This document shows, piece by piece, positions 1-40,162 of a DNA stretch of 40,162 nt. The stretch's first letter is position 1. Each line of letters opens with the position of its first letter. Source of the stretch: a virus; IMG/VR virus record IMGVR_UViG_3300032893_000144, positions 1 through 40,162 of that record; one strand, written 5' to 3'. The notes beneath the pieces are model-generated. The model saw only the letters and a program-made list of their open reading frames with translations, was not told the DNA's origin and did not search any database. The position numbers and the translations under genes were made by a program.

Positions 1-382
1 GGACCGACTTACATCCGCCGGCCGACAGCGTATTGGCACCGTTGATCTTGGTCGCGGTGCTCGCGTTCAGGTTCCACGCGATGATGTTCCCCTGCGTCGA
101 GTAGCAGAACAAATACGGCACGCTCGCCACCATGCCGTACTGCATGGCGTAGATCGTGTCCGTACTGAAATCGTGCAGCGATGCCGAGAGCCCGTTGACG
201 CAGTGTAGATTCGCATCCCCGATCGGGATCAGGTTCTGCAGGTCGTAGAACGTATCGTCAGGGATCGCCGAGCGCTGCGCGCGGGTATTCACGCCCCGAA
301 ACGAGCGCATGACCTGCGTCAGGAGCGGCGCTTCGGCCGGATCCTGATTGACTTGTGGTGCGCCTGTTTGGGAGAGAGCCAT
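1..382 (-). CDS. Nozzle/tail-hub-like structural protein, N-terminal part (cut by left edge)
   Basis: Open frame from an ATG at 382 running off the left edge; about 127 residues are present, starting MALSQTGAPQ. There is a conserved-looking segment around VMRSFRGVNTR and a run of beta-strand-like sequence. It begins 3 bases after the stop of the tailspike gene, so it is translated from the same late message. The fragment at the right edge (39265-40162, same strand) looks like the C-terminal part of the same protein: taken together they resemble the roughly 600-residue beta-rich podovirus proteins I recall downstream of the head-tail adaptor, which act as tail nozzle or stabilisation proteins. 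Joining position 1 directly to 40162 is out of frame, so bases are missing. Function is inferred from position and recall. Confidence 0.7.
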   Translation of the reverse strand, partial: MALSQTGAPQVNQDPAEAPLLTQVMRSFRGVNTRAQRSAIPDDTFYDLQNLIPIGDANLHCVNGLSASLHDFSTDTIYAMQYGMVASVPYLFCYSTQGNIIAWNLNASTATKINGANTLSAGGCKSV

Positions 383-385
383 GTA

Positions 386-2551
386 TTACGCGAAGGCTGA
401 TGACCCGCCGATGTACTGCCAGTTCACGCCGTCGTACTGGTACACCGCAGTCGCCCTCTGCCCCGCTGTCCCTGCAGCCCAGCTCGGAGCATTACGGTAC
501 GTGGCGTTCCACGTCGTGGTACGGGACGCGGTCGCGTCCTGAATCAGAGTGATCTGCAGCCGCACGCCAGGCGACGGCGCGTTGACCGGAGCGCCTACCG
601 TAACGTTTCCACCCATCGTCCAGACTTGGACGAGCCCCTGAGCGCAGTTCGGGATGATGGTGTTCGCCGTGAAGGCGTTCGCCGAGTTGCCGGCGAAATA
701 AGCGTACCCGGATTGGTTATAGGAGTACTGCAGCAGGTAGTGGCGCAGCGTTGGCCACACGAGGTCTGCGATCTTGATCCGCCCCACTGGGGTCGGGTGC
801 ACGTCAGGACTCGCGCCCTTTGGTCCCTGCTGACCACCTGATGTTACCGTGTTAAATGGGTTGGTCCCCCAGTGCAGGAGGTTCCCATCTATGGCCCCGT
901 CGTAGTTCTCATAGATCGGGATGTAAACGACGGGTACGGTCCCGTTTGCGAGGAACGGTTGGTACAGAAACGCATTGCGCAGCTGCTGCCTCCACGCTGC
1001 TGTGATCGTGCGGCACTGCGCCGGAGTCAGGGAGCCGGTGTTACTCGGCATGTTCTCGAGCGACGAGCCTTCAACGAAAATAATCACGCGCAGTTGCGGA
1101 CTATTAGCAGCGATGTAGTTCATGTGCTGCGTATAGTCGGAGACGACGTTCACCAGCGGGTTCGGGACCGATGTATTCGGATACGACGACTGATTGTTGA
1201 CCGTGTCCCAAATCACGACGATCGAGCAGCTGGCAATGTCGAGCGTATCCCAGTACGACGTGGTGCCAGGATAGGTGACGATCGGATTCGAGAAACTGCC
1301 GCTGTATGCCAGCGTGTACCCGCTCTTGGCAGCCCCGAAGGCCGGAAAGTTCGCGCCAAGCTGCTTGTAGCAGTACGACTCGAGTTGATAGATCCACTCG
1401 TATTGACCATTGGTGTTGGTGCTGTTGGCTCCCGAGGCCGCGACGCTCGTCATGAGCTGATCGGCGTTCAGTGTTTGCTGCACGCCGTTCCCACTTGGGA
1501 CCACTGCGCCGCCGTTGGTGCCGCCGCCCGCCACATAGGAGTCACCGACGAAGCCGACCATCACGGGGAGCGCCGCAGTCGGCACCGTAGAGCTTGAAAT
1601 CTGGAACCGCTGAATAAAGAACGGACCGAGCGCACCGCCGAAAGAGGCATTCGGCGTCGGATTGTTGCCGATCGCAACTTGATACAGGATGCCGGTCGGC
1701 AGCGCCCCGTTTCCGTTGGTCACGGTGCCTAGAAAAATACCGTCGATCCACATTGAGACACTGGCGCCGTTGAAACACACCGTAACGTCCCAGTAATTTG
1801 GGTCGCTGTTGGGGCTCTGATAGTCGGCATCGACAGGATTTAGGAACGTTCCCTGATACAGTCGCGCATAGGAGCTGCCGTTCCAGTCCTGGATCTGGCA
1901 CGACTGCGGATTGACGACGAGCGACACGACGCGCGAGGCGTCACTGTTCTGCAGATTCCATAGCGTGGGCGGGTAAGAGCCACCGTTGGCACCGTACTTG
2001 TTGCCGACGCTCTCAAACCATACCGTCGTGCTCGACTGACCAGCTCCGTCTACGCAGATTGCCGGCCGCGCCACGCGGCAGTAAATCGTGAGCGCGGCAC
2101 CCGATACCGACGCTTTCCAGTTTGTGGATGAAGAGATGACGCCGGTATTATTATTGGCACCAACGGTGCTGAAGCCATTCGCACTGTCGATGACTGAGCC
2201 GCCCCCTGCCGTATACGACCAGTTTGCGGGCAAGCCATTCCACGTGTTGATTGGGTTCAGTGACCCGACGCCAATGTCAACCAATAGCGTGGAATCATAT
2301 TTTGCAAATGGCGGCACGTTGGTCGCGCCGTTGACGCTGTTGTTGCGCAACTGGCGAGTGAATCCAGCGTTATCCTCGACACCAGGCTGAGCGGGGATGA
2401 ATGTGTTCTGAGGAGGTGTCGTGATTTTCCTCAGATCGACTGCCTGAATGTTTCCGAATTGGTCGTATATCGTGCTTCCTTGAACGTACACCGTCTGCTG
2501 CGTCACGGTGTTCCAGCCCACTTGGTATTGGCTCTTGGGATCGAATGCCAT
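386..2551 (-). CDS. Tailspike / receptor-binding protein with SGNH-hydrolase-like domain
   Basis: 721 residues, ATG start. Residues about 90-320 look like a concanavalin/LamG-type beta sandwich (for example VTVCFNGASVSMWIDGIFLG near 256-275). Residues about 328-605 look like an SGNH/GDSL esterase: block I is VGFVGDSY with Ser338, and the end carries SPDVHPTPVG with Asp583 and His585. The classical block V is DxxH; here only one residue separates Asp and His, so catalysis is not certain. The last 100 residues (QDATASRTTTW ... YQYDGVNWQYIGG) match a C-terminal module I know from many phage fibers and spikes. Likely role: host surface polysaccharide binding and possibly deacetylation. It sits between the adaptor and the nozzle-like gene, as expected for a tail component. 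Confidence 0.75.
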   Translation of the reverse strand: MAFDPKSQYQVGWNTVTQQTVYVQGSTIYDQFGNIQAVDLRKITTPPQNTFIPAQPGVEDNAGFTRQLRNNSVNGATNVPPFAKYDSTLLVDIGVGSLNPINTWNGLPANWSYTAGGGSVIDSANGFSTVGANNNTGVISSSTNWKASVSGAALTIYCRVARPAICVDGAGQSSTTVWFESVGNKYGANGGSYPPTLWNLQNSDASRVVSLVVNPQSCQIQDWNGSSYARLYQGTFLNPVDADYQSPNSDPNYWDVTVCFNGASVSMWIDGIFLGTVTNGNGALPTGILYQVAIGNNPTPNASFGGALGPFFIQRFQISSSTVPTAALPVMVGFVGDSYVAGGGTNGGAVVPSGNGVQQTLNADQLMTSVAASGANSTNTNGQYEWIYQLESYCYKQLGANFPAFGAAKSGYTLAYSGSFSNPIVTYPGTTSYWDTLDIASCSIVVIWDTVNNQSSYPNTSVPNPLVNVVSDYTQHMNYIAANSPQLRVIIFVEGSSLENMPSNTGSLTPAQCRTITAAWRQQLRNAFLYQPFLANGTVPVVYIPIYENYDGAIDGNLLHWGTNPFNTVTSGGQQGPKGASPDVHPTPVGRIKIADLVWPTLRHYLLQYSYNQSGYAYFAGNSANAFTANTIIPNCAQGLVQVWTMGGNVTVGAPVNAPSPGVRLQITLIQDATASRTTTWNATYRNAPSWAAGTAGQRATAVYQYDGVNWQYIGGSSAFA

Positions 2552-2582
2552 CTAAGCACCTATTCTGTACGTGATAGAATTA

Positions 2583-3227
2583 CTAAGCGCCAATCCGATA
2601 CGGATTTCTGATCGCTCTCGTCTGGAAACTACGCGCGCACCAGCCGAGTGTCTGAATGTACTGCTGCTTGAAAATGCCAGCCTCGCCCATCGCCTGCTCT
2701 TTCCACTTTGCCTGATACGCCGCGTAGTACGGGACAGGCTCAAGGAACGGGATCGGCAGCTGTTCGGCGGTCGCGTCCGAGACGAGCGGCGCGGGCACCA
2801 CGGCGATGTCCCAGTCGGTGATGTACGCCTGATCGGGGGCCGGCGCGATGACGACATTGGTCGCGCCCATGCGCGCGTAGGCCGAAGGGCGCGACGTGTA
2901 CGTCGAGTACCGACGATACAGCGCGTCCAGCTCGGTGTACGAGAAATACTGGAGCTTGATACGCATCGTCCCCCAGTAGAGGGTGATGCCCATCACGTCA
3001 ACGAGGTTCAACCCCTGCGTGGGTAGAAACGTCTGCGGAACGTAAAAATCCTGGCCGATGACGAGCGGGACACCGGCCACGAGTTGACGCAGGCACTTGC
3101 TGTCCTGCGCGACTCGATTGCGCGCGACGTTGATGTAGTCGGTTAGCTCCGACTGAGAATAGAGCTGATAGCCCTCATCGTGCAGCAGGCGCGTGACCTG
3201 GGTTTGGTATGTGCTGAGCTGGCCCAC
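2583..3227 (-). CDS. Head-tail connector/adaptor candidate
   Basis: 214 residues, GTG start chosen because it lies 3 bases after the TAG of the upstream gene. The N-terminus (QVTRLLHD ... SELTDYINVARNRVAQDS) has the helical pattern of P22 gp4/T7 gp11-type adaptor proteins that dock under the portal. The middle (MRIKLQYFSYTELDALYR) and C-terminus (YAAYQAKWKEQAMGEAGIF) are also typical of a phage family I recall as conserved structural protein. Order capsid, two accessory genes, adaptor, tail protein fits a podovirus. Assignment is by pattern and position, not by a database hit. Confidence 0.6.
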   Translation of the reverse strand: MGQLSTYQTQVTRLLHDEGYQLYSQSELTDYINVARNRVAQDSKCLRQLVAGVPLVIGQDFYVPQTFLPTQGLNLVDVMGITLYWGTMRIKLQYFSYTELDALYRRYSTYTSRPSAYARMGATNVVIAPAPDQAYITDWDIAVVPAPLVSDATAEQLPIPFLEPVPYYAAYQAKWKEQAMGEAGIFKQQYIQTLGWCARSFQTRAIRNPYRIGA

Positions 3228-3230
3228 ACG

Positions 3231-3689
3231 CTAGAGAGCCTCTAGCATCTCGTCATCATCGGGCGCCGCGGGAGAGGCGCTAGCCTCCCCGCTGCCTTCC
3301 CCACCGACAGGACGGGAACCGGAGTCGCTGGCGATGATCTTCCCCTTGCGGGATTTGATGCCCTTCGTGACGGACACGCGCTGCGGAATCGGCTGAGCTC
3401 CGTCTGACGTGAACACCTGCAGAACCGGGACAAACTCCCAGTCATCGAGTTTCGCAAGCGCCGCGTCCATTGACGGCTGGTTGGCGTTGATCCAACCCAG
3501 GCGCAAAAACGCGGTGGTTTTGTCCTCTTTGCCGAAATCGAAGATGTGGCGCGCGGCGTCCACCGAGATGTTCACCGTTTCTCCAGGCACCCACTCGTAC
3601 ATCTGGCCGTGGAAGCGCGCGCGCAGCCGCTCCCTTGAGCCGTTCGTCACGGCCAGATACTGCTCGCCATCTCCCTCTGGTCCGCTCAT
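3231..3689 (-). CDS. Conserved head-region protein, unknown function
   Basis: 152 residues. The ATG overlaps the stop of the preceding gene (ATGA at 3686-3689), which fixes the start. Residues 10-85 look like a compact folded domain (YLAVTNGSRERLRARFHGQMYEW, then VDAARHIFDFG); the last 40 residues are Gly/Ser/Ala/Asp-rich and likely disordered. No catalytic motif is seen. Its place between the capsid accessory gene and the adaptor suggests a head completion or decoration role, but I do not recognise the family. Confidence 0.6.
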   Translation of the reverse strand: MSGPEGDGEQYLAVTNGSRERLRARFHGQMYEWVPGETVNISVDAARHIFDFGKEDKTTAFLRLGWINANQPSMDAALAKLDDWEFVPVLQVFTSDGAQPIPQRVSVTKGIKSRKGKIIASDSGSRPVGGEGSGEASASPAAPDDDEMLEAL

Positions 3690-4363
3690 CGGATAACCGA
3701 CAGGTAGCTCGTGGCGGTAGTGCCATCCGCTGCGAGATACATCCAGGGATACGCGCCCATCGCAAAGCCCTGACCGCTCGCCGCGATGACCGTGCGCTTA
3801 TTGGTGGTCTGCGCAGTGGCGGGCGTGTTGCCAGTGTTCTGATCCAGCGGGCCTTGCGGGTAGTTCGTCGTGTCGTTGACGATGTACAGGTTGCAGTTCG
3901 CACCGAGTTTGAAGTACGCCTGCACTGCCGCCAGCACCGGGAATGGCTCAGGCGTGACCACGGTCGAGATCGTCTGCGTCGGCTGTCCCTGGATGTTGGC
4001 ACTGCCCACCGCGAACGATGGGAAAAACACCGGAATACCCGTGAGCGATGTGACGGTCGCCGCGGTGATGGTGGTGTAGATCGTGATCGCGGTCGTGCTC
4101 GGGATCGTCAGGATTCGGAAGATGTTACCGACGAGGATTCCGGTGCCTGATAGTCCCGATGTCGAGCCACCGAAACTGATGTAGTAGTTCGGTAGCACGT
4201 TTGCCGACGGCACCATCGTGAGCCCGTGCGCCGCGTTGAACGTGATCGTCGCGATGTTGTTCGCTGCCGAGAACGTCGCGCCACCGCCCGCAGGGATCAC
4301 AAACTGAGCCGTGCTCTGCTCGGTAGAGGGCATCACTCCAGTCAGAGGAATCGAAGGAAGCAT
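3686..4363 (-). CDS. Beta-rich capsid-associated protein, unknown function
   Basis: 225 residues starting MLPSIPLTGVMPS, 12 bases downstream of the capsid gene with a purine-rich GGGGAAAGAGAT just before the ATG. Composition is Thr/Ala/Ile/Gly rich with alternating hydrophobic residues and few charges, typical of virion beta-sandwich proteins. No enzyme motif. Being immediately after the major capsid gene it could be a decoration or head fiber protein. Its stop is coupled by ATGA to the next gene. Confidence 0.6.
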   Translation of the reverse strand: MLPSIPLTGVMPSTEQSTAQFVIPAGGGATFSAANNIATITFNAAHGLTMVPSANVLPNYYISFGGSTSGLSGTGILVGNIFRILTIPSTTAITIYTTITAATVTSLTGIPVFFPSFAVGSANIQGQPTQTISTVVTPEPFPVLAAVQAYFKLGANCNLYIVNDTTNYPQGPLDQNTGNTPATAQTTNKRTVIAASGQGFAMGAYPWMYLAADGTTATSYLSVIR

Positions 4364-4375
4364 ATCTCTTTCCCC

Positions 4376-5380
4376 TTAAAGCGTGATCGGCGTCAACGCC
4401 GTGACCTGGCCCTGCGTACTGGGCTTCGTGCACACCATTTCGGTCAGCGTCAGCACGACCGCGATGTAGCCGAGCACTCCGACCGGCAGCATGCTGTCGA
4501 AGTCCGACAGCGAGAAGTTCGCCTGATCGTGCACGTGCAGCGCCAGATACCGCGAGTTGCACAGGTACGCCGTGCCCTCTGGACAGCCCACATCGACGTA
4601 GAACGGCGTGCCGCCCACATCGAGCGCGCGGAATGCCGAGCGCGGGCGGTTGGCCTCGGTGTCGAATCCCGTGCCCGGACGAATCTGATAACTCTCAGAT
4701 CCGATGAAGTCGTCCGCCAGATTCGCCCACGTGCCCGGACCCATGACGCCGAAAGTCGGGGTTTCCCCGCCGTACTTCTGCACGCCGAGCAGATAGTGCA
4801 TCATCAGCTTGCGCGTCGGCGCCGCCGATGCGGTGTAAATCTTCGACTGCCACCACGTGTTCGAGCGCGCAATGTTGCCGTACGTCGATGCGGCCGTGCC
4901 GTCATCGATCGCGCCGGGGAATCCAATGATCTGCTGCGTGTTGGTTGAGTTGTTGTAGAGCGCCGTCTGCAGTGTCGCCGCGCCGTTATTCCCGGCGTCG
5001 TTCATGCGCGCATCGAGCAGCGGCACAATCGCGTGATCGAGCTGCAGCGCCCCTTCCATGCCGAGGTACGTGATCGGCGTGATGAGCGCCTTCAGGTTGA
5101 ATTCCCCGAGGTACGCGCCCTGCTGCTGCGTCGGAATATCAAAGCCGCCCTCGTACCCGGTCCACTGAGAGGTCGTCATCGGGTTGCCCTGCACGGGCAC
5201 GCTGATCGATGACACACCGCCCGAGCACGGCTTGCTGTTGCTCAACATCGCCGCCAGTACGGGCGAGGAGTTATAAATCTGGACGAAGTAATAGGGCATG
5301 TAGCCCCTACGGGTCACCGCCGCAAGCTCTGCACCGTACGGTGAGGAAGCGGGAACAATTCCTGTGCCATAGACGGCCAC
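4376..5380 (-). CDS. Major capsid protein
   Basis: 334 residues from a GTG start (MAVYGTGIVPASSPYG), preceded by AGGGAGA seven bases upstream. Features of HK97-fold coat proteins of this phage type: an N-terminal segment, a central region with QQQGAYLGEFNLKALITPITY, a DxxV-type domain around GTPFYVDVGCP, and a C-terminal beta region ending TALTPITL. It follows the scaffold candidate directly (TAA at 5397), the usual scaffold-coat order. Coat identity rests on size, gene order and overall look. Confidence 0.75.
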   Translation of the reverse strand: MAVYGTGIVPASSPYGAELAAVTRRGYMPYYFVQIYNSSPVLAAMLSNSKPCSGGVSSISVPVQGNPMTTSQWTGYEGGFDIPTQQQGAYLGEFNLKALITPITYLGMEGALQLDHAIVPLLDARMNDAGNNGAATLQTALYNNSTNTQQIIGFPGAIDDGTAASTYGNIARSNTWWQSKIYTASAAPTRKLMMHYLLGVQKYGGETPTFGVMGPGTWANLADDFIGSESYQIRPGTGFDTEANRPRSAFRALDVGGTPFYVDVGCPEGTAYLCNSRYLALHVHDQANFSLSDFDSMLPVGVLGYIAVVLTLTEMVCTKPSTQGQVTALTPITL

Positions 5381-5396
5381 GATTATTTCTCCCTAG

Positions 5397-5945
5397 TTAC
5401 GCGCGCCGCTGGCGTGCTTTGAATGCGTTGAGTTCATCGATAGCCGCGTGCGTGCGCTTCATAGCGGCGCCCGACGGGTCGTTCCACAGATCCTTGTCCT
5501 GCATCAGTTCCGGCTGAGCGCCGCGGCGCGGCGTCTGATCGTTCGCGGGCGAGGCTGCGGCGAGCTGCGACTGAGCTTCCATCAGCTCCATCGCGGTCTC
5601 GAAATCGATGAGGCGATCCTGCTTGCTGCGCTCGATGATGAGCGCCTCCACCTTGTCGGGATCGAGTCCGCGCGCAATACAGGCGGCGCGCTTCTGTTCA
5701 CGGCGCTGTGTCGCTGCCGCTTCCATCTGCTTGGCCTCGAGCTCGGCAATTTTCTTGTCGCGCGCTGCGAGTTCCGTATTCACGCGCTCCTCGGTTTCGA
5801 GTTCCGGGAAGCGCAGCTCCGGGTTCGCCTTTTTCGCGAGCTTGCGAGCCTCGCGCGCAATGTCTGGGTTGCGATGGATCAGGGTGTGAGCGAAGCGAGC
5901 GAGTGCGAGTTTCGCATCGTCGTTCATGTCCTCGAAACTTGCCAT
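5397..5945 (-). CDS. Scaffolding protein candidate
   Basis: 182 residues, ATG start with AAGGA upstream. Highly charged and helical: residues 55-100 form a coiled-coil-like stretch (AARDKKIAELEAKQMEAAATQRR) and the C-terminus is basic (NAFKARQRRA), as in scaffolds that bind coat protein through a basic tail. Lies immediately before the capsid gene. No protease motif is seen. Alternative: another internal head protein. Confidence 0.65.
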   Translation of the reverse strand: MASFEDMNDDAKLALARFAHTLIHRNPDIAREARKLAKKANPELRFPELETEERVNTELAARDKKIAELEAKQMEAAATQRREQKRAACIARGLDPDKVEALIIERSKQDRLIDFETAMELMEAQSQLAAASPANDQTPRRGAQPELMQDKDLWNDPSGAAMKRTHAAIDELNAFKARQRRA

Positions 5946-5951
5946 GATGGC

Positions 5952-6179
5952 TTAGTCCTTGCTGCCCTTCATGTTCTTGACGGGCCGCTGTGTCTCACCG
6001 GGCGGCTTCTGGCCGAATTCGCTCGACTCGAGTCCCGCGGCGCCGGCGCTGTTCAGCCCGCCGATCGCGAGATTCGTGTAACGCGGGAAGTTCTGAATGT
6101 TGCCCTTTTTCAGCGACGCATCGGTCGGCTGACGGATCGACTGGCCGTCTGCGGGGGCGAGCATGCGATTGGTTGCCAT
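5952..6179 (-). CDS. Small head-operon protein, unknown function
   Basis: 75 residues, ATG start with CGGAGA six bases upstream. Polar, Gly/Ser/Asn/Pro-rich and probably unstructured; ends KNMKGSKD. Only 6 bases separate its stop from the scaffold ATG. Unrecognised; position suggests a head assembly accessory protein. Confidence 0.5.
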   Translation of the reverse strand: MATNRMLAPADGQSIRQPTDASLKKGNIQNFPRYTNLAIGGLNSAGAAGLESSEFGQKPPGETQRPVKNMKGSKD

Positions 6180-6197
6180 GAAAATCTCCGTGGGAAA

Positions 6198-6608
6198 CTA
6201 TGCGGCCATCGGCGGGGCGGGAGGTGCGCCACCGGCAGGGGGGCCAGCGGGCGGCGGCGAGCCAGCGCCTGCGCCCTGCTGACGCTTGAGCAAACTCAGG
6301 ATCTGCGCCGGCATGATCTGCTTGCCCTGATCCTCAACGTCCTTGAATTCATTCGTGAGTGCCGTGATCGCCTTCAGGATCGCGCCACCCTTTTTCGAGA
6401 GCGCGCCGACTTTCGTCATCGCTGATTGCAGCGCCGTGATTGCAAGCTGAACCTCTGCGGTGCCGACTGCGGCGTGACCGGCAGCGGGCTGCGGCGTCAT
6501 CATCGGAGCGCCGGGCGGGCCAGCGGGCGCATCGGTGGGCATTCCAGGGGGTGAAGGAGGCGCGCCGGCTGCGCCGGCAGTTGGATTTGCGCCAGGTAGA
6601 TCAGGCAC
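6198..6608 (-). CDS. Pro/Ala/Gly-rich protein with helical core, first gene of capsid operon
   Basis: 136 residues, GTG start with CAGGGA six bases upstream. The first 45 and last 30 residues are Pro/Ala/Gly-rich low complexity; residues 48-105 form a helical core (VQLAITALQSAMTKVGALS, then AILKAITALTNEFKDVEDQG). No known domain seen. It is the first gene after the terminator/promoter island at 6635-6752, so it should lead the scaffold-capsid transcript. Confidence 0.55.
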   Translation of the reverse strand: MPDLPGANPTAGAAGAPPSPPGMPTDAPAGPPGAPMMTPQPAAGHAAVGTAEVQLAITALQSAMTKVGALSKKGGAILKAITALTNEFKDVEDQGKQIMPAQILSLLKRQQGAGAGSPPPAGPPAGGAPPAPPMAA

Positions 6609-6639
6609 TACAGTCCCTGTCGTTTATTGGACTGCGGTA

Positions 6640-6671
6640 TAGCCTAATTTGGATACCGCGCCGCTTGTCAA
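6640..6671 (-). promoter_or_regulatory. Sigma70-type promoter candidate for capsid operon
   Basis: On the minus strand a perfect TTGACA lies at 6671-6666. A TAGGCT hexamer follows after 19 bases, and an ATTAGG after 17. Spacing is not ideal. Placement is good: just downstream of a terminator and just upstream of the GTG at 6608. Sequence evidence only. Confidence 0.4.
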
Positions 6672-6678
6672 GTCCTAT

Positions 6679-6707
6679 CAAAGAAAAGCCCCTGACCAGC
6701 AGGGGCT
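6679..6707 (-). terminator. Rho-independent terminator after portal transcript
   Basis: Read on the minus strand, AGCCCCTG (6707-6700) pairs perfectly with CAGGGGCT (6694-6687) across a 5-base loop and is followed by TTTTCTTT. This is a textbook intrinsic terminator for leftward transcription coming from the portal gene and mini-ORF. Confidence 0.75.
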
Positions 6708-6728
6708 AAAGACTTCGGGTAGACCAAG

Positions 6729-6752
6729 GAGCCGAGCGTTTTAGCTCGGCTC
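6729..6752 (-). other. Strong hairpin between mini-ORF and terminator
   Basis: GAGCCGAGC at 6729-6737 and GCTCGGCTC at 6744-6752 form a perfect 9-bp stem with a 6-base loop. No U-tract follows on either strand, so it is not a standard terminator. It starts 5 bases after the mini-ORF stop and lies about 20 bases before the true terminator on the same RNA; it may protect or process the 3' end. Confidence 0.5.
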
Positions 6753-6757
6753 AGACT

Positions 6758-6799
6758 TCAACGTTTGCTCTTTCGCGAACGGCGCTTTCGGCGGGCCAT
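6758..6799 (-). CDS. 13-residue Arg/Lys-rich mini-ORF
   Basis: ATG at 6799 to TGA at 6758 encodes MARRKRRSRKSKR, nine basic residues out of thirteen. A near-perfect Shine-Dalgarno AGGAGAGG (6812-6805) stands 5 bases before the ATG, better than that of most neighbours. It is the last frame of the portal transcript, followed by a hairpin and a terminator. A protamine-like or RNA/DNA-binding peptide is possible. It could also be only a leader-type signal, and no homolog can be judged by eye. Confidence 0.5.
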   Translation of the reverse strand: MARRKRRSRKSKR

Positions 6800-6828
6800 T
6801 GTTGCCTCTCCTATGGTGATACGGTTCC

Positions 6829-8514
6829 CTATTTCTTGCTGCCGATCTTGCTGACCTTGCCTGTGGCGAGCTCCAATTGCTCTTGCCGTTGGGCTGCAGC
6901 TTTCTCGGCCGGCTCGATATTAGTCTTCAACTTCTGCTTGAGCAAGTTGCGCATCGGCACATTCAGCATATCGATCAGTGTCGCGCGGTCGATCGCCTTC
7001 GCTTTGAACAGCGCAAACGCCATGTTCGCCATGTCGATCATGAAAATCGGCGACGACGAGTGCGCATCGACGTGCACCATAAATTCATCGGTGAATTGCT
7101 TGGCAACGAAGTCGATCGCCGGCTGATTCCCCTCGGCCTCGAGCTTGTATACGCGATCGGAGTACTTGCGCATGATCTTCAAGATCAGCGTCGCGAGTTC
7201 CTCGATTTGCCGCTCGATGATGAGCGCGCGCGCCTTCGCTCGAGACGACCCCGCGCGCATCAGCTGCGCTGCGTGACCCTCAGATCGCACTCCGGGCTCC
7301 CCTTTGCCGCTCATGACATCGGAGGTCCCCACCGCATCATCGAACTGCGTGTCGAGGTAGTTCACTTCCGCGAACAGGTCCTCGGGCATCGCCGGCGCCA
7401 TGCGGTCGGCCTTCGATCCGTTCACGCTCGTCACGAGTCCGGTCGGGGAATCGAATGCGGCCTGGATCTCAAGCGGGTCGCCGTTCATGTCGCCACTGAC
7501 GAACGTCGGCGGCTGAGCTTGCAGCGTCATCAGGTGCTGAACCTGCTCCCAGCGAGTGTTCCTCAGCTGCTGAAGCACGATCAGGCGCTCCACGGCCGAC
7601 ATCCCCCAGTAATAGCCGTGCATCGGGAACGGGCAAATCTGCACGAACGGCTGGTCGTGCTCAAGGAAGGTATCGGCGATGGGACGGTCATAAATCGGCA
7701 CGAACGGGTGCGCGACCGTGAAGATGCGCAGGTCCCCGATCTCATCATCGAATACGTACAGCTCGTACATCCTCACCAGCGGCTGCTTGACGGTCGCGAC
7801 GTAACTCAGCTGTGCTCCGATCGACGTGTTGTACTCGCCCTGCGCGCTCGGGAGCGCCGTCGTCGTGATGACCTGGTTGACGCCCTGAGTCTGCTGCTGC
7901 TCATCGCCAGCGTTCTCGATGGCGGCATCTACGACTGCCTTGTAATCCTTGAATCCCGCGACGCGCAGCTGATACTCGAGCTGCGATTTCGTGATGCGGT
8001 ACTCGTGGAAGAACGCCTCCTGGTTGTGCAGTCCGCAGATGTCCTCGCGGTACACGCCGAAGTGATGCGGCTCGATCAGGTCGGTGGCGAGATCCTGCTT
8101 GATCGGCCGCGCCTTGATGTGCATCGTGCCGTACACCAGCGCCCAGCGCACCGCCTCCCCGACTCGGGTGTCGGTTTCGCTCTGGTGCCACGTGTCCATC
8201 ACGGCATCGGTCAGGATCGGCGCGTAGCGCAGCTCGTCGCGGCTGACGTTGCGCGCGATCTCGACGCCGAAGCGCACCGTGTCGGGCGAGTAGAGCATCG
8301 AGCAGGTTTTATCGATGTGGTTCCAGATTTTGTTGACCGTGCCGTACCCCTGCACGTCGCTGGCGACGCCCGTGGCGCCGAGTTGATCGCCGTAGAGGTA
8401 GTACTGCTTGAGCGTTCGATACGACTGCTGGCGCGTCTGCTGGCTCGCCTGGCAGATACTTACGACGTGCTTGACGAATTCGGCGCGCTCGCCCGCGTTA
8501 TCTGGGATTTTCAC
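6829..8514 (-). CDS. Portal protein
   Basis: 561 residues. I place the start at the GTG at 8514 (VKIPDNAGER), two bases downstream of the TAG of the preceding gene and preceded by AAGGA; the frame is open further upstream but there it only shadows that gene. Typical podovirus portal features: N-terminal helices (QTRQQSYRTLKQYYLYG), a central GYYWGMSAVERLIVLQQLRN segment, and helical C-terminal RAGSSRAKARALIIERQIEE. It forms the dodecameric DNA channel and terminase docking site. Two genes separate it from TerL. Confidence 0.8.
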   Translation of the reverse strand: MKIPDNAGERAEFVKHVVSICQASQQTRQQSYRTLKQYYLYGDQLGATGVASDVQGYGTVNKIWNHIDKTCSMLYSPDTVRFGVEIARNVSRDELRYAPILTDAVMDTWHQSETDTRVGEAVRWALVYGTMHIKARPIKQDLATDLIEPHHFGVYREDICGLHNQEAFFHEYRITKSQLEYQLRVAGFKDYKAVVDAAIENAGDEQQQTQGVNQVITTTALPSAQGEYNTSIGAQLSYVATVKQPLVRMYELYVFDDEIGDLRIFTVAHPFVPIYDRPIADTFLEHDQPFVQICPFPMHGYYWGMSAVERLIVLQQLRNTRWEQVQHLMTLQAQPPTFVSGDMNGDPLEIQAAFDSPTGLVTSVNGSKADRMAPAMPEDLFAEVNYLDTQFDDAVGTSDVMSGKGEPGVRSEGHAAQLMRAGSSRAKARALIIERQIEELATLILKIMRKYSDRVYKLEAEGNQPAIDFVAKQFTDEFMVHVDAHSSSPIFMIDMANMAFALFKAKAIDRATLIDMLNVPMRNLLKQKLKTNIEPAEKAAAQRQEQLELATGKVSKIGSKK

Positions 8515-8515
8515 G

Positions 8516-8983
8516 CTAGTCCTTTGGCTTGGCCACGTACAGCGGTCGCGGCGCTGGGAATGCCTGCGGCCCGACCGGAGCTCGCGGGATCTCCCCAAGG
8601 ATGTCGCGGCCAGTCACGGTGCCGAAGTTAGAACCCGCGACGCGCGGAATCTCAGCGCCTGGATTCTGAGAAAACCCAGGCTTGGCGTGCGGCACGGCGC
8701 CCCAGTGCGGCATGGTGTCGGGCGCCTTGAGTTGCTTCATGCGCATCGCTTTCTGCAGCACCGACTCGTTCGCCTTCGGGTCGTTGCGCAGGTCGGTCAA
8801 GCCCGCATCCTCGGCGATGCCCTTCAGCTGCTGATCGATGAATCTCATGTTGCCAGAGCGCCGAAACGCGGGCGCGGTGCGAATTTCCTGTTTCTGCCAC
8901 TCATCTGGGCAGCCATGTTTGCAGCGCTTTTTGGTGCTTTCATAGGGTCCGTGCGCGGCACACACCATCTCAAACGTCGGCAT
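8516..8983 (-). CDS. Conserved phage protein with CxxHG/CxHGC zinc-like motif
   Basis: 155 residues. The ATG at 8983 overlaps the TAA of the previous gene (TAATG). The N-terminus carries CAAHGPYES and KRCKHGCPDE, spaced like a small zinc-binding knuckle; the rest is polar with a Pro-rich end (APVGPQAFPAPRPLY). Found between TerL and portal genes in related phages as I recall, with unknown role. No catalytic residues seen. Confidence 0.55.
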   Translation of the reverse strand: MPTFEMVCAAHGPYESTKKRCKHGCPDEWQKQEIRTAPAFRRSGNMRFIDQQLKGIAEDAGLTDLRNDPKANESVLQKAMRMKQLKAPDTMPHWGAVPHAKPGFSQNPGAEIPRVAGSNFGTVTGRDILGEIPRAPVGPQAFPAPRPLYVAKPKD

Positions 8984-9480
8984 TAAACCGCTCCATAAAG
9001 TAACGCCGTATCCGAACCCAAGTTCATGGTTTCGGATTTGCTTGGCTTAACATCGTTAGATTTTTTGTCGTCGTACACTATGGTTCCGTCAGGCATGACG
9101 AGTTGATCTTTGTCGTTCCACCTCGGCGCTCCTGGTCCTGCCCATTGAGATTCAGCGGAGAAGGTTTCGTGGTACGGAGTTTTCCAGTAATCCGGGTAAT
9201 GGATCTGCTTGTCATTTGGATCGATAGCCGATTTTGCTTTCTGGTCTCCGGCTTGTAGCGCTAGCCAGAACCCCGGCATGTCGTAATCGCCGTATCCTGC
9301 TGCAGCAGCAGCTACATCGTATAGCACGTTATTGGCTTTCAGCCATGCTGAGAATTGCTGTTCCTGAGCCTGGTTCAGTTTTGTGATGTAGCCGCCCTTT
9401 GGGACCTTCGCATACTTTAGGTTGCGCTCATAGTTTTTGAGCGCTTTTGACTTCCAATCGTTTTCGCTGTCGTCTGCCAT
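8983..9480 (-). CDS. Conserved phage hypothetical protein (DYDMPGFW / HETFSAES type)
   Basis: 165 residues, start at the ATG at 9480 preceded by AGGATATT; the open frame upstream is a shadow of TerL. Motifs YGDYDMPGFWLALQ, PDYWKTPYHETFSAES and MPDGTIVYDD match a small protein I have seen in many phage head modules, without known function. Its DNA is noticeably more AT-rich than the flanking TerL and portal genes, suggesting later acquisition. Confidence 0.6.
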   Translation of the reverse strand: MADDSENDWKSKALKNYERNLKYAKVPKGGYITKLNQAQEQQFSAWLKANNVLYDVAAAAAGYGDYDMPGFWLALQAGDQKAKSAIDPNDKQIHYPDYWKTPYHETFSAESQWAGPGAPRWNDKDQLVMPDGTIVYDDKKSNDVKPSKSETMNLGSDTALLYGAV

Positions 9481-9491
9481 AACGCAATATC

Positions 9492-11375
9492 CTACGTCGG
9501 CGGGTGCCGCCTGCCAAACTTCGACACCCCCACCAGTACGGTTTTCTTCGGCGGGGGCGGCGAGCCGGGCGGCACGATCCCAATGCGACTCAAGTAACGC
9601 GCGATGTTCGCGTCCACGATCACTTCGGCGCCCGGCTTCTCGCCCGACTCCTGCTGCGGGCGCGGTTCTTTCCACATCACGCCCTGAGACAGGAGCTGCG
9701 TGCGCAGCTGATCGTTCCAACACATGACCGCGAGCGCTGCGGCCACGACTCGATCGTCGTTCTTGCCATCGGGAGCACCCACCGATCCCGTGTCGTTACG
9801 CCTCACCGAGTGCATCTCGTGCAGCATCGCGGCCGATGCCGGCAGCAGAATCCCGCGCTCGAGATAATCCCGCAGAGCGTTCATCATGCGCTCGCTGATC
9901 TCGGCGGTGGTTTTCGTGTGCAAAAAATTCGTCGGCCCGCCGATCGAGTCGGGGCGACGGAACAAATACTGACGGATCGCGCCGACCACTTGGCGCATGC
10001 CGCCTGAATCAGGCAAACGGCCCGAGGACGCGGCGCGCTTGAGGTTCTGAAACTCCTGCAGCACCGCCGCACCCGGTCCGTTGATCTCTACGTTGACGCA
10101 CGAGCGCACGTAGTAACCGGCGAGATACGCGAACACCCAGGCGGTCGCGTGCGTCGAGATATTGCGATCGGCAAATTCCGCGACCTGTTCAAGGCGGTTG
10201 TACCAGCAGCGCCACACCGAGACGACCGAGAAATCAGAATCAGGATTGCTCGCGTACGCAGGATCGACGCCGAGCACGTACCAGCCATCGGGCGCGGGCT
10301 CCGCCCACATCGTGAGGTTCGCGACCGGCTCACGCGCTGGCGTCAGTGTCGTATCGGAGAAATTCTGACCGCACTCGACGCGGTAGTGCTTGGCGTGTTT
10401 GTGACGTGCCTTGACGATTTTCTTCGCATCGAACAACGTGCGCGAGCGGAAAAACGCCGAGCCTGTCGAGATAAATGCATCCTCCTCCCGATGCGGAAAT
10501 TCCTGCTGTAGCTGCGCGGCGTCGGTGATCTTCTCAGCGCCCATCCATCGATACCACGCCCACTGGCAGTCGTTGATTTCCTCGCCGTAGCGCGTCAACA
10601 CATCGCGCGTGATCGCGGTCTCCTCGCGCGTCATGTGCCCTTTCGGTCCCCAGTAGTGCGCGTACATCTTGGAGTCGCGAGGCAATCCGTAGTAATCGTT
10701 CGCCCACCATGAGATGAAAATCGTTTTGACGGACATGGAGTTTTGCGCTTCGTCCCACATGTCCTTGAACCAATTCTCGCCGTTTGCAGTGGATTCCCAG
10801 TGGAAGAACCGCAGCGGATTCACCTGCGCGAACGAGGCGCGCAGCGCGTCTACTCCGGTGTCGTCCCCCCAGAATGCGACTTCCGTCGAGTGGCACTGGA
10901 TGAGCGCGCCAGATCGGCCCAGGCGCGACGAGCCCGACGCGCGTGAGCGCGTACCAGCCACCAGAAAACGTAACCGAGAGCCGTTGTCAAACACCAGTTG
11001 ATCGCGGTTGTCGTCCACGACTTCTCGTTGCCACTCATCATCGAGCCCAGATCGGTAGAGCGCGAGCGTCGTGCGAAACTGATTGCGTGAGGCTTCATCG
11101 TGCGTCACCAGTGCGCCGTTGACCGCGGGGTGTGAGTACGCGTTGTAGAGATCGATCGCGAGCGACATCGTGGAAATTCCGAGCTGCCGGGATTTCAGCG
11201 TAATAAACTCGTGTACGCCTTCCTTCAGTCCCTCGCGAATTTTCTGCAGCAGGATGAACTGCGAGCCGAGCAAACACTCACCGAGTGATGTAAGCCCGCG
11301 CTCCTTAGAATCGATTTGCAGCGCCTTGGTGAAGTAGTAGAAGTCCGACTCCGGCAGTAGTTCCTCGTCAGCCAT
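9492..11375 (-). CDS. Terminase large subunit
   Basis: 627 residues. Start is the ATG at 11375, which overlaps the stop of the PASTA gene (TGATG). ATPase: Walker A-like KSRQLGIST at 61-69 and Walker B-like region ending HSTEVAFW with Glu165. Nuclease: VLGVDPAY with Asp371, VNVEINGP with Glu430 and GKNDDRVV with Asp540/541, an RNase H-like metal set. It packages DNA into the prohead through the portal. No small terminase is recognisable next to it. Confidence 0.92.
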   Translation of the reverse strand: MADEELLPESDFYYFTKALQIDSKERGLTSLGECLLGSQFILLQKIREGLKEGVHEFITLKSRQLGISTMSLAIDLYNAYSHPAVNGALVTHDEASRNQFRTTLALYRSGLDDEWQREVVDDNRDQLVFDNGSRLRFLVAGTRSRASGSSRLGRSGALIQCHSTEVAFWGDDTGVDALRASFAQVNPLRFFHWESTANGENWFKDMWDEAQNSMSVKTIFISWWANDYYGLPRDSKMYAHYWGPKGHMTREETAITRDVLTRYGEEINDCQWAWYRWMGAEKITDAAQLQQEFPHREEDAFISTGSAFFRSRTLFDAKKIVKARHKHAKHYRVECGQNFSDTTLTPAREPVANLTMWAEPAPDGWYVLGVDPAYASNPDSDFSVVSVWRCWYNRLEQVAEFADRNISTHATAWVFAYLAGYYVRSCVNVEINGPGAAVLQEFQNLKRAASSGRLPDSGGMRQVVGAIRQYLFRRPDSIGGPTNFLHTKTTAEISERMMNALRDYLERGILLPASAAMLHEMHSVRRNDTGSVGAPDGKNDDRVVAAALAVMCWNDQLRTQLLSQGVMWKEPRPQQESGEKPGAEVIVDANIARYLSRIGIVPPGSPPPPKKTVLVGVSKFGRRHPPT

Positions 11376-12430
11376 CAGTGCACCAGCGGGACGGTCTGCG
11401 TCGTGTTGATGATGTTTGTTTGCGCCGGACCCGAGCACACCGTGAGTGTCACGCCGGTGTATAGCTGCTTGTTTGTTCCGCCCGCTGGGGTCTGCGCCGT
11501 CACGCTCGCGATCGGCTGATTGCCGATGACCCAGTGCACGGCCTGCACGTTCAGTTTCGCATCGACTATTTTTGCAATCGCATCGATCAGTGATTTGCCA
11601 ACAACATTCGGCACGTTGGTCGTGACGCTCGGATTCGGCGGCCCCATCGACACGGTGAGTTGCACGCCTTGCGACTGGTACTGCTGCTGAGTCCCGGCTG
11701 CGGGCAGCTGACCGATCACGTAGTTCCACGGCACAGTGCTCGAGTACTGGTAGTTGAATACCGGGTTCACCACAAACCCATCGTTCGAGAGGATCTGCAG
11801 CGCCTGCCCGAGCGTGAAGCCTTGGAAGCCAGCGCCGGTCGAGATGACGAGCGCGATCGACGCAGAGCCCTGCGCGACAACAGTTCCTGGAGCCACTGAC
11901 TGTGAAATCACATCGCCCGTTGGTACGGTCGTCGAAGTCGCCGTGCTGAGCGTCACGAGGAAGCCAGAGAGCTGCGTGAGCGCGGTGGCCTGCGGCAGTC
12001 CAACCACGTTCGGCGTGACGAGGTAGGCGACGACACTCAGCAGCACCGTCGTGCCGACGCTGACCGATACTCCGGCGAGCGGGGACTGGCTCACTACGGT
12101 ATCCGGGCTCCCGCCCGCCACGACGACGAAGGTGACTTGCGGGATGAGGCCGATGCTGGTGAGCGCAAATATCGCATTCGACTCGGCAAGTCCGATGACA
12201 TCTGGCACGACGACCGGCGTCGGGATCGTCGCCTCCTCAAGCAGGAAACGAATCTTCGGTACGATCGAGTGCCGCCGCTTGACAGGAGGTGGCGGACCGG
12301 GGCGAGCGATGAGGCGGACGAGATTTGCCGGTGGGCCCGGAACAAATACCGTCGTGAACAGGATCAGCAGCCGATACCGTACATCGGCTTTCTGCACCAC
12401 ATAGGGCGCGCCCGTGACAACGTGTGCCAC
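11375..12430 (-). CDS. PASTA-repeat protein (four repeats), probable virion protein
   Basis: 351 residues, GTG start with AAGG upstream. Repeats: 75-134 (VPDVIGLAESNAIFALTSIG ... VGTTVLLSVV), 139-198 (TPNVVGLPQATALTQL ... ASIALVIS), a degenerate one at 204-262 (GFTLGQALQILSNDGF ... VQLTVSMG), and 273-334 (VPNVVGKSLIDAIAKIVDAK ... GVTLTVCSG). Residues 1-70 are a separate Pro-rich N-terminal part with a hydrophobic run (RYRLLILFTTVFV). PASTA domains bind peptidoglycan stem peptides or beta-lactams in bacterial Ser/Thr kinases and PBPs. In a phage this suggests cell-wall binding or a structural rod. Coupled to TerL by TGATG. Confidence 0.75.
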   Translation of the reverse strand: MAHVVTGAPYVVQKADVRYRLLILFTTVFVPGPPANLVRLIARPGPPPPVKRRHSIVPKIRFLLEEATIPTPVVVPDVIGLAESNAIFALTSIGLIPQVTFVVVAGGSPDTVVSQSPLAGVSVSVGTTVLLSVVAYLVTPNVVGLPQATALTQLSGFLVTLSTATSTTVPTGDVISQSVAPGTVVAQGSASIALVISTGAGFQGFTLGQALQILSNDGFVVNPVFNYQYSSTVPWNYVIGQLPAAGTQQQYQSQGVQLTVSMGPPNPSVTTNVPNVVGKSLIDAIAKIVDAKLNVQAVHWVIGNQPIASVTAQTPAGGTNKQLYTGVTLTVCSGPAQTNIINTTQTVPLVH

Positions 12431-12440
12431 GGCTTAAACC

Positions 12441-12902
12441 TTAACGCAGTTCGGTCAGCTTGAAGCGCACCGACACATTCAGCGTGGAGCCGAACGCCGC
12501 GGGCACGCGCAGTACGAGGAAGCTAGAAACCTTGATCAGTACGCCCCCTGGCGTCCAGTCGTACTCAAGAGGCGCCGCGACGTTCCACTGCTGCGAGCCG
12601 AATACGGCGCTCGTTGATCCCTGAGTCGTAAGCGCACTCGTGACGGTCGTCGCCGCGGCGCCTGACTGAGCATTCAGCGGGTTGATGACCGGGGAGCCGG
12701 TGGTGCTCGAGCTCGTACCCGAGAGTGTCGCCATGTACACGCGCATGATCGCCTGCGTGGTGGTGGCTGCGGTGACTTCCAGATACTGCAGCAGCACGGG
12801 GACCGATGCGGTCGTTGCGAACTGGATGATATCGATCGCGCTGTTGGCGAGCTGTACGTTTTCGTACCCGCCTTCGTAATCCTGACCGACGACGCAATAC
12901 AT
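12441..12902 (-). CDS. Beta-rich virion-associated protein, unknown function
   Basis: 153 residues starting MYCVVGQDYEGGYENV, with AGGGAGA about 7 bases before the ATG. Ser/Thr/Ala-rich with alternating hydrophobic residues, ending in LNVSVRFKLTELR; looks like a jelly-roll or decoration-type fold. The neighbouring upstream genes have the same composition. I recall similar unnamed proteins in phage structural modules. No enzyme motif. Confidence 0.55.
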   Translation of the reverse strand: MYCVVGQDYEGGYENVQLANSAIDIIQFATTASVPVLLQYLEVTAATTTQAIMRVYMATLSGTSSSTTGSPVINPLNAQSGAAATTVTSALTTQGSTSAVFGSQQWNVAAPLEYDWTPGGVLIKVSSFLVLRVPAAFGSTLNVSVRFKLTELR

Positions 12903-12914
12903 GAGACTTTCTCC

Positions 12915-13649
12915 CTATCGATGGATGGCGACCGGAACCACGATACTACGCTTTTTCACCCCGCGCGGTCGCGCGGCGGGCAGCGCCGGCGCCTTGTAGC
13001 CGGCCAGAATGTTGCCGAACCAATCGGGCGATGCCTGATCGCCCCACGCGACGGTCCCGGCAGCGGACGATGACACCGCGTAACAAAACCCGCTCGGCGG
13101 ATAGGACGAGCCCCCAGTCGAGACGGCGAGCCCTGTATAGCCGGCCACCGCTGGGTAACTCCCTGGGTTGTTCCCCGTGATCGTGAGCTGGCAGACGTTG
13201 AACTGCACGTCGTTCTGCGCGCCGGTCGGCGCCGCTCCCGTCAGGCTCGGGTGTGCGGTGTTCGATGTCTGGCTGTTACTACCGAGCAAATAATCGAACG
13301 GGCACAGCCCCTGCAGCTCGAAGGCCATCAGGTACATGTTCACGTTCGGGCTGGTGTTGCCTGGGTTGATGGTGATGTCGTGCGTCCCCGATGCGGTTCC
13401 GACGACCGAGTAGAATCCGAGCGTGAATTGGAACGCCCAGTTGTACTGCACATCGGTCGTCATGTAATCGCTCTCGGCGTTGTCGTAGAACGAGGCGGGG
13501 TTATAGTTGTTCCCCGCTGTGTCCACGTACGTGTACGCGACAACCAGAGTGTTACCAGACCCGAGCGACCACGCGGTGGTGTAGTCGAAATTCCCCGTCT
13601 CGCCCGTGAAGGTCTGTAGCGTCGAGGAATTGACGAACGGGTAGCTCAC
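12915..13649 (-). CDS. Beta-rich structural/tail protein, unknown function
   Basis: 244 residues; GTG start overlapping the preceding stop (GTGA). Aromatic, Asn/Ser/Thr/Gly-rich beta sequence such as MTTDVQYNWAFQFTLGFYSV, with a short basic tail (RPRGVKKRSIVVPVAIHR). Resembles fiber or adhesin parts. It is translationally coupled to the FN3/glycosidase-like gene, suggesting that the two proteins work in one structure. Function unknown. Confidence 0.55.
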   Translation of the reverse strand: MSYPFVNSSTLQTFTGETGNFDYTTAWSLGSGNTLVVAYTYVDTAGNNYNPASFYDNAESDYMTTDVQYNWAFQFTLGFYSVVGTASGTHDITINPGNTSPNVNMYLMAFELQGLCPFDYLLGSNSQTSNTAHPSLTGAAPTGAQNDVQFNVCQLTITGNNPGSYPAVAGYTGLAVSTGGSSYPPSGFCYAVSSSAAGTVAWGDQASPDWFGNILAGYKAPALPAARPRGVKKRSIVVPVAIHR

Positions 13650-15157
13650 GGATAGTTCAGCGGGTAGCTCGTGAGCGCCACGGCGTTGGCGGGGTTATTC
13701 GCCTTGTCGCCGAGCTGACCGGAGCCGGGAGAACCCCACTGCATGGGGCTATGAGCGTTGCCCGTAGTTCCATCGTAGGGGTTGTAGAACGGCCCAAACC
13801 CGTCGCTCATGTTGGTCCAAACAAGATGCGTGCCGGAGTAGGTCAGGTTGCAGGCTTGCAGACAGTCCTCGAACGTATAGCCGAATTTATCCCCCGCGCC
13901 GATGTCGCCATCTTCAACATCGCAGTAGAACGTCGAGTGGTGCGCGTTCGATGAGTAGTCCGGTCCCGGCGTCCATGAGCTCCCCGGAACAACAATCGCC
14001 TTATACGCCGACACCCCGAACGGAATCGAGGAGCCGCCGTGCTGCGTGGTCGAGTACCCCCACGTGTCTGACGTGCCGCACATCACGCGGACAGCAAACA
14101 AATCCGTGAACCACTGCTGCGAGTTCGTCGGCGTCAGGAGCCACGTCTGCTGGTACCAGACGTTTGTTTTGCTCGCCGCGGGGATCACCTGCGTCGCAAA
14201 CATCGACGTGAGATTATTCTTCCAGGTGTTCTCATCGAAGTCCGGCGCGGGCGACACCGAGCCGATGTCCCAGTTGTTCTCTTGGAACACGAGGCCTTCA
14301 AAATTCGGATCATCGTTCAGACTCATCCCGGTATCAGGATTTATGTCGCTCAACATATGCGCGAGCATCTTGCCCCACTCGGTCGCGACTGCAGATCTGT
14401 GGAAACACGCCGCCGAGCCGTTGCCGCTGTAGATCCACCACCCGTAGCTGCCGCCGAGCGGACTCGATCCGTACGCGCTCGAGTTCAAAATATACGAGGG
14501 CATGTCGGGCGGCTCGTTGCCGTTGAACCTGTTGCTCATGATGCAAACAATCAGGTGCTTACCTTCTGGGTGCGCCGCGCTGGTCATCGCCTTCAAGGCC
14601 GCAAGCGTCGCGTACACCGCCCCGAAGTCATACACGCCGCTCGCCTGCTGAACCGCCCCCCACGTGAGGTACATCTTGTAGCCGTTCACGTTCTGGAATC
14701 CCGCGAGCTGCGTGAGCTCAGCGGCGCTCGTCGTGCGCCCCGATGTGCTCGGGCCCGGTCCGCTCGTGATGAAATTCCCTGAGCCCATCCAGTGACCGGG
14801 ATTCCACTTCACGTGCGTCCCGGCCGCCGCTGCCGTCGTCGCCGTGGTGCCCGTCGCCCCCGAGTTACCCAGCGCGAACGCCGTCACGTACGCCTGGTAC
14901 CAGTACTGCGTGGACGCTGATAGCCCCGTGTCGTGATACACGGGCGGGGCGGGCGTGAGAAACGTCTGTATCGTCGTCCAGGGACCTGCGGGCCCCACCG
15001 CCGAGCGCTGCAGCGTCATCGAGACGAACGCAACGCTCCCCGACCAGTGCGCCGTCAGGTCGATCTCGCTACTCGTCGGCGTCCCCGTCACCACCAGCGT
15101 CGGGCTCGCCACCGGAGCGACCGCCGTCGTGCGGTTTATGAGACGGCGGCGTTTCAC
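13646..15157 (-). CDS. FN3 domain plus putative TIM-barrel glycosidase, depolymerase candidate
   Basis: 503 residues, GTG start two bases after the stop of a mini-gene. Residues 17-110 have the pattern of a fibronectin type III domain (LTAHWSG ... YHDTGLSASTQYWYQAYVTA). Residues 115-500 alternate strands and helices like a glycoside hydrolase barrel: YKMYLTWGAVQQASGVYDF (160-178), KHLIVCIMSN (200-209), FEGLVFQENNWD with Glu293, and STFYCDVEDGD with Glu415 as possible acid/base and nucleophile. Likely a virion-bound polysaccharide-degrading or binding protein. The glycosidase call is inference from layout of strands and acids. Confidence 0.5.
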   Translation of the reverse strand: MKRRRLINRTTAVAPVASPTLVVTGTPTSSEIDLTAHWSGSVAFVSMTLQRSAVGPAGPWTTIQTFLTPAPPVYHDTGLSASTQYWYQAYVTAFALGNSGATGTTATTAAAAGTHVKWNPGHWMGSGNFITSGPGPSTSGRTTSAAELTQLAGFQNVNGYKMYLTWGAVQQASGVYDFGAVYATLAALKAMTSAAHPEGKHLIVCIMSNRFNGNEPPDMPSYILNSSAYGSSPLGGSYGWWIYSGNGSAACFHRSAVATEWGKMLAHMLSDINPDTGMSLNDDPNFEGLVFQENNWDIGSVSPAPDFDENTWKNNLTSMFATQVIPAASKTNVWYQQTWLLTPTNSQQWFTDLFAVRVMCGTSDTWGYSTTQHGGSSIPFGVSAYKAIVVPGSSWTPGPDYSSNAHHSTFYCDVEDGDIGAGDKFGYTFEDCLQACNLTYSGTHLVWTNMSDGFGPFYNPYDGTTGNAHSPMQWGSPGSGQLGDKANNPANAVALTSYPLNYP

Positions 15158-15158
15158 C

Positions 15159-15269
15159 TCACGACACCAGCCACAGCAGCAGCGCGAACACCGCGAGCGC
15201 CACCGTGCACACGGCGCCCGCCATCAGCGCCACCCGCATCGCATCCGTGAACGCTTCCACCTCAGTCAC
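15159..15269 (-). CDS. 36-residue single-pass membrane mini-protein
   Basis: GTG at 15269 (MTEVEAFTDAMRV) to TGA at 15159. Residues 9-36 are a continuous hydrophobic helix (ALMAGAVCTVALAVFALLLW then LVS). The start overlaps the end of the 51-residue gene by 8 bases and the stop is 2 bases from the GTG of the FN3 gene, so it sits in a continuous translational chain. Too short for most gene callers. Function unknown; a small holin-like or membrane accessory role is possible. Confidence 0.5.
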   Translation of the reverse strand: MTEVEAFTDAMRVALMAGAVCTVALAVFALLLWLVS

Positions 15270-15417
15270 TCACCGGGCACGCCACCCCCGGAACCGTCAG
15301 CACCACCCCGTCCGCGTACTTACACACGCTCTGCACAATCTGCCCGCCCGTCGGACTCGGCAAAATCTGCAAACTCGATGCGATCAGGGCGGCAATGACA
15401 ACGGCAAAGTGACGCAT
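15262..15417 (-). CDS. 51-residue putative secreted peptide with two cysteines
   Basis: ATG at 15417 to TGA at 15262, preceded by GGGAGGGA with seven-base spacing, one of the clearest ribosome sites in the region. The N-terminus MRHFAVVIAALIASSLQ looks like a signal peptide; the remainder is short and contains Cys32 and Cys47, which could form a disulfide in the periplasm. Overlaps the 3' end of the HNH gene by 34 bases, supporting the view that the endonuclease was inserted upstream. Function unknown. Confidence 0.55.
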   Translation of the reverse strand: MRHFAVVIAALIASSLQILPSPTGGQIVQSVCKYADGVVLTVPGVACPVSD

Positions 15418-16100
15418 GGCTTCCCTCCCAGTTCGGACGGCATCTTATCCGATTTGCGTAAATTGCAAGGCGCGCACAGCAACTGCAGGTTCTCAAGCAC
15501 GTGCTGCCCCCCTCGCGCGATCGGGACAATGTGATCGATGTGGTAGTTCACTCGGCCCGTGGGCAAGTAGCCAAGCGATGTCTGGCAGTACACGCAGCGC
15601 GCGGCTTGCACCTTCAGCAAGTGCCTCACTAAGCCGTGGTCCTTCCACTTCGGCACCCCAGCGGCACGGCGCGCTGCAGCCCGAGCACTACCGCGGGCGC
15701 GTACGCAGTCTCTGCAATAAGGGGAGCGACGCTCTGATCCGTCCGGATACTTTCCGTGGCGGGCAAACCATCCCCTCGGGTGCGCCTCTCCGCAGGCCGA
15801 GCATTTGATTTCAGGCTCCTCGCCGCGGCGAGGCTTGCGCTGGCTAGGAGCCCGATTCTTGATTTTCTCTAAGTACCGCCTCCTGACGCGTTCCCTGACC
15901 TTTTGCATTGCGATCGGATCAGCCTTCCTCTTGAGATACTTCTCACGCTCCTGCTCCGGAGTGCGCTTGTACCGGCCTTTGTATCGGCCGGCATACCTCG
16001 CGTTCAACTCTCGATACGCGGCATCCCTGCACCCCACACAGTACTTACTTCGAGTGGGCGCTCGGTAGCACCTCTGGCAAATCTTCGTGAAATTTTCCAT
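15384..16100 (-). CDS. HNH endonuclease (homing type)
   Basis: 238 residues from the ATG at 16100 (MENFTKICQR). The C-terminal domain has RCVYC (Cys169, Cys172), YHIDHIVPIARGG with His187, Asp189 and His190, then LENLQLLCAPCNLRKSD with Cys209/Cys212 and Asn213: a full HNH beta-beta-alpha-metal site with structural zinc Cys pairs. N-terminal Cys pairs (CQRC, CVGC; CSAC, CRDC) suggest extra zinc ribbons, with a very basic helical stretch at 40-95 for DNA binding. No good ribosome site precedes it. First gene of the late operon, so either homing or a packaging-related HNH; far from TerL, so I favour homing. Confidence 0.8.
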   Translation of the reverse strand: MENFTKICQRCYRAPTRSKYCVGCRDAAYRELNARYAGRYKGRYKRTPEQEREKYLKRKADPIAMQKVRERVRRRYLEKIKNRAPSQRKPRRGEEPEIKCSACGEAHPRGWFARHGKYPDGSERRSPYCRDCVRARGSARAAARRAAGVPKWKDHGLVRHLLKVQAARCVYCQTSLGYLPTGRVNYHIDHIVPIARGGQHVLENLQLLCAPCNLRKSDKMPSELGGKPCVTLPLSLPP

Positions 16101-16150
16101 GGGGAGATAATAACAAAAAAACATTTGGGGGAAGCAACGTGTCGGGCGAA

Positions 16151-16164
16151 CGGAAACGTTTCCG
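16151..16164. promoter_or_regulatory. 14-bp perfect palindrome, operator candidate
   Basis: CGGAAACGTTTCCG reads identically on both strands and is flanked by a CGGG / CCCG pair. It lies about 50 bases upstream of the HNH start. It could be a dimeric regulator site or form a small hairpin. Confidence 0.45.
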
Positions 16165-16244
16165 CCCGTCCCCATCGCCCTCCCGAGCCGCGCCAAAACT
16201 GAAAATCTAGAGTTTTCAATGTGTTACGCGGCGGCTACCCGGTC

Positions 16245-16281
16245 AATATGCTCCGCTGTCAGTGTATCCGGTGAGCATATT
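16245..16281. repeat. 9-bp inverted repeat
   Basis: AATATGCTC at 16245-16253 and GAGCATATT at 16273-16281 are exact reverse complements separated by 19 bases. Suitable for a DNA-binding dimer or a stem-loop; no U-tract follows directly. Confidence 0.5.
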
Positions 16282-16343
16282 TAGCCCATTACGGTTTAGG
16301 GTATCCAAAACTGAAATGTATAACCCCTTGATTCTCTTATATT

Positions 16344-16368
16344 CTTACAGTCCTTACAGTCTTACAGT
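16344..16368. repeat. Iteron-like CTTACAGT x3
   Basis: CTTACAGT occurs at 16344-16351, 16353-16360 and 16361-16368, start-to-start distances 9 and 8. The same CTTAC core recurs inverted at 16464-16485 with distances 9 and 8. Confidence 0.6.
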
Positions 16369-16392
16369 AGTTTTATGAGACTTATGGAATCC

Positions 16393-16435
16393 ATACAGTA
16401 TCCAACTGTATACCATACTGTATAAGCACTGTATA
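16393..16435. repeat. Iteron-like ACTGTATA x3 plus one inverted copy
   Basis: ACTGTATA occurs at 16405-16412, 16417-16424 and 16428-16435, spaced 12 and 11 bases, close to one helical turn. An inverted ATACAGT sits at 16393-16399. One-turn spacing places all copies on one face of the helix, as in iterons or cooperative operators. Confidence 0.6.
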
Positions 16436-16463
16436 AAAAATGGGCGCTATATGGAAAAGTAGT

Positions 16464-16485
16464 GTAAGGACCGTAAGACCGTAAG
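16464..16485. repeat. Inverted GTAAG x3 cluster
   Basis: GTAAG at 16464, 16473 and 16481; the reverse complement gives CTTAC, the core of the cluster at 16344-16368. The two clusters therefore form an inverted pair around the AT-rich ACTGTATA block. Confidence 0.55.
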
Positions 16486-16492
16486 GAAATCG

Positions 16493-16666
16493 CTACTGCT
16501 CTGCAACAATTAGCGCTGAGTAGATGGTTACGAGAGCCTGAACACGGTGGGTGAACAAAAGGAACCTGGGCTCGGATTGTGTCTCTCTCATAGCGTTAAT
16601 GTCATTACGAGCCTGCTGCTCAAGGGCTTTCAGGATTGTGGCGGCGCGCTGAACTGCTTCGTTCAT
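16493..16666 (-). CDS. Small helical protein, last gene of replication operon
   Basis: 57 residues from the ATG at 16666 (MNEAVQRAATILKALEQQAR), preceded by AAGGAGACCAA and overlapping the primase-helicase stop as ATGA. The open frame upstream of this ATG is a shadow of the primase-helicase gene. All-helical, mixed charge, no motif. Unknown function. Confidence 0.6.
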   Translation of the reverse strand: MNEAVQRAATILKALEQQARNDINAMRETQSEPRFLLFTHRVQALVTIYSALIVAEQ

Positions 16667-18861
16667 TTGGTCTCCTTTGGTCTGTAGACCCGAATTGAAT
16701 GGCCAGGCGGAGGGAAGGACATCCACTCGACTTTGCAGGTCCAGCCGAGCGCGGCGAGGATCTTGGCGCAGCGGATGTCGGATTTGTGGTCGCGGTCGAT
16801 GACCTTGATGGACATCAGTTCGTAGAGTTCGTGCAGCGTGACGGACTGGCGAGCTGAGAGGATCTGCGTAACCGGCTCCGACCAGCTGTCGGAAACGTGG
16901 CGGGCGAGCTGCTCGAGTTTCGCCGCAGCACGCGGGATCTGCCACCACTCACGTCCACTGCGGTAGAGCGCGACGGCTTCCGTCCAGAGCTGATCACGGC
17001 GCTCGCGGGTATAGGTGAGGTCGATGGCGCCACAAGCGACCGGCAGAAAGCGCGTGCCGCCCGTCTCGTCGGCCTGCCAGTAGGTCGAGTTGGTGGTGCC
17101 GACGAGCACGCACTGGCGCTTGTGGGACTGCGCGCGCCGCCCATAGGAGGCTCGGAACACGTCGTCACGGCGGGAAAGGCAGGATTTGACCGACTCGGTG
17201 GAGGATTTCAGCATCGAGGAGAGCTCGGACAGCTCCACGATCCAGTACCCCTGTAGGTCCTGTTCGAATTCCTTGGAGTCGATGCGGCGCGAGTTGTCGA
17301 GGTACCAGTCAGCTCCGAGGATCGCCAGCGTCGTGGACTTGCCGGCGTCCTGCTCGCCCTCGAATACCGGCATGGTGCGAAGAATGCACCCAGGGTCGTA
17401 AATGCGCGCGATGCAGCTGCAGAAAAATGAGACCGCGGCGGCGCGCATGTAATCGGAATCCGTGGCTCCGAGCGCACGGGTAAAAAATGTTGATACCCTG
17501 GAGGTGCCGTCGTGAGGCTCCAGTGACTCAAGATACTGCTTGATCGGATGCACTCGGTTCAGCTTGGCGTACCCCTCGATTGCCTCCAGCACCGTGGATG
17601 GATTCACCCGGTGCATGAATAGCTCGCCCTGCAGCATCACCGTAAGCTCGGTCAGATACTGGTCGGCATCCCAGTACACGTTATCGAGCAGCACGCGCCC
17701 AGAAAACTCGTCCCAGCAGAAACGCCCACGCGTCCGTGGGTGCAGCTTGAGGATCTGCTGAACGTTGTAGATGTTCGCCCACGGGCGCCCGCCCGTGCCG
17801 ATGGCGAGGTTGAAATGCTCCCACGCTTGGCCCTGAGTCGCGAATACGGGACGCTCAGCGCCGACAGGCGCCGCTGACGTTACCTCGGCAGGGGCGCTGG
17901 CAGAAGTCGGCGCTGCAGGCGCTGTAAGCTGCTGTGGAGGGCGGGCGGGATTCTTATAGGGGACGCAGTGTTCGCGCACGAACGTCTGCAGCGCAGCAGA
18001 TGTCGCCCCCTCGGCGATGAAGTCCGCCACATCCCAGCCGGGCGCGCGGTCGGATGTGTCGATCAGGCGGATATCACTGCCGCCGATCAGCGTGGCGATG
18101 CCCTCGGCGGCAGCGCGGCCGGCGTCGTCGGCATCCGGCCAGATAATCACACGTCGCCCAGCGAGCGGACTCCAGTCCGTATGCCGATACGCGGCAGCGC
18201 CCCCACACCAGGTCACGACGACAGCCTGGCGAGCGGGGTTGAGCACGCGGCGCGCGAGATCGCATTTAAGTTCCCCCTCCACGATGAGCACGGTGGACTG
18301 AGGATACTGGTGCAGCAGCTCGAGCCCGTAGAGCGGCCGAGGCGCGGGCCAGGCTTTGCGCTGCCAGCATCGGCCGTCGTAGGTCCACGGGCAGAAGGTC
18401 TTGCCGGTGTCGAGATGGTAGCGCGCGACGTAGAACAGCACCTCGCCGGTGGCATCCCGGTAGGCGTGCAGCGCGTAGGGCTCCCCGTGCTGCGGATGTG
18501 TCCCCGTAAAGCCGCCCGAGGCGCCGTTGGGCTTGACCGGCTGGTAGGGCTGCGTGGCTGACCGCGCTGGCGCAGAAACCGCCACGCTAGCCGGGTAGCG
18601 TGATTCCAGCTCCCGGTATGCGGCCCCCTGCTCGAGCCCGTGCGCCGCGGCGTAGAGCGATACCAGATCCCCGCCCTCGATGCCCGCGGCGAAGTCCGCC
18701 CACTTGCCGTTCGTCAGATTGATCGACAGCGAACTGCCGGCGTCCCCCGCGAGGTTCCCTACGACATATTCGCGCCCGCGTCGTTTACCGGCCGGGAACC
18801 ACTCGGGCACGAGCGTGTCAGCGCGCGCCAGCAATGCAGATGCCAGCCGCCCGAAGTCCAT
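16663..18861 (-). CDS. Toprim primase fused to VapE-type helicase
   Basis: 732 residues, ATG with GGGAG seven bases upstream. Residues 1-90 are a primase-like N-terminal domain (NGKWADFAAGIEGGDLVSLYA). Toprim at about 188-280: VLIVEGELK with Glu195 and WPDADDAGR with Asp243/245/246. A Pro/Ala linker (305-335) leads to a virulence-associated E-type SF3-like helicase: Walker A GEQDAGKST with Lys508, Walker B-like YWIVELSELS near 539-548, GTTN near 588-591, and GGTRFLPV with arginine finger candidate Arg604. It primes and unwinds at the phage fork. Sits in an operon with a helicase and a nuclease. Confidence 0.85.
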   Translation of the reverse strand: MDFGRLASALLARADTLVPEWFPAGKRRGREYVVGNLAGDAGSSLSINLTNGKWADFAAGIEGGDLVSLYAAAHGLEQGAAYRELESRYPASVAVSAPARSATQPYQPVKPNGASGGFTGTHPQHGEPYALHAYRDATGEVLFYVARYHLDTGKTFCPWTYDGRCWQRKAWPAPRPLYGLELLHQYPQSTVLIVEGELKCDLARRVLNPARQAVVVTWCGGAAAYRHTDWSPLAGRRVIIWPDADDAGRAAAEGIATLIGGSDIRLIDTSDRAPGWDVADFIAEGATSAALQTFVREHCVPYKNPARPPQQLTAPAAPTSASAPAEVTSAAPVGAERPVFATQGQAWEHFNLAIGTGGRPWANIYNVQQILKLHPRTRGRFCWDEFSGRVLLDNVYWDADQYLTELTVMLQGELFMHRVNPSTVLEAIEGYAKLNRVHPIKQYLESLEPHDGTSRVSTFFTRALGATDSDYMRAAAVSFFCSCIARIYDPGCILRTMPVFEGEQDAGKSTTLAILGADWYLDNSRRIDSKEFEQDLQGYWIVELSELSSMLKSSTESVKSCLSRRDDVFRASYGRRAQSHKRQCVLVGTTNSTYWQADETGGTRFLPVACGAIDLTYTRERRDQLWTEAVALYRSGREWWQIPRAAAKLEQLARHVSDSWSEPVTQILSARQSVTLHELYELMSIKVIDRDHKSDIRCAKILAALGWTCKVEWMSFPPPGHSIRVYRPKETK

Positions 18862-18886
18862 AGGCGTCTCCCTGTCATCGAATCTT

Positions 18887-19078
18887 TTAGGAATCTGAGT
18901 GTTGCGAGAGCGCGAGCTGAATGAGGCGCCACGCCCGATCGTTGATCGCGCGCACCCCGGACCGAAACCGTTTGATCGAGGCTGGGTGATAACCCGAGGA
19001 GTCGGCGAGCTCGCGCACGGTCAGCTTCGCAGAGCGCATGCGGCGCACCAGTTCAGCCGCGCGAGGTGGGCGCTTCAT
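18887..19078 (-). CDS. Small helix-turn-helix DNA-binding protein
   Basis: 63 residues; the ATG at 19078 overlaps the preceding stop (TGATG). Residues 20-53 (LTVRELADSSGYHPASIKRF ... NDRAWRLI) form a Cro/CI-like HTH pattern with the recognition helix around HPASIKRFRSG. Very basic. It is the only recognisable transcription-factor-like protein in the window, so it may regulate the divergent promoters or the repeat region, or act as a Cro-like switch protein. Confidence 0.6.
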   Translation of the reverse strand: MKRPPRAAELVRRMRSAKLTVRELADSSGYHPASIKRFRSGVRAINDRAWRLIQLALSQHSDS

Positions 19079-19350
19079 CACGGTAGCGCTTCGGTGGCGT
19101 TAGGGGCCTGAAATGGGCGACGCGGCAGTGAGCCGGGGCCAATTCGAGCCCAATGGCCGCTCGAGACTTGCTGTAGGCCGATGCCTAGCATCTCTGTCGG
19201 ATTCAGGCACCGGCGGCTGTCTGGGAATACCCCCACGCGGTGCATGTCGAACCCTCGTTCGCCGCCGAAATACTCGCCACAGGCAGTGCACCGGCAGCGG
19301 CCGGTACCGGGCGGCGTCATCGGGTCATTAGGGATCAGTTTCACAGGCAC
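19078..19350 (-). CDS. Zinc-finger-like small phage protein
   Basis: 90 residues. CRCTACGEYFGGERGFDMHR followed by RRCLNPTEM gives a Cys-x2-Cys ... His ... Cys arrangement that I recall from many phage proteins of this size encoded near helicase and nuclease genes. Probably a structural zinc site; nucleic-acid binding is plausible. Overlaps its upstream neighbour by 10 bases. Confidence 0.65.
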   Translation of the reverse strand: MPVKLIPNDPMTPPGTGRCRCTACGEYFGGERGFDMHRVGVFPDSRRCLNPTEMLGIGLQQVSSGHWARIGPGSLPRRPFQAPNATEALP

Positions 19351-19694
19351 AGAATCTCCTTGGCCTGCTCGACGCTGTAGGCAACGCCGGCGCGGCCCCC
19401 TGCGGCGAGCACCAGTTCGATGAAGGCGCGCTGCTCGGCGGTTGGCTTGCGGTACCCGATTTTGCCCTCAATGGCGGTATACACGGCCCGGCCGTCGTCG
19501 TCAGACCAGCCGATGAGGTCGGACATACCAGGGATCCCGAGTCGGATCGCGCGCGCATGACCCAGAATCAGGTGGTTTTTGGTGTGCTGAATGATCTCGC
19601 CCTGCCATGCGAGGCCCGCGTTGGCGCGGAACAGCCGGCACTCGCCCCGCGAGCACTCAAGCTGAATCGCGGACAGTAAATCGGCCTCGGTCAC
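19341..19694 (-). CDS. VRR-NUC domain nuclease
   Basis: 117 residues, GTG start overlapping the previous stop (GTGA). PD-(D/E)xK core: GMSDLIGW with Asp59, AIEGKIG with Glu76 and Lys78, then RKPTAEQ with Gln88, followed by AGGRAGVAYSVEQA, the typical stand-alone phage VRR-NUC signature (length about 100-120). Such nucleases cut branched or flap DNA and often pair with SF2 helicases, here the gene two places upstream. Confidence 0.85.
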   Translation of the reverse strand: MTEADLLSAIQLECSRGECRLFRANAGLAWQGEIIQHTKNHLILGHARAIRLGIPGMSDLIGWSDDDGRAVYTAIEGKIGYRKPTAEQRAFIELVLAAGGRAGVAYSVEQAKEILCL

Positions 19695-19942
19695 GATTCG
19701 TAATCCCCAAGGCCCTGCCGAGCTACCTGCCGAAGTACCGCGGTATCTGCACTCTCGGCGATAAGACGCAGAAACTGAGCCATGCGGTTACAACGGTTCT
19801 CCAGCCAGGTGACATAAATCGTAAGCTCTGTTTTTTCGGGGCGCGCTGGCAGCGGATGCAGCCACGCCGGATGACCACAAACCGAGCACGTCTGCTCGTA
19901 ACTGATTGGGCCGTGAATTGGCCTGCCGCATATTTCTGTCAC
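19691..19942 (-). CDS. Small protein with Cys pair, unknown function
   Basis: 83 residues, GTG start overlapping the helicase stop (GTGA). N-terminal CSVCGHPAWLHPL with Cys5 gives a possible zinc knuckle; residues 40-80 are helical. Encoded between helicase and VRR-NUC, so perhaps an adaptor of the replication module. Unrecognised. Confidence 0.55.
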   Translation of the reverse strand: MTEICGRPIHGPISYEQTCSVCGHPAWLHPLPARPEKTELTIYVTWLENRCNRMAQFLRLIAESADTAVLRQVARQGLGDYES

Positions 19943-21306
19943 GCAATTTTCCTCTTAGCGGCCCTGCCCGCCATCACGTGCTTGGCCCAGTAGAGCGGGG
20001 ACTTATAACCGCGGCGCTTGCCCTCGGCAATCAAGTCCTCGAGCGTCGTGAGCTGCGACTGACTCATACGCGGCACCGATACACCGTGAATTTCGGTGAG
20101 TTCGCCGGGACGTATCTCGATCTCCCGCGATTTGACCGGGAACCACTCGCCGCACTCCCGGCACGTCAGCGAGCCGGCTGGACTCACGGCGAAGCAGCGC
20201 AGACACGTGCGCAGGCCCGGCGCGCGCTGCTTGGGCGCGACGAGCCCGTCCGTGAGACTCCACTCGCGATCGTCGGTCGGCAGTCCGAGTCTCAGCGTGT
20301 TACCGGCATGATCGAGCAGCAATGCATGCGTTTTCCCCGGAGATGGCCGCATGGCTCGACCGACCTGCTGCAACCATAACCCCAGTGATTGCGTTGGCCG
20401 CAGCGCGATGGCGCACTCGATCGCGGGGATATCTAGGCCCTCACTTACCACGTCACAACTTGTCAGGACTCGTATCGTTCCGCGTCGAAATGCATCGATC
20501 GCCTCCGATCTGAGCTGACGGTCCATCGCTCCATCAATGCATTGGCTGGAGTGCCCGCGGGCGAGGAACGAACGGGAGGTTTCCTTGGCGTGCGCAATCG
20601 ACGGACAGAAGCAGATCGCCCGGAGCCCCGCTGCATGTTTTTCATACTGGTCCACCGCTGAGCCTGTAATGCTCGGTTTCCCCATGAGCACCGCGAGTTC
20701 GGATGCGACATAATCGCCGCCGCGCCGGTGTACGCCGGTGAGATCCGGCTGCACGGGCGCGAATACCCGCAAGGGGGCGAGGTATTTCTGATCGATGAGC
20801 TGTTGCGTTGTGGGGCCAAGCACGAGCACTTGGAAGAACTTGCCGAGGCCCTGCTGATCGAGTCGGATTGGCGTCGCCGTGACGCCCAGCACGCGCGCGC
20901 GTGGAAATGCTGAGAAAATCTTGCCCCAGGTGTTCGCGACCGCGAGGTGATGCGCCTCATCCTGCACGATGAGGTCGGGTGGCTGCACGCTTAGCAGGCG
21001 GCGCACCAGCGTCTGAACGGACGCGATCTGCACGTCGGCGCGGTAGGCTGGATAACCGGCAGCAATAAAGCCATGCCGTACGTTGAATTCTTTGAGAGCC
21101 GCTGATATTTGCTCGATCAGCTCCGCGCGATGCGCGAGAATCAGCACCCGTTTGCCTCGTTCGCGTGCGCCGTGCACGATGTAGGCGAACAAACACGTCT
21201 TGCCGGAACCCGTCGGAGCAACGTAAAGCACTGATTGCGCGCCGCTTGCGTAGGCAGATCGGATCTGCGTCACAGCGTCAGTTTGATAGTCGCGGAGTTG
21301 GATCAT
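19939..21306 (-). CDS. SF2 (DEAD/DEAH-type) helicase
   Basis: 455 residues. Motif Q/I: LRDYQTDAV and APTGSGKT (30-37); Ia LILAHRAEL; II DEAHH (116-120); III GVTATP (141-146); V SEGLDIP; VI QQVGRAMRP (313-321). A zinc ribbon follows (CLRC at 368-371, CREC at 382-385). This is the type I/III restriction-like SF2 helicase found in phage replication modules. First gene of the leftward operon, expressed from the divergent region at 21307-21372; no strong ribosome site before its ATG. Confidence 0.85.
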   Translation of the reverse strand: MIQLRDYQTDAVTQIRSAYASGAQSVLYVAPTGSGKTCLFAYIVHGARERGKRVLILAHRAELIEQISAALKEFNVRHGFIAAGYPAYRADVQIASVQTLVRRLLSVQPPDLIVQDEAHHLAVANTWGKIFSAFPRARVLGVTATPIRLDQQGLGKFFQVLVLGPTTQQLIDQKYLAPLRVFAPVQPDLTGVHRRGGDYVASELAVLMGKPSITGSAVDQYEKHAAGLRAICFCPSIAHAKETSRSFLARGHSSQCIDGAMDRQLRSEAIDAFRRGTIRVLTSCDVVSEGLDIPAIECAIALRPTQSLGLWLQQVGRAMRPSPGKTHALLLDHAGNTLRLGLPTDDREWSLTDGLVAPKQRAPGLRTCLRCFAVSPAGSLTCRECGEWFPVKSREIEIRPGELTEIHGVSVPRMSQSQLTTLEDLIAEGKRRGYKSPLYWAKHVMAGRAAKRKIA

Positions 21307-21316
21307 TTAAAAATAC

Positions 21317-21346
21317 TTGACGTGGTAGCCAAACGCGCCCTAAGAT
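21317..21346 (+). promoter_or_regulatory. Rightward early promoter candidate
   Basis: TTGACG at 21317-21322 and TAAGAT at 21341-21346 with an 18-base spacer, followed by GGGAGGA and the ATG at 21373. The only intergenic space before the long plus-strand operon. Confidence 0.5.
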
Positions 21347-21372
21347 CCTAGCACACTTCGGGAGGACATCAA
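21345..21372 (-). promoter_or_regulatory. Leftward promoter candidate for replication operon
   Basis: On the minus strand TTGATG (21372-21367) and TAGGAT (21350-21345) with a 16-base spacer. Its -10 shares two bases with the -10 of the rightward candidate, so the two polymerases would compete for the same site. Confidence 0.35.
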
Positions 21373-21570
21373 ATGGACCACATGCAACGAGCGCGCGCCG
21401 TCGCCGCCATCGCAGTCGATTTTCCAGAGCGCCCGACGAGTGCCGACATTCTGCTCCTACTCGCGCGAGCCTACGACGCCGGATACTACGCCGGTGCGCG
21501 CGCAGAGTTAACCGCACTCGACAGCCTTCTGAATAAGGTCACGGACTCCACGCCGCGCCTGCAGTCATGA
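21373..21570 (+). CDS. First early-operon protein, unknown function
   Basis: 65 residues, GGGAGGA just upstream. Helical, acidic, with ILLLLARAYDAGYYAGARAEL in the middle. Coupled to the YqaJ exonuclease by ATGA. Because it leads the operon and precedes exonuclease and RecT, an inhibitor of host RecBCD or a recombination accessory factor is conceivable by analogy to lambda Gam, but no sequence similarity supports that. Confidence 0.55.
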   Translation: MDHMQRARAVAAIAVDFPERPTSADILLLLARAYDAGYYAGARAELTALDSLLNKVTDSTPRLQS

Positions 21571-22526
21571 TGCTGTATCCGAAATCGCGCGAGGAGTGGC
21601 TCGAACTGCGACGCAGGTTCGTCAGCAGCACCGAGTCGGCTGCACTCTTCGGCCTGTCGAAGTACTCCACCGCGTTCGAGCTGGGCGTGAGCAAGCGCGA
21701 GGGGCTGGACACGTTCGAGGAGAACGAGCGATCGGAGTGGGGCACGGCGCTACAACGTACCATCGCGACGATGTTTTCGGAGCGGCATGCAGTTAAGGTA
21801 CGCGCGCTGACTGGTTACGCAGATGCTGGCGACGGCATGGGCGCATCGTTCGACTATGAGATCGTTGGGAAGTTGCCGCCGACCACCGTGTACGGAGACG
21901 CTGACTGCGCGCTTATGTACGACGAGTGCGGCCCAGGCATTCTGGAAATCAAAAACGTAGACTCACTGGTGTACCGAAATGAATGGACTGATGAAGCCCC
22001 TCCCCACATCGAGATCCAGGTCCAGCATCAGCTCGAGGCTTGCGAGCGCGAGTGGGCGTGCCTCGCGGTACTGGTCGGCGGCAACCGTCTCGAATCGTTC
22101 ATACGTCGGCGCGATCGAGCGGTGGGCGCAGCGCTTCGACGCCGAATTGTCACGTTCTGGTCAGACTTCCATCGCGGCACACTACCGCCGCCTGTTCTCC
22201 CGGCTGACGCAGCGCTGATCGCGCAGATTTACCGGCACGCAGAGCCCGCCTCAGTGCTCGATGCGCAGGGCAATGATTCGATCCGCGACATCTGCGCGCA
22301 GTACATGATGGCCGCAGCCGACGAGCGCGACGCGAAGCAGAGGAAGGATAGTTGCAAGGCGATGTTACTCCCAATGATAGGGACCGCAGAGCGAGTCCTG
22401 GTGGATGGCTACACGATCAGCGCGGGCACGGTGGCTGAAACAGAGGTTAAGGCGTATGTCCGATCAGCGTATCGAAATTTTAAAATCACCCCAAAGAAAT
22501 CCAATGGAAAAACCCGTGCTGACTAG
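21567..22526 (+). CDS. YqaJ-type phage exonuclease
   Basis: 319 residues. N-terminal RREEW-like entry (SREEWLELRRRFVSSTESAAL) is the YqaJ signature; catalytic PD-(D/E)xK residues are in GASFDYE (Asp96), GILEIKN (Glu127, Lys129) and EIQVQHQLE (Gln151/155). Lambda-exo-like 5'-3' exonuclease that makes single strands for the annealing protein RecT encoded three genes later. Start is ATG overlapping the previous stop. C-terminal part (about 200-300) is helical and unique. Confidence 0.85.
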   Translation: MMLYPKSREEWLELRRRFVSSTESAALFGLSKYSTAFELGVSKREGLDTFEENERSEWGTALQRTIATMFSERHAVKVRALTGYADAGDGMGASFDYEIVGKLPPTTVYGDADCALMYDECGPGILEIKNVDSLVYRNEWTDEAPPHIEIQVQHQLEACEREWACLAVLVGGNRLESFIRRRDRAVGAALRRRIVTFWSDFHRGTLPPPVLPADAALIAQIYRHAEPASVLDAQGNDSIRDICAQYMMAAADERDAKQRKDSCKAMLLPMIGTAERVLVDGYTISAGTVAETEVKAYVRSAYRNFKITPKKSNGKTRAD

Positions 22527-22734
22527 CCGAGGATCGTGTCACTCGTGCGCCTATTGCGGCTCGCGTGTCATGCCAGGCAGCAAGACGATCGATTTCGTCT
22601 GCCGCTTCAATCCACCGTCCGTGCACCCGATCCCGATGCAGGGACCGCAGGGTATCGTGATTCAAGCGGCGGTGATGTGGCCCGGCGTCACTGCAGATGA
22701 CTGGTGCTCGCGGTTCGTCGCGCAGGGGAACTGA
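22504..22734 (+). CDS. Cys-rich small phage protein
   Basis: 76 residues if the ATG at 22504 is used; an in-frame ATG at 22456 with AAGG upstream would overlap the exonuclease further. Contains CHSCAYCGSRV and later a single C near FVCRFNPP and DDWCSRF, a likely zinc-binding set. The ending MWPGVTADDWCSRF is shared with small proteins I recall from phage recombination modules. Function unknown. Confidence 0.6.
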   Translation: MEKPVLTSRGSCHSCAYCGSRVMPGSKTIDFVCRFNPPSVHPIPMQGPQGIVIQAAVMWPGVTADDWCSRFVAQGN

Positions 22735-22901
22735 TGGCGACAAAATATAAGTGCCCGGTGCACGGCGAGATTGACGAGGCATCGGGACTCGTCAGGCCGA
22801 AGTTTCCGGCGCGCTCCGGTAACGAGTACTGTGCTCGCTGCTTGGCGGATTGGTTGGTGGATAGTTTCCCGGTCAGAAAAATCGAGGACAAATCGAAATG
22901 A
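22734..22901 (+). CDS. Small zinc-knuckle-like protein
   Basis: 55 residues; ATG overlaps the previous stop (TGATG). YKCPVHGE and CARCLADW form a CxxH ... CxxC pair, the pattern of a small zinc ribbon. Lies between exonuclease and RecT, so probably part of the recombination module. Unrecognised otherwise. Confidence 0.6.
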   Translation: MATKYKCPVHGEIDEASGLVRPKFPARSGNEYCARCLADWLVDSFPVRKIEDKSK

Positions 22902-23743
22902 ACGAACCGAATCCCGGCACGGCTGTGGTCGTCAAGGCGCTCGCATCCCCCGAATGGGACGCGAAGCTACAGAACGCTCTGCCGTCGCACGTGCCGAAGC
23001 AGCGTTTCATCTCCACCGCGATCATGGCGGTGCGGACGTTCAAGGAGGCCGCAGAGGTCGAGCGCGAGTCGCTGTATACAGCGGTGCTGCAGGCCGCTCA
23101 GGCCGGCATGATGCCAGATGGCAAGCAAGGCGCGATCGTCTCGTTTCGCCAGAAGCTACCGAACGGCGCGTATCAGAAAATTGCACGCTTCATGCCGATG
23201 GTCGAGGGGATCATCGGGGAGCTCGGGCGCGCAGGGATCGCAGCCTACGCGGTCAGCGTGTACGAAAAAGACAAACTCCGACTGTGGAACGACGATCGCG
23301 GGCAGCACGTCGAACATGAGCCGGTGTTGTTCGGCGACCGCGGGCAGCGGATGGGAGCGCTCGCGTGTGCGCGGATACTCGACACTGGCGCGACGTTTGT
23401 CGAGATCATGAACAATGATGACATTGCCAAGGTGCGTGCAATATCACGCTCGAAGGACAAAGACGGCAACCCTGTTGGACCGTGGAAGGAATTTGCCGAT
23501 CGCATGGAGCAAAAATCGGTGCTGCACCGACTTGCGAAGCGCCTGCCGAAGTCGATCGAGTTGCCGCCTGATCCAGAGATGGAACGCGAGCCGATCGAGG
23601 CCGAGCCATCGGCACCCGAGGCTGAGACCGCGTCGGCGCCGGCTCCAAAGAAACGCGCTCGAGCGCTGCAGACGGTGGTGGAGGCCGACGCGATCACGGA
23701 CGATGAGCCGCCGTTCGATGCCGTGCCAGAGGAGATGCTCTGA
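22898..23743 (+). CDS. recT: RecT-family single-strand annealing protein
   Basis: 281 residues, ATG overlapping the previous stop. Typical RecT core: PKQRFISTAIMAVRT, SLYTAVLQAAQAGMMPDG, VSFRQKLPNG, RFMPMVEGIIGELGRAG and DRMEQKSVLHRLAKRLPKS (about 20-225). The C-terminal 55 residues are a Pro/Glu/Ala acidic linker ending EEML, like tails that bind SSB or ring partners. Works with the YqaJ exonuclease in double-strand break repair and concatemer formation. Confidence 0.9.
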   Translation: MNEPNPGTAVVVKALASPEWDAKLQNALPSHVPKQRFISTAIMAVRTFKEAAEVERESLYTAVLQAAQAGMMPDGKQGAIVSFRQKLPNGAYQKIARFMPMVEGIIGELGRAGIAAYAVSVYEKDKLRLWNDDRGQHVEHEPVLFGDRGQRMGALACARILDTGATFVEIMNNDDIAKVRAISRSKDKDGNPVGPWKEFADRMEQKSVLHRLAKRLPKSIELPPDPEMEREPIEAEPSAPEAETASAPAPKKRARALQTVVEADAITDDEPPFDAVPEEML

Positions 23744-23949
23744 TGGGCTTCGATGAATTCATGCTCGGATTTATTATCGTGGCGTTGCTCACGTATCCGG
23801 CGTGGTGGCTCGTGCGCTGGTGCCGTGCGCTGATGGGCACGTGGGTCGAGCCGCTGCCGCCGCCAGACCGCTCGACGCTGCGCAGGTCGGAGATCGATCC
23901 CGAGTGGGACACCGATTGTGGGCACGTGAGGCATGAGGAGGAGTCGTGA
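23743..23949 (+). CDS. Small single-pass membrane protein
   Basis: 68 residues, ATG overlapping the RecT stop (TGATG). Hydrophobic FMLGFIIVALLTYPAWWLV at 6-24 is a clear membrane segment; the remainder is an acidic cytoplasmic-type tail (DPEWDTDCGHVRHEEES). Followed at once by a second membrane mini-protein. Unknown function; superinfection exclusion or host membrane takeover are possibilities. Confidence 0.6.
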   Translation: MGFDEFMLGFIIVALLTYPAWWLVRWCRALMGTWVEPLPPPDRSTLRRSEIDPEWDTDCGHVRHEEES

Positions 23950-24017
23950 GAGCGATCGCGGCCTATATTGTGGTGCTGTTGGTCGTCATGACGTGGTGGG
24001 CGAGGGTGCCGCGATGA
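23946..24017 (+). CDS. 23-residue membrane mini-protein
   Basis: GTG at 23946 to TGA at 24017. Sequence starts MRAIAAYIVVLLVV and ends WWARVPR: a short hydrophobic helix with positive ends. Its start overlaps the previous stop as GTGA and its stop overlaps the next ATG as ATGA, the same coupling used throughout this operon. That double overlap is the main evidence that it is translated. Function unknown. Confidence 0.5.
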   Translation: MRAIAAYIVVLLVVMTWWARVPR

Positions 24018-24256
24018 CTACCGAACGGCGGGGCAAACGCCGTAAACGCAAGCCGTTGAGGCTCTATGTCTGGCGTGAGGTACTGACCGATCACACCAGC
24101 GGGATGATGTTCGCAATAGCGAGTTCCGTTGACGATGCCCGACGACAGTTGCGCGAAAAGGCGAGCTATTTGCCGGACGAGGATGTGGGCAAAGAACCCA
24201 GCTATATCGTCCCGGTAACGAAATGTTGCGCGGACTTCGTCTATGGAGGCGGTTGA
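24014..24256 (+). CDS. Basic small early protein, unknown function
   Basis: 80 residues from the ATG at 24014, overlapping the previous stop. N-terminus TERRGKRRKRKPLRLYVW is very basic, followed by a compact domain (TSGMMFAIASSVDDARRQLRE). The ending KCCADFVYGGG resembles small phage proteins I recall, function unknown. Nucleic-acid binding is plausible from the basic arm. Confidence 0.6.
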   Translation: MTTERRGKRRKRKPLRLYVWREVLTDHTSGMMFAIASSVDDARRQLREKASYLPDEDVGKEPSYIVPVTKCCADFVYGGG

Positions 24257-24257
24257 T

Positions 24258-24299
24258 ATGAGTTCTACCGAACAGCGGGTCAATCAGGGAACTGATTAA
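24258..24299 (+). CDS. Possible 13-codon mini-ORF
   Basis: ATG at 24258 to TAA at 24299 encodes MSSTEQRVNQGTD. Its stop overlaps the next ATG (TAATG), consistent with the local coupling. No good ribosome site and no recognisable character, so it may only be a spacer that carries ribosomes across. Confidence 0.2.
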   Translation: MSSTEQRVNQGTD

Positions 24300-24703
24300 T
24301 GTTCAAGAATTTCAACGATCTTACGCCCGACAAACAGCTTGAGCGCTGGCAGAATGTTCTGCGGGTGCTGAAAGGCCTCTCCCGTCATGAGCGCGAGAAG
24401 CACTTCAAGATGTCGGAGTGGGGCCAGAAAACCTCCTGCGGCACTGTGGCCTGCGCGGCCGGTCATTGTGGATTAGATCCATGGTTTCGTCGGCGCGGGT
24501 TCCGGCTTAACTTTGCGCAGAACGCCGCTGACGGCAGCTGGTACGCCAAAGCTTTCGACCCGGGAGGGGCTTTCGATCCAGAGGGATTCTTCGGCAGGCG
24601 CGGCTATAAAGGCGTGTTCCTGAAGATGCGCGCCGACTACAAAAAGACAATCGAAAACGTCAAAGAGCAGATTGCGTTCCTCGAGAGGCAGGTCGATAAA
24701 TGA
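24299..24703 (+). CDS. Conserved phage protein with CGTVACAAGHCG motif
   Basis: 134 residues. Central TSCGTVACAAGHCGLDPWF resembles the CGTxACAxG motif I recall from a widespread phage hypothetical family; cysteines and histidine could bind metal. C-terminal part is a charged helix (KTIENVKEQIAFLERQVDK). ATGA overlap with the next gene. Function unknown. Confidence 0.6.
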   Translation: MFKNFNDLTPDKQLERWQNVLRVLKGLSRHEREKHFKMSEWGQKTSCGTVACAAGHCGLDPWFRRRGFRLNFAQNAADGSWYAKAFDPGGAFDPEGFFGRRGYKGVFLKMRADYKKTIENVKEQIAFLERQVDK

Positions 24704-24921
24704 ATGCTCCGCAGTCTGCAGATCCGATGGTACATCAATGCCTTAGCGACTTTGACGACTTCTGGGCTGGATTCCCAGACATCTCGGATAAGGTCGGCGT
24801 GCTCACCGCAGAGCAATTTAAGCACTCACTGAAACATGCCTTTGTCGCGGGGTTTCAGGCTGGCGGCAAGTATGGAATCGAACGCATGAACGAAAAGACC
24901 ATGGAGATGTTACGACGATGA
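24700..24921 (+). CDS. Small early protein, unknown function
   Basis: 73 residues, coupled at both ends by ATGA. Acidic first half (LSDFDDFWAGFPDISDK) and a helical second half (HAFVAGFQAGGKYGIERMNE). The pattern FxxGFxAG near residue 50 is common in small phage proteins. Unrecognised. Confidence 0.55.
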   Translation: MNAPQSADPMVHQCLSDFDDFWAGFPDISDKVGVLTAEQFKHSLKHAFVAGFQAGGKYGIERMNEKTMEMLRR

Positions 24922-25121
24922 ACGTATGCGAGGACTGCGGACGGGAGTTCAGGTCCAAATGGCTTGAGCCGGAAGAGGACGAATACTGCGAAAACTGCCG
25001 CGAGAATCGCGCTGAACGCGCCTATGAGGCTCAGATGGAGCGGTTCTACGATGGCAGCGAACCCGTGACCATCGATGAACAGCACGCAGCGGCATGGCGC
25101 GAGAAGCAGTCACTCCGATGA
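24918..25121 (+). CDS. Small C4 zinc-ribbon protein
   Basis: 67 residues. CEDCGREF at 4-11 and CENCREN at 24-30 make a four-cysteine zinc ribbon, followed by a charged helix. ATGA overlap on both sides. Possibly nucleic-acid or protein binding; no partner can be named. Confidence 0.6.
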   Translation: MNVCEDCGREFRSKWLEPEEDEYCENCRENRAERAYEAQMERFYDGSEPVTIDEQHAAAWREKQSLR

Positions 25122-25375
25122 GCGAGCCGCTGTCCACTGATGACAAAGTCTCCGGCGTTCTGGACGATCTGCACCAGATGCTGTGCGATGACCAGCGCGA
25201 GAGGAGCGCCGTCCAGCTCGCCATCGCGGCCTTCTATTGGGCCGGCCTGATTACCGAAGAGCAATATCGACTCCGCACGCTGGCGCTCACTTCATGCCCC
25301 GGCCACAAAGGCAGCCGGTCCTGGTGCGCGTACTGCGGCGAGCTGCCAGAAGTCGAGGAGCGCAGCTATGGATGA
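25118..25375 (+). CDS. Small early protein with Cys cluster
   Basis: 85 residues from the ATG at 25118 (MSEPLSTDDKV), which overlaps the previous stop; the frame upstream is not needed. Helical N-terminal half (VLDDLHQMLCDDQRERSAV), then CPGHKGSRSWCAYCGE, a CxxH ... CxxC knuckle. Overlaps the next gene by 8 bases. Unknown function. Confidence 0.55.
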   Translation: MSEPLSTDDKVSGVLDDLHQMLCDDQRERSAVQLAIAAFYWAGLITEEQYRLRTLALTSCPGHKGSRSWCAYCGELPEVEERSYG

Positions 25376-25628
25376 GACGCGGACCGAGAATCTGCGCGGC
25401 GTTCCGGCTGACCTGACCATCAAGGCGCGGATTCCGAGGCGCGGTACTCAGGTATCTGCGCTCGCCAGAATCATGACCCGCGAGTTCAACCCGGATGAGC
25501 TGAGGGCGAAGGGGTACAAATGGTTTCGGATAACAGCGCCGGCTGACGACGAAACCCACGCCTATATGGAGTGCTGGTGGGAGAAGCCGGCTATCGAGGG
25601 CGAACTTGATAGGAGTGCCGCGAAGTGA
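25368..25628 (+). CDS. Small early protein, unknown function
   Basis: 86 residues. Middle region TREFNPDELRAKGYKWFRIT followed by AYMECWWEKP looks like a compact alpha/beta domain. Coupled to the next gene by GTGA at 25625-25628. No motif recognised. Confidence 0.5.
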   Translation: MDETRTENLRGVPADLTIKARIPRRGTQVSALARIMTREFNPDELRAKGYKWFRITAPADDETHAYMECWWEKPAIEGELDRSAAK

Positions 25629-26368
25629 CCGAAACGCTGTCCTCAAAGGAGCGCGTAATCGACGGGCACAGCATCTGCAACGTCGGCGAAAAGCGCTGCG
25701 ATATCGCCATAGCCCCGGCAGTCGATGGCGTCGGGGTCGTCCACTTGGAGCCCGGTCAGCGCTGGCTTATTCGCTGTTCGCGAATAGCGGATTCTGGTTC
25801 ATTGAACGAGATCCACGGCCCCGACGGCGCCATCGTCACGCAGGGAATCTATGACGAGGCGATGGAGGAGATTAGGAGGCTGCGGGACGACCTGTACAAC
25901 TCCGATTTAATCGGTATTGCTGCGAACAGTGAAGGCGTCAGACTCATGCAAGAGAATCGCCGGCTGCGCGCGGCGCTGGAGCGGATTGCAGACCCATTCC
26001 TAGATGCCGGGACCAAATGCCTGCAGGCCATTAGCCGCCTGCGCTACGAAGCCCGCGAAGCGCTCGCGGGACCCGCTGACGAGACGTCCGAGCCGCTATG
26101 TGGCTGCGAGAAGCCTATCGAATCGCTTCACGGTTTCGCGACATGCGGACGCTGCGGGCGCGTAATTCCAGAGAAAACGTCAAGTGAACAGAAGCAACAA
26201 GCCTATGACCGTCAGCCTCTCGATTACCTGCAGGCGCAGCGCGCCACGGTCAAGGACATGCTCGACAATTGCCTGCCAGGCGATCATCTGGGAGCTATGT
26301 CGCTGCAGTCACGGCTCGAAGAACTTGACCGCCTGATAAACGCTCAGAACGGGGAAGCATCTCAATGA
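25625..26368 (+). CDS. Composite early protein with coiled coil and Cys knuckle
   Basis: 247 residues, GTG start overlapping the previous stop. Residues 1-75 are a beta-like domain; 80-130 a charged helical stretch (MEEIRRLRDDL, RRLRAALERIADPFLDAG); 155-185 a Cys cluster (CGCEKPIESLHGFATCGRCG); 190-247 another helix rich in Gln/Leu. The mixed build suggests a fusion of small phage modules. Function unknown. Confidence 0.55.
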   Translation: MTETLSSKERVIDGHSICNVGEKRCDIAIAPAVDGVGVVHLEPGQRWLIRCSRIADSGSLNEIHGPDGAIVTQGIYDEAMEEIRRLRDDLYNSDLIGIAANSEGVRLMQENRRLRAALERIADPFLDAGTKCLQAISRLRYEAREALAGPADETSEPLCGCEKPIESLHGFATCGRCGRVIPEKTSSEQKQQAYDRQPLDYLQAQRATVKDMLDNCLPGDHLGAMSLQSRLEELDRLINAQNGEASQ

Positions 26369-26784
26369 ACAACAGAGGGAGACAGGAAATGGACGATGTA
26401 CATCCGATGCCTTGGGTGATCCTGGGAATTGTGGTTCTGGCGGTGCTTATCGCGGTCGGCATGGTCGGATGCCCTGCCTACAACGTTTATAGCGCTCGTA
26501 TGTCGGGCGAGGCCGAACTGGCACAGGCCACTCAGAATCGGCAGATCGCCGTGCAGGAGGCTCAGGCGAAGGCTGAGGCCGCAGTGCAGCTGGCACAGGC
26601 CGAAGTGAATCGAGCCAAGGGGGTTGCCCAGGCGAATCAGATCATCGCGGACAGCCTAAAGGGCAATGAGGCTTATCTGCGGTATCTGTGGATTACCGAG
26701 GTCGCTGGAAACAATAAGGGTGCCAGTGTCATCTATGTTCCGACCGAAGCGAATCTGCCCATCCTTGAGGCAGGTAAACGCTGA
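26365..26784 (+). CDS. Membrane-anchored prohibitin/SPFH-like protein
   Basis: 139 residues if the coupled ATG at 26365 is used; an ATG at 26389 has the better ribosome site (AGGGAGACAGGAA) and may be the true start. One membrane segment (WVILGIVVLAVLIAVGMVG), then a long helix rich in Ala/Gln/Glu (about 45-100: GEAELAQATQNRQIAVQEAQ, AEVNRAKGVAQANQ), then a short domain ending VIYVPTEANLPILEAG. Helix and tail resemble the C-terminal half of SPFH/prohibitin proteins. Such phage proteins may act on the inner membrane or FtsH. Role inferred only. Confidence 0.6.
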   Translation: MNNRGRQEMDDVHPMPWVILGIVVLAVLIAVGMVGCPAYNVYSARMSGEAELAQATQNRQIAVQEAQAKAEAAVQLAQAEVNRAKGVAQANQIIADSLKGNEAYLRYLWITEVAGNNKGASVIYVPTEANLPILEAGKR

Positions 26785-26801
26785 GAGCGAGGAAGCGAAG
26801 C

Positions 26802-27269
26802 ATGGGACGTGAAGTTAGACGGGTTCCGAAGGGCTGGAAGCATCCGATGGAGAACGGGAAATACAAGCCGCTCCTCGGCCGTTCGTATAGCGACGAGGCG
26901 GCAGATTTCCTGAGCATGGCGAACAAGCAAGGGCTTCAGGAAGCGGTCGACTACTACGGTCGCGCCCCGGATGTAAACGACTACATGCCAGAGTGGCCCG
27001 AGTCCGAGCGGACGCACCTGATGATGTACGAGGACACCAGCGAGGGGACGCCAATATCGCCGGCTTTCGAGACCCCGGAGGAGTTGGCTCGCTGGCTCGC
27101 GGATAACGGCGCCAGCGCCTTCGGGAGCATGACGGCGAGCTATGAGGAGTGGTTGGCGACGTGCAAGGGCGCTTGGGCTCCGTCGATGGTCATGGAAGGC
27201 AATCGCATGATGAGCGGCGTCGAGTTTACGGCTAGACGCGCTGTGGGCAAGTCCGGGGAGCAAACATGA
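26802..27269 (+). CDS. Conserved phage protein (MGREVRRVP type)
   Basis: 155 residues with AGGAAGCG just upstream. Motifs MGREVRRVPKGWKHP, DYMPEWPESERTHLMMYEDT, SEGTPISPAFETPEELARWL and ADNGASAFG match a phage hypothetical I remember from Burkholderia- and Bordetella-group phages. Soluble, acidic. Function unknown; gene is coupled by ATGA to the next. Confidence 0.65.
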   Translation: MGREVRRVPKGWKHPMENGKYKPLLGRSYSDEAADFLSMANKQGLQEAVDYYGRAPDVNDYMPEWPESERTHLMMYEDTSEGTPISPAFETPEELARWLADNGASAFGSMTASYEEWLATCKGAWAPSMVMEGNRMMSGVEFTARRAVGKSGEQT

Positions 27270-27532
27270 GCGATACAACTTGGCGCAAAGAAATCAGCGC
27301 CGCCCTGAAGTCGGCCGGCGAGAAGTGGACCGACGTGGAGTCGAATACGCTATCGGAAGCCGAACTTGATGTTGTGTTCGATGGTGGATACGGGGGCTCC
27401 GAGGGGAAGGCTTTCACCATGTGGACACACAACCGTGTCTACTTCCCTGTGGTTTACGATGGCGCAGAGTGGGTGGAGTCGGTGTCCAGAAACCCGGACG
27501 GTAAACCCACGAGACATAAGGGCGGGGAGTAA
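27266..27532 (+). CDS. Conserved small early protein
   Basis: 88 residues. TWRKEISAALKSAGEKWTDV, then AELDVVFDGGYGGSEGKAFT and RVYFPVVYDGAEWVESVSRN: a compact acidic domain I recall travelling with the preceding MGREVRRVP-type gene. No motif of known activity. Confidence 0.6.
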   Translation: MSDTTWRKEISAALKSAGEKWTDVESNTLSEAELDVVFDGGYGGSEGKAFTMWTHNRVYFPVVYDGAEWVESVSRNPDGKPTRHKGGE

Positions 27533-27539
27533 CCGGTCA

Positions 27540-27731
27540 ATGGAACAGCATGACATTTTCGTTGTTGAGTCTCGCCTCGCTGGGGTGCCGGGATGGCGCA
27601 TCTACGATGCCCAAAAGGCAAAGTCCACCGCGCTCAAGTCCTGCGCGTCAGCCAAGAAGGCGTGGCCCGAGGATGAGTGGCGCGTGGTGCGCTTCGTAAG
27701 CGCTGAAACCGTGTCCGAGGGTAAGCCGTGA
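27540..27731 (+). CDS. Small early protein, unknown function
   Basis: 63 residues from the ATG at 27540 (MEQHDIFVVESRLAG), the start chosen because upstream codons only mirror the preceding gene in another frame. Short alpha/beta look (GWRIYDAQKAKSTALKSCA, then WRVVRFVSAE). Unrecognised. Confidence 0.5.
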   Translation: MEQHDIFVVESRLAGVPGWRIYDAQKAKSTALKSCASAKKAWPEDEWRVVRFVSAETVSEGKP

Positions 27732-27805
27732 GCAACGCGCCGGAATACACTAGCAGGGACCAATGTGTGTACGGATACAAGCAATGCGACAAGGAGGTAA
27801 TCGTG

Positions 27806-27958
27806 ATGCAGGTCATACGCACCGCTCTTCTGCGTCGTGGCGATGGGAAGACGACCCCTATGCGCATCATCACTCAGTATTGGAGCATGGAAGGCGATCT
27901 GCTCGCGGAGGTCGATCCGTTGCCTCAGCAACCAATATCTTCGGAGCATTCAAAATGA
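27806..27958 (+). CDS. Small conserved early protein (RRGDGKTTPMR type)
   Basis: 50 residues from the ATG at 27806, which follows a perfect AAGGAGGT (27791-27798) by 7 bases. A coupled GTG at 27728 in the same frame could add 26 residues. The sequence RTALLRRGDGKTTPMRIITQYW ending in EVDP resembles a tiny family I have seen in phage early regions. Overlaps the next gene as ATGA. Confidence 0.55.
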   Translation: MQVIRTALLRRGDGKTTPMRIITQYWSMEGDLLAEVDPLPQQPISSEHSK

Positions 27959-28155
27959 ACAACGATGAACCATTGCTGAATCTTGGCGGCCAAGCTTCAT
28001 GGGCGGAACTCACGAGCCGCGGGGAAGGCCAATCAACACTTCGCCGACTTGTAATCAGCGGCAACGGAGACGTTGTCGTGCTCTCGATTGAGCAGGCAAA
28101 GAGGCTCCGCGACTGGCTGATACAACATCTACCACAGTCTGGTGAGCAGAAGTGA
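27955..28155 (+). CDS. Small early protein, unknown function
   Basis: 66 residues from the ATG at 27955 overlapping the previous stop. Beta-like first half (LRRLVISGNGDVVVLS) and a helix at the end (EQAKRLRDWLIQHLPQ). Coupled by GTGA to the next mini-gene. Unrecognised. Confidence 0.55.
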   Translation: MNNDEPLLNLGGQASWAELTSRGEGQSTLRRLVISGNGDVVVLSIEQAKRLRDWLIQHLPQSGEQK

Positions 28156-28247
28156 TAAGCGGATTCGACGGGTTTTTGCTGTTCTGCGTAGGCCTGCTGC
28201 TCGGCTTAGTAGTCGGCTACGTTCTCATCAAGATCGAGATGCGCTGA
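28152..28247 (+). CDS. 31-residue membrane mini-protein
   Basis: GTG at 28152 to TGA at 28247; the start overlaps the previous stop as GTGA. The peptide begins MISGFDGF and continues as one hydrophobic helix (LLFCVGLLLGLVVGYVLI) ending KIEMR. Membrane topology with a positive C-terminal end. Unknown function, second single-helix mini-protein of this operon. Confidence 0.5.
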   Translation: MISGFDGFLLFCVGLLLGLVVGYVLIKIEMR

Positions 28248-28265
28248 CCAACTATCCGGTGACCA

Positions 28266-28564
28266 ATGAGCAGATTTACCACCGAGTCCGCAAGAGCCTT
28301 CCTGCGCGCCGCCCAGGTGTTCTATGACGACGAGTTAGACCCGGAGGAGCCGCAGGGTATTCAGACCATCAACATGAATGACACATGGGGCTGGGCGGCC
28401 GCATGCACGCAGAGCAACACAAAGGGCTGCGCTCTGAGTTCCAGGACATCAACCGAATGCAGGACTTTGTGCGTAACGAGGAACGTATTAAGGCGGCGCA
28501 CCCAGGGAGCAGCGCCTACGCATACCACAAGGAAAGCTACACATTACCCGCGGATCAACCATGA
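28266..28564 (+). pseudogene. Broken conserved phage gene (frameshift/deletion)
   Basis: Frame 1 from the ATG at 28266 gives a natural protein start (SRFTTESARAFLRAAQVFYD ... IQTINMNDTWGWA), then degenerates into Arg/Thr/Cys/His-rich sequence to 28583. Another frame, one base back (ATG at 28385 or 28403 to TGA at 28564), gives a natural protein end (GLRSEFQDINRMQDFVRNEE ... YAYHKESYTLP). Together they resemble the start and end of one phage protein I recall, in which a middle piece of some 40 residues normally lies between them. Best read as an internal deletion with a -1 shift. Alternatively two separate short genes. Confidence 0.5.
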
Positions 28565-28573
28565 GCGTACCGG

Positions 28574-28648
28574 AGGACTGTAGCTCAGCGGTAGAGCAGG
28601 CGGTCGATAACCGCCAGGTCGTCAGTTCAATCCTGACCAGTCCTACCA
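28574..28648 (+). tRNA. tRNA-Ile (anticodon GAT), unusual C33
   Basis: 75 bases, full cloverleaf: acceptor AGGACTG/CAGTCCT, D arm GCTC-AGCGGTA-GAGC, anticodon arm GGCGG-TCGATAA-CCGCC, T arm GTCAG-TTCAATC-CTGAC, discriminator A and encoded CCA. Anticodon GAT at 28606-28608 reads Ile codons ATC/ATT. All stems pair perfectly, but base 33 is C instead of the near-universal U. It sits 48 bases before the integrase gene, so it may be a translation helper, an attachment site, or both. Confidence 0.85.
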
Positions 28649-28696
28649 CCGGATAACTCAGTAGCATATACAGTTTGCTGCGGCGCGGACTACTGG

Positions 28697-29566
28697 ATGG
28701 ACACGCTGGAAACCATGCGAATAATAGGGCAGATGGACACACAACCCGCTCCATCTGCCGTCACCGTCGCCACCATCCTCGAGCGCTACGAGCGCGAGTA
28801 CGTACCAACGCTAGCGCCACGCACGCAGGTCGATTACCGTCGCCATATCGAGAAACTGAAGGTCGCGTTCGGGGACCGGAATCCCGATGAGATGAAGCCG
28901 CGCGACTTCGCGGCGTTCCTCAACGTACCAAAAGGAAAGATCCAGCGCGTTCGCCAGCTGGCGGTGCTGAGCTCAGCGTTCACGCAGTCGGTGTCGGTGT
29001 GGTTCTGGCAGGATCGCAACGTGTTGCGCGACGTGAAACGCATCAAATCCAAGCCGCGCGACCGGCTCGTGCTGGACGCTGAGTTTGAAGCCTGCAAGGC
29101 CATGGCACCGAAGCGTGTTCAGCTCGCGATGATGCTCGCCGTCATGACGGGGCAGCGCCAGGGTGACATCATCCGTTTCACCTGGGCCGCTATTCGTGAC
29201 GGCGCGCTGCATCTGAGACAGGCCAAGACTGGAAAGCGCCTGGCGATCGCGCTCAATCCGGAGCTAAAGCGCGTACTCGGTGAGTGCTGGAAACTGAAGG
29301 GCGGCGGGGGCGAGTACATTCTGCCGACCCGATCCGGCAAGCCGTACACGTCCGAGGGGTTCCGTGCCTGCTGGCAGCGAGTCCAGCGCAAATGGCTCGC
29401 GAGCGGCGGCGCTGGCTTCCACTTCCACGACATCAGGGCACTCGCGGCGACAAAATGCGCCACGCCCGAAATAGCCATGCGGCTACTCGGACACTCGAAT
29501 ATCGCGATGACGCTGCGGGTTTACCGCCGCGGCCCGGAGCGCGTTGAGGCGCTGAAGATCGGCTAG
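28697..29566 (+). CDS. int: Tyrosine-recombinase integrase
   Basis: 289 residues. An N-terminal SAM-like core-binding domain (VTVATILERYEREYVPTLAP ... YRRHIEKLK) precedes the catalytic domain with Arg154 (TGQRQGDII), Lys177 (QAKTGK), His244 and Arg247 (FHFHDIRALAA), His266 (LLGHSN) and nucleophile Tyr276 (RVYRRG). The set is complete. An ATG at 28733 preceded by AGGG is an alternative start. It catalyses integration between attP and attB, with the adjoining tRNA as candidate attP. Its TAG shares CTAG with the stop of the opposing gene, so the two operons end face to face with no space. Confidence 0.9.
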   Translation: MDTLETMRIIGQMDTQPAPSAVTVATILERYEREYVPTLAPRTQVDYRRHIEKLKVAFGDRNPDEMKPRDFAAFLNVPKGKIQRVRQLAVLSSAFTQSVSVWFWQDRNVLRDVKRIKSKPRDRLVLDAEFEACKAMAPKRVQLAMMLAVMTGQRQGDIIRFTWAAIRDGALHLRQAKTGKRLAIALNPELKRVLGECWKLKGGGGEYILPTRSGKPYTSEGFRACWQRVQRKWLASGGAGFHFHDIRALAATKCATPEIAMRLLGHSNIAMTLRVYRRGPERVEALKIG

Positions 29567-29748
29567 TTACCAGCCGCCTTCATCTGCGCGATCAGCTGCG
29601 TCGCGACTGCTTCCTCAACGCCGTACTGCGTGAACAGAGCCTGTACGTCGGCATCCGTCACAGTCCCGCCAGCCTGCTGTTTCTGGAACAGCGCGAACAG
29701 TTGCGGCGTGACGCTCAGAAGCGCGCTCAGTATGGCTGCTATGTTCAT
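29563..29748 (-). CDS. Small protein at the end of the lysis region
   Basis: 61 residues from the ATG at 29748 (MNIAAILSALLSV), overlapping the lipoprotein stop as ATGA. Hydrophobic N-terminal helix, then QKQQAGGTVTDADVQALFTQ and a helical end. I recall similar tiny proteins in phage lysis regions, of unknown role. It is the last gene of the late operon. Confidence 0.55.
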   Translation of the reverse strand: MNIAAILSALLSVTPQLFALFQKQQAGGTVTDADVQALFTQYGVEEAVATQLIAQMKAAGN

Positions 29749-30104
29749 GGTGCCTGCACTCCTGCGATACACGCATCCACCTGACTAATCGACTTCGGCG
29801 CGAGGCACGCCGTCAGCGCTGAAACCGTCGCCATCGCGGCGTTGAGCTTCTCCTGTGCGGTGGCCTGATTGCCGGCATTGACAGCCTGCTCAGCGAGCAC
29901 CAGTGCGGCCTCGACGCCGTTCGTCACGGCGACGACCTTGCTCAGCTGCGCGCTCGAGATGGCCTTGGAGTTGGCAAGCGAGACGGCTGCAGTGAGCGCC
30001 GCCGTGTTGAGCTGCGCGGCGGTACTGATGGCGGACGTGACTGGCGTAACTGATGGGGTGCTAGCGCACCCCGCCAGTACGAGACAGAGCGCCAGGCGCT
30101 TCAT
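29745..30104 (-). CDS. Putative lipoprotein
   Basis: 119 residues. MKRLALCLVLAGCASTP has a short positively charged start, hydrophobic core and lipobox LAGC with Cys13: a type II signal peptide. The mature part is Ala-rich and helical with a conserved-looking pair of cysteines near the end (ACLAPKSISQVDACIAG). In a lysis cassette this could be an o-spanin analogue, but length and composition are not typical; no embedded partner frame was seen. Confidence 0.65.
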   Translation of the reverse strand: MKRLALCLVLAGCASTPSVTPVTSAISTAAQLNTAALTAAVSLANSKAISSAQLSKVVAVTNGVEAALVLAEQAVNAGNQATAQEKLNAAMATVSALTACLAPKSISQVDACIAGVQAP

Positions 30105-30430
30105 GCGGTGAACACCGCGGTGAGCGTCGGGGCGGACGGCGCGGCGAGCTGACTCGGCGGGATCGTGACGCTCGCGGTGCCAGCAGCGGACGTATTGCCC
30201 TCGACATCGGTCACGACGGCAGAATAGTTATCGACCTGGCCGAAGTCCGGGTTCGCGTCGGTGTAGGTAACGGTCGGATCGGTGAACGGACCGGCGACGT
30301 TATCGACCACGACAGCGGCGCTGGAGCCGACAGCCTTGGACAGGACAACGCTTGCGATCTCGCTCAACGCGAGCGCTGAGCCATCGACGCGGGTGGTCGG
30401 CAGGGTAATCGTGACAGCAACTGTGGACAT
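30101..30430 (-). CDS. Ig/FN3-like small protein
   Basis: 109 residues from the ATG at 30430 preceded by CTAGGAG; a longer in-frame start upstream would add a His-rich piece and overlap the previous gene, so I reject it. Beta-sandwich look: VAVTITLPTTRVDG, TVTYTDANPDFGQVDNYSAV, VTDVEGNTSAAGTASVTI. Ends in LAAPSAPTLTAVFTA, a motif also found near the end of the next gene upstream. No signal peptide. Virion or lysis role unknown. Confidence 0.55.
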   Translation of the reverse strand: MSTVAVTITLPTTRVDGSALALSEIASVVLSKAVGSSAAVVVDNVAGPFTDPTVTYTDANPDFGQVDNYSAVVTDVEGNTSAAGTASVTIPPSQLAAPSAPTLTAVFTA

Positions 30431-30503
30431 GGGGCGGACTCCTAGGATGGGGTAGTAGTAGACGTACAAGCCTTTGAAAAACTGCGCATGGACGTGCGGT
30501 GCT

Positions 30504-30791
30504 TTAGGCCGATGCGGGTGATGGTGTCGGTGCATTGTGACTGCCATTCGTGACAACTGCTGTCACGGTCGGGGCGGAAGGCGCGGCCTGATCGGTGCTC
30601 GTGCGCTGGCGCTGGAACCAGAACGTCATCACGAGCATCGTGATCGGCGAGAGTTCCTTGACAGTATCCCAGGAGATGCGCCCGAAGCCAGCGAATGCAA
30701 CCGCGCCGAAGTAACCGACGAGCCAGAAGTAGGTGATTCCGACCTGCGCGTTTGCAACGGTCGTGTGCCACATGTCCCTGAGCCAACTCAT
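30504..30791 (-). CDS. Holin-like membrane protein
   Basis: 95 residues from the ATG at 30791, overlapping the previous stop as ATGA. Two hydrophobic stretches: ITYFWLVGYFGAVAFAGFG and SPITMLVMTFWF, followed by a basic QRQR and a low-complexity Ala/Pro/Thr tail with APSAPTVTAVVT. The layout (two segments, basic end, next to a transglycosylase) resembles phage holins that I recall with the ending MLVMTFWFMRQR. Holin function is inference. Confidence 0.5.
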   Translation of the reverse strand: MSWLRDMWHTTVANAQVGITYFWLVGYFGAVAFAGFGRISWDTVKELSPITMLVMTFWFQRQRTSTDQAAPSAPTVTAVVTNGSHNAPTPSPASA

Positions 30792-31018
30792 AGCTTGGTC
30801 CCTTGCTTGGTTGCGCGCGTGTGTTCCTCGCATTCCTGCACGCGACGGCTGAGGTCAGAGACCGTCGAGATGACGCTCGTCAGTCGCTCTTGCATCCCGG
30901 TCATCTGCCCGTACATCCCGATAGAGCCGATGATGCCAGCGGCACCCAGGAAGGTAAGAGCCCCGACGAGGATTTTCGTCACGGTGGTCTCCGGCTGGGG
31001 CTCTTCGTGTGGTGTCAT
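30788..31018 (-). CDS. Small membrane protein with coiled coil (holin or i-spanin candidate)
   Basis: 76 residues. One membrane segment (ILVGALTFLGAAGIIGSIG, 16-34), then a helical coiled-coil part (QERLTSVISTVSDLSRRVQE). N-terminal acidic leader. The inner-membrane anchor plus periplasmic coil layout fits an i-spanin, the size fits a holin accessory. Two bases separate its start from the endolysin stop. Confidence 0.5.
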   Translation of the reverse strand: MTPHEEPQPETTVTKILVGALTFLGAAGIIGSIGMYGQMTGMQERLTSVISTVSDLSRRVQECEEHTRATKQGTKL

Positions 31019-31020
31019 TG

Positions 31021-31449
31021 CTAAGCCAATGCTCCTTTGAGCCCTGTGTCAGCCGTAATCTGCGCGACATAATGCGCCGTTTCAGCTGGAAGTTTTGACA
31101 GTTGACCTTCAACGTACTTTTGTGCGTTGTTGGGCCCCCAGTTATAAGCCGCCAGCGCCAGCGTCCAGTCCTGAAATCTCCGGTGCAGCAAGATCAGGTA
31201 CTTGCCGGCCGTCTCAGCGTCGAGTTGCCAGCTGATGCCGGCGCCGGGGAAATACTCCGGCATCAGCTGGAACATCCCGACCGCCCCCGAGGGGGATGTG
31301 ATGCGCCCGTAGATCACATCGGGGCGCCAGCTGCACTCCTGGAATGCGAGGCGCGCGAGGAGGTCTGCGGGCAAGCCGAGCTCGTGCTCCACCGCGTTGA
31401 TGTGCGGCAGATACGCGGCGCCGGCTGCTTTCCAGTCTACCGCTCCCAA
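31021..31449 (-). CDS. Endolysin, lytic transglycosylase (SLT-like)
   Basis: 142 residues from a TTG at 31449, the only start near the previous stop, with GAGATCGGA just upstream. Goose-lysozyme/SLT fold: ARLAFQECSWRPD with catalytic Glu38, SPSGAVGMFQLMP at 52-64, then LALAAYNWGP around 97-106. No signal peptide, so release needs a holin. Cleaves the MurNAc-GlcNAc bond. Surrounded by small membrane genes, a standard lysis cassette. Confidence 0.85.
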   Translation of the reverse strand: MGAVDWKAAGAAYLPHINAVEHELGLPADLLARLAFQECSWRPDVIYGRITSPSGAVGMFQLMPEYFPGAGISWQLDAETAGKYLILLHRRFQDWTLALAAYNWGPNNAQKYVEGQLSKLPAETAHYVAQITADTGLKGALA

Positions 31450-32123
31450 TATCCGATCTCGTATTCGAACGACGGCGCGGTGGTCGCGTTCGCCACGTTA
31501 TAGGGCGCGAGCAGGAACGTCTGCTGCGGGTAGATCACCACCGGAGGCATCCACACGTCGATCCGGCTCGCCGTCGTCGCCGTGACCGATTGCGCCTCGT
31601 TGGTGCCCTCATCCGAGAAGTGCAGAATCACTTCGTCAAACACGATCCATGCGGGAGCCGCGGCAACTCTCAGAACCGAACGGCCGAGCAGGATCGCAGC
31701 GGAAGTCGCAGCGGTGGCCGTGATTGGGCCAACTTGGATAGTCGCCTTAGAGGCCGGCCCCCCGATATACAGGTTCACCGGCGTCGGCGTCGATGCGGTT
31801 CCAGAGGAGTAGCGGTTGCCGTTGTCGATCGCCGCGACTACGTGCCCCGAGGTCGTCGTGGACCCCGCCGCAGAGCAGATCAGGCGGATATAGTCCAGGT
31901 AAATGGCGCGCGCATTGCCGACCTGATTCCCAGGCCCAGAGCCAGATACTAGAGCCGCAGCGCTGTTGAAAATAGTGATAAACGGCTTGGTCGCCGAGTA
32001 CGAGGTCTGGATGTTCTGGGCAAACCCGGTGCCAGGCGTCGGGTTCTGCGCGAGGAAGTACGCCGCCTGATCGACGTAGAACGTGCTGCCGAGCCCGAGG
32101 CGTGCGATGCCAGAGGTTTCCAT
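31437..32123 (-). CDS. Beta-rich virion protein, unknown function
   Basis: 228 residues from the ATG at 32123, which overlaps the stop of the mini-gene before it (TGATG); a GTG at 32126 is an alternative. Low charge, Thr/Ala/Ser/Gly-rich with strands such as VNLYIGGPASKATIQVG and WIVFDEVILHFSDE, ending FEYEIGYWER. Resembles decoration or base-plate proteins; no catalytic motif. Overlaps the endolysin by 13 bases. Confidence 0.55.
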   Translation of the reverse strand: METSGIARLGLGSTFYVDQAAYFLAQNPTPGTGFAQNIQTSYSATKPFITIFNSAAALVSGSGPGNQVGNARAIYLDYIRLICSAAGSTTTSGHVVAAIDNGNRYSSGTASTPTPVNLYIGGPASKATIQVGPITATAATSAAILLGRSVLRVAAAPAWIVFDEVILHFSDEGTNEAQSVTATTASRIDVWMPPVVIYPQQTFLLAPYNVANATTAPSFEYEIGYWER

Positions 32124-32239
32124 CACGCACCCCGCTTGCGACGGATCACGGGCGGAGTTGATTTCGCCCGTGGCTTAAATTCGAAATTGATCGGCGTGCC
32201 GTTCTGCTTCGGCGGACGCGGGACACTAGGCTTCTTCAT
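32123..32239 (-). CDS. 38-residue basic Pro-rich mini-protein
   Basis: ATG at 32239 to TGA at 32123. Sequence runs MKKPSVPRPPKQNGTPINFE and ends RRKRGA; about a quarter of residues are Lys or Arg. It overlaps the upstream gene by 14 bases and its stop overlaps the next ATG (TGATG). Seen in no long open frame, but the coupling on both sides argues that it is translated. Function unknown. Confidence 0.5.
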   Translation of the reverse strand: MKKPSVPRPPKQNGTPINFEFKPRAKSTPPVIRRKRGA

Positions 32240-32459
32240 CACGTTTACTCCCATACCAGCTCACGAACAGCGCGGGTAAGAAAACGACGATAGCGAACAC
32301 GGTCGCAATAACGAACCCGAGCCAATTTCCCTTCAGCATAGACCATACGTATAACGTGAACGTCATCACGAGCGCCAGCATGCAGAGCGCCTTCGTACCG
32401 AGTGCGCGCATCAGTACGTCGATCAGGCGCAGGATCGTTTCCGGTTCCAGTGCTTTCAT
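32226..32459 (-). CDS. Two-segment membrane protein, holin candidate
   Basis: 77 residues, ATG overlapping the previous stop (ATGA). Two hydrophobic helices: LCMLALVMTFTLYVWSML (25-42) and WLGFVIATVFAIVVFLPALF (46-65), with a charged C-terminus (GSKRDEEA). Class II holin topology. Separated from the endolysin by two genes, so either holin or antiholin. Confidence 0.5.
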   Translation of the reverse strand: MKALEPETILRLIDVLMRALGTKALCMLALVMTFTLYVWSMLKGNWLGFVIATVFAIVVFLPALFVSWYGSKRDEEA

Positions 32460-32647
32460 TTGGAGAGGTCAAACCCCTTGCCTTTGCGCTTGCCGCGCTG
32501 CTTGGCCTTCATGGCGAGCGCCTTGAGCAACCGATCGTTGAGTTTGAGCCACAGCGCGTCGTCCTTGTCGGCCTGAGCCAACTGGATGCGCTCGCGCAGT
32601 GATCGGATGGTCTCATCCAATATTTCCCCGTCGTTTATGTCTGCCAT
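32456..32647 (-). CDS. Small charged helical protein, unknown function
   Basis: 63 residues starting MADINDGEILDETIRSLRER; helical throughout, ending in a basic stretch (KAKQRGKRKGKGFDLSK) suited to nucleic acid or scaffold binding. Located between the ejection proteins and the membrane gene. ATGA overlap with the latter. Function unknown. Confidence 0.5.
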   Translation of the reverse strand: MADINDGEILDETIRSLRERIQLAQADKDDALWLKLNDRLLKALAMKAKQRGKRKGKGFDLSK

Positions 32648-32653
32648 TGTAGC

Positions 32654-34165
32654 CTAGGGTGAGGCGTCTCCGAGGTCGGGCGTGCCTGACACCGCCTGCA
32701 CCGCTGCCTCAATGGTCATGCCGGGATGACTGGCGGCGTAGCGCGCTGCTTTGGCCTTCAGTGTCTGCGACGCAGGCGTGGTGATCGCTTTCTGCACGAG
32801 ACGCGAGCGCATTCCAGCTCGGACCACCGGGCGCGCTAGGCTCGCTGCGGCTAATCCAGCCACAGCTGCACCCTCTTTGCTTCCTTTCATAAGTCCGAAT
32901 GACCCGGCAGCAATGGCCCACAGGTCATGTACGGTATAAGCCGCCATGCGGCCTTTCTTCTGCACGTCCTGAAATGACTTCGGGTTCTGCAGAGCGCTCT
33001 CAGCGATGATGCGCAGGTTCCCATCGAGCGGCGCATCCTTGGCGAATTGGTCTGCCAGCGAGCGCGCCGACACCTTGCCGTTCACCGTCGCGTCGCGGAC
33101 GGTATTGATCTTGGCGAGGAACTTGCGGGCGTTCCTGAATTCGTTCATCAGCTGCGGCTGGCCGCTCGCTTCGGCCTTGCGTCCGAGTTCCTTTTCGAGC
33201 GCGTCGGCCACGTCTTTTTGAGCCTTCGCGAGCGCCTTATCCTCGGCGTTCATGCTCTTGATGTTGGTGCGCGCATCGGTGCGCAGCTGCTTGATCTTTT
33301 CCAGCGCGCCCCGGCCGGTGAACTCAGGACGCGCCATCGCGCCGCGCAGGGCGAGGACTTTCTGAGGCAGGTCCGGGAAATCCGTCTCAGCCTGAGCGCC
33401 CCAGCTGCCGGCTTTCTGAATGTCTGCTTGGTACTCCGGTGATGTCTTAATCTGCCCGAGTTGCGCGACCTTTTCGTATGAGTCGAACGCGGGTTTTTCG
33501 AGGCGGTCGAGTACCTCGTCGGTGATTTCGGTGCCCTTCGGCAGGTGGAACTCTGCGGCGACGAGATCCTGAACTTTCTCCAGGTTGTACGCGCTGACTT
33601 CTTCCTCTTGGCGCGCCTTCCCGGTCAAGCTCGTCACCTGACGACTGACGGCGGCGTTCGGTACCTCGGACGGCGATACCTTAAAGCCGGCCGAATTGAG
33701 TGCTTTGCGGATGCGCTCGGAGGCCGGCAACTTGCCGCCCGCAATCTCGAGCTCGGCGAGCTTTCCAGCTCGAAACAATGCTTGCTCTCCCGCCTCAATG
33801 CCGCGCGCCGTCGGTGACAGTATTGCGCTCGCTGTCTCGATGGCCTTGCCGGCCTTGGTGGTTGGAGCGCCCAGAGTCTTATCGAGTGTGCTTTCCAGCG
33901 CCTTGCTCGGCAGCGGTATGTCTTTGCCGGGTCGGCCTGTCAGCTTATTGATGCCGGCCGCGCCGAGGTTCAATGCCGATACCGCGGCGTCCCCAACGAA
34001 CACCGGAACGGCGAGCGCCCTCTCAGCCAGCCCCCGGCCTACGCCTCGAGCGACATCGATGGCGGTGTCTTTGCCAGATGCGCTCGGCGCGGGCGGTGCC
34101 GGCAAGCTATCGACAGTTGCCTCAGGAGGGGCGGGCAGATCGGCGAGCGATGCCTCGGGCATCAT
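32654..34165 (-). CDS. Internal virion / DNA ejection protein candidate
   Basis: 503 residues, ATG overlapping the previous stop. Pro-rich N-terminus (LPAPPEATVDSLPAPPAP), then a hydrophobic Ala/Gly helix (LAERALAVPVFVGDAAVSAL), then long helical charged regions (EFHLPKGTEITDEVLDRLEK; AEDKALAKAQKDVADALEKE) and an Ala-rich end. This helical, weakly amphipathic build and the position downstream of the other ejection candidates fit podovirus internal proteins (P22 gp7/gp16/gp20 or T7 gp14-16 role). No transglycosylase motif seen. Confidence 0.55.
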   Translation of the reverse strand: MMPEASLADLPAPPEATVDSLPAPPAPSASGKDTAIDVARGVGRGLAERALAVPVFVGDAAVSALNLGAAGINKLTGRPGKDIPLPSKALESTLDKTLGAPTTKAGKAIETASAILSPTARGIEAGEQALFRAGKLAELEIAGGKLPASERIRKALNSAGFKVSPSEVPNAAVSRQVTSLTGKARQEEEVSAYNLEKVQDLVAAEFHLPKGTEITDEVLDRLEKPAFDSYEKVAQLGQIKTSPEYQADIQKAGSWGAQAETDFPDLPQKVLALRGAMARPEFTGRGALEKIKQLRTDARTNIKSMNAEDKALAKAQKDVADALEKELGRKAEASGQPQLMNEFRNARKFLAKINTVRDATVNGKVSARSLADQFAKDAPLDGNLRIIAESALQNPKSFQDVQKKGRMAAYTVHDLWAIAAGSFGLMKGSKEGAAVAGLAAASLARPVVRAGMRSRLVQKAITTPASQTLKAKAARYAASHPGMTIEAAVQAVSGTPDLGDASP

Positions 34166-35730
34166 TGCACCTGGAAACCCTGACCTGTCAGGAACGCTTT
34201 GGCAGCATCGGTCGAGATGCCGTGCTTATCCGCATACGCCTTGAGCGTAGCGGCGCTCACGGTCGCCTTGGGAGGACCAGTCCCTGTCAGTGTCGCCGCG
34301 TGCTCGACGCTATAGCCATTTTTAAGGGCATCCATGACAGCTTGATTGCCGGCCATCACGGCTTGCGTGACTTTCTTGCTGGCGTCGATCGCGGCCTGAA
34401 GCTCCGGCACGCTCATCGTGTCAGGGAACATGTTGTGCGCCTGGGCGCGGACCGTCTCGGTCGCCTGCCCGGTGCGCGCGAGCACGTTCGTCAGGTCGGC
34501 GCGGGTGTCCTCGAGGATCGTCACGTAGCGCTGAATATCTGGATTCGCATACACGTGCTGCTGGATGCCGATGCGCACCGCATTGGCTGTCTTGCTGTCC
34601 CCGAGGTTCACTTTCTGCGCGGCGGATAGCAGCTGATCGTAGAGTCCGCCCGGCTCAGTGAGGGCGGTGGCGCTGGCCTCTATGTTGCCCTCACGGCGGG
34701 CCACCTGCGTTGCTTCAGTCATCGTCGCGCGAGCGCCAGCCTGCGCTCCGACTACCGCACCAGCGCCGCCCATCTGCTTGATCTCGTCGGCTTTGATCGC
34801 TTGATAGCGATTGCGCAGGGCGCTCTTCCCCATGCCAAATCCTGGATCGCGCCCCGTAACGATCGCCGTTTTAGCGAGCGTCCGCAGCTGGTCGTCGGTC
34901 ATGTTATCGGTCGCTTGGGCAGCGACCGCGGCATCCTTCTTCCTCGCCAACTCCAGTTTCACCCGCTCGTCGTACGATTCCTTATCGAGCTTGTACTGGT
35001 TCTCGGCGAGCTGCTGAGCGGCGGTGCGGATGTGCTCCTGCGTCTCGAGTAACTGCTGGCTGACCTTGATCTCGTCTCCCGTCATGTCGTGCGCGGCCTG
35101 CAGTGCCTTGAGGTCAGCATCGGGCCGGCCGGCATACGCCTTCTTCATCTCCTCGAAAATCTTGAGCTGCTGTTCCTGCCTGTCCTTGAAGCGCTCATAA
35201 GCGTCCGCGTAGGCTTTCTGGGCGTTCTCGTACGCCTGCTGGTTGCCAGCCAAGTACCCCTGAACGGTGCCCGTGGTGGCCGCGAGCATCGCTCCTGCAT
35301 CGAGCTGGGTGAGCTTGCCTCCGAATGCGGCCATGAGCAGAAGAGGCGCCATCCGTTGCAGTGGATTCGATGTCTGCTGTGGAGGCGCTGGCGGCTGCTC
35401 CGAGAGCGCGTCGATTTCGGCCTGAGTCAGACGCTCCTGCTGCGCCTGATTGGCGCGCACGTCCTGCACGTAGGCTTTTTCTCCGGCACGCAGGTCCTGC
35501 AGGTCATCGAGTTCGGTCTGAGAGAGCCTATCGAGCGCACGGCGTTCGGTGTCCGATGGCTGGCCGATCTTGGCGAGGTCGGGCGGCTTCGGGGCTTGGC
35601 GCTCAAGTGCATCGATCGTCGCATCGTCTGCCTGTGGCAGCGGTGGTGGGATCGCGAGCGCCTCGTACTGCGCCCACGTCGGGGCGCCACCGTTAGCGGC
35701 TGCGGAGACGACTGAAGGGTCAGCGCTCAT
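34162..35730 (-). CDS. Internal virion protein candidate, coiled-coil rich
   Basis: 522 residues. A hydrophobic patch near residue 120 ([20 protein letters not shown]) is followed by a long coiled coil ([58 protein letters not shown]). Ends with a small domain ([19 protein letters not shown]). Such helical proteins are packed in podovirus heads and form the ejection channel. Start ATG at 35730 overlaps the HNH stop as ATGA. Confidence 0.55.
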
Positions 35731-36149
35731 GAATTACCCCTGTGAGCCCAGTGCCTACCTTTCATGGCCATATCTTTCAAGTTTTCGGCCTGTGTTCCTA
35801 AGAACAGATGCTCTGGGTTTACACACTGAGGGATGTCGCATGAGTGACAGACAACCATGCCTTTGGGGATGGGGCCATTATGCAATTCCCACGACACGCG
35901 GTTAGCGCGGGCGGCCCCACCGTCTTTATGAATGACCCCATACCCCATTCTTTTGTGAATCCTGGCTCCAGTCCAAATCCAGTGCCGAGTTATCGGTCTC
36001 ACAATGTAGAGCTGCTTAAATCGATCGAACAACTCGCGCCGCGCTCTTTCAGGTGTTTCCGCTGGATTTTGGCCCTTCCTCCAGCGCTTATAGTGCATCA
36101 AGCACATGCCGCGCGCTTTAGACTCCCTTTCGCAGTAGTTGCACTTCAT
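35727..36149 (-). CDS. HNH endonuclease inserted between virion genes
   Basis: 140 residues. N-terminal [21 protein letters not shown] is a zinc-knuckle-like module; then [15 protein letters not shown], a linker, and the His-Me-finger core [20 protein letters not shown] with [20 protein letters not shown]: the HNH_3/homing pattern (His, Cys, Asn-Pro-x-His). DNA is more AT-rich than the flanking genes and there is no good ribosome site. Most likely a free-standing homing endonuclease that invaded the ejection-protein operon. Confidence 0.8.
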
Positions 36150-36153
36150 AGAT

Positions 36154-38061
36154 CTAGGTCGTTAGATTGCCATGCACATTCGTCTTGACTGCCCAGATTG
36201 ACTTGAGCCAATCTGGGAAGCTCTGCCCCCACGTAGCTTCGCCCCCGTTATTGTTAAAAACTCCCACGAGCCCCGTCCCTGAGTTCGGGTTGGCATTGTA
36301 CTGAGCAATGTAGCTCGAAAAATCCGGCGCGCCATTGGTGATCGGAACGCTGTTGGCGAAATTGGTCAGCATCGTGGAGGCTTGGCTGCCGATGTAAAAC
36401 GGGGTGTCCTTCGTCACCGATGGCCCGTTACCGAGCTGGGTAGATGTCTGTGGCACCAGAAACCACTGCGCACTGCCCTTGGCGCGATCGGTGCCGGCGC
36501 CGAACGCAACGCCGCCCTGCTGGAGTGCGCTGTTGCCGCTCTGCAGCTTGATGACATCTTGATTTGCCCCGACCTGGGCAATGCCTTCCTGCGTGTGCTC
36601 GCCCTTGATCAGTGCCCCGCCGATCCCCACTAAGGCACCGACCACGCCACCAACTACGGTACCCACCGGACCCGCGAACGAACCTATAGAGGCTCCGGTC
36701 ACAGCGCCGCTCGCGCCGGCCGTGTACGGGTTCCCGGCCTCAATGCCCTCATAGGTCCCGTAAGCGCCGAGCGCAGCACCGGCAATCGGCAGTGCGGTCC
36801 CGAGATAGCTGCCGGAGGAGACCCCGGCGCCCTCTCCCAATCCAGAAGCATCCCACCCGGCGTTAACAGCCGCGTTCGTATCTGCGGCGGTCAGTCCGGT
36901 CAGTTCCCCGCCAGCAACTGCGCCGGCCCCGATCGCTGGAGCACTGACTACGGCCTCTGGCAGAACGTCCCCTGCTGCAGCTCCTAGTCCGGCTTCGGTA
37001 CCCAGATCGCCCACACCAGCCATGCCGCTCGCCGTGATGGCATCGGCGCTGGGCAGCGTCACGGCATCGCCCGCCAGATCAGCCCCTGTGATGGCCCCTG
37101 TTGCCGTGTAATCCGGCAGCGAGGGAAGCTGCGGCCCCAAGGTCCCGAGCCCCGTATCAACCCCCGTGAGCCCGCCCGCAGCGTCAGTCGGAATACCGAG
37201 GCTACCCGGCGAGACGCCAGGAGCCGATGAGCCGCCGAGCAGTTTGCCGATATCGTTAGCAACCGTCCCGAGCGGGTTGCTAGCCGTGCTGCTGCCGGAC
37301 TTGCCGGCGACACTCCTGGCGTAAGCGTTGGCGAGCGCTCCCATGAGCTGCGCGAGCTGCTCCTGCAACTGCGTGTTGCTCTGGATCGTCTGCACGATGC
37401 CGGCCTGCACGTAGGGGCCCCCAGCCGCGAGCAGGCTCTCCGACGCCGATAATTCTGATGTGAATGCGTTCGCGACGGCTTGCGTGTCGGCCTGCGCTCG
37501 AGCCTGCTGGATCTGCTGCGACTGGCCGGCGAGTGCCGACTGCACGTTCTGGCCGCCGCCAGCGTTCGCGATGAGTTGCGCGGCCTGCGACTGCTCGCTC
37601 TGCGCCGTGCGCTGGTTTGCACTCAGTGCCGCGGACAGCTGCGATGCGAACGGGTCCGTGAGGTTCCCTGCAGCGTACGACTTGAGCAGATCCTGCGATG
37701 TGCTGACGGCCGGCTGGCCGATGGCACCGATCTGGCCCGCGAGCGATTTGTTCTCGGCCGCGGCGGACTTCGCCTGAGAGCCGACCAAGCCGTAGAGCCC
37801 TGTGTAGAGCGCGAGGTTCCCGATATCGCCGCCGAACAGCCCACTGACGGCACTGCCGAGGTCCGAGAACAGCCCCCCGGCCGATGAGGTCGGCGACGTA
37901 CCTGCTGGCACCGTGCCTGATTCGGTCGGCCCCGTGTTGGGCGCTGCTGGATCAGACATCAGCGACGTGCTCGGCGTGAAGTAATCGAGGCCGCTCCCGT
38001 CCCCGAGGAATGAGCTGCTCGGCTGGATGTAATCGAGGCCTGCGTTGCTTGAGGTCGCCAT
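36154..38061 (-). CDS. Large glycine-zipper ejection-type virion protein
   Basis: 635 residues from the ATG at 38061 ([11 protein letters not shown]), overlapping the previous stop (TGATG). Residues 9-36 contain two copies of a GLDYxxPSxSF/L motif. The middle (95-245) is Gln/Ala/Ser-rich helix ([40 protein letters not shown]). Residues about 425-490 form an extended glycine zipper ([29 protein letters not shown]), a membrane-inserting pattern seen in pore-forming ejection proteins. Little charge elsewhere. It probably contributes to the trans-envelope channel at infection. Confidence 0.55.
37969..38040 (-). repeat. Tandem repeat encoding GLDYxxPSxS
   Basis: Two 24-base units (37969-37992 and 38017-38040) differ at only a few bases and are spaced 48 bases, exactly 16 codons. 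They give the repeated [12 protein letters not shown] / [12 protein letters not shown] in the ejection-type protein. Confidence 0.6.
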
Positions 38062-38495
38062 CAATGGTACCAGAGGGCTGTCGAGCTATTCCATGTGAGC
38101 CACATTAGCCGCACTCCGGCGAGTACACAACCGACGCCATCGGCGACGTGGCTCGTTCCAGCGGCTGCCATCGTGAGGGTGTTTGCCGCCACTGATTCGT
38201 TGATGAGGATGAGTGGCTGTCCTCCGAAGGTGCCCACTGGAACGATGATGCCAGTATAGGCGGCATTGGGGGCAAGGCGCACGACGCCCGATGACAGCGT
38301 GATCGTGGTCCCGTTGGCGCTGATCGCCTGCGCGGTCGGAGACTGAGGCAGCAGAATATTCGCCAGCTGCTGAAACGTCGTCGGGATCTGAGCGTTGAGG
38401 CGCTTCATGATCGCCGACGCCCGCGTGCGCCAGTCGCTCTCAGCGCGAGGGCTCTGCGTGAGGTCGGCGAGTGATTCGATGGATTGCTGCGTCAT
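38061..38495 (-). CDS. Fiber-like or tail-attachment protein
   Basis: 144 residues. Helical charged N-terminus (LTQSPRAESDWRTRASAIMK RL region) followed by a beta-rich part with TTITLSSGVVRLAPNAAYTG and GTSHVADGVGCVLAGVRLMW, ending in WNSSTALWYH, typical of the C-terminal beta modules of tail fibers. Coupled to its neighbours by ATGA. Role likely in the tail. Confidence 0.5.
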   Translation of the reverse strand: MTQQSIESLADLTQSPRAESDWRTRASAIMKRLNAQIPTTFQQLANILLPQSPTAQAISANGTTITLSSGVVRLAPNAAYTGIIVPVGTFGGQPLILINESVAANTLTMAAAGTSHVADGVGCVLAGVRLMWLTWNSSTALWYH

Positions 38496-39268
38496 ATCAG
38501 GAGATAACTGAACATCTGGTACGCGTTCTCGTTAAACCCCTTCAAGCCTGATGACGTAAAGCCGGACGTATTCAGGTTAACGAACACACTCCATGTGCTG
38601 CTGGCATTCGTGATCTCGACGCCAACTCCAGTGAATAGATCGATGCCGTTGTCGTAAACATAGGACAGCGGCGCGAACTGCGTCGTCGCAGGCGGTCGCA
38701 GCCACGAGGGCACGCTGCCCAGGTTGAACTGATTCGAGATGCTTGTTCCGGTCACGTTTCCTTGGAGGCCAGCCGTGACCTGGAAGCGCGTGACCTGCCA
38801 CACCAGCACGAAGTTCGTGGTCCCCGAGAAATCCGACAGCGATCCGACCAGCGTCGAGCTGCCGCTGCCCGTGACCATATTCGCAACTCGCCACGAGGTG
38901 CCATCGAACACCAGCCGGTACACGCAACCGACCAGCAGCGCATCCTGCAGCAGCGCGTTGCCGAGGCAGTCCACTACAGGTGATGTGGCACCGCCGTTGA
39001 TCGCGAGCGTGCATGGCGTGCCACCGGTGTTGTTCGCAGCGATCTTGACATCGAGCCAAGCGCCTGCGATCCCAGCGGTGAACGTCTGCCCGCTCGCCGT
39101 CGAGATCGCGATGGCATCCGCAGAGCCCGCGTCCACGTAGTAGTTTGCGAGCGTGTTGTTCTCGTTCAGATCGCCGACCAGCGCCGAGAAATTCGCATCC
39201 AGCTGCGACAGCGGAATCGGGCCAGCCTGCGCCTGAAAGGTATTCGGGACTGATGCCTTGGCTGTCAT
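38492..39268 (-). CDS. Phage tail/fiber protein, beta-rich
   Basis: 258 residues starting MTAKASVPNTFQAQAGPIPL. The segment SQLDANFSALVGDLN near the start and GGTPCTLAINGGATSPVVD, YRLVFDGTSWRVANMV are common in fiber and base-plate proteins I recall (the latter similar to the YDGTxW module of the tailspike). C-terminal half is Asn/Thr/Ser-rich beta. Coupled at both ends by ATGA. Confidence 0.55.
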   Translation of the reverse strand: MTAKASVPNTFQAQAGPIPLSQLDANFSALVGDLNENNTLANYYVDAGSADAIAISTASGQTFTAGIAGAWLDVKIAANNTGGTPCTLAINGGATSPVVDCLGNALLQDALLVGCVYRLVFDGTSWRVANMVTGSGSSTLVGSLSDFSGTTNFVLVWQVTRFQVTAGLQGNVTGTSISNQFNLGSVPSWLRPPATTQFAPLSYVYDNGIDLFTGVGVEITNASSTWSVFVNLNTSGFTSSGLKGFNENAYQMFSYLLI

Positions 39269-40162
39269 TGGTGCGTCCAGCGCGTGCGGCGCTTCATGTC
39301 CATGTAGAAACTATCCAGCTCGTACGAAAAGCCGCTCGTCTTAACCGTCATGCCGACGTGTTTGGCGAACATCGCGGGCGCAAGAGCGTTGTATATTTGG
39401 TACAGATTCACGAACCAGTTCACCGTCGCAGGAGTGTTGTTCTGCCACGTCACGACAGCCCCTGAATTATTGATCCACTTCACAAAGGTCGGATTCGTCT
39501 GTAGCGGCAGGGGCGATGAGCCGTTGTAGGTGTCGAGTGTCGCCGTCACGCTCGCGCCGCTGGTTGGACTCGACACCACGATTTCAAAGCCAGCGCGTAT
39601 GACCTGCTTATCCGAGAGCGCGTCATCGCCGCCCCAGAGCGGGGTCATGATCTGCGTGTCGGGCGGATTCGTCGTGGATGCAAACGCCTGGTACAGGTGG
39701 TTTCCGATGAGGCAGTAGAGCGCAGGTGTGTTGTTCACCACTGCTGCAGCGATGAACGTCGCCGCTCCCACGTTGGCGAACCACCAGCGCCCGGAGAAAA
39801 ACATCGCGATGACGGTGTTGGAGCCGAGAATCGGGTCGTTCGCTCGTTTGACGAGGAAACAGGCATTCAGGATGTTGGAGACGATGCACTGACCGCCCGA
39901 GATCGACTGCGTGAAGTCCAGGTACTGCCACGTGCCGTCGAGATCCTCGCTGATCTTGGTCGCATTCACGCCCTCGATGGCCCACACGCCGAATTTGCTC
40001 GCGAACATCAGCGCGCGGTTGAACGGGAACACGGAGAACGCCTGATCGGTGCCGATGATCGACTGCACCGGCGTGAGCACGAACACCGGCGTCGGCGGCG
40101 AGGCCCCGGCCGGCACGTAGATGTCCGAGAGCGCATACACGCACGTCGGACCGAAGAAGTAC
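39265..40162 (-). CDS. Nozzle/tail-hub-like structural protein, C-terminal part (cut by right edge)
   Basis: The frame is open to the right edge; a GTG at 40140 is an internal codon, since seven further codons (YFFGPTC) are open before it. About 298 residues are present. Motifs ALSDIYVPAGASPPTPVFVL, SIIGTDQAFSVFPFNRALMF, FGVWAIEGVNATKISEDLDG and TWQYLDFTQSISGGQCIVSN match a beta-rich podovirus tail protein I recall, of about 600 residues. Probably the same gene as the N-terminal fragment at 1-382. Stop coupled to the next gene by ATGA. Confidence 0.65.
   Translation of the reverse strand, partial: YFFGPTCVYALSDIYVPAGASPPTPVFVLTPVQSIIGTDQAFSVFPFNRALMFASKFGVWAIEGVNATKISEDLDGTWQYLDFTQSISGGQCIVSNILNACFLVKRANDPILGSNTVIAMFFSGRWWFANVGAATFIAAAVVNNTPALYCLIGNHLYQAFASTTNPPDTQIMTPLWGGDDALSDKQVIRAGFEIVVSSPTSGASVTATLDTYNGSSPLPLQTNPTFVKWINNSGAVVTWQNNTPATVNWFVNLYQIYNALAPAMFAKHVGMTVKTSGFSYELDSFYMDMKRRTRWTHQ

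Follow-up and report, generated by a model that had tools for sequence, protein, structure and literature searches.

Very short arginine- and lysine-rich genes conserved behind the portal gene in a clade of uncultured podoviruses

Sequence comparisons support the existence of a real, conserved, protein-coding micro-gene of 13 codons directly behind the portal gene of the complete 40,162-base viral record analysed here (the window). Counterparts of this mini-ORF, often in tandem, are present after the portal gene in 175 of 184 non-redundant relatives compared with 9 of 3680 Markov-resampled regions, and for this reason we do not regard it as a product of chance. We propose, with a probability of roughly 0.4, that the product is a nucleic-acid-binding microprotein which, as the head is filled, acts chiefly on the DNA of the phage itself, in a role similar to that of the microvirus J and adenovirus mu proteins. 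The head genes of the window (TerL, portal and capsid genes) are encoded on the minus strand, and the micro-gene is surrounded by the following features.

6829..8598, minus strand: portal protein gene, the upstream neighbour (PHROG portal families; Pfam SU10_portal, 1e-16)
6826..6830, minus strand: AGGGA, the G-run of the window, overlapping the portal stop codon (from the G-run comparison across loci)
6812-6805, minus strand: ribosome-binding site AGGAGAGG, 5 bases 5′ of the ATG at 6799
6799-6758, minus strand: micro-ORF MARRKRRSRKSKR, ATG 6799 and TGA 6758, 13 codons plus TGA
6752-6729, minus strand: perfect 9-bp hairpin with the loop UAAAAC, 5 bases past the micro-ORF stop codon
6677..6707, minus strand: intrinsic terminator from the terminator scan, with an 8-bp stem (6707-6687) and the T-rich tail TTTCTTTGAT
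6641..6671, minus strand: weak promoter-like element, TTGACA (6671-6666), a 19-base spacer and TAGGCT
6198..6608, minus strand: next gene, 136 aa with a Pro/Ala-rich N-terminus; a similar ORF occupies the equivalent place in L001-L004

The original prediction had described a ribosome site, a mini-ORF, a hairpin and a terminator in succession, and all four were found on the minus strand exactly where it had placed them. Counted from the first TTG the portal protein comprises 589 aa, the ATG at 8514 being the probable start; its stop codon is the TAG at 6831-6829, which leaves 29 bases up to the micro-ORF ATG. Nine of the 13 residues of MARRKRRSRKSKR are basic. When the 220-base region was simulated 5000 times at first order, not one ORF of 9-25 codons combined a ribosome site with a K/R content of 0.6 or more, and under a looser filter (K/R of at least 0.5) the micro-ORF is the sole such ORF on both strands of the 40,162-base record. 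The window terminator alone is unremarkable, since the scan returned 2 sites in a 701-base stretch versus a mean of 1.2 after shuffling; its recurrence in 17/19 window-type loci, by contrast, is noteworthy. The promoter-like box at 6671-6666 has a weak partner and was not called by a stricter promoter scan. The 136-aa protein encoded at 6198..6608 matched no family at a threshold of 0.001, and scaffold is for it a query only. Elsewhere in the window, a tRNA-Ile(GAT) gene is followed by a tyrosine integrase gene (28574-29566; PF00589, 5.4e-17); the virus is thus probably temperate, with the tRNA gene as its attachment site. Two HNH endonuclease genes are located at 15384-16196 and 35727-36149, both on the minus strand and the second amid structural genes.

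A portal-protein search yielded five loci in viral contigs, five in genome contigs and two GenBank records from Manatee Spring, and the portal alignments taken were the best 80 of 586, 80 of 569, 80 of 111 and 80 of 167, in overlapping sets. Two Paenibacillus phages, API480 among them, were weak portal matches, over 36% of the portal. Window included, the portal stop codon was present in 306 loci, which formed 192 clusters by common 14-mers; ten loci without that codon and a duplicate of the window stretch (L006) had been left out. Eight cluster representatives with fewer than 450 bases downstream were dropped, leaving the 184 loci for testing. The interval searched extended from −12 to +620 relative to the portal stop, and an ORF was counted as a mini-ORF if it had 8-27 codons, a K/R content of at least 0.45, an ATG or GTG start and a ribosome site of four or more bases; this filter was set after the first loci had been inspected and was applied identically to the controls. 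We refer to loci whose portal is nearest to that of the window, L009, L010, L013, L017 or L036 as clade I and to all others as clade II, both being best-match labels rather than branches of a tree.

The search of relatives for tiny frames behind the portal gene thus bore out a real, conserved element, and the outcome that might have spoken against it, namely flanks that are kept around a missing frame or ribosome site, did not refute the prediction: a mini-ORF is present in 41/41 clade I and 134/143 clade II loci. There is one copy in 46 loci, two copies are found in 97 and three in 32, each with its own ribosome site. In 251 of the 336 mini-ORFs, 5 or 6 bases of the site agree with AGGAGG (at least 4 being needed for counting), and the lengths range from 9 to 21 codons, with 10-15 codons in 328 cases. 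Both the strong ribosome site and the protamine-like composition noted earlier for the window copy are therefore general across the family. A comparison of these ribosome sites with those of long ORFs was set aside, the long ORFs being mechanical and the mini-ORFs preselected for the site. The 336 ORFs passing the filter are contained in 116 kb after the portal gene, as against 8 in 1.32 Mb of other sequence from that strand, three of which belong to L038, and 5 in 1.44 Mb of the reverse strand.

Several of the loci counted as lacking a mini-ORF are special cases. In L038, three mini-ORFs are shifted to +1022..+1200 by extra DNA, and at L057, L062, L079 and L090 a longer, less basic ORF is found where copy 1 would be. 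L092 is very distantly related, its portal being 29% identical to that of L078. No mini-ORF was seen in L076, where the sequence stops 728 bases past the portal, nor in L084 and L093; since it is absent from the latter two despite more than 1.8 kb of downstream sequence, the mini-ORF can evidently be lost. The insertion in L038 (2943-3960) amounts to ~1 kb of additional DNA between the portal and the three mini-ORFs. Clade II loci also encode, ahead of the mini-ORFs, a conserved 50-59-aa protein with a DQPR motif, overlapping or adjoining the portal stop (motif in 74/143 loci, e.g. L007:4573-4737). It matched no family, and a relationship with T7 gp6.7 was rejected, as the 2 of 18 members that matched did so at E 0.1-0.2 and failed to reach the curated cut-off.

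The peptides are of extreme composition, with 38% R, 29% K, 9% G, 8% A and 6% S, about 0.1% D and E, 1.3% L, I and V together and no F or W. After the initiator, R and K account for 66.5% of the residues, and most peptides terminate in K or R. A Ka/Ks-type check, as envisaged in the original prediction, revealed protein-level constraint in the family: pN/pS is 0.30 in frame (pN 0.116, pS 0.394, ratio 0.295), whereas both remaining frames give 2.1, for 2010 non-independent pairs of copies that agree in length and rank and are at least 65% identical in DNA. In the same pairs the differences per codon position are 0.118, 0.118 and 0.320. This ratio describes the family and not the window copy, because the latter is without a close relative. 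A C-terminal core, [GSA]RKx[KR][KR], is found in 111 of 176 distinct peptides (mean 4.7 and maximum 11 in shuffled peptides), the version in the window being SRKSKR. At basic positions the identity of the K or R is the same in 970 cells, with a K-R swap in 111 and another residue in 93.

Position-free pattern scans lead to the same place. A first scan of viral contigs for MARRKRR followed by an S/G-like residue and RK, at any position, gave 6 stretches, five of which are complete 13-codon mini-ORFs (MARRKRRGRK[SH]KR) directly behind the portal gene; the sixth, in L318, is a chance match with no ribosome site. The second pattern, RK[AG]RKGRKxRK-stop, matched at least 120 stretches, and 116 loci were analysed. 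Among the matches listed, 108/116 are directly behind a portal and 7 in contigs that start less than 450 bases upstream, the remaining locus (L378) being a low-complexity repeat; 114/116 have a ribosome site and 12-14 codons. L326, behind a portal, has at most 15 codons and passed no ribosome-site test. Among the matches listed in these 116 loci, the motif never forms the end of a longer fusion protein, which could have offered a clue to function. Taking both scans together, 120 of the 122 loci among the matches listed are mini-ORFs, 113 behind the portal and 7 at contig ends, and in this set the motif was only seen in the place behind the portal.

Codon use suggests that the family is translated efficiently. 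In the 156 loci that include the capsid gene, the CGT share of Arg codons is 0.455 for the mini-ORFs, 0.456 for the major capsid gene and 0.234 for the portal gene, and the share of GGT plus GGC among Gly codons is 0.914, 0.912 and 0.790, respectively. The share of CGT plus CGC is higher than in the portal gene at 148/175 loci and lower at 24. Runs of basic residues do not account for the shift, because Arg codons within basic stretches of portal and TerL have a CGT share of 0.23. The Ala and Ser codons track the capsid gene less closely, and the window copy, with the Arg codons CGC, CGA, CGC, CGT, CGA and CGT, is less extreme than the family average. Together with the ribosome sites, we infer from this translation at a capsid-like level. 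Such a bias speaks for efficient translation and says nothing about the destination of the product.

The transcript around the mini-ORFs also contains recurrent elements. Short hairpins at or just past the stop codon accompany 140/336 mini-ORFs, compared to 150/1680 in shuffles and 7/184 portal stops; the window hairpin is part of this habit, the hairpin sequence itself not being conserved. An intrinsic terminator follows the last mini-ORF in 17/19 window-type loci, and a recognisable terminator is found in 37/175 of all loci (38/1750 shuffles). A −35-like TTGAC[ATC] follows the last mini-ORF at a distance of up to 220 bases in 129/175 loci versus 213/1750 shuffles. The mini-ORFs are therefore the last genes of the terminase-portal group and lie ahead of a likely capsid promoter. 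Upstream, a G-run (GGGG or AGGGA) is located at −38..−22 of the last mini-ORF in 30/41 clade I loci (49/1230 random ATGs), and in the three-copy loci ~30 bases 5′ of the start of copy 2 in 32/32 (162/4290 random ATGs), with none before the first copies (0/16 and 0/32).

In the two-copy lineage, the spacer can form an H-type pseudoknot directly 5′ of the ribosome site of copy 2, whose first stem begins with a G-run of this kind. Across an alignment of 56 distinct spacers (L029:4881-4955 and 55 others), 93.7% of cells are paired versus 85.9% in shuffles, 7 of 11 pairs have changed on both sides (2.5 in shuffles), and 46 cells show such changes (11.9 in shuffles). None of 500 shuffles matches any of five measures, and structures slid along the alignment pair in 41-68%; each of the two central pairs in stem 2 is broken in 16 sequences. 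A blind descriptor search recovered a pseudoknot in 50/129 spacers of all lineages, compared with 22/1290 shuffles. Rfam at the gathering score returned nothing but a tRNA from 13 sources, and at E≤5 three stretches gave no convincing match. We consider this covarying structure without an Rfam counterpart a candidate for a new RNA motif.

How might so small a peptide act? As a class, such basic peptides bind nucleic acid, and tailed phages are thought to pack their DNA against ions and polyamines. According to our proposal, an almost exclusively basic peptide of 10-16 residues would be produced at a late stage of infection, at a level similar to that of the capsid protein, and would bind nucleic acid. 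The target would chiefly be the DNA of the phage itself, while it is packaged or afterwards, although the choice of DNA over RNA is a guess, as is the presence of the peptide in the virion. It might neutralise charge in the head or coat the DNA for the terminase/portal machine. Bulk use on DNA is favoured because of the capsid-like codon use, the several copies and the position in the head module. No need for a packaged protamine is known in tailed dsDNA phages, which counts against the proposal. The original prediction had offered three roles, a packaged DNA-binding peptide, a regulator of terminator use or a head assembly factor; the DNA-binding packaged peptide fits best, and control over the use of the terminator is a poorer fit, since terminators are found in only 37/175 loci and the −35-like box in 129/175.

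Comparable proteins exist in other viruses. Baculovirus P6.9 and ascovirus proteins are described as basic and DNA-condensing in dsDNA viruses, and adenovirus mu is a protamine-like core peptide cut from a precursor. Like these core peptides, which are dominated by Arg and Lys with few acidic residues, the mini-ORF products are rich in R and K (66.5%) and virtually free of D and E (about 0.1%). The core peptides, however, belong to eukaryotic viruses, whereas a mini-ORF encodes nothing beyond the peptide itself and is too short for homology to be traced. The J and VP8 proteins of microviruses (phiX174, alpha3, SpV4 and phiEC6098) are described as tiny, highly basic virion proteins that bind the genome (PMC11281519, PMC13386984); VP8 of SpV4 has 38 residues, and J/VP8 are reported to be anchored in the capsid via a buried hydrophobic C-terminus (PMC11281519). 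Tiny size and strong basicity are shared with the mini-ORF peptides. J/VP8 are nevertheless longer and come from ssDNA phages, while the window has a terminase, an SU10-type portal and a podovirus capsid gene, and the mini-ORF peptides, with 9-21 residues and mostly K/R at their ends, have neither a hydrophobic C-terminal anchor nor Phe or Trp.

Other named phages, with head genes weakly related or unrelated to those of the window, were compared: SU10, to whose Pfam portal family (SU10_portal) the window portal matches, phiEco32, T7, BPP-1, P22, LUZ24, Mx8, API480 and the TM7 phage, and the five TerL relatives HP1, CRP-7, K249, MW202692 and MW202622. Most of them have the same TerL-portal-capsid order. 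In the 233 kb of the first nine phages 3 ORFs pass the filter, none of them in the portal-capsid gap. The five TerL relatives have 2 such ORFs, one of which is inside the portal gene and neither at the place of the mini-ORF. BLAST gave no match between the capsid protein of the window and that of BPP-1, and the L061 portal was not found in plasmids.

An arginine-rich peptide could also be an RNA-binding regulator that acts on a structured leader or hairpin of its own late transcript and governs translation or the ends of the transcript, by autoregulation or by lambda N-like antitermination, which we consider unlikely but quite conceivable. The conserved leader elements would suit such a regulator equally well: the G-run ~30 bases 5′ of the last or second mini-ORF (30/41 and 32/32 loci), the covarying pseudoknot before copy 2 with 0/500 comparable shuffles, and the hairpins at the stop codons. 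The K/R identity kept at basic positions suggests more than bulk charge, but may be partly mutational, the mostly used K and R codons lying two bases apart. Codon use adapted to the level of the capsid gene and the presence of two or three copies point instead to bulk demand, which is rare for regulators; moreover, the window, where only 29 bases separate the portal stop from the ATG, has no space for the pseudoknot, and the terminator is confined to 37/175 loci, albeit above shuffles (38/1750). The lambdoid N proteins possess an arginine-rich RNA-binding motif within ~100 residues that include an RNA-polymerase-binding part. Their basic stretch is about as long as a mini-ORF and a hairpin and terminator are close by in the window, but a peptide of 13 residues (9-21 in the family) is too short for an N-type polymerase-binding part. 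If, on the other hand, the translation of Arg/Lys codons rather than the product set the downstream terminator, a hairpin and terminator 3′ of the ORF would be expected, as seen in 17/19 window-type loci. We give such a leader peptide a very small probability: in an attenuator the codons are functional, while the mini-ORFs show the opposite, with selected residues and free third positions (0.118, 0.118, 0.320), two or three copies, and a −35-like box after the unit in 129/175 loci.

A cofactor of head assembly or packaging that acts on a protein partner (portal, terminase or scaffold) without condensing DNA would agree with the strict place after the portal gene and with a conserved C-terminal core which is not random basic sequence, the copies being of distinct types; yet hardly any residues beyond K, R, G, A and S are available and offer little protein interface, making this rather unlikely in our view. 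There is a slim chance that the peptide is directed at the host, binding ribosomes or host nucleic acid and shutting down host functions. Its composition recalls that of tiny ribosomal proteins such as eL41, but the gene is grouped with the head genes, away from the early genes. The very short frame might finally invite the view that it is a chance ORF or lies in a conserved RNA that is not translated. This is scarcely credible given 175/184 loci versus 9/3680 resampled regions and a pN/pS of 0.30 solely in the mini-ORF frame, and chance was rejected on the basis of the 0/5000 simulations, the conservation across loci and the in-frame constraint.

As far as seen, the family is confined to one large clade of uncultured podoviruses. 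The two longest variants, of 21 and 25 aa, matched nothing in PHROGs, Pfam and NCBIfam apart from one chance-level PHROG (E 1.8), and the 21-mer matched no PDB chain. The family was not found in the available portions of the literature on small phage genes, protamine-like peptides and J proteins (including PMC11323111). As described for GMSC, predicted ORFs of at least 30 bases are contained in that catalogue (PMC11364881), and since prediction began at 30 bases single mini-ORF copies may be present there unnamed. We rate the mini-ORFs as resembling the tiny basic nucleic-acid-binding peptides of viruses, with no known family as their parent. Both GenBank members contain two unannotated copies each, and in MW202753 and MW202825 antisense CDSs for hypothetical proteins are annotated over the mini-ORFs (L007:4740-5038 and L008:8246-8506).

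Genes so short fall below the reach of annotation pipelines, and a multi-copy, probably highly translated family of 10-16 codons illustrates that widespread phage genes can go wholly unseen. If the peptide is regulatory, a covarying pseudoknot beside the gene of an arginine-rich peptide would constitute a compact RNA-peptide pair. If it is packaged, tailed phages would possess a genome-encoded DNA-condensing peptide. The fullest version of our proposal is doubtful; in it, one to three genes would supply a whole clade of tailed dsDNA phages with a protamine of its own, made at capsid-like levels under the control of a new leader RNA, whose G-run forms a pseudoknot in one lineage, and packaged together with the genome; should it be true, these genes of 10-16 codons would be among the shortest conserved in any phage.

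Follow-up and report, generated by a model that had tools for sequence, protein, structure and literature searches.

The noncoding gap at positions 16101-16492 of this virus genome, with its core at 16344-16485, is very probably a replication origin of the PICI/SaPI type, at which theta replication would begin once the DNA has been melted by the phage's own primase-helicase. The window, meaning the whole stretch of DNA that was analysed, is the entire 40,162-bp virus record. Because it encodes an integrase, RecE-like and RecT-like recombination proteins, terminase, portal and a major head protein, in addition to a DEAD-type helicase, a primase-VapE fusion and an HNH nuclease, we take it to be a temperate tailed phage. 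A PICI is a satellite without capsid or packaging genes of its own; this record carries terminase, portal and major head genes, and our claim therefore concerns the type of origin and not the type of element. An earlier note had read the gap as a possible origin, and that reading is supported by the repeat layout, by a site 3' of an initiator-type primase-helicase gene, by a GC-skew minimum in the core and by the presence of the layout in other phages. The result gives an uncharacterised phage a specific candidate origin and initiator that can be put to the test. Origins of this kind are already known, and their breadth among intact phages goes beyond the published claim, which calls into question a statement restricting such an organisation to phage satellites.

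Repeats and base composition of the gap

The gap is bounded by an HNH gene (15384-16097) on one side and by a small ORF (16493-16666) on the other, and it lies directly 3' of the primase-VapE gene (16663-18861, minus strand) and this small, apparently coupled ORF. Its sequence features are as follows.

16151-16164, no strand: 14-bp palindrome CGGAAACGTTTCCG, read from the sequence
16193-16204 and 16305-16316, plus strand: exact 12-nt direct repeat CCAAAACTGAAA
16245-16253/16273-16281, no strand: 9-bp perfect inverted repeat AATATGCTC/GAGCATATT with a 19-bp spacer
16344-16368, minus strand: outer iteron triplet, mirrored; ACTGTAAG three times, spacing 9, 8
16352-16441, no strand: proposed DNA unwinding element, the 90 bp highest in AT in the record; 67.8% AT, next 58.9%
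16392-16399, minus strand: inverted inner copy ACTGTATG, approximate (1 mismatch)
16405-16435, plus strand: inner array inside the AT-rich core; ACTGTATA three times, at 16405, 16417 and 16428, spacing 12, 11
16461-16485, plus strand: outer iteron triplet adjoining the initiator gene; AGTGTAAG, ACCGTAAG, ACCGTAAG at 16461, 16470 and 16478, spacing 9, 8

Copies of CTTACAGT start at 16344, 16353 and 16361 (spacing 9, 8). These three copies, the inverted AGTGTAAG/ACCGTAAG/ACCGTAAG set, the three ACTGTATA with one inverted copy and, further left, the palindrome and the 9-bp inverted repeat had all been described in the earlier note and were all found in place; the 12-nt direct repeat was absent from it. 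The hexamer ACTGTA is common to the outer words (ACTGTAAG and AGTGTAAG/ACCGTAAG) and the inner word ACTGTATA, and in the whole record just three words outside the patch come within one mismatch of ACTGTAAG. The spacing of 11-12 bp puts the inner copies on the same face of the helix. The palindrome formed a hairpin no better than in shuffles, and the fold of the inverted repeat (16245-16281) gave z=-1.5.

The strength of the array was scored with an iteron detector that counts 7-mers recurring on both strands, one mismatch permitted. The patch scored 7.5, the top of the 40 kb (runner-up 5.5; mean 2.2, sd 0.85), and 0 of 300 dinucleotide-preserving shuffles equalled this score; a stricter detector, limited to exact 7-mers, gave no signal at the patch. 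As a positive control, the same detector was run blind on the 40.7 kb of the Streptococcus thermophilus phage Sfi21, in which it placed the annotated 302-bp origin (34487-34784) first (9.3 vs 4.5). A passage of PMC6356513, citing Foley 1998, describes this element as an experimentally defined origin that confers phage resistance when cloned. Like the gap studied here, it is noncoding and immediately follows a helicase gene, in this case of D5 type, with mirrored iterons around an AT-rich core at a tandem spacing of 9, 8; it differs in its iteron (GGTTACT/AGTAACC vs ACTGTAAG) and in its helicase, which matches Pox_D5/DUF5906 and not the VapE model.

PICI origins are described as always having two iteron sets around an AT-rich region, 3' of rep, and the cloned rep-ori module of one PICI kept a plasmid maintained (PMC6092414). 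The (pri-)rep product of SaPIs and PICIs is a self-loading helicase (PMC6092414, PMC7581432). As in the origins of SaPIbov1, SaPI1, SaPI5 and EcCICFT073, where two iteron sets flank an AT-rich region 3' of (pri-)rep, the array found here lies directly 3' of the initiator gene and its two outer sets flank an AT-rich core. It differs from them in its setting, a temperate phage that is intact and encodes its own head and terminase proteins, in the sequence of its iterons and in having an additional set, spaced by about one helical turn, within the core.

The outer triplets flank the 90 bp with the highest AT content in the record. The term AT-rich, which had been applied to the region as a whole, holds well for this core (67.8% AT over 90 bp from 16352) and more weakly for the whole interval, which is 56% AT; its left segment, 16101-16335, is 50% AT.

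The cumulative GC-skew minimum of the record falls within the array and its AT-rich core, at 16418 in the raw and 16430 in the detrended curve and without a change of gene strand, so that the skew check for an origin suggested in the earlier note came out in its favour. The left-right skew switch over 3 kb at the patch ranked first of the 804 positions tested. Coding-strand bias fails to explain this switch, since the genes on either side of the patch are on the same strand, minus-strand genes running leftward from about 21.3 kb. At the 5-kb scale a stronger switch is seen at 22.6 kb, where gene orientation changes, and the skew is therefore supportive and not proof. The skew minimum of Sfi21 lies about 1.1 kb off its known origin, which indicates the precision to be expected of skew. 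The cumulative maximum of the present record is at 32222, where replication might terminate should theta replication proceed on a circular genome.

Proposed initiator and proposed mode of action

The features on the initiator side of the gap are these.

16493-16666, minus strand: small ORF of 57 aa; its start and the stop of the primase gene overlap in ATGA
16663-18861, minus strand: TOPRIM-like primase/VapE-type helicase fusion of 732 aa, the proposed initiator, PriRep-like (Pfam, PHROG, PDB)
16678-16881, minus strand: C-terminal predicted winged helix (residues 661-728, AlphaFold2 model), the proposed iteron-binding domain

The C-terminal half of the fusion is VapE-like (PF05272, E=2e-63), and PHROG primase and helicase families were matched. 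The helicase half had its best phmmer match in PDB 7pds_A (E=6e-41), and the AlphaFold2 model of the fusion, which is of moderate quality (mean pLDDT 71, pTM 0.44), had its best PDB fold match in 7pds, 'PriRep1 with dsDNA' (E=7e-24). By homology and this fold match, the initiator appears to belong to the Rep/PriRep group of self-loading hexameric helicases. PriRep1, a staphylococcal-island-type initiator and the nearest solved structure of the helicase half, was solved with dsDNA; it shows about 24% identity to the fusion in the structural alignment and is not known to share a specificity for these iterons.

The C-terminus of the model consists of helices 661-668, 676-682 and 692-704 followed by strands 707-713 and 722-728 (block pLDDT ~63-84). 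This predicted winged helix may be the iteron binder, by analogy with SaPI Rep and Cch2, which contact the origin through their C-terminal domains (PMC7581432). The earlier note had named the HTH protein at 18887-19078, beside the primase-helicase, as candidate binder; we correct this, the C-terminus of the primase-helicase being the likelier one. The HTH-like protein (63 aa, minus strand, upstream of the primase gene) had no family match in Pfam or PHROG and is a possible Cro-like regulator. The putative SCCmec Cch2 origin is similar in that the initiator helicase uses its C-terminal domain to bind repeats downstream of the operon (PMC7581432), and differs in having three direct AAGTG repeats only, a separate polymerase-type primase and a helicase of another branch. 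The start-stop overlap of the small ORF suggests translational coupling to the primase gene, and a small gene between helicase and iterons is also found in several relatives.

Drawing on PICI and SCC work, we propose that the product of the primase-VapE gene immediately upstream attaches to both mirrored triplets by its C-terminal winged helix, so that one helicase ring would assemble on each side of the core. Binding on both sides would strain and then melt the AT-rich core, with the inner ACTGTATA sites possibly serving as extra contacts, as a melting aid or in control. Both rings would then load onto the opened strands, the N-terminal TOPRIM-like domain would prime, and host polymerase would extend in both directions, giving theta replication.

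Recurrence of the layout in other phages

Helicase-gene loci of other phages were surveyed for the same organisation. The 23 loci of a first round came from metagenomes and from phages infecting Pseudomonadota, Bacillota, Bacteroidota and Actinomycetota. In 14 of the 23, the top iteron window of the whole locus was found just past the 3' end of the helicase gene, and 15 of 32 gaps scored higher than every one of 300 shuffles. A held-out set was then formed from 80 viral contigs retrieved with a VapE alignment, giving 39 non-redundant gaps. The locus-wide maximum started within a zone from -60 to +400 relative to the helicase stop in 30/39 (expected 8.5%; binomial P=7e-25), where the test counts the place of that maximum, the zone was widened to +400 after the data had been seen (first count 11/39), and the loci are not fully independent, as TGTCCCA-family words are common to some of them. 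The first count was low because many of these phages have a small gene following the helicase, which puts the gap beyond the original zone. Shuffles were beaten 100 times out of 100 by 29 of the 39 gaps.

The iteron words differ by phage (for example TGTCCCA, GTAAACG, CGTGCCT, GTTACCG, CCACCTC) while the layout persists, and one word per phage fits recognition by each phage's own initiator. A search for a motif shared across the origins returned simple A-rich or GC-rich words only, leaving the layout as the one common element. The genes for related fusions in Acidovorax Aval, L008, L009 and Phocaeicola BV741P4 are not followed by such an array on their 3' side, and the rule is accordingly common and not universal. 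It would nevertheless help to name candidate origins in many phages, by a search for mirrored iterons in the first gap that follows a VapE/D5-type helicase gene on its 3' side. In L002 (7625-7954) and in the same gaps of L003-L006, mirrored TGCAAAC-type iterons surround a TATATATATCTATCTATATAG core 3' of the gene; these loci have the primase half alone in common with this phage, the helicase half being different, and Pfam gave no DUF927 confirmation for the helicase half of L002.

To find the iteron itself elsewhere, all viral contigs were scanned for two tandem copies of either version. The scan returned 141 stretches, about the number expected by chance for so large a collection, and only one of them, L147, has a VapE gene; the gap that immediately follows this gene on its 3' side contains the iterons, among them a 22-nt string identical to the window's CTTACAGTCCTTACAGTCTTAC. 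The L147 protein is 33% identical to the fusion over 736 columns spanning both halves (E 9e-119); no other relative found here matched both halves over the full length as strongly. Its two iteron sets flank a long AT-rich stretch and are mostly in the same orientation, not mirrored. The conservation of the repeats that the earlier note would expect in relatives is seen for the layout in other phages and for the iteron in L147; mirroring does not extend to L147, and the words differ elsewhere. Relatives sought through the head, terminase and HNH proteins were on contigs too short to extend to the patch, and a search of genome contigs gave one N-terminal relative only. Comparison of the gap DNA with known phages produced a single 22-nt match (E=0.4), a terminator-like site at a gene end in the primase region of Nonagvirus phages, which has no iteron layout and was put down to chance.

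We further suggest, tentatively and as less probable than not, that the PICI-type origin is the general one of tailed phages with VapE/D5-type primase-helicases and not a mark of satellites, satellites deriving or sharing it, and that the inner one-turn set here reflects a second binding mode. Such a mode, in which the initiator might melt the DNA or capture a single strand, is absent from PICI descriptions. The inner ACTGTATA triplet within the core was not seen at the same place in most relatives; by eye, several phages seem to have a triplet spaced 11-12 bp at a distance of about 43 bp from a mirrored group spaced 8-9 bp. The suggestion bears on the source of satellite replication modules and on how cross-firing between satellite and helper-phage origins is avoided or caused.

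Other readings of the gap and other loci

The alternative that survives best, although we consider it unlikely, is a division of the gap, with 16336-16492 as the origin and 16101-16335 separately as a late promoter and operator. The left segment is not AT-rich (50%), it has a palindrome and inverted repeat of its own, and the late genes begin immediately to its left; it could include a late promoter. However, it has no promoter-like match, and the iteron-related 12-mer CCAAAACTGAAA stands on either side of the inverted repeat, from which the segment may itself belong to the origin.

That the repeats as a whole are operators, at which a phage regulator such as the 63-aa HTH protein (18887-19078) switches on the leftward packaging and head genes, is very unlikely. 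The gap does separate the replication genes from the HNH-terminase-head genes, all of them read leftward, and the palindrome and inverted repeat fall within 16151-16281. In 15950-16750, however, promoter-like matches (1 vs 0.6 expected) and terminator-like matches (0 vs 0.9) were at chance level; promoters were scored with a sigma-70-like consensus, and the sole match was outside the gap, none rising above chance within it. The late switch that the earlier note had offered beside the origin therefore drew no support. Operators would also leave the GC-skew minimum unexplained, the array layout follows VapE helicase genes across phages with different downstream genes, and the small HTH protein is without a family match.

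A cos or pac site for the terminase small subunit is more improbable still. The gap adjoins an HNH endonuclease gene, cos is often near HNH-terminase genes, and in VarioGold the right cohesive end is annotated immediately past the HNH gene; but that cos is on the terminase side of HNH, here 15158-15383, and not on the primase side, iteron arrays remain in phages whose HNH and terminase genes are distant from the helicase gene, and the skew minimum is again unaccounted for. By the same analogy, 15158-15383 is a possible cos region. SOS (LexA) or other host-repressor operators governing induction can be set aside, since the resemblance of ACTGTATA and TACAGTAT to LexA-box halves is met by 0 CTGT-N8-ACAG sites in the whole window and by a half-site order and tandem spacing (8-9 and 11-12 bp) that do not fit.

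Further loci of the record were noted alongside the proposed PICI-type origin. Just before the terminase large subunit, a 351-aa ORF (11375-12430, minus strand) with four PASTA domains (Pfam E=3e-32) overlaps the longest terminase ORF, an odd location for cell-wall-binding repeats. The product of 26365-26784 (plus strand) has a strong PHROG match to 'protease' (4e-51) and weaker matches to lipoprotein and Rz-like spanin, making the name doubtful. A complete tRNA-Ile (GAT) gene (28574-28648, plus strand) lies directly before the integrase gene (28697-29566, plus strand) and is a likely attachment site; an exact ACTGTATA is present between the two, at 28667-28674.
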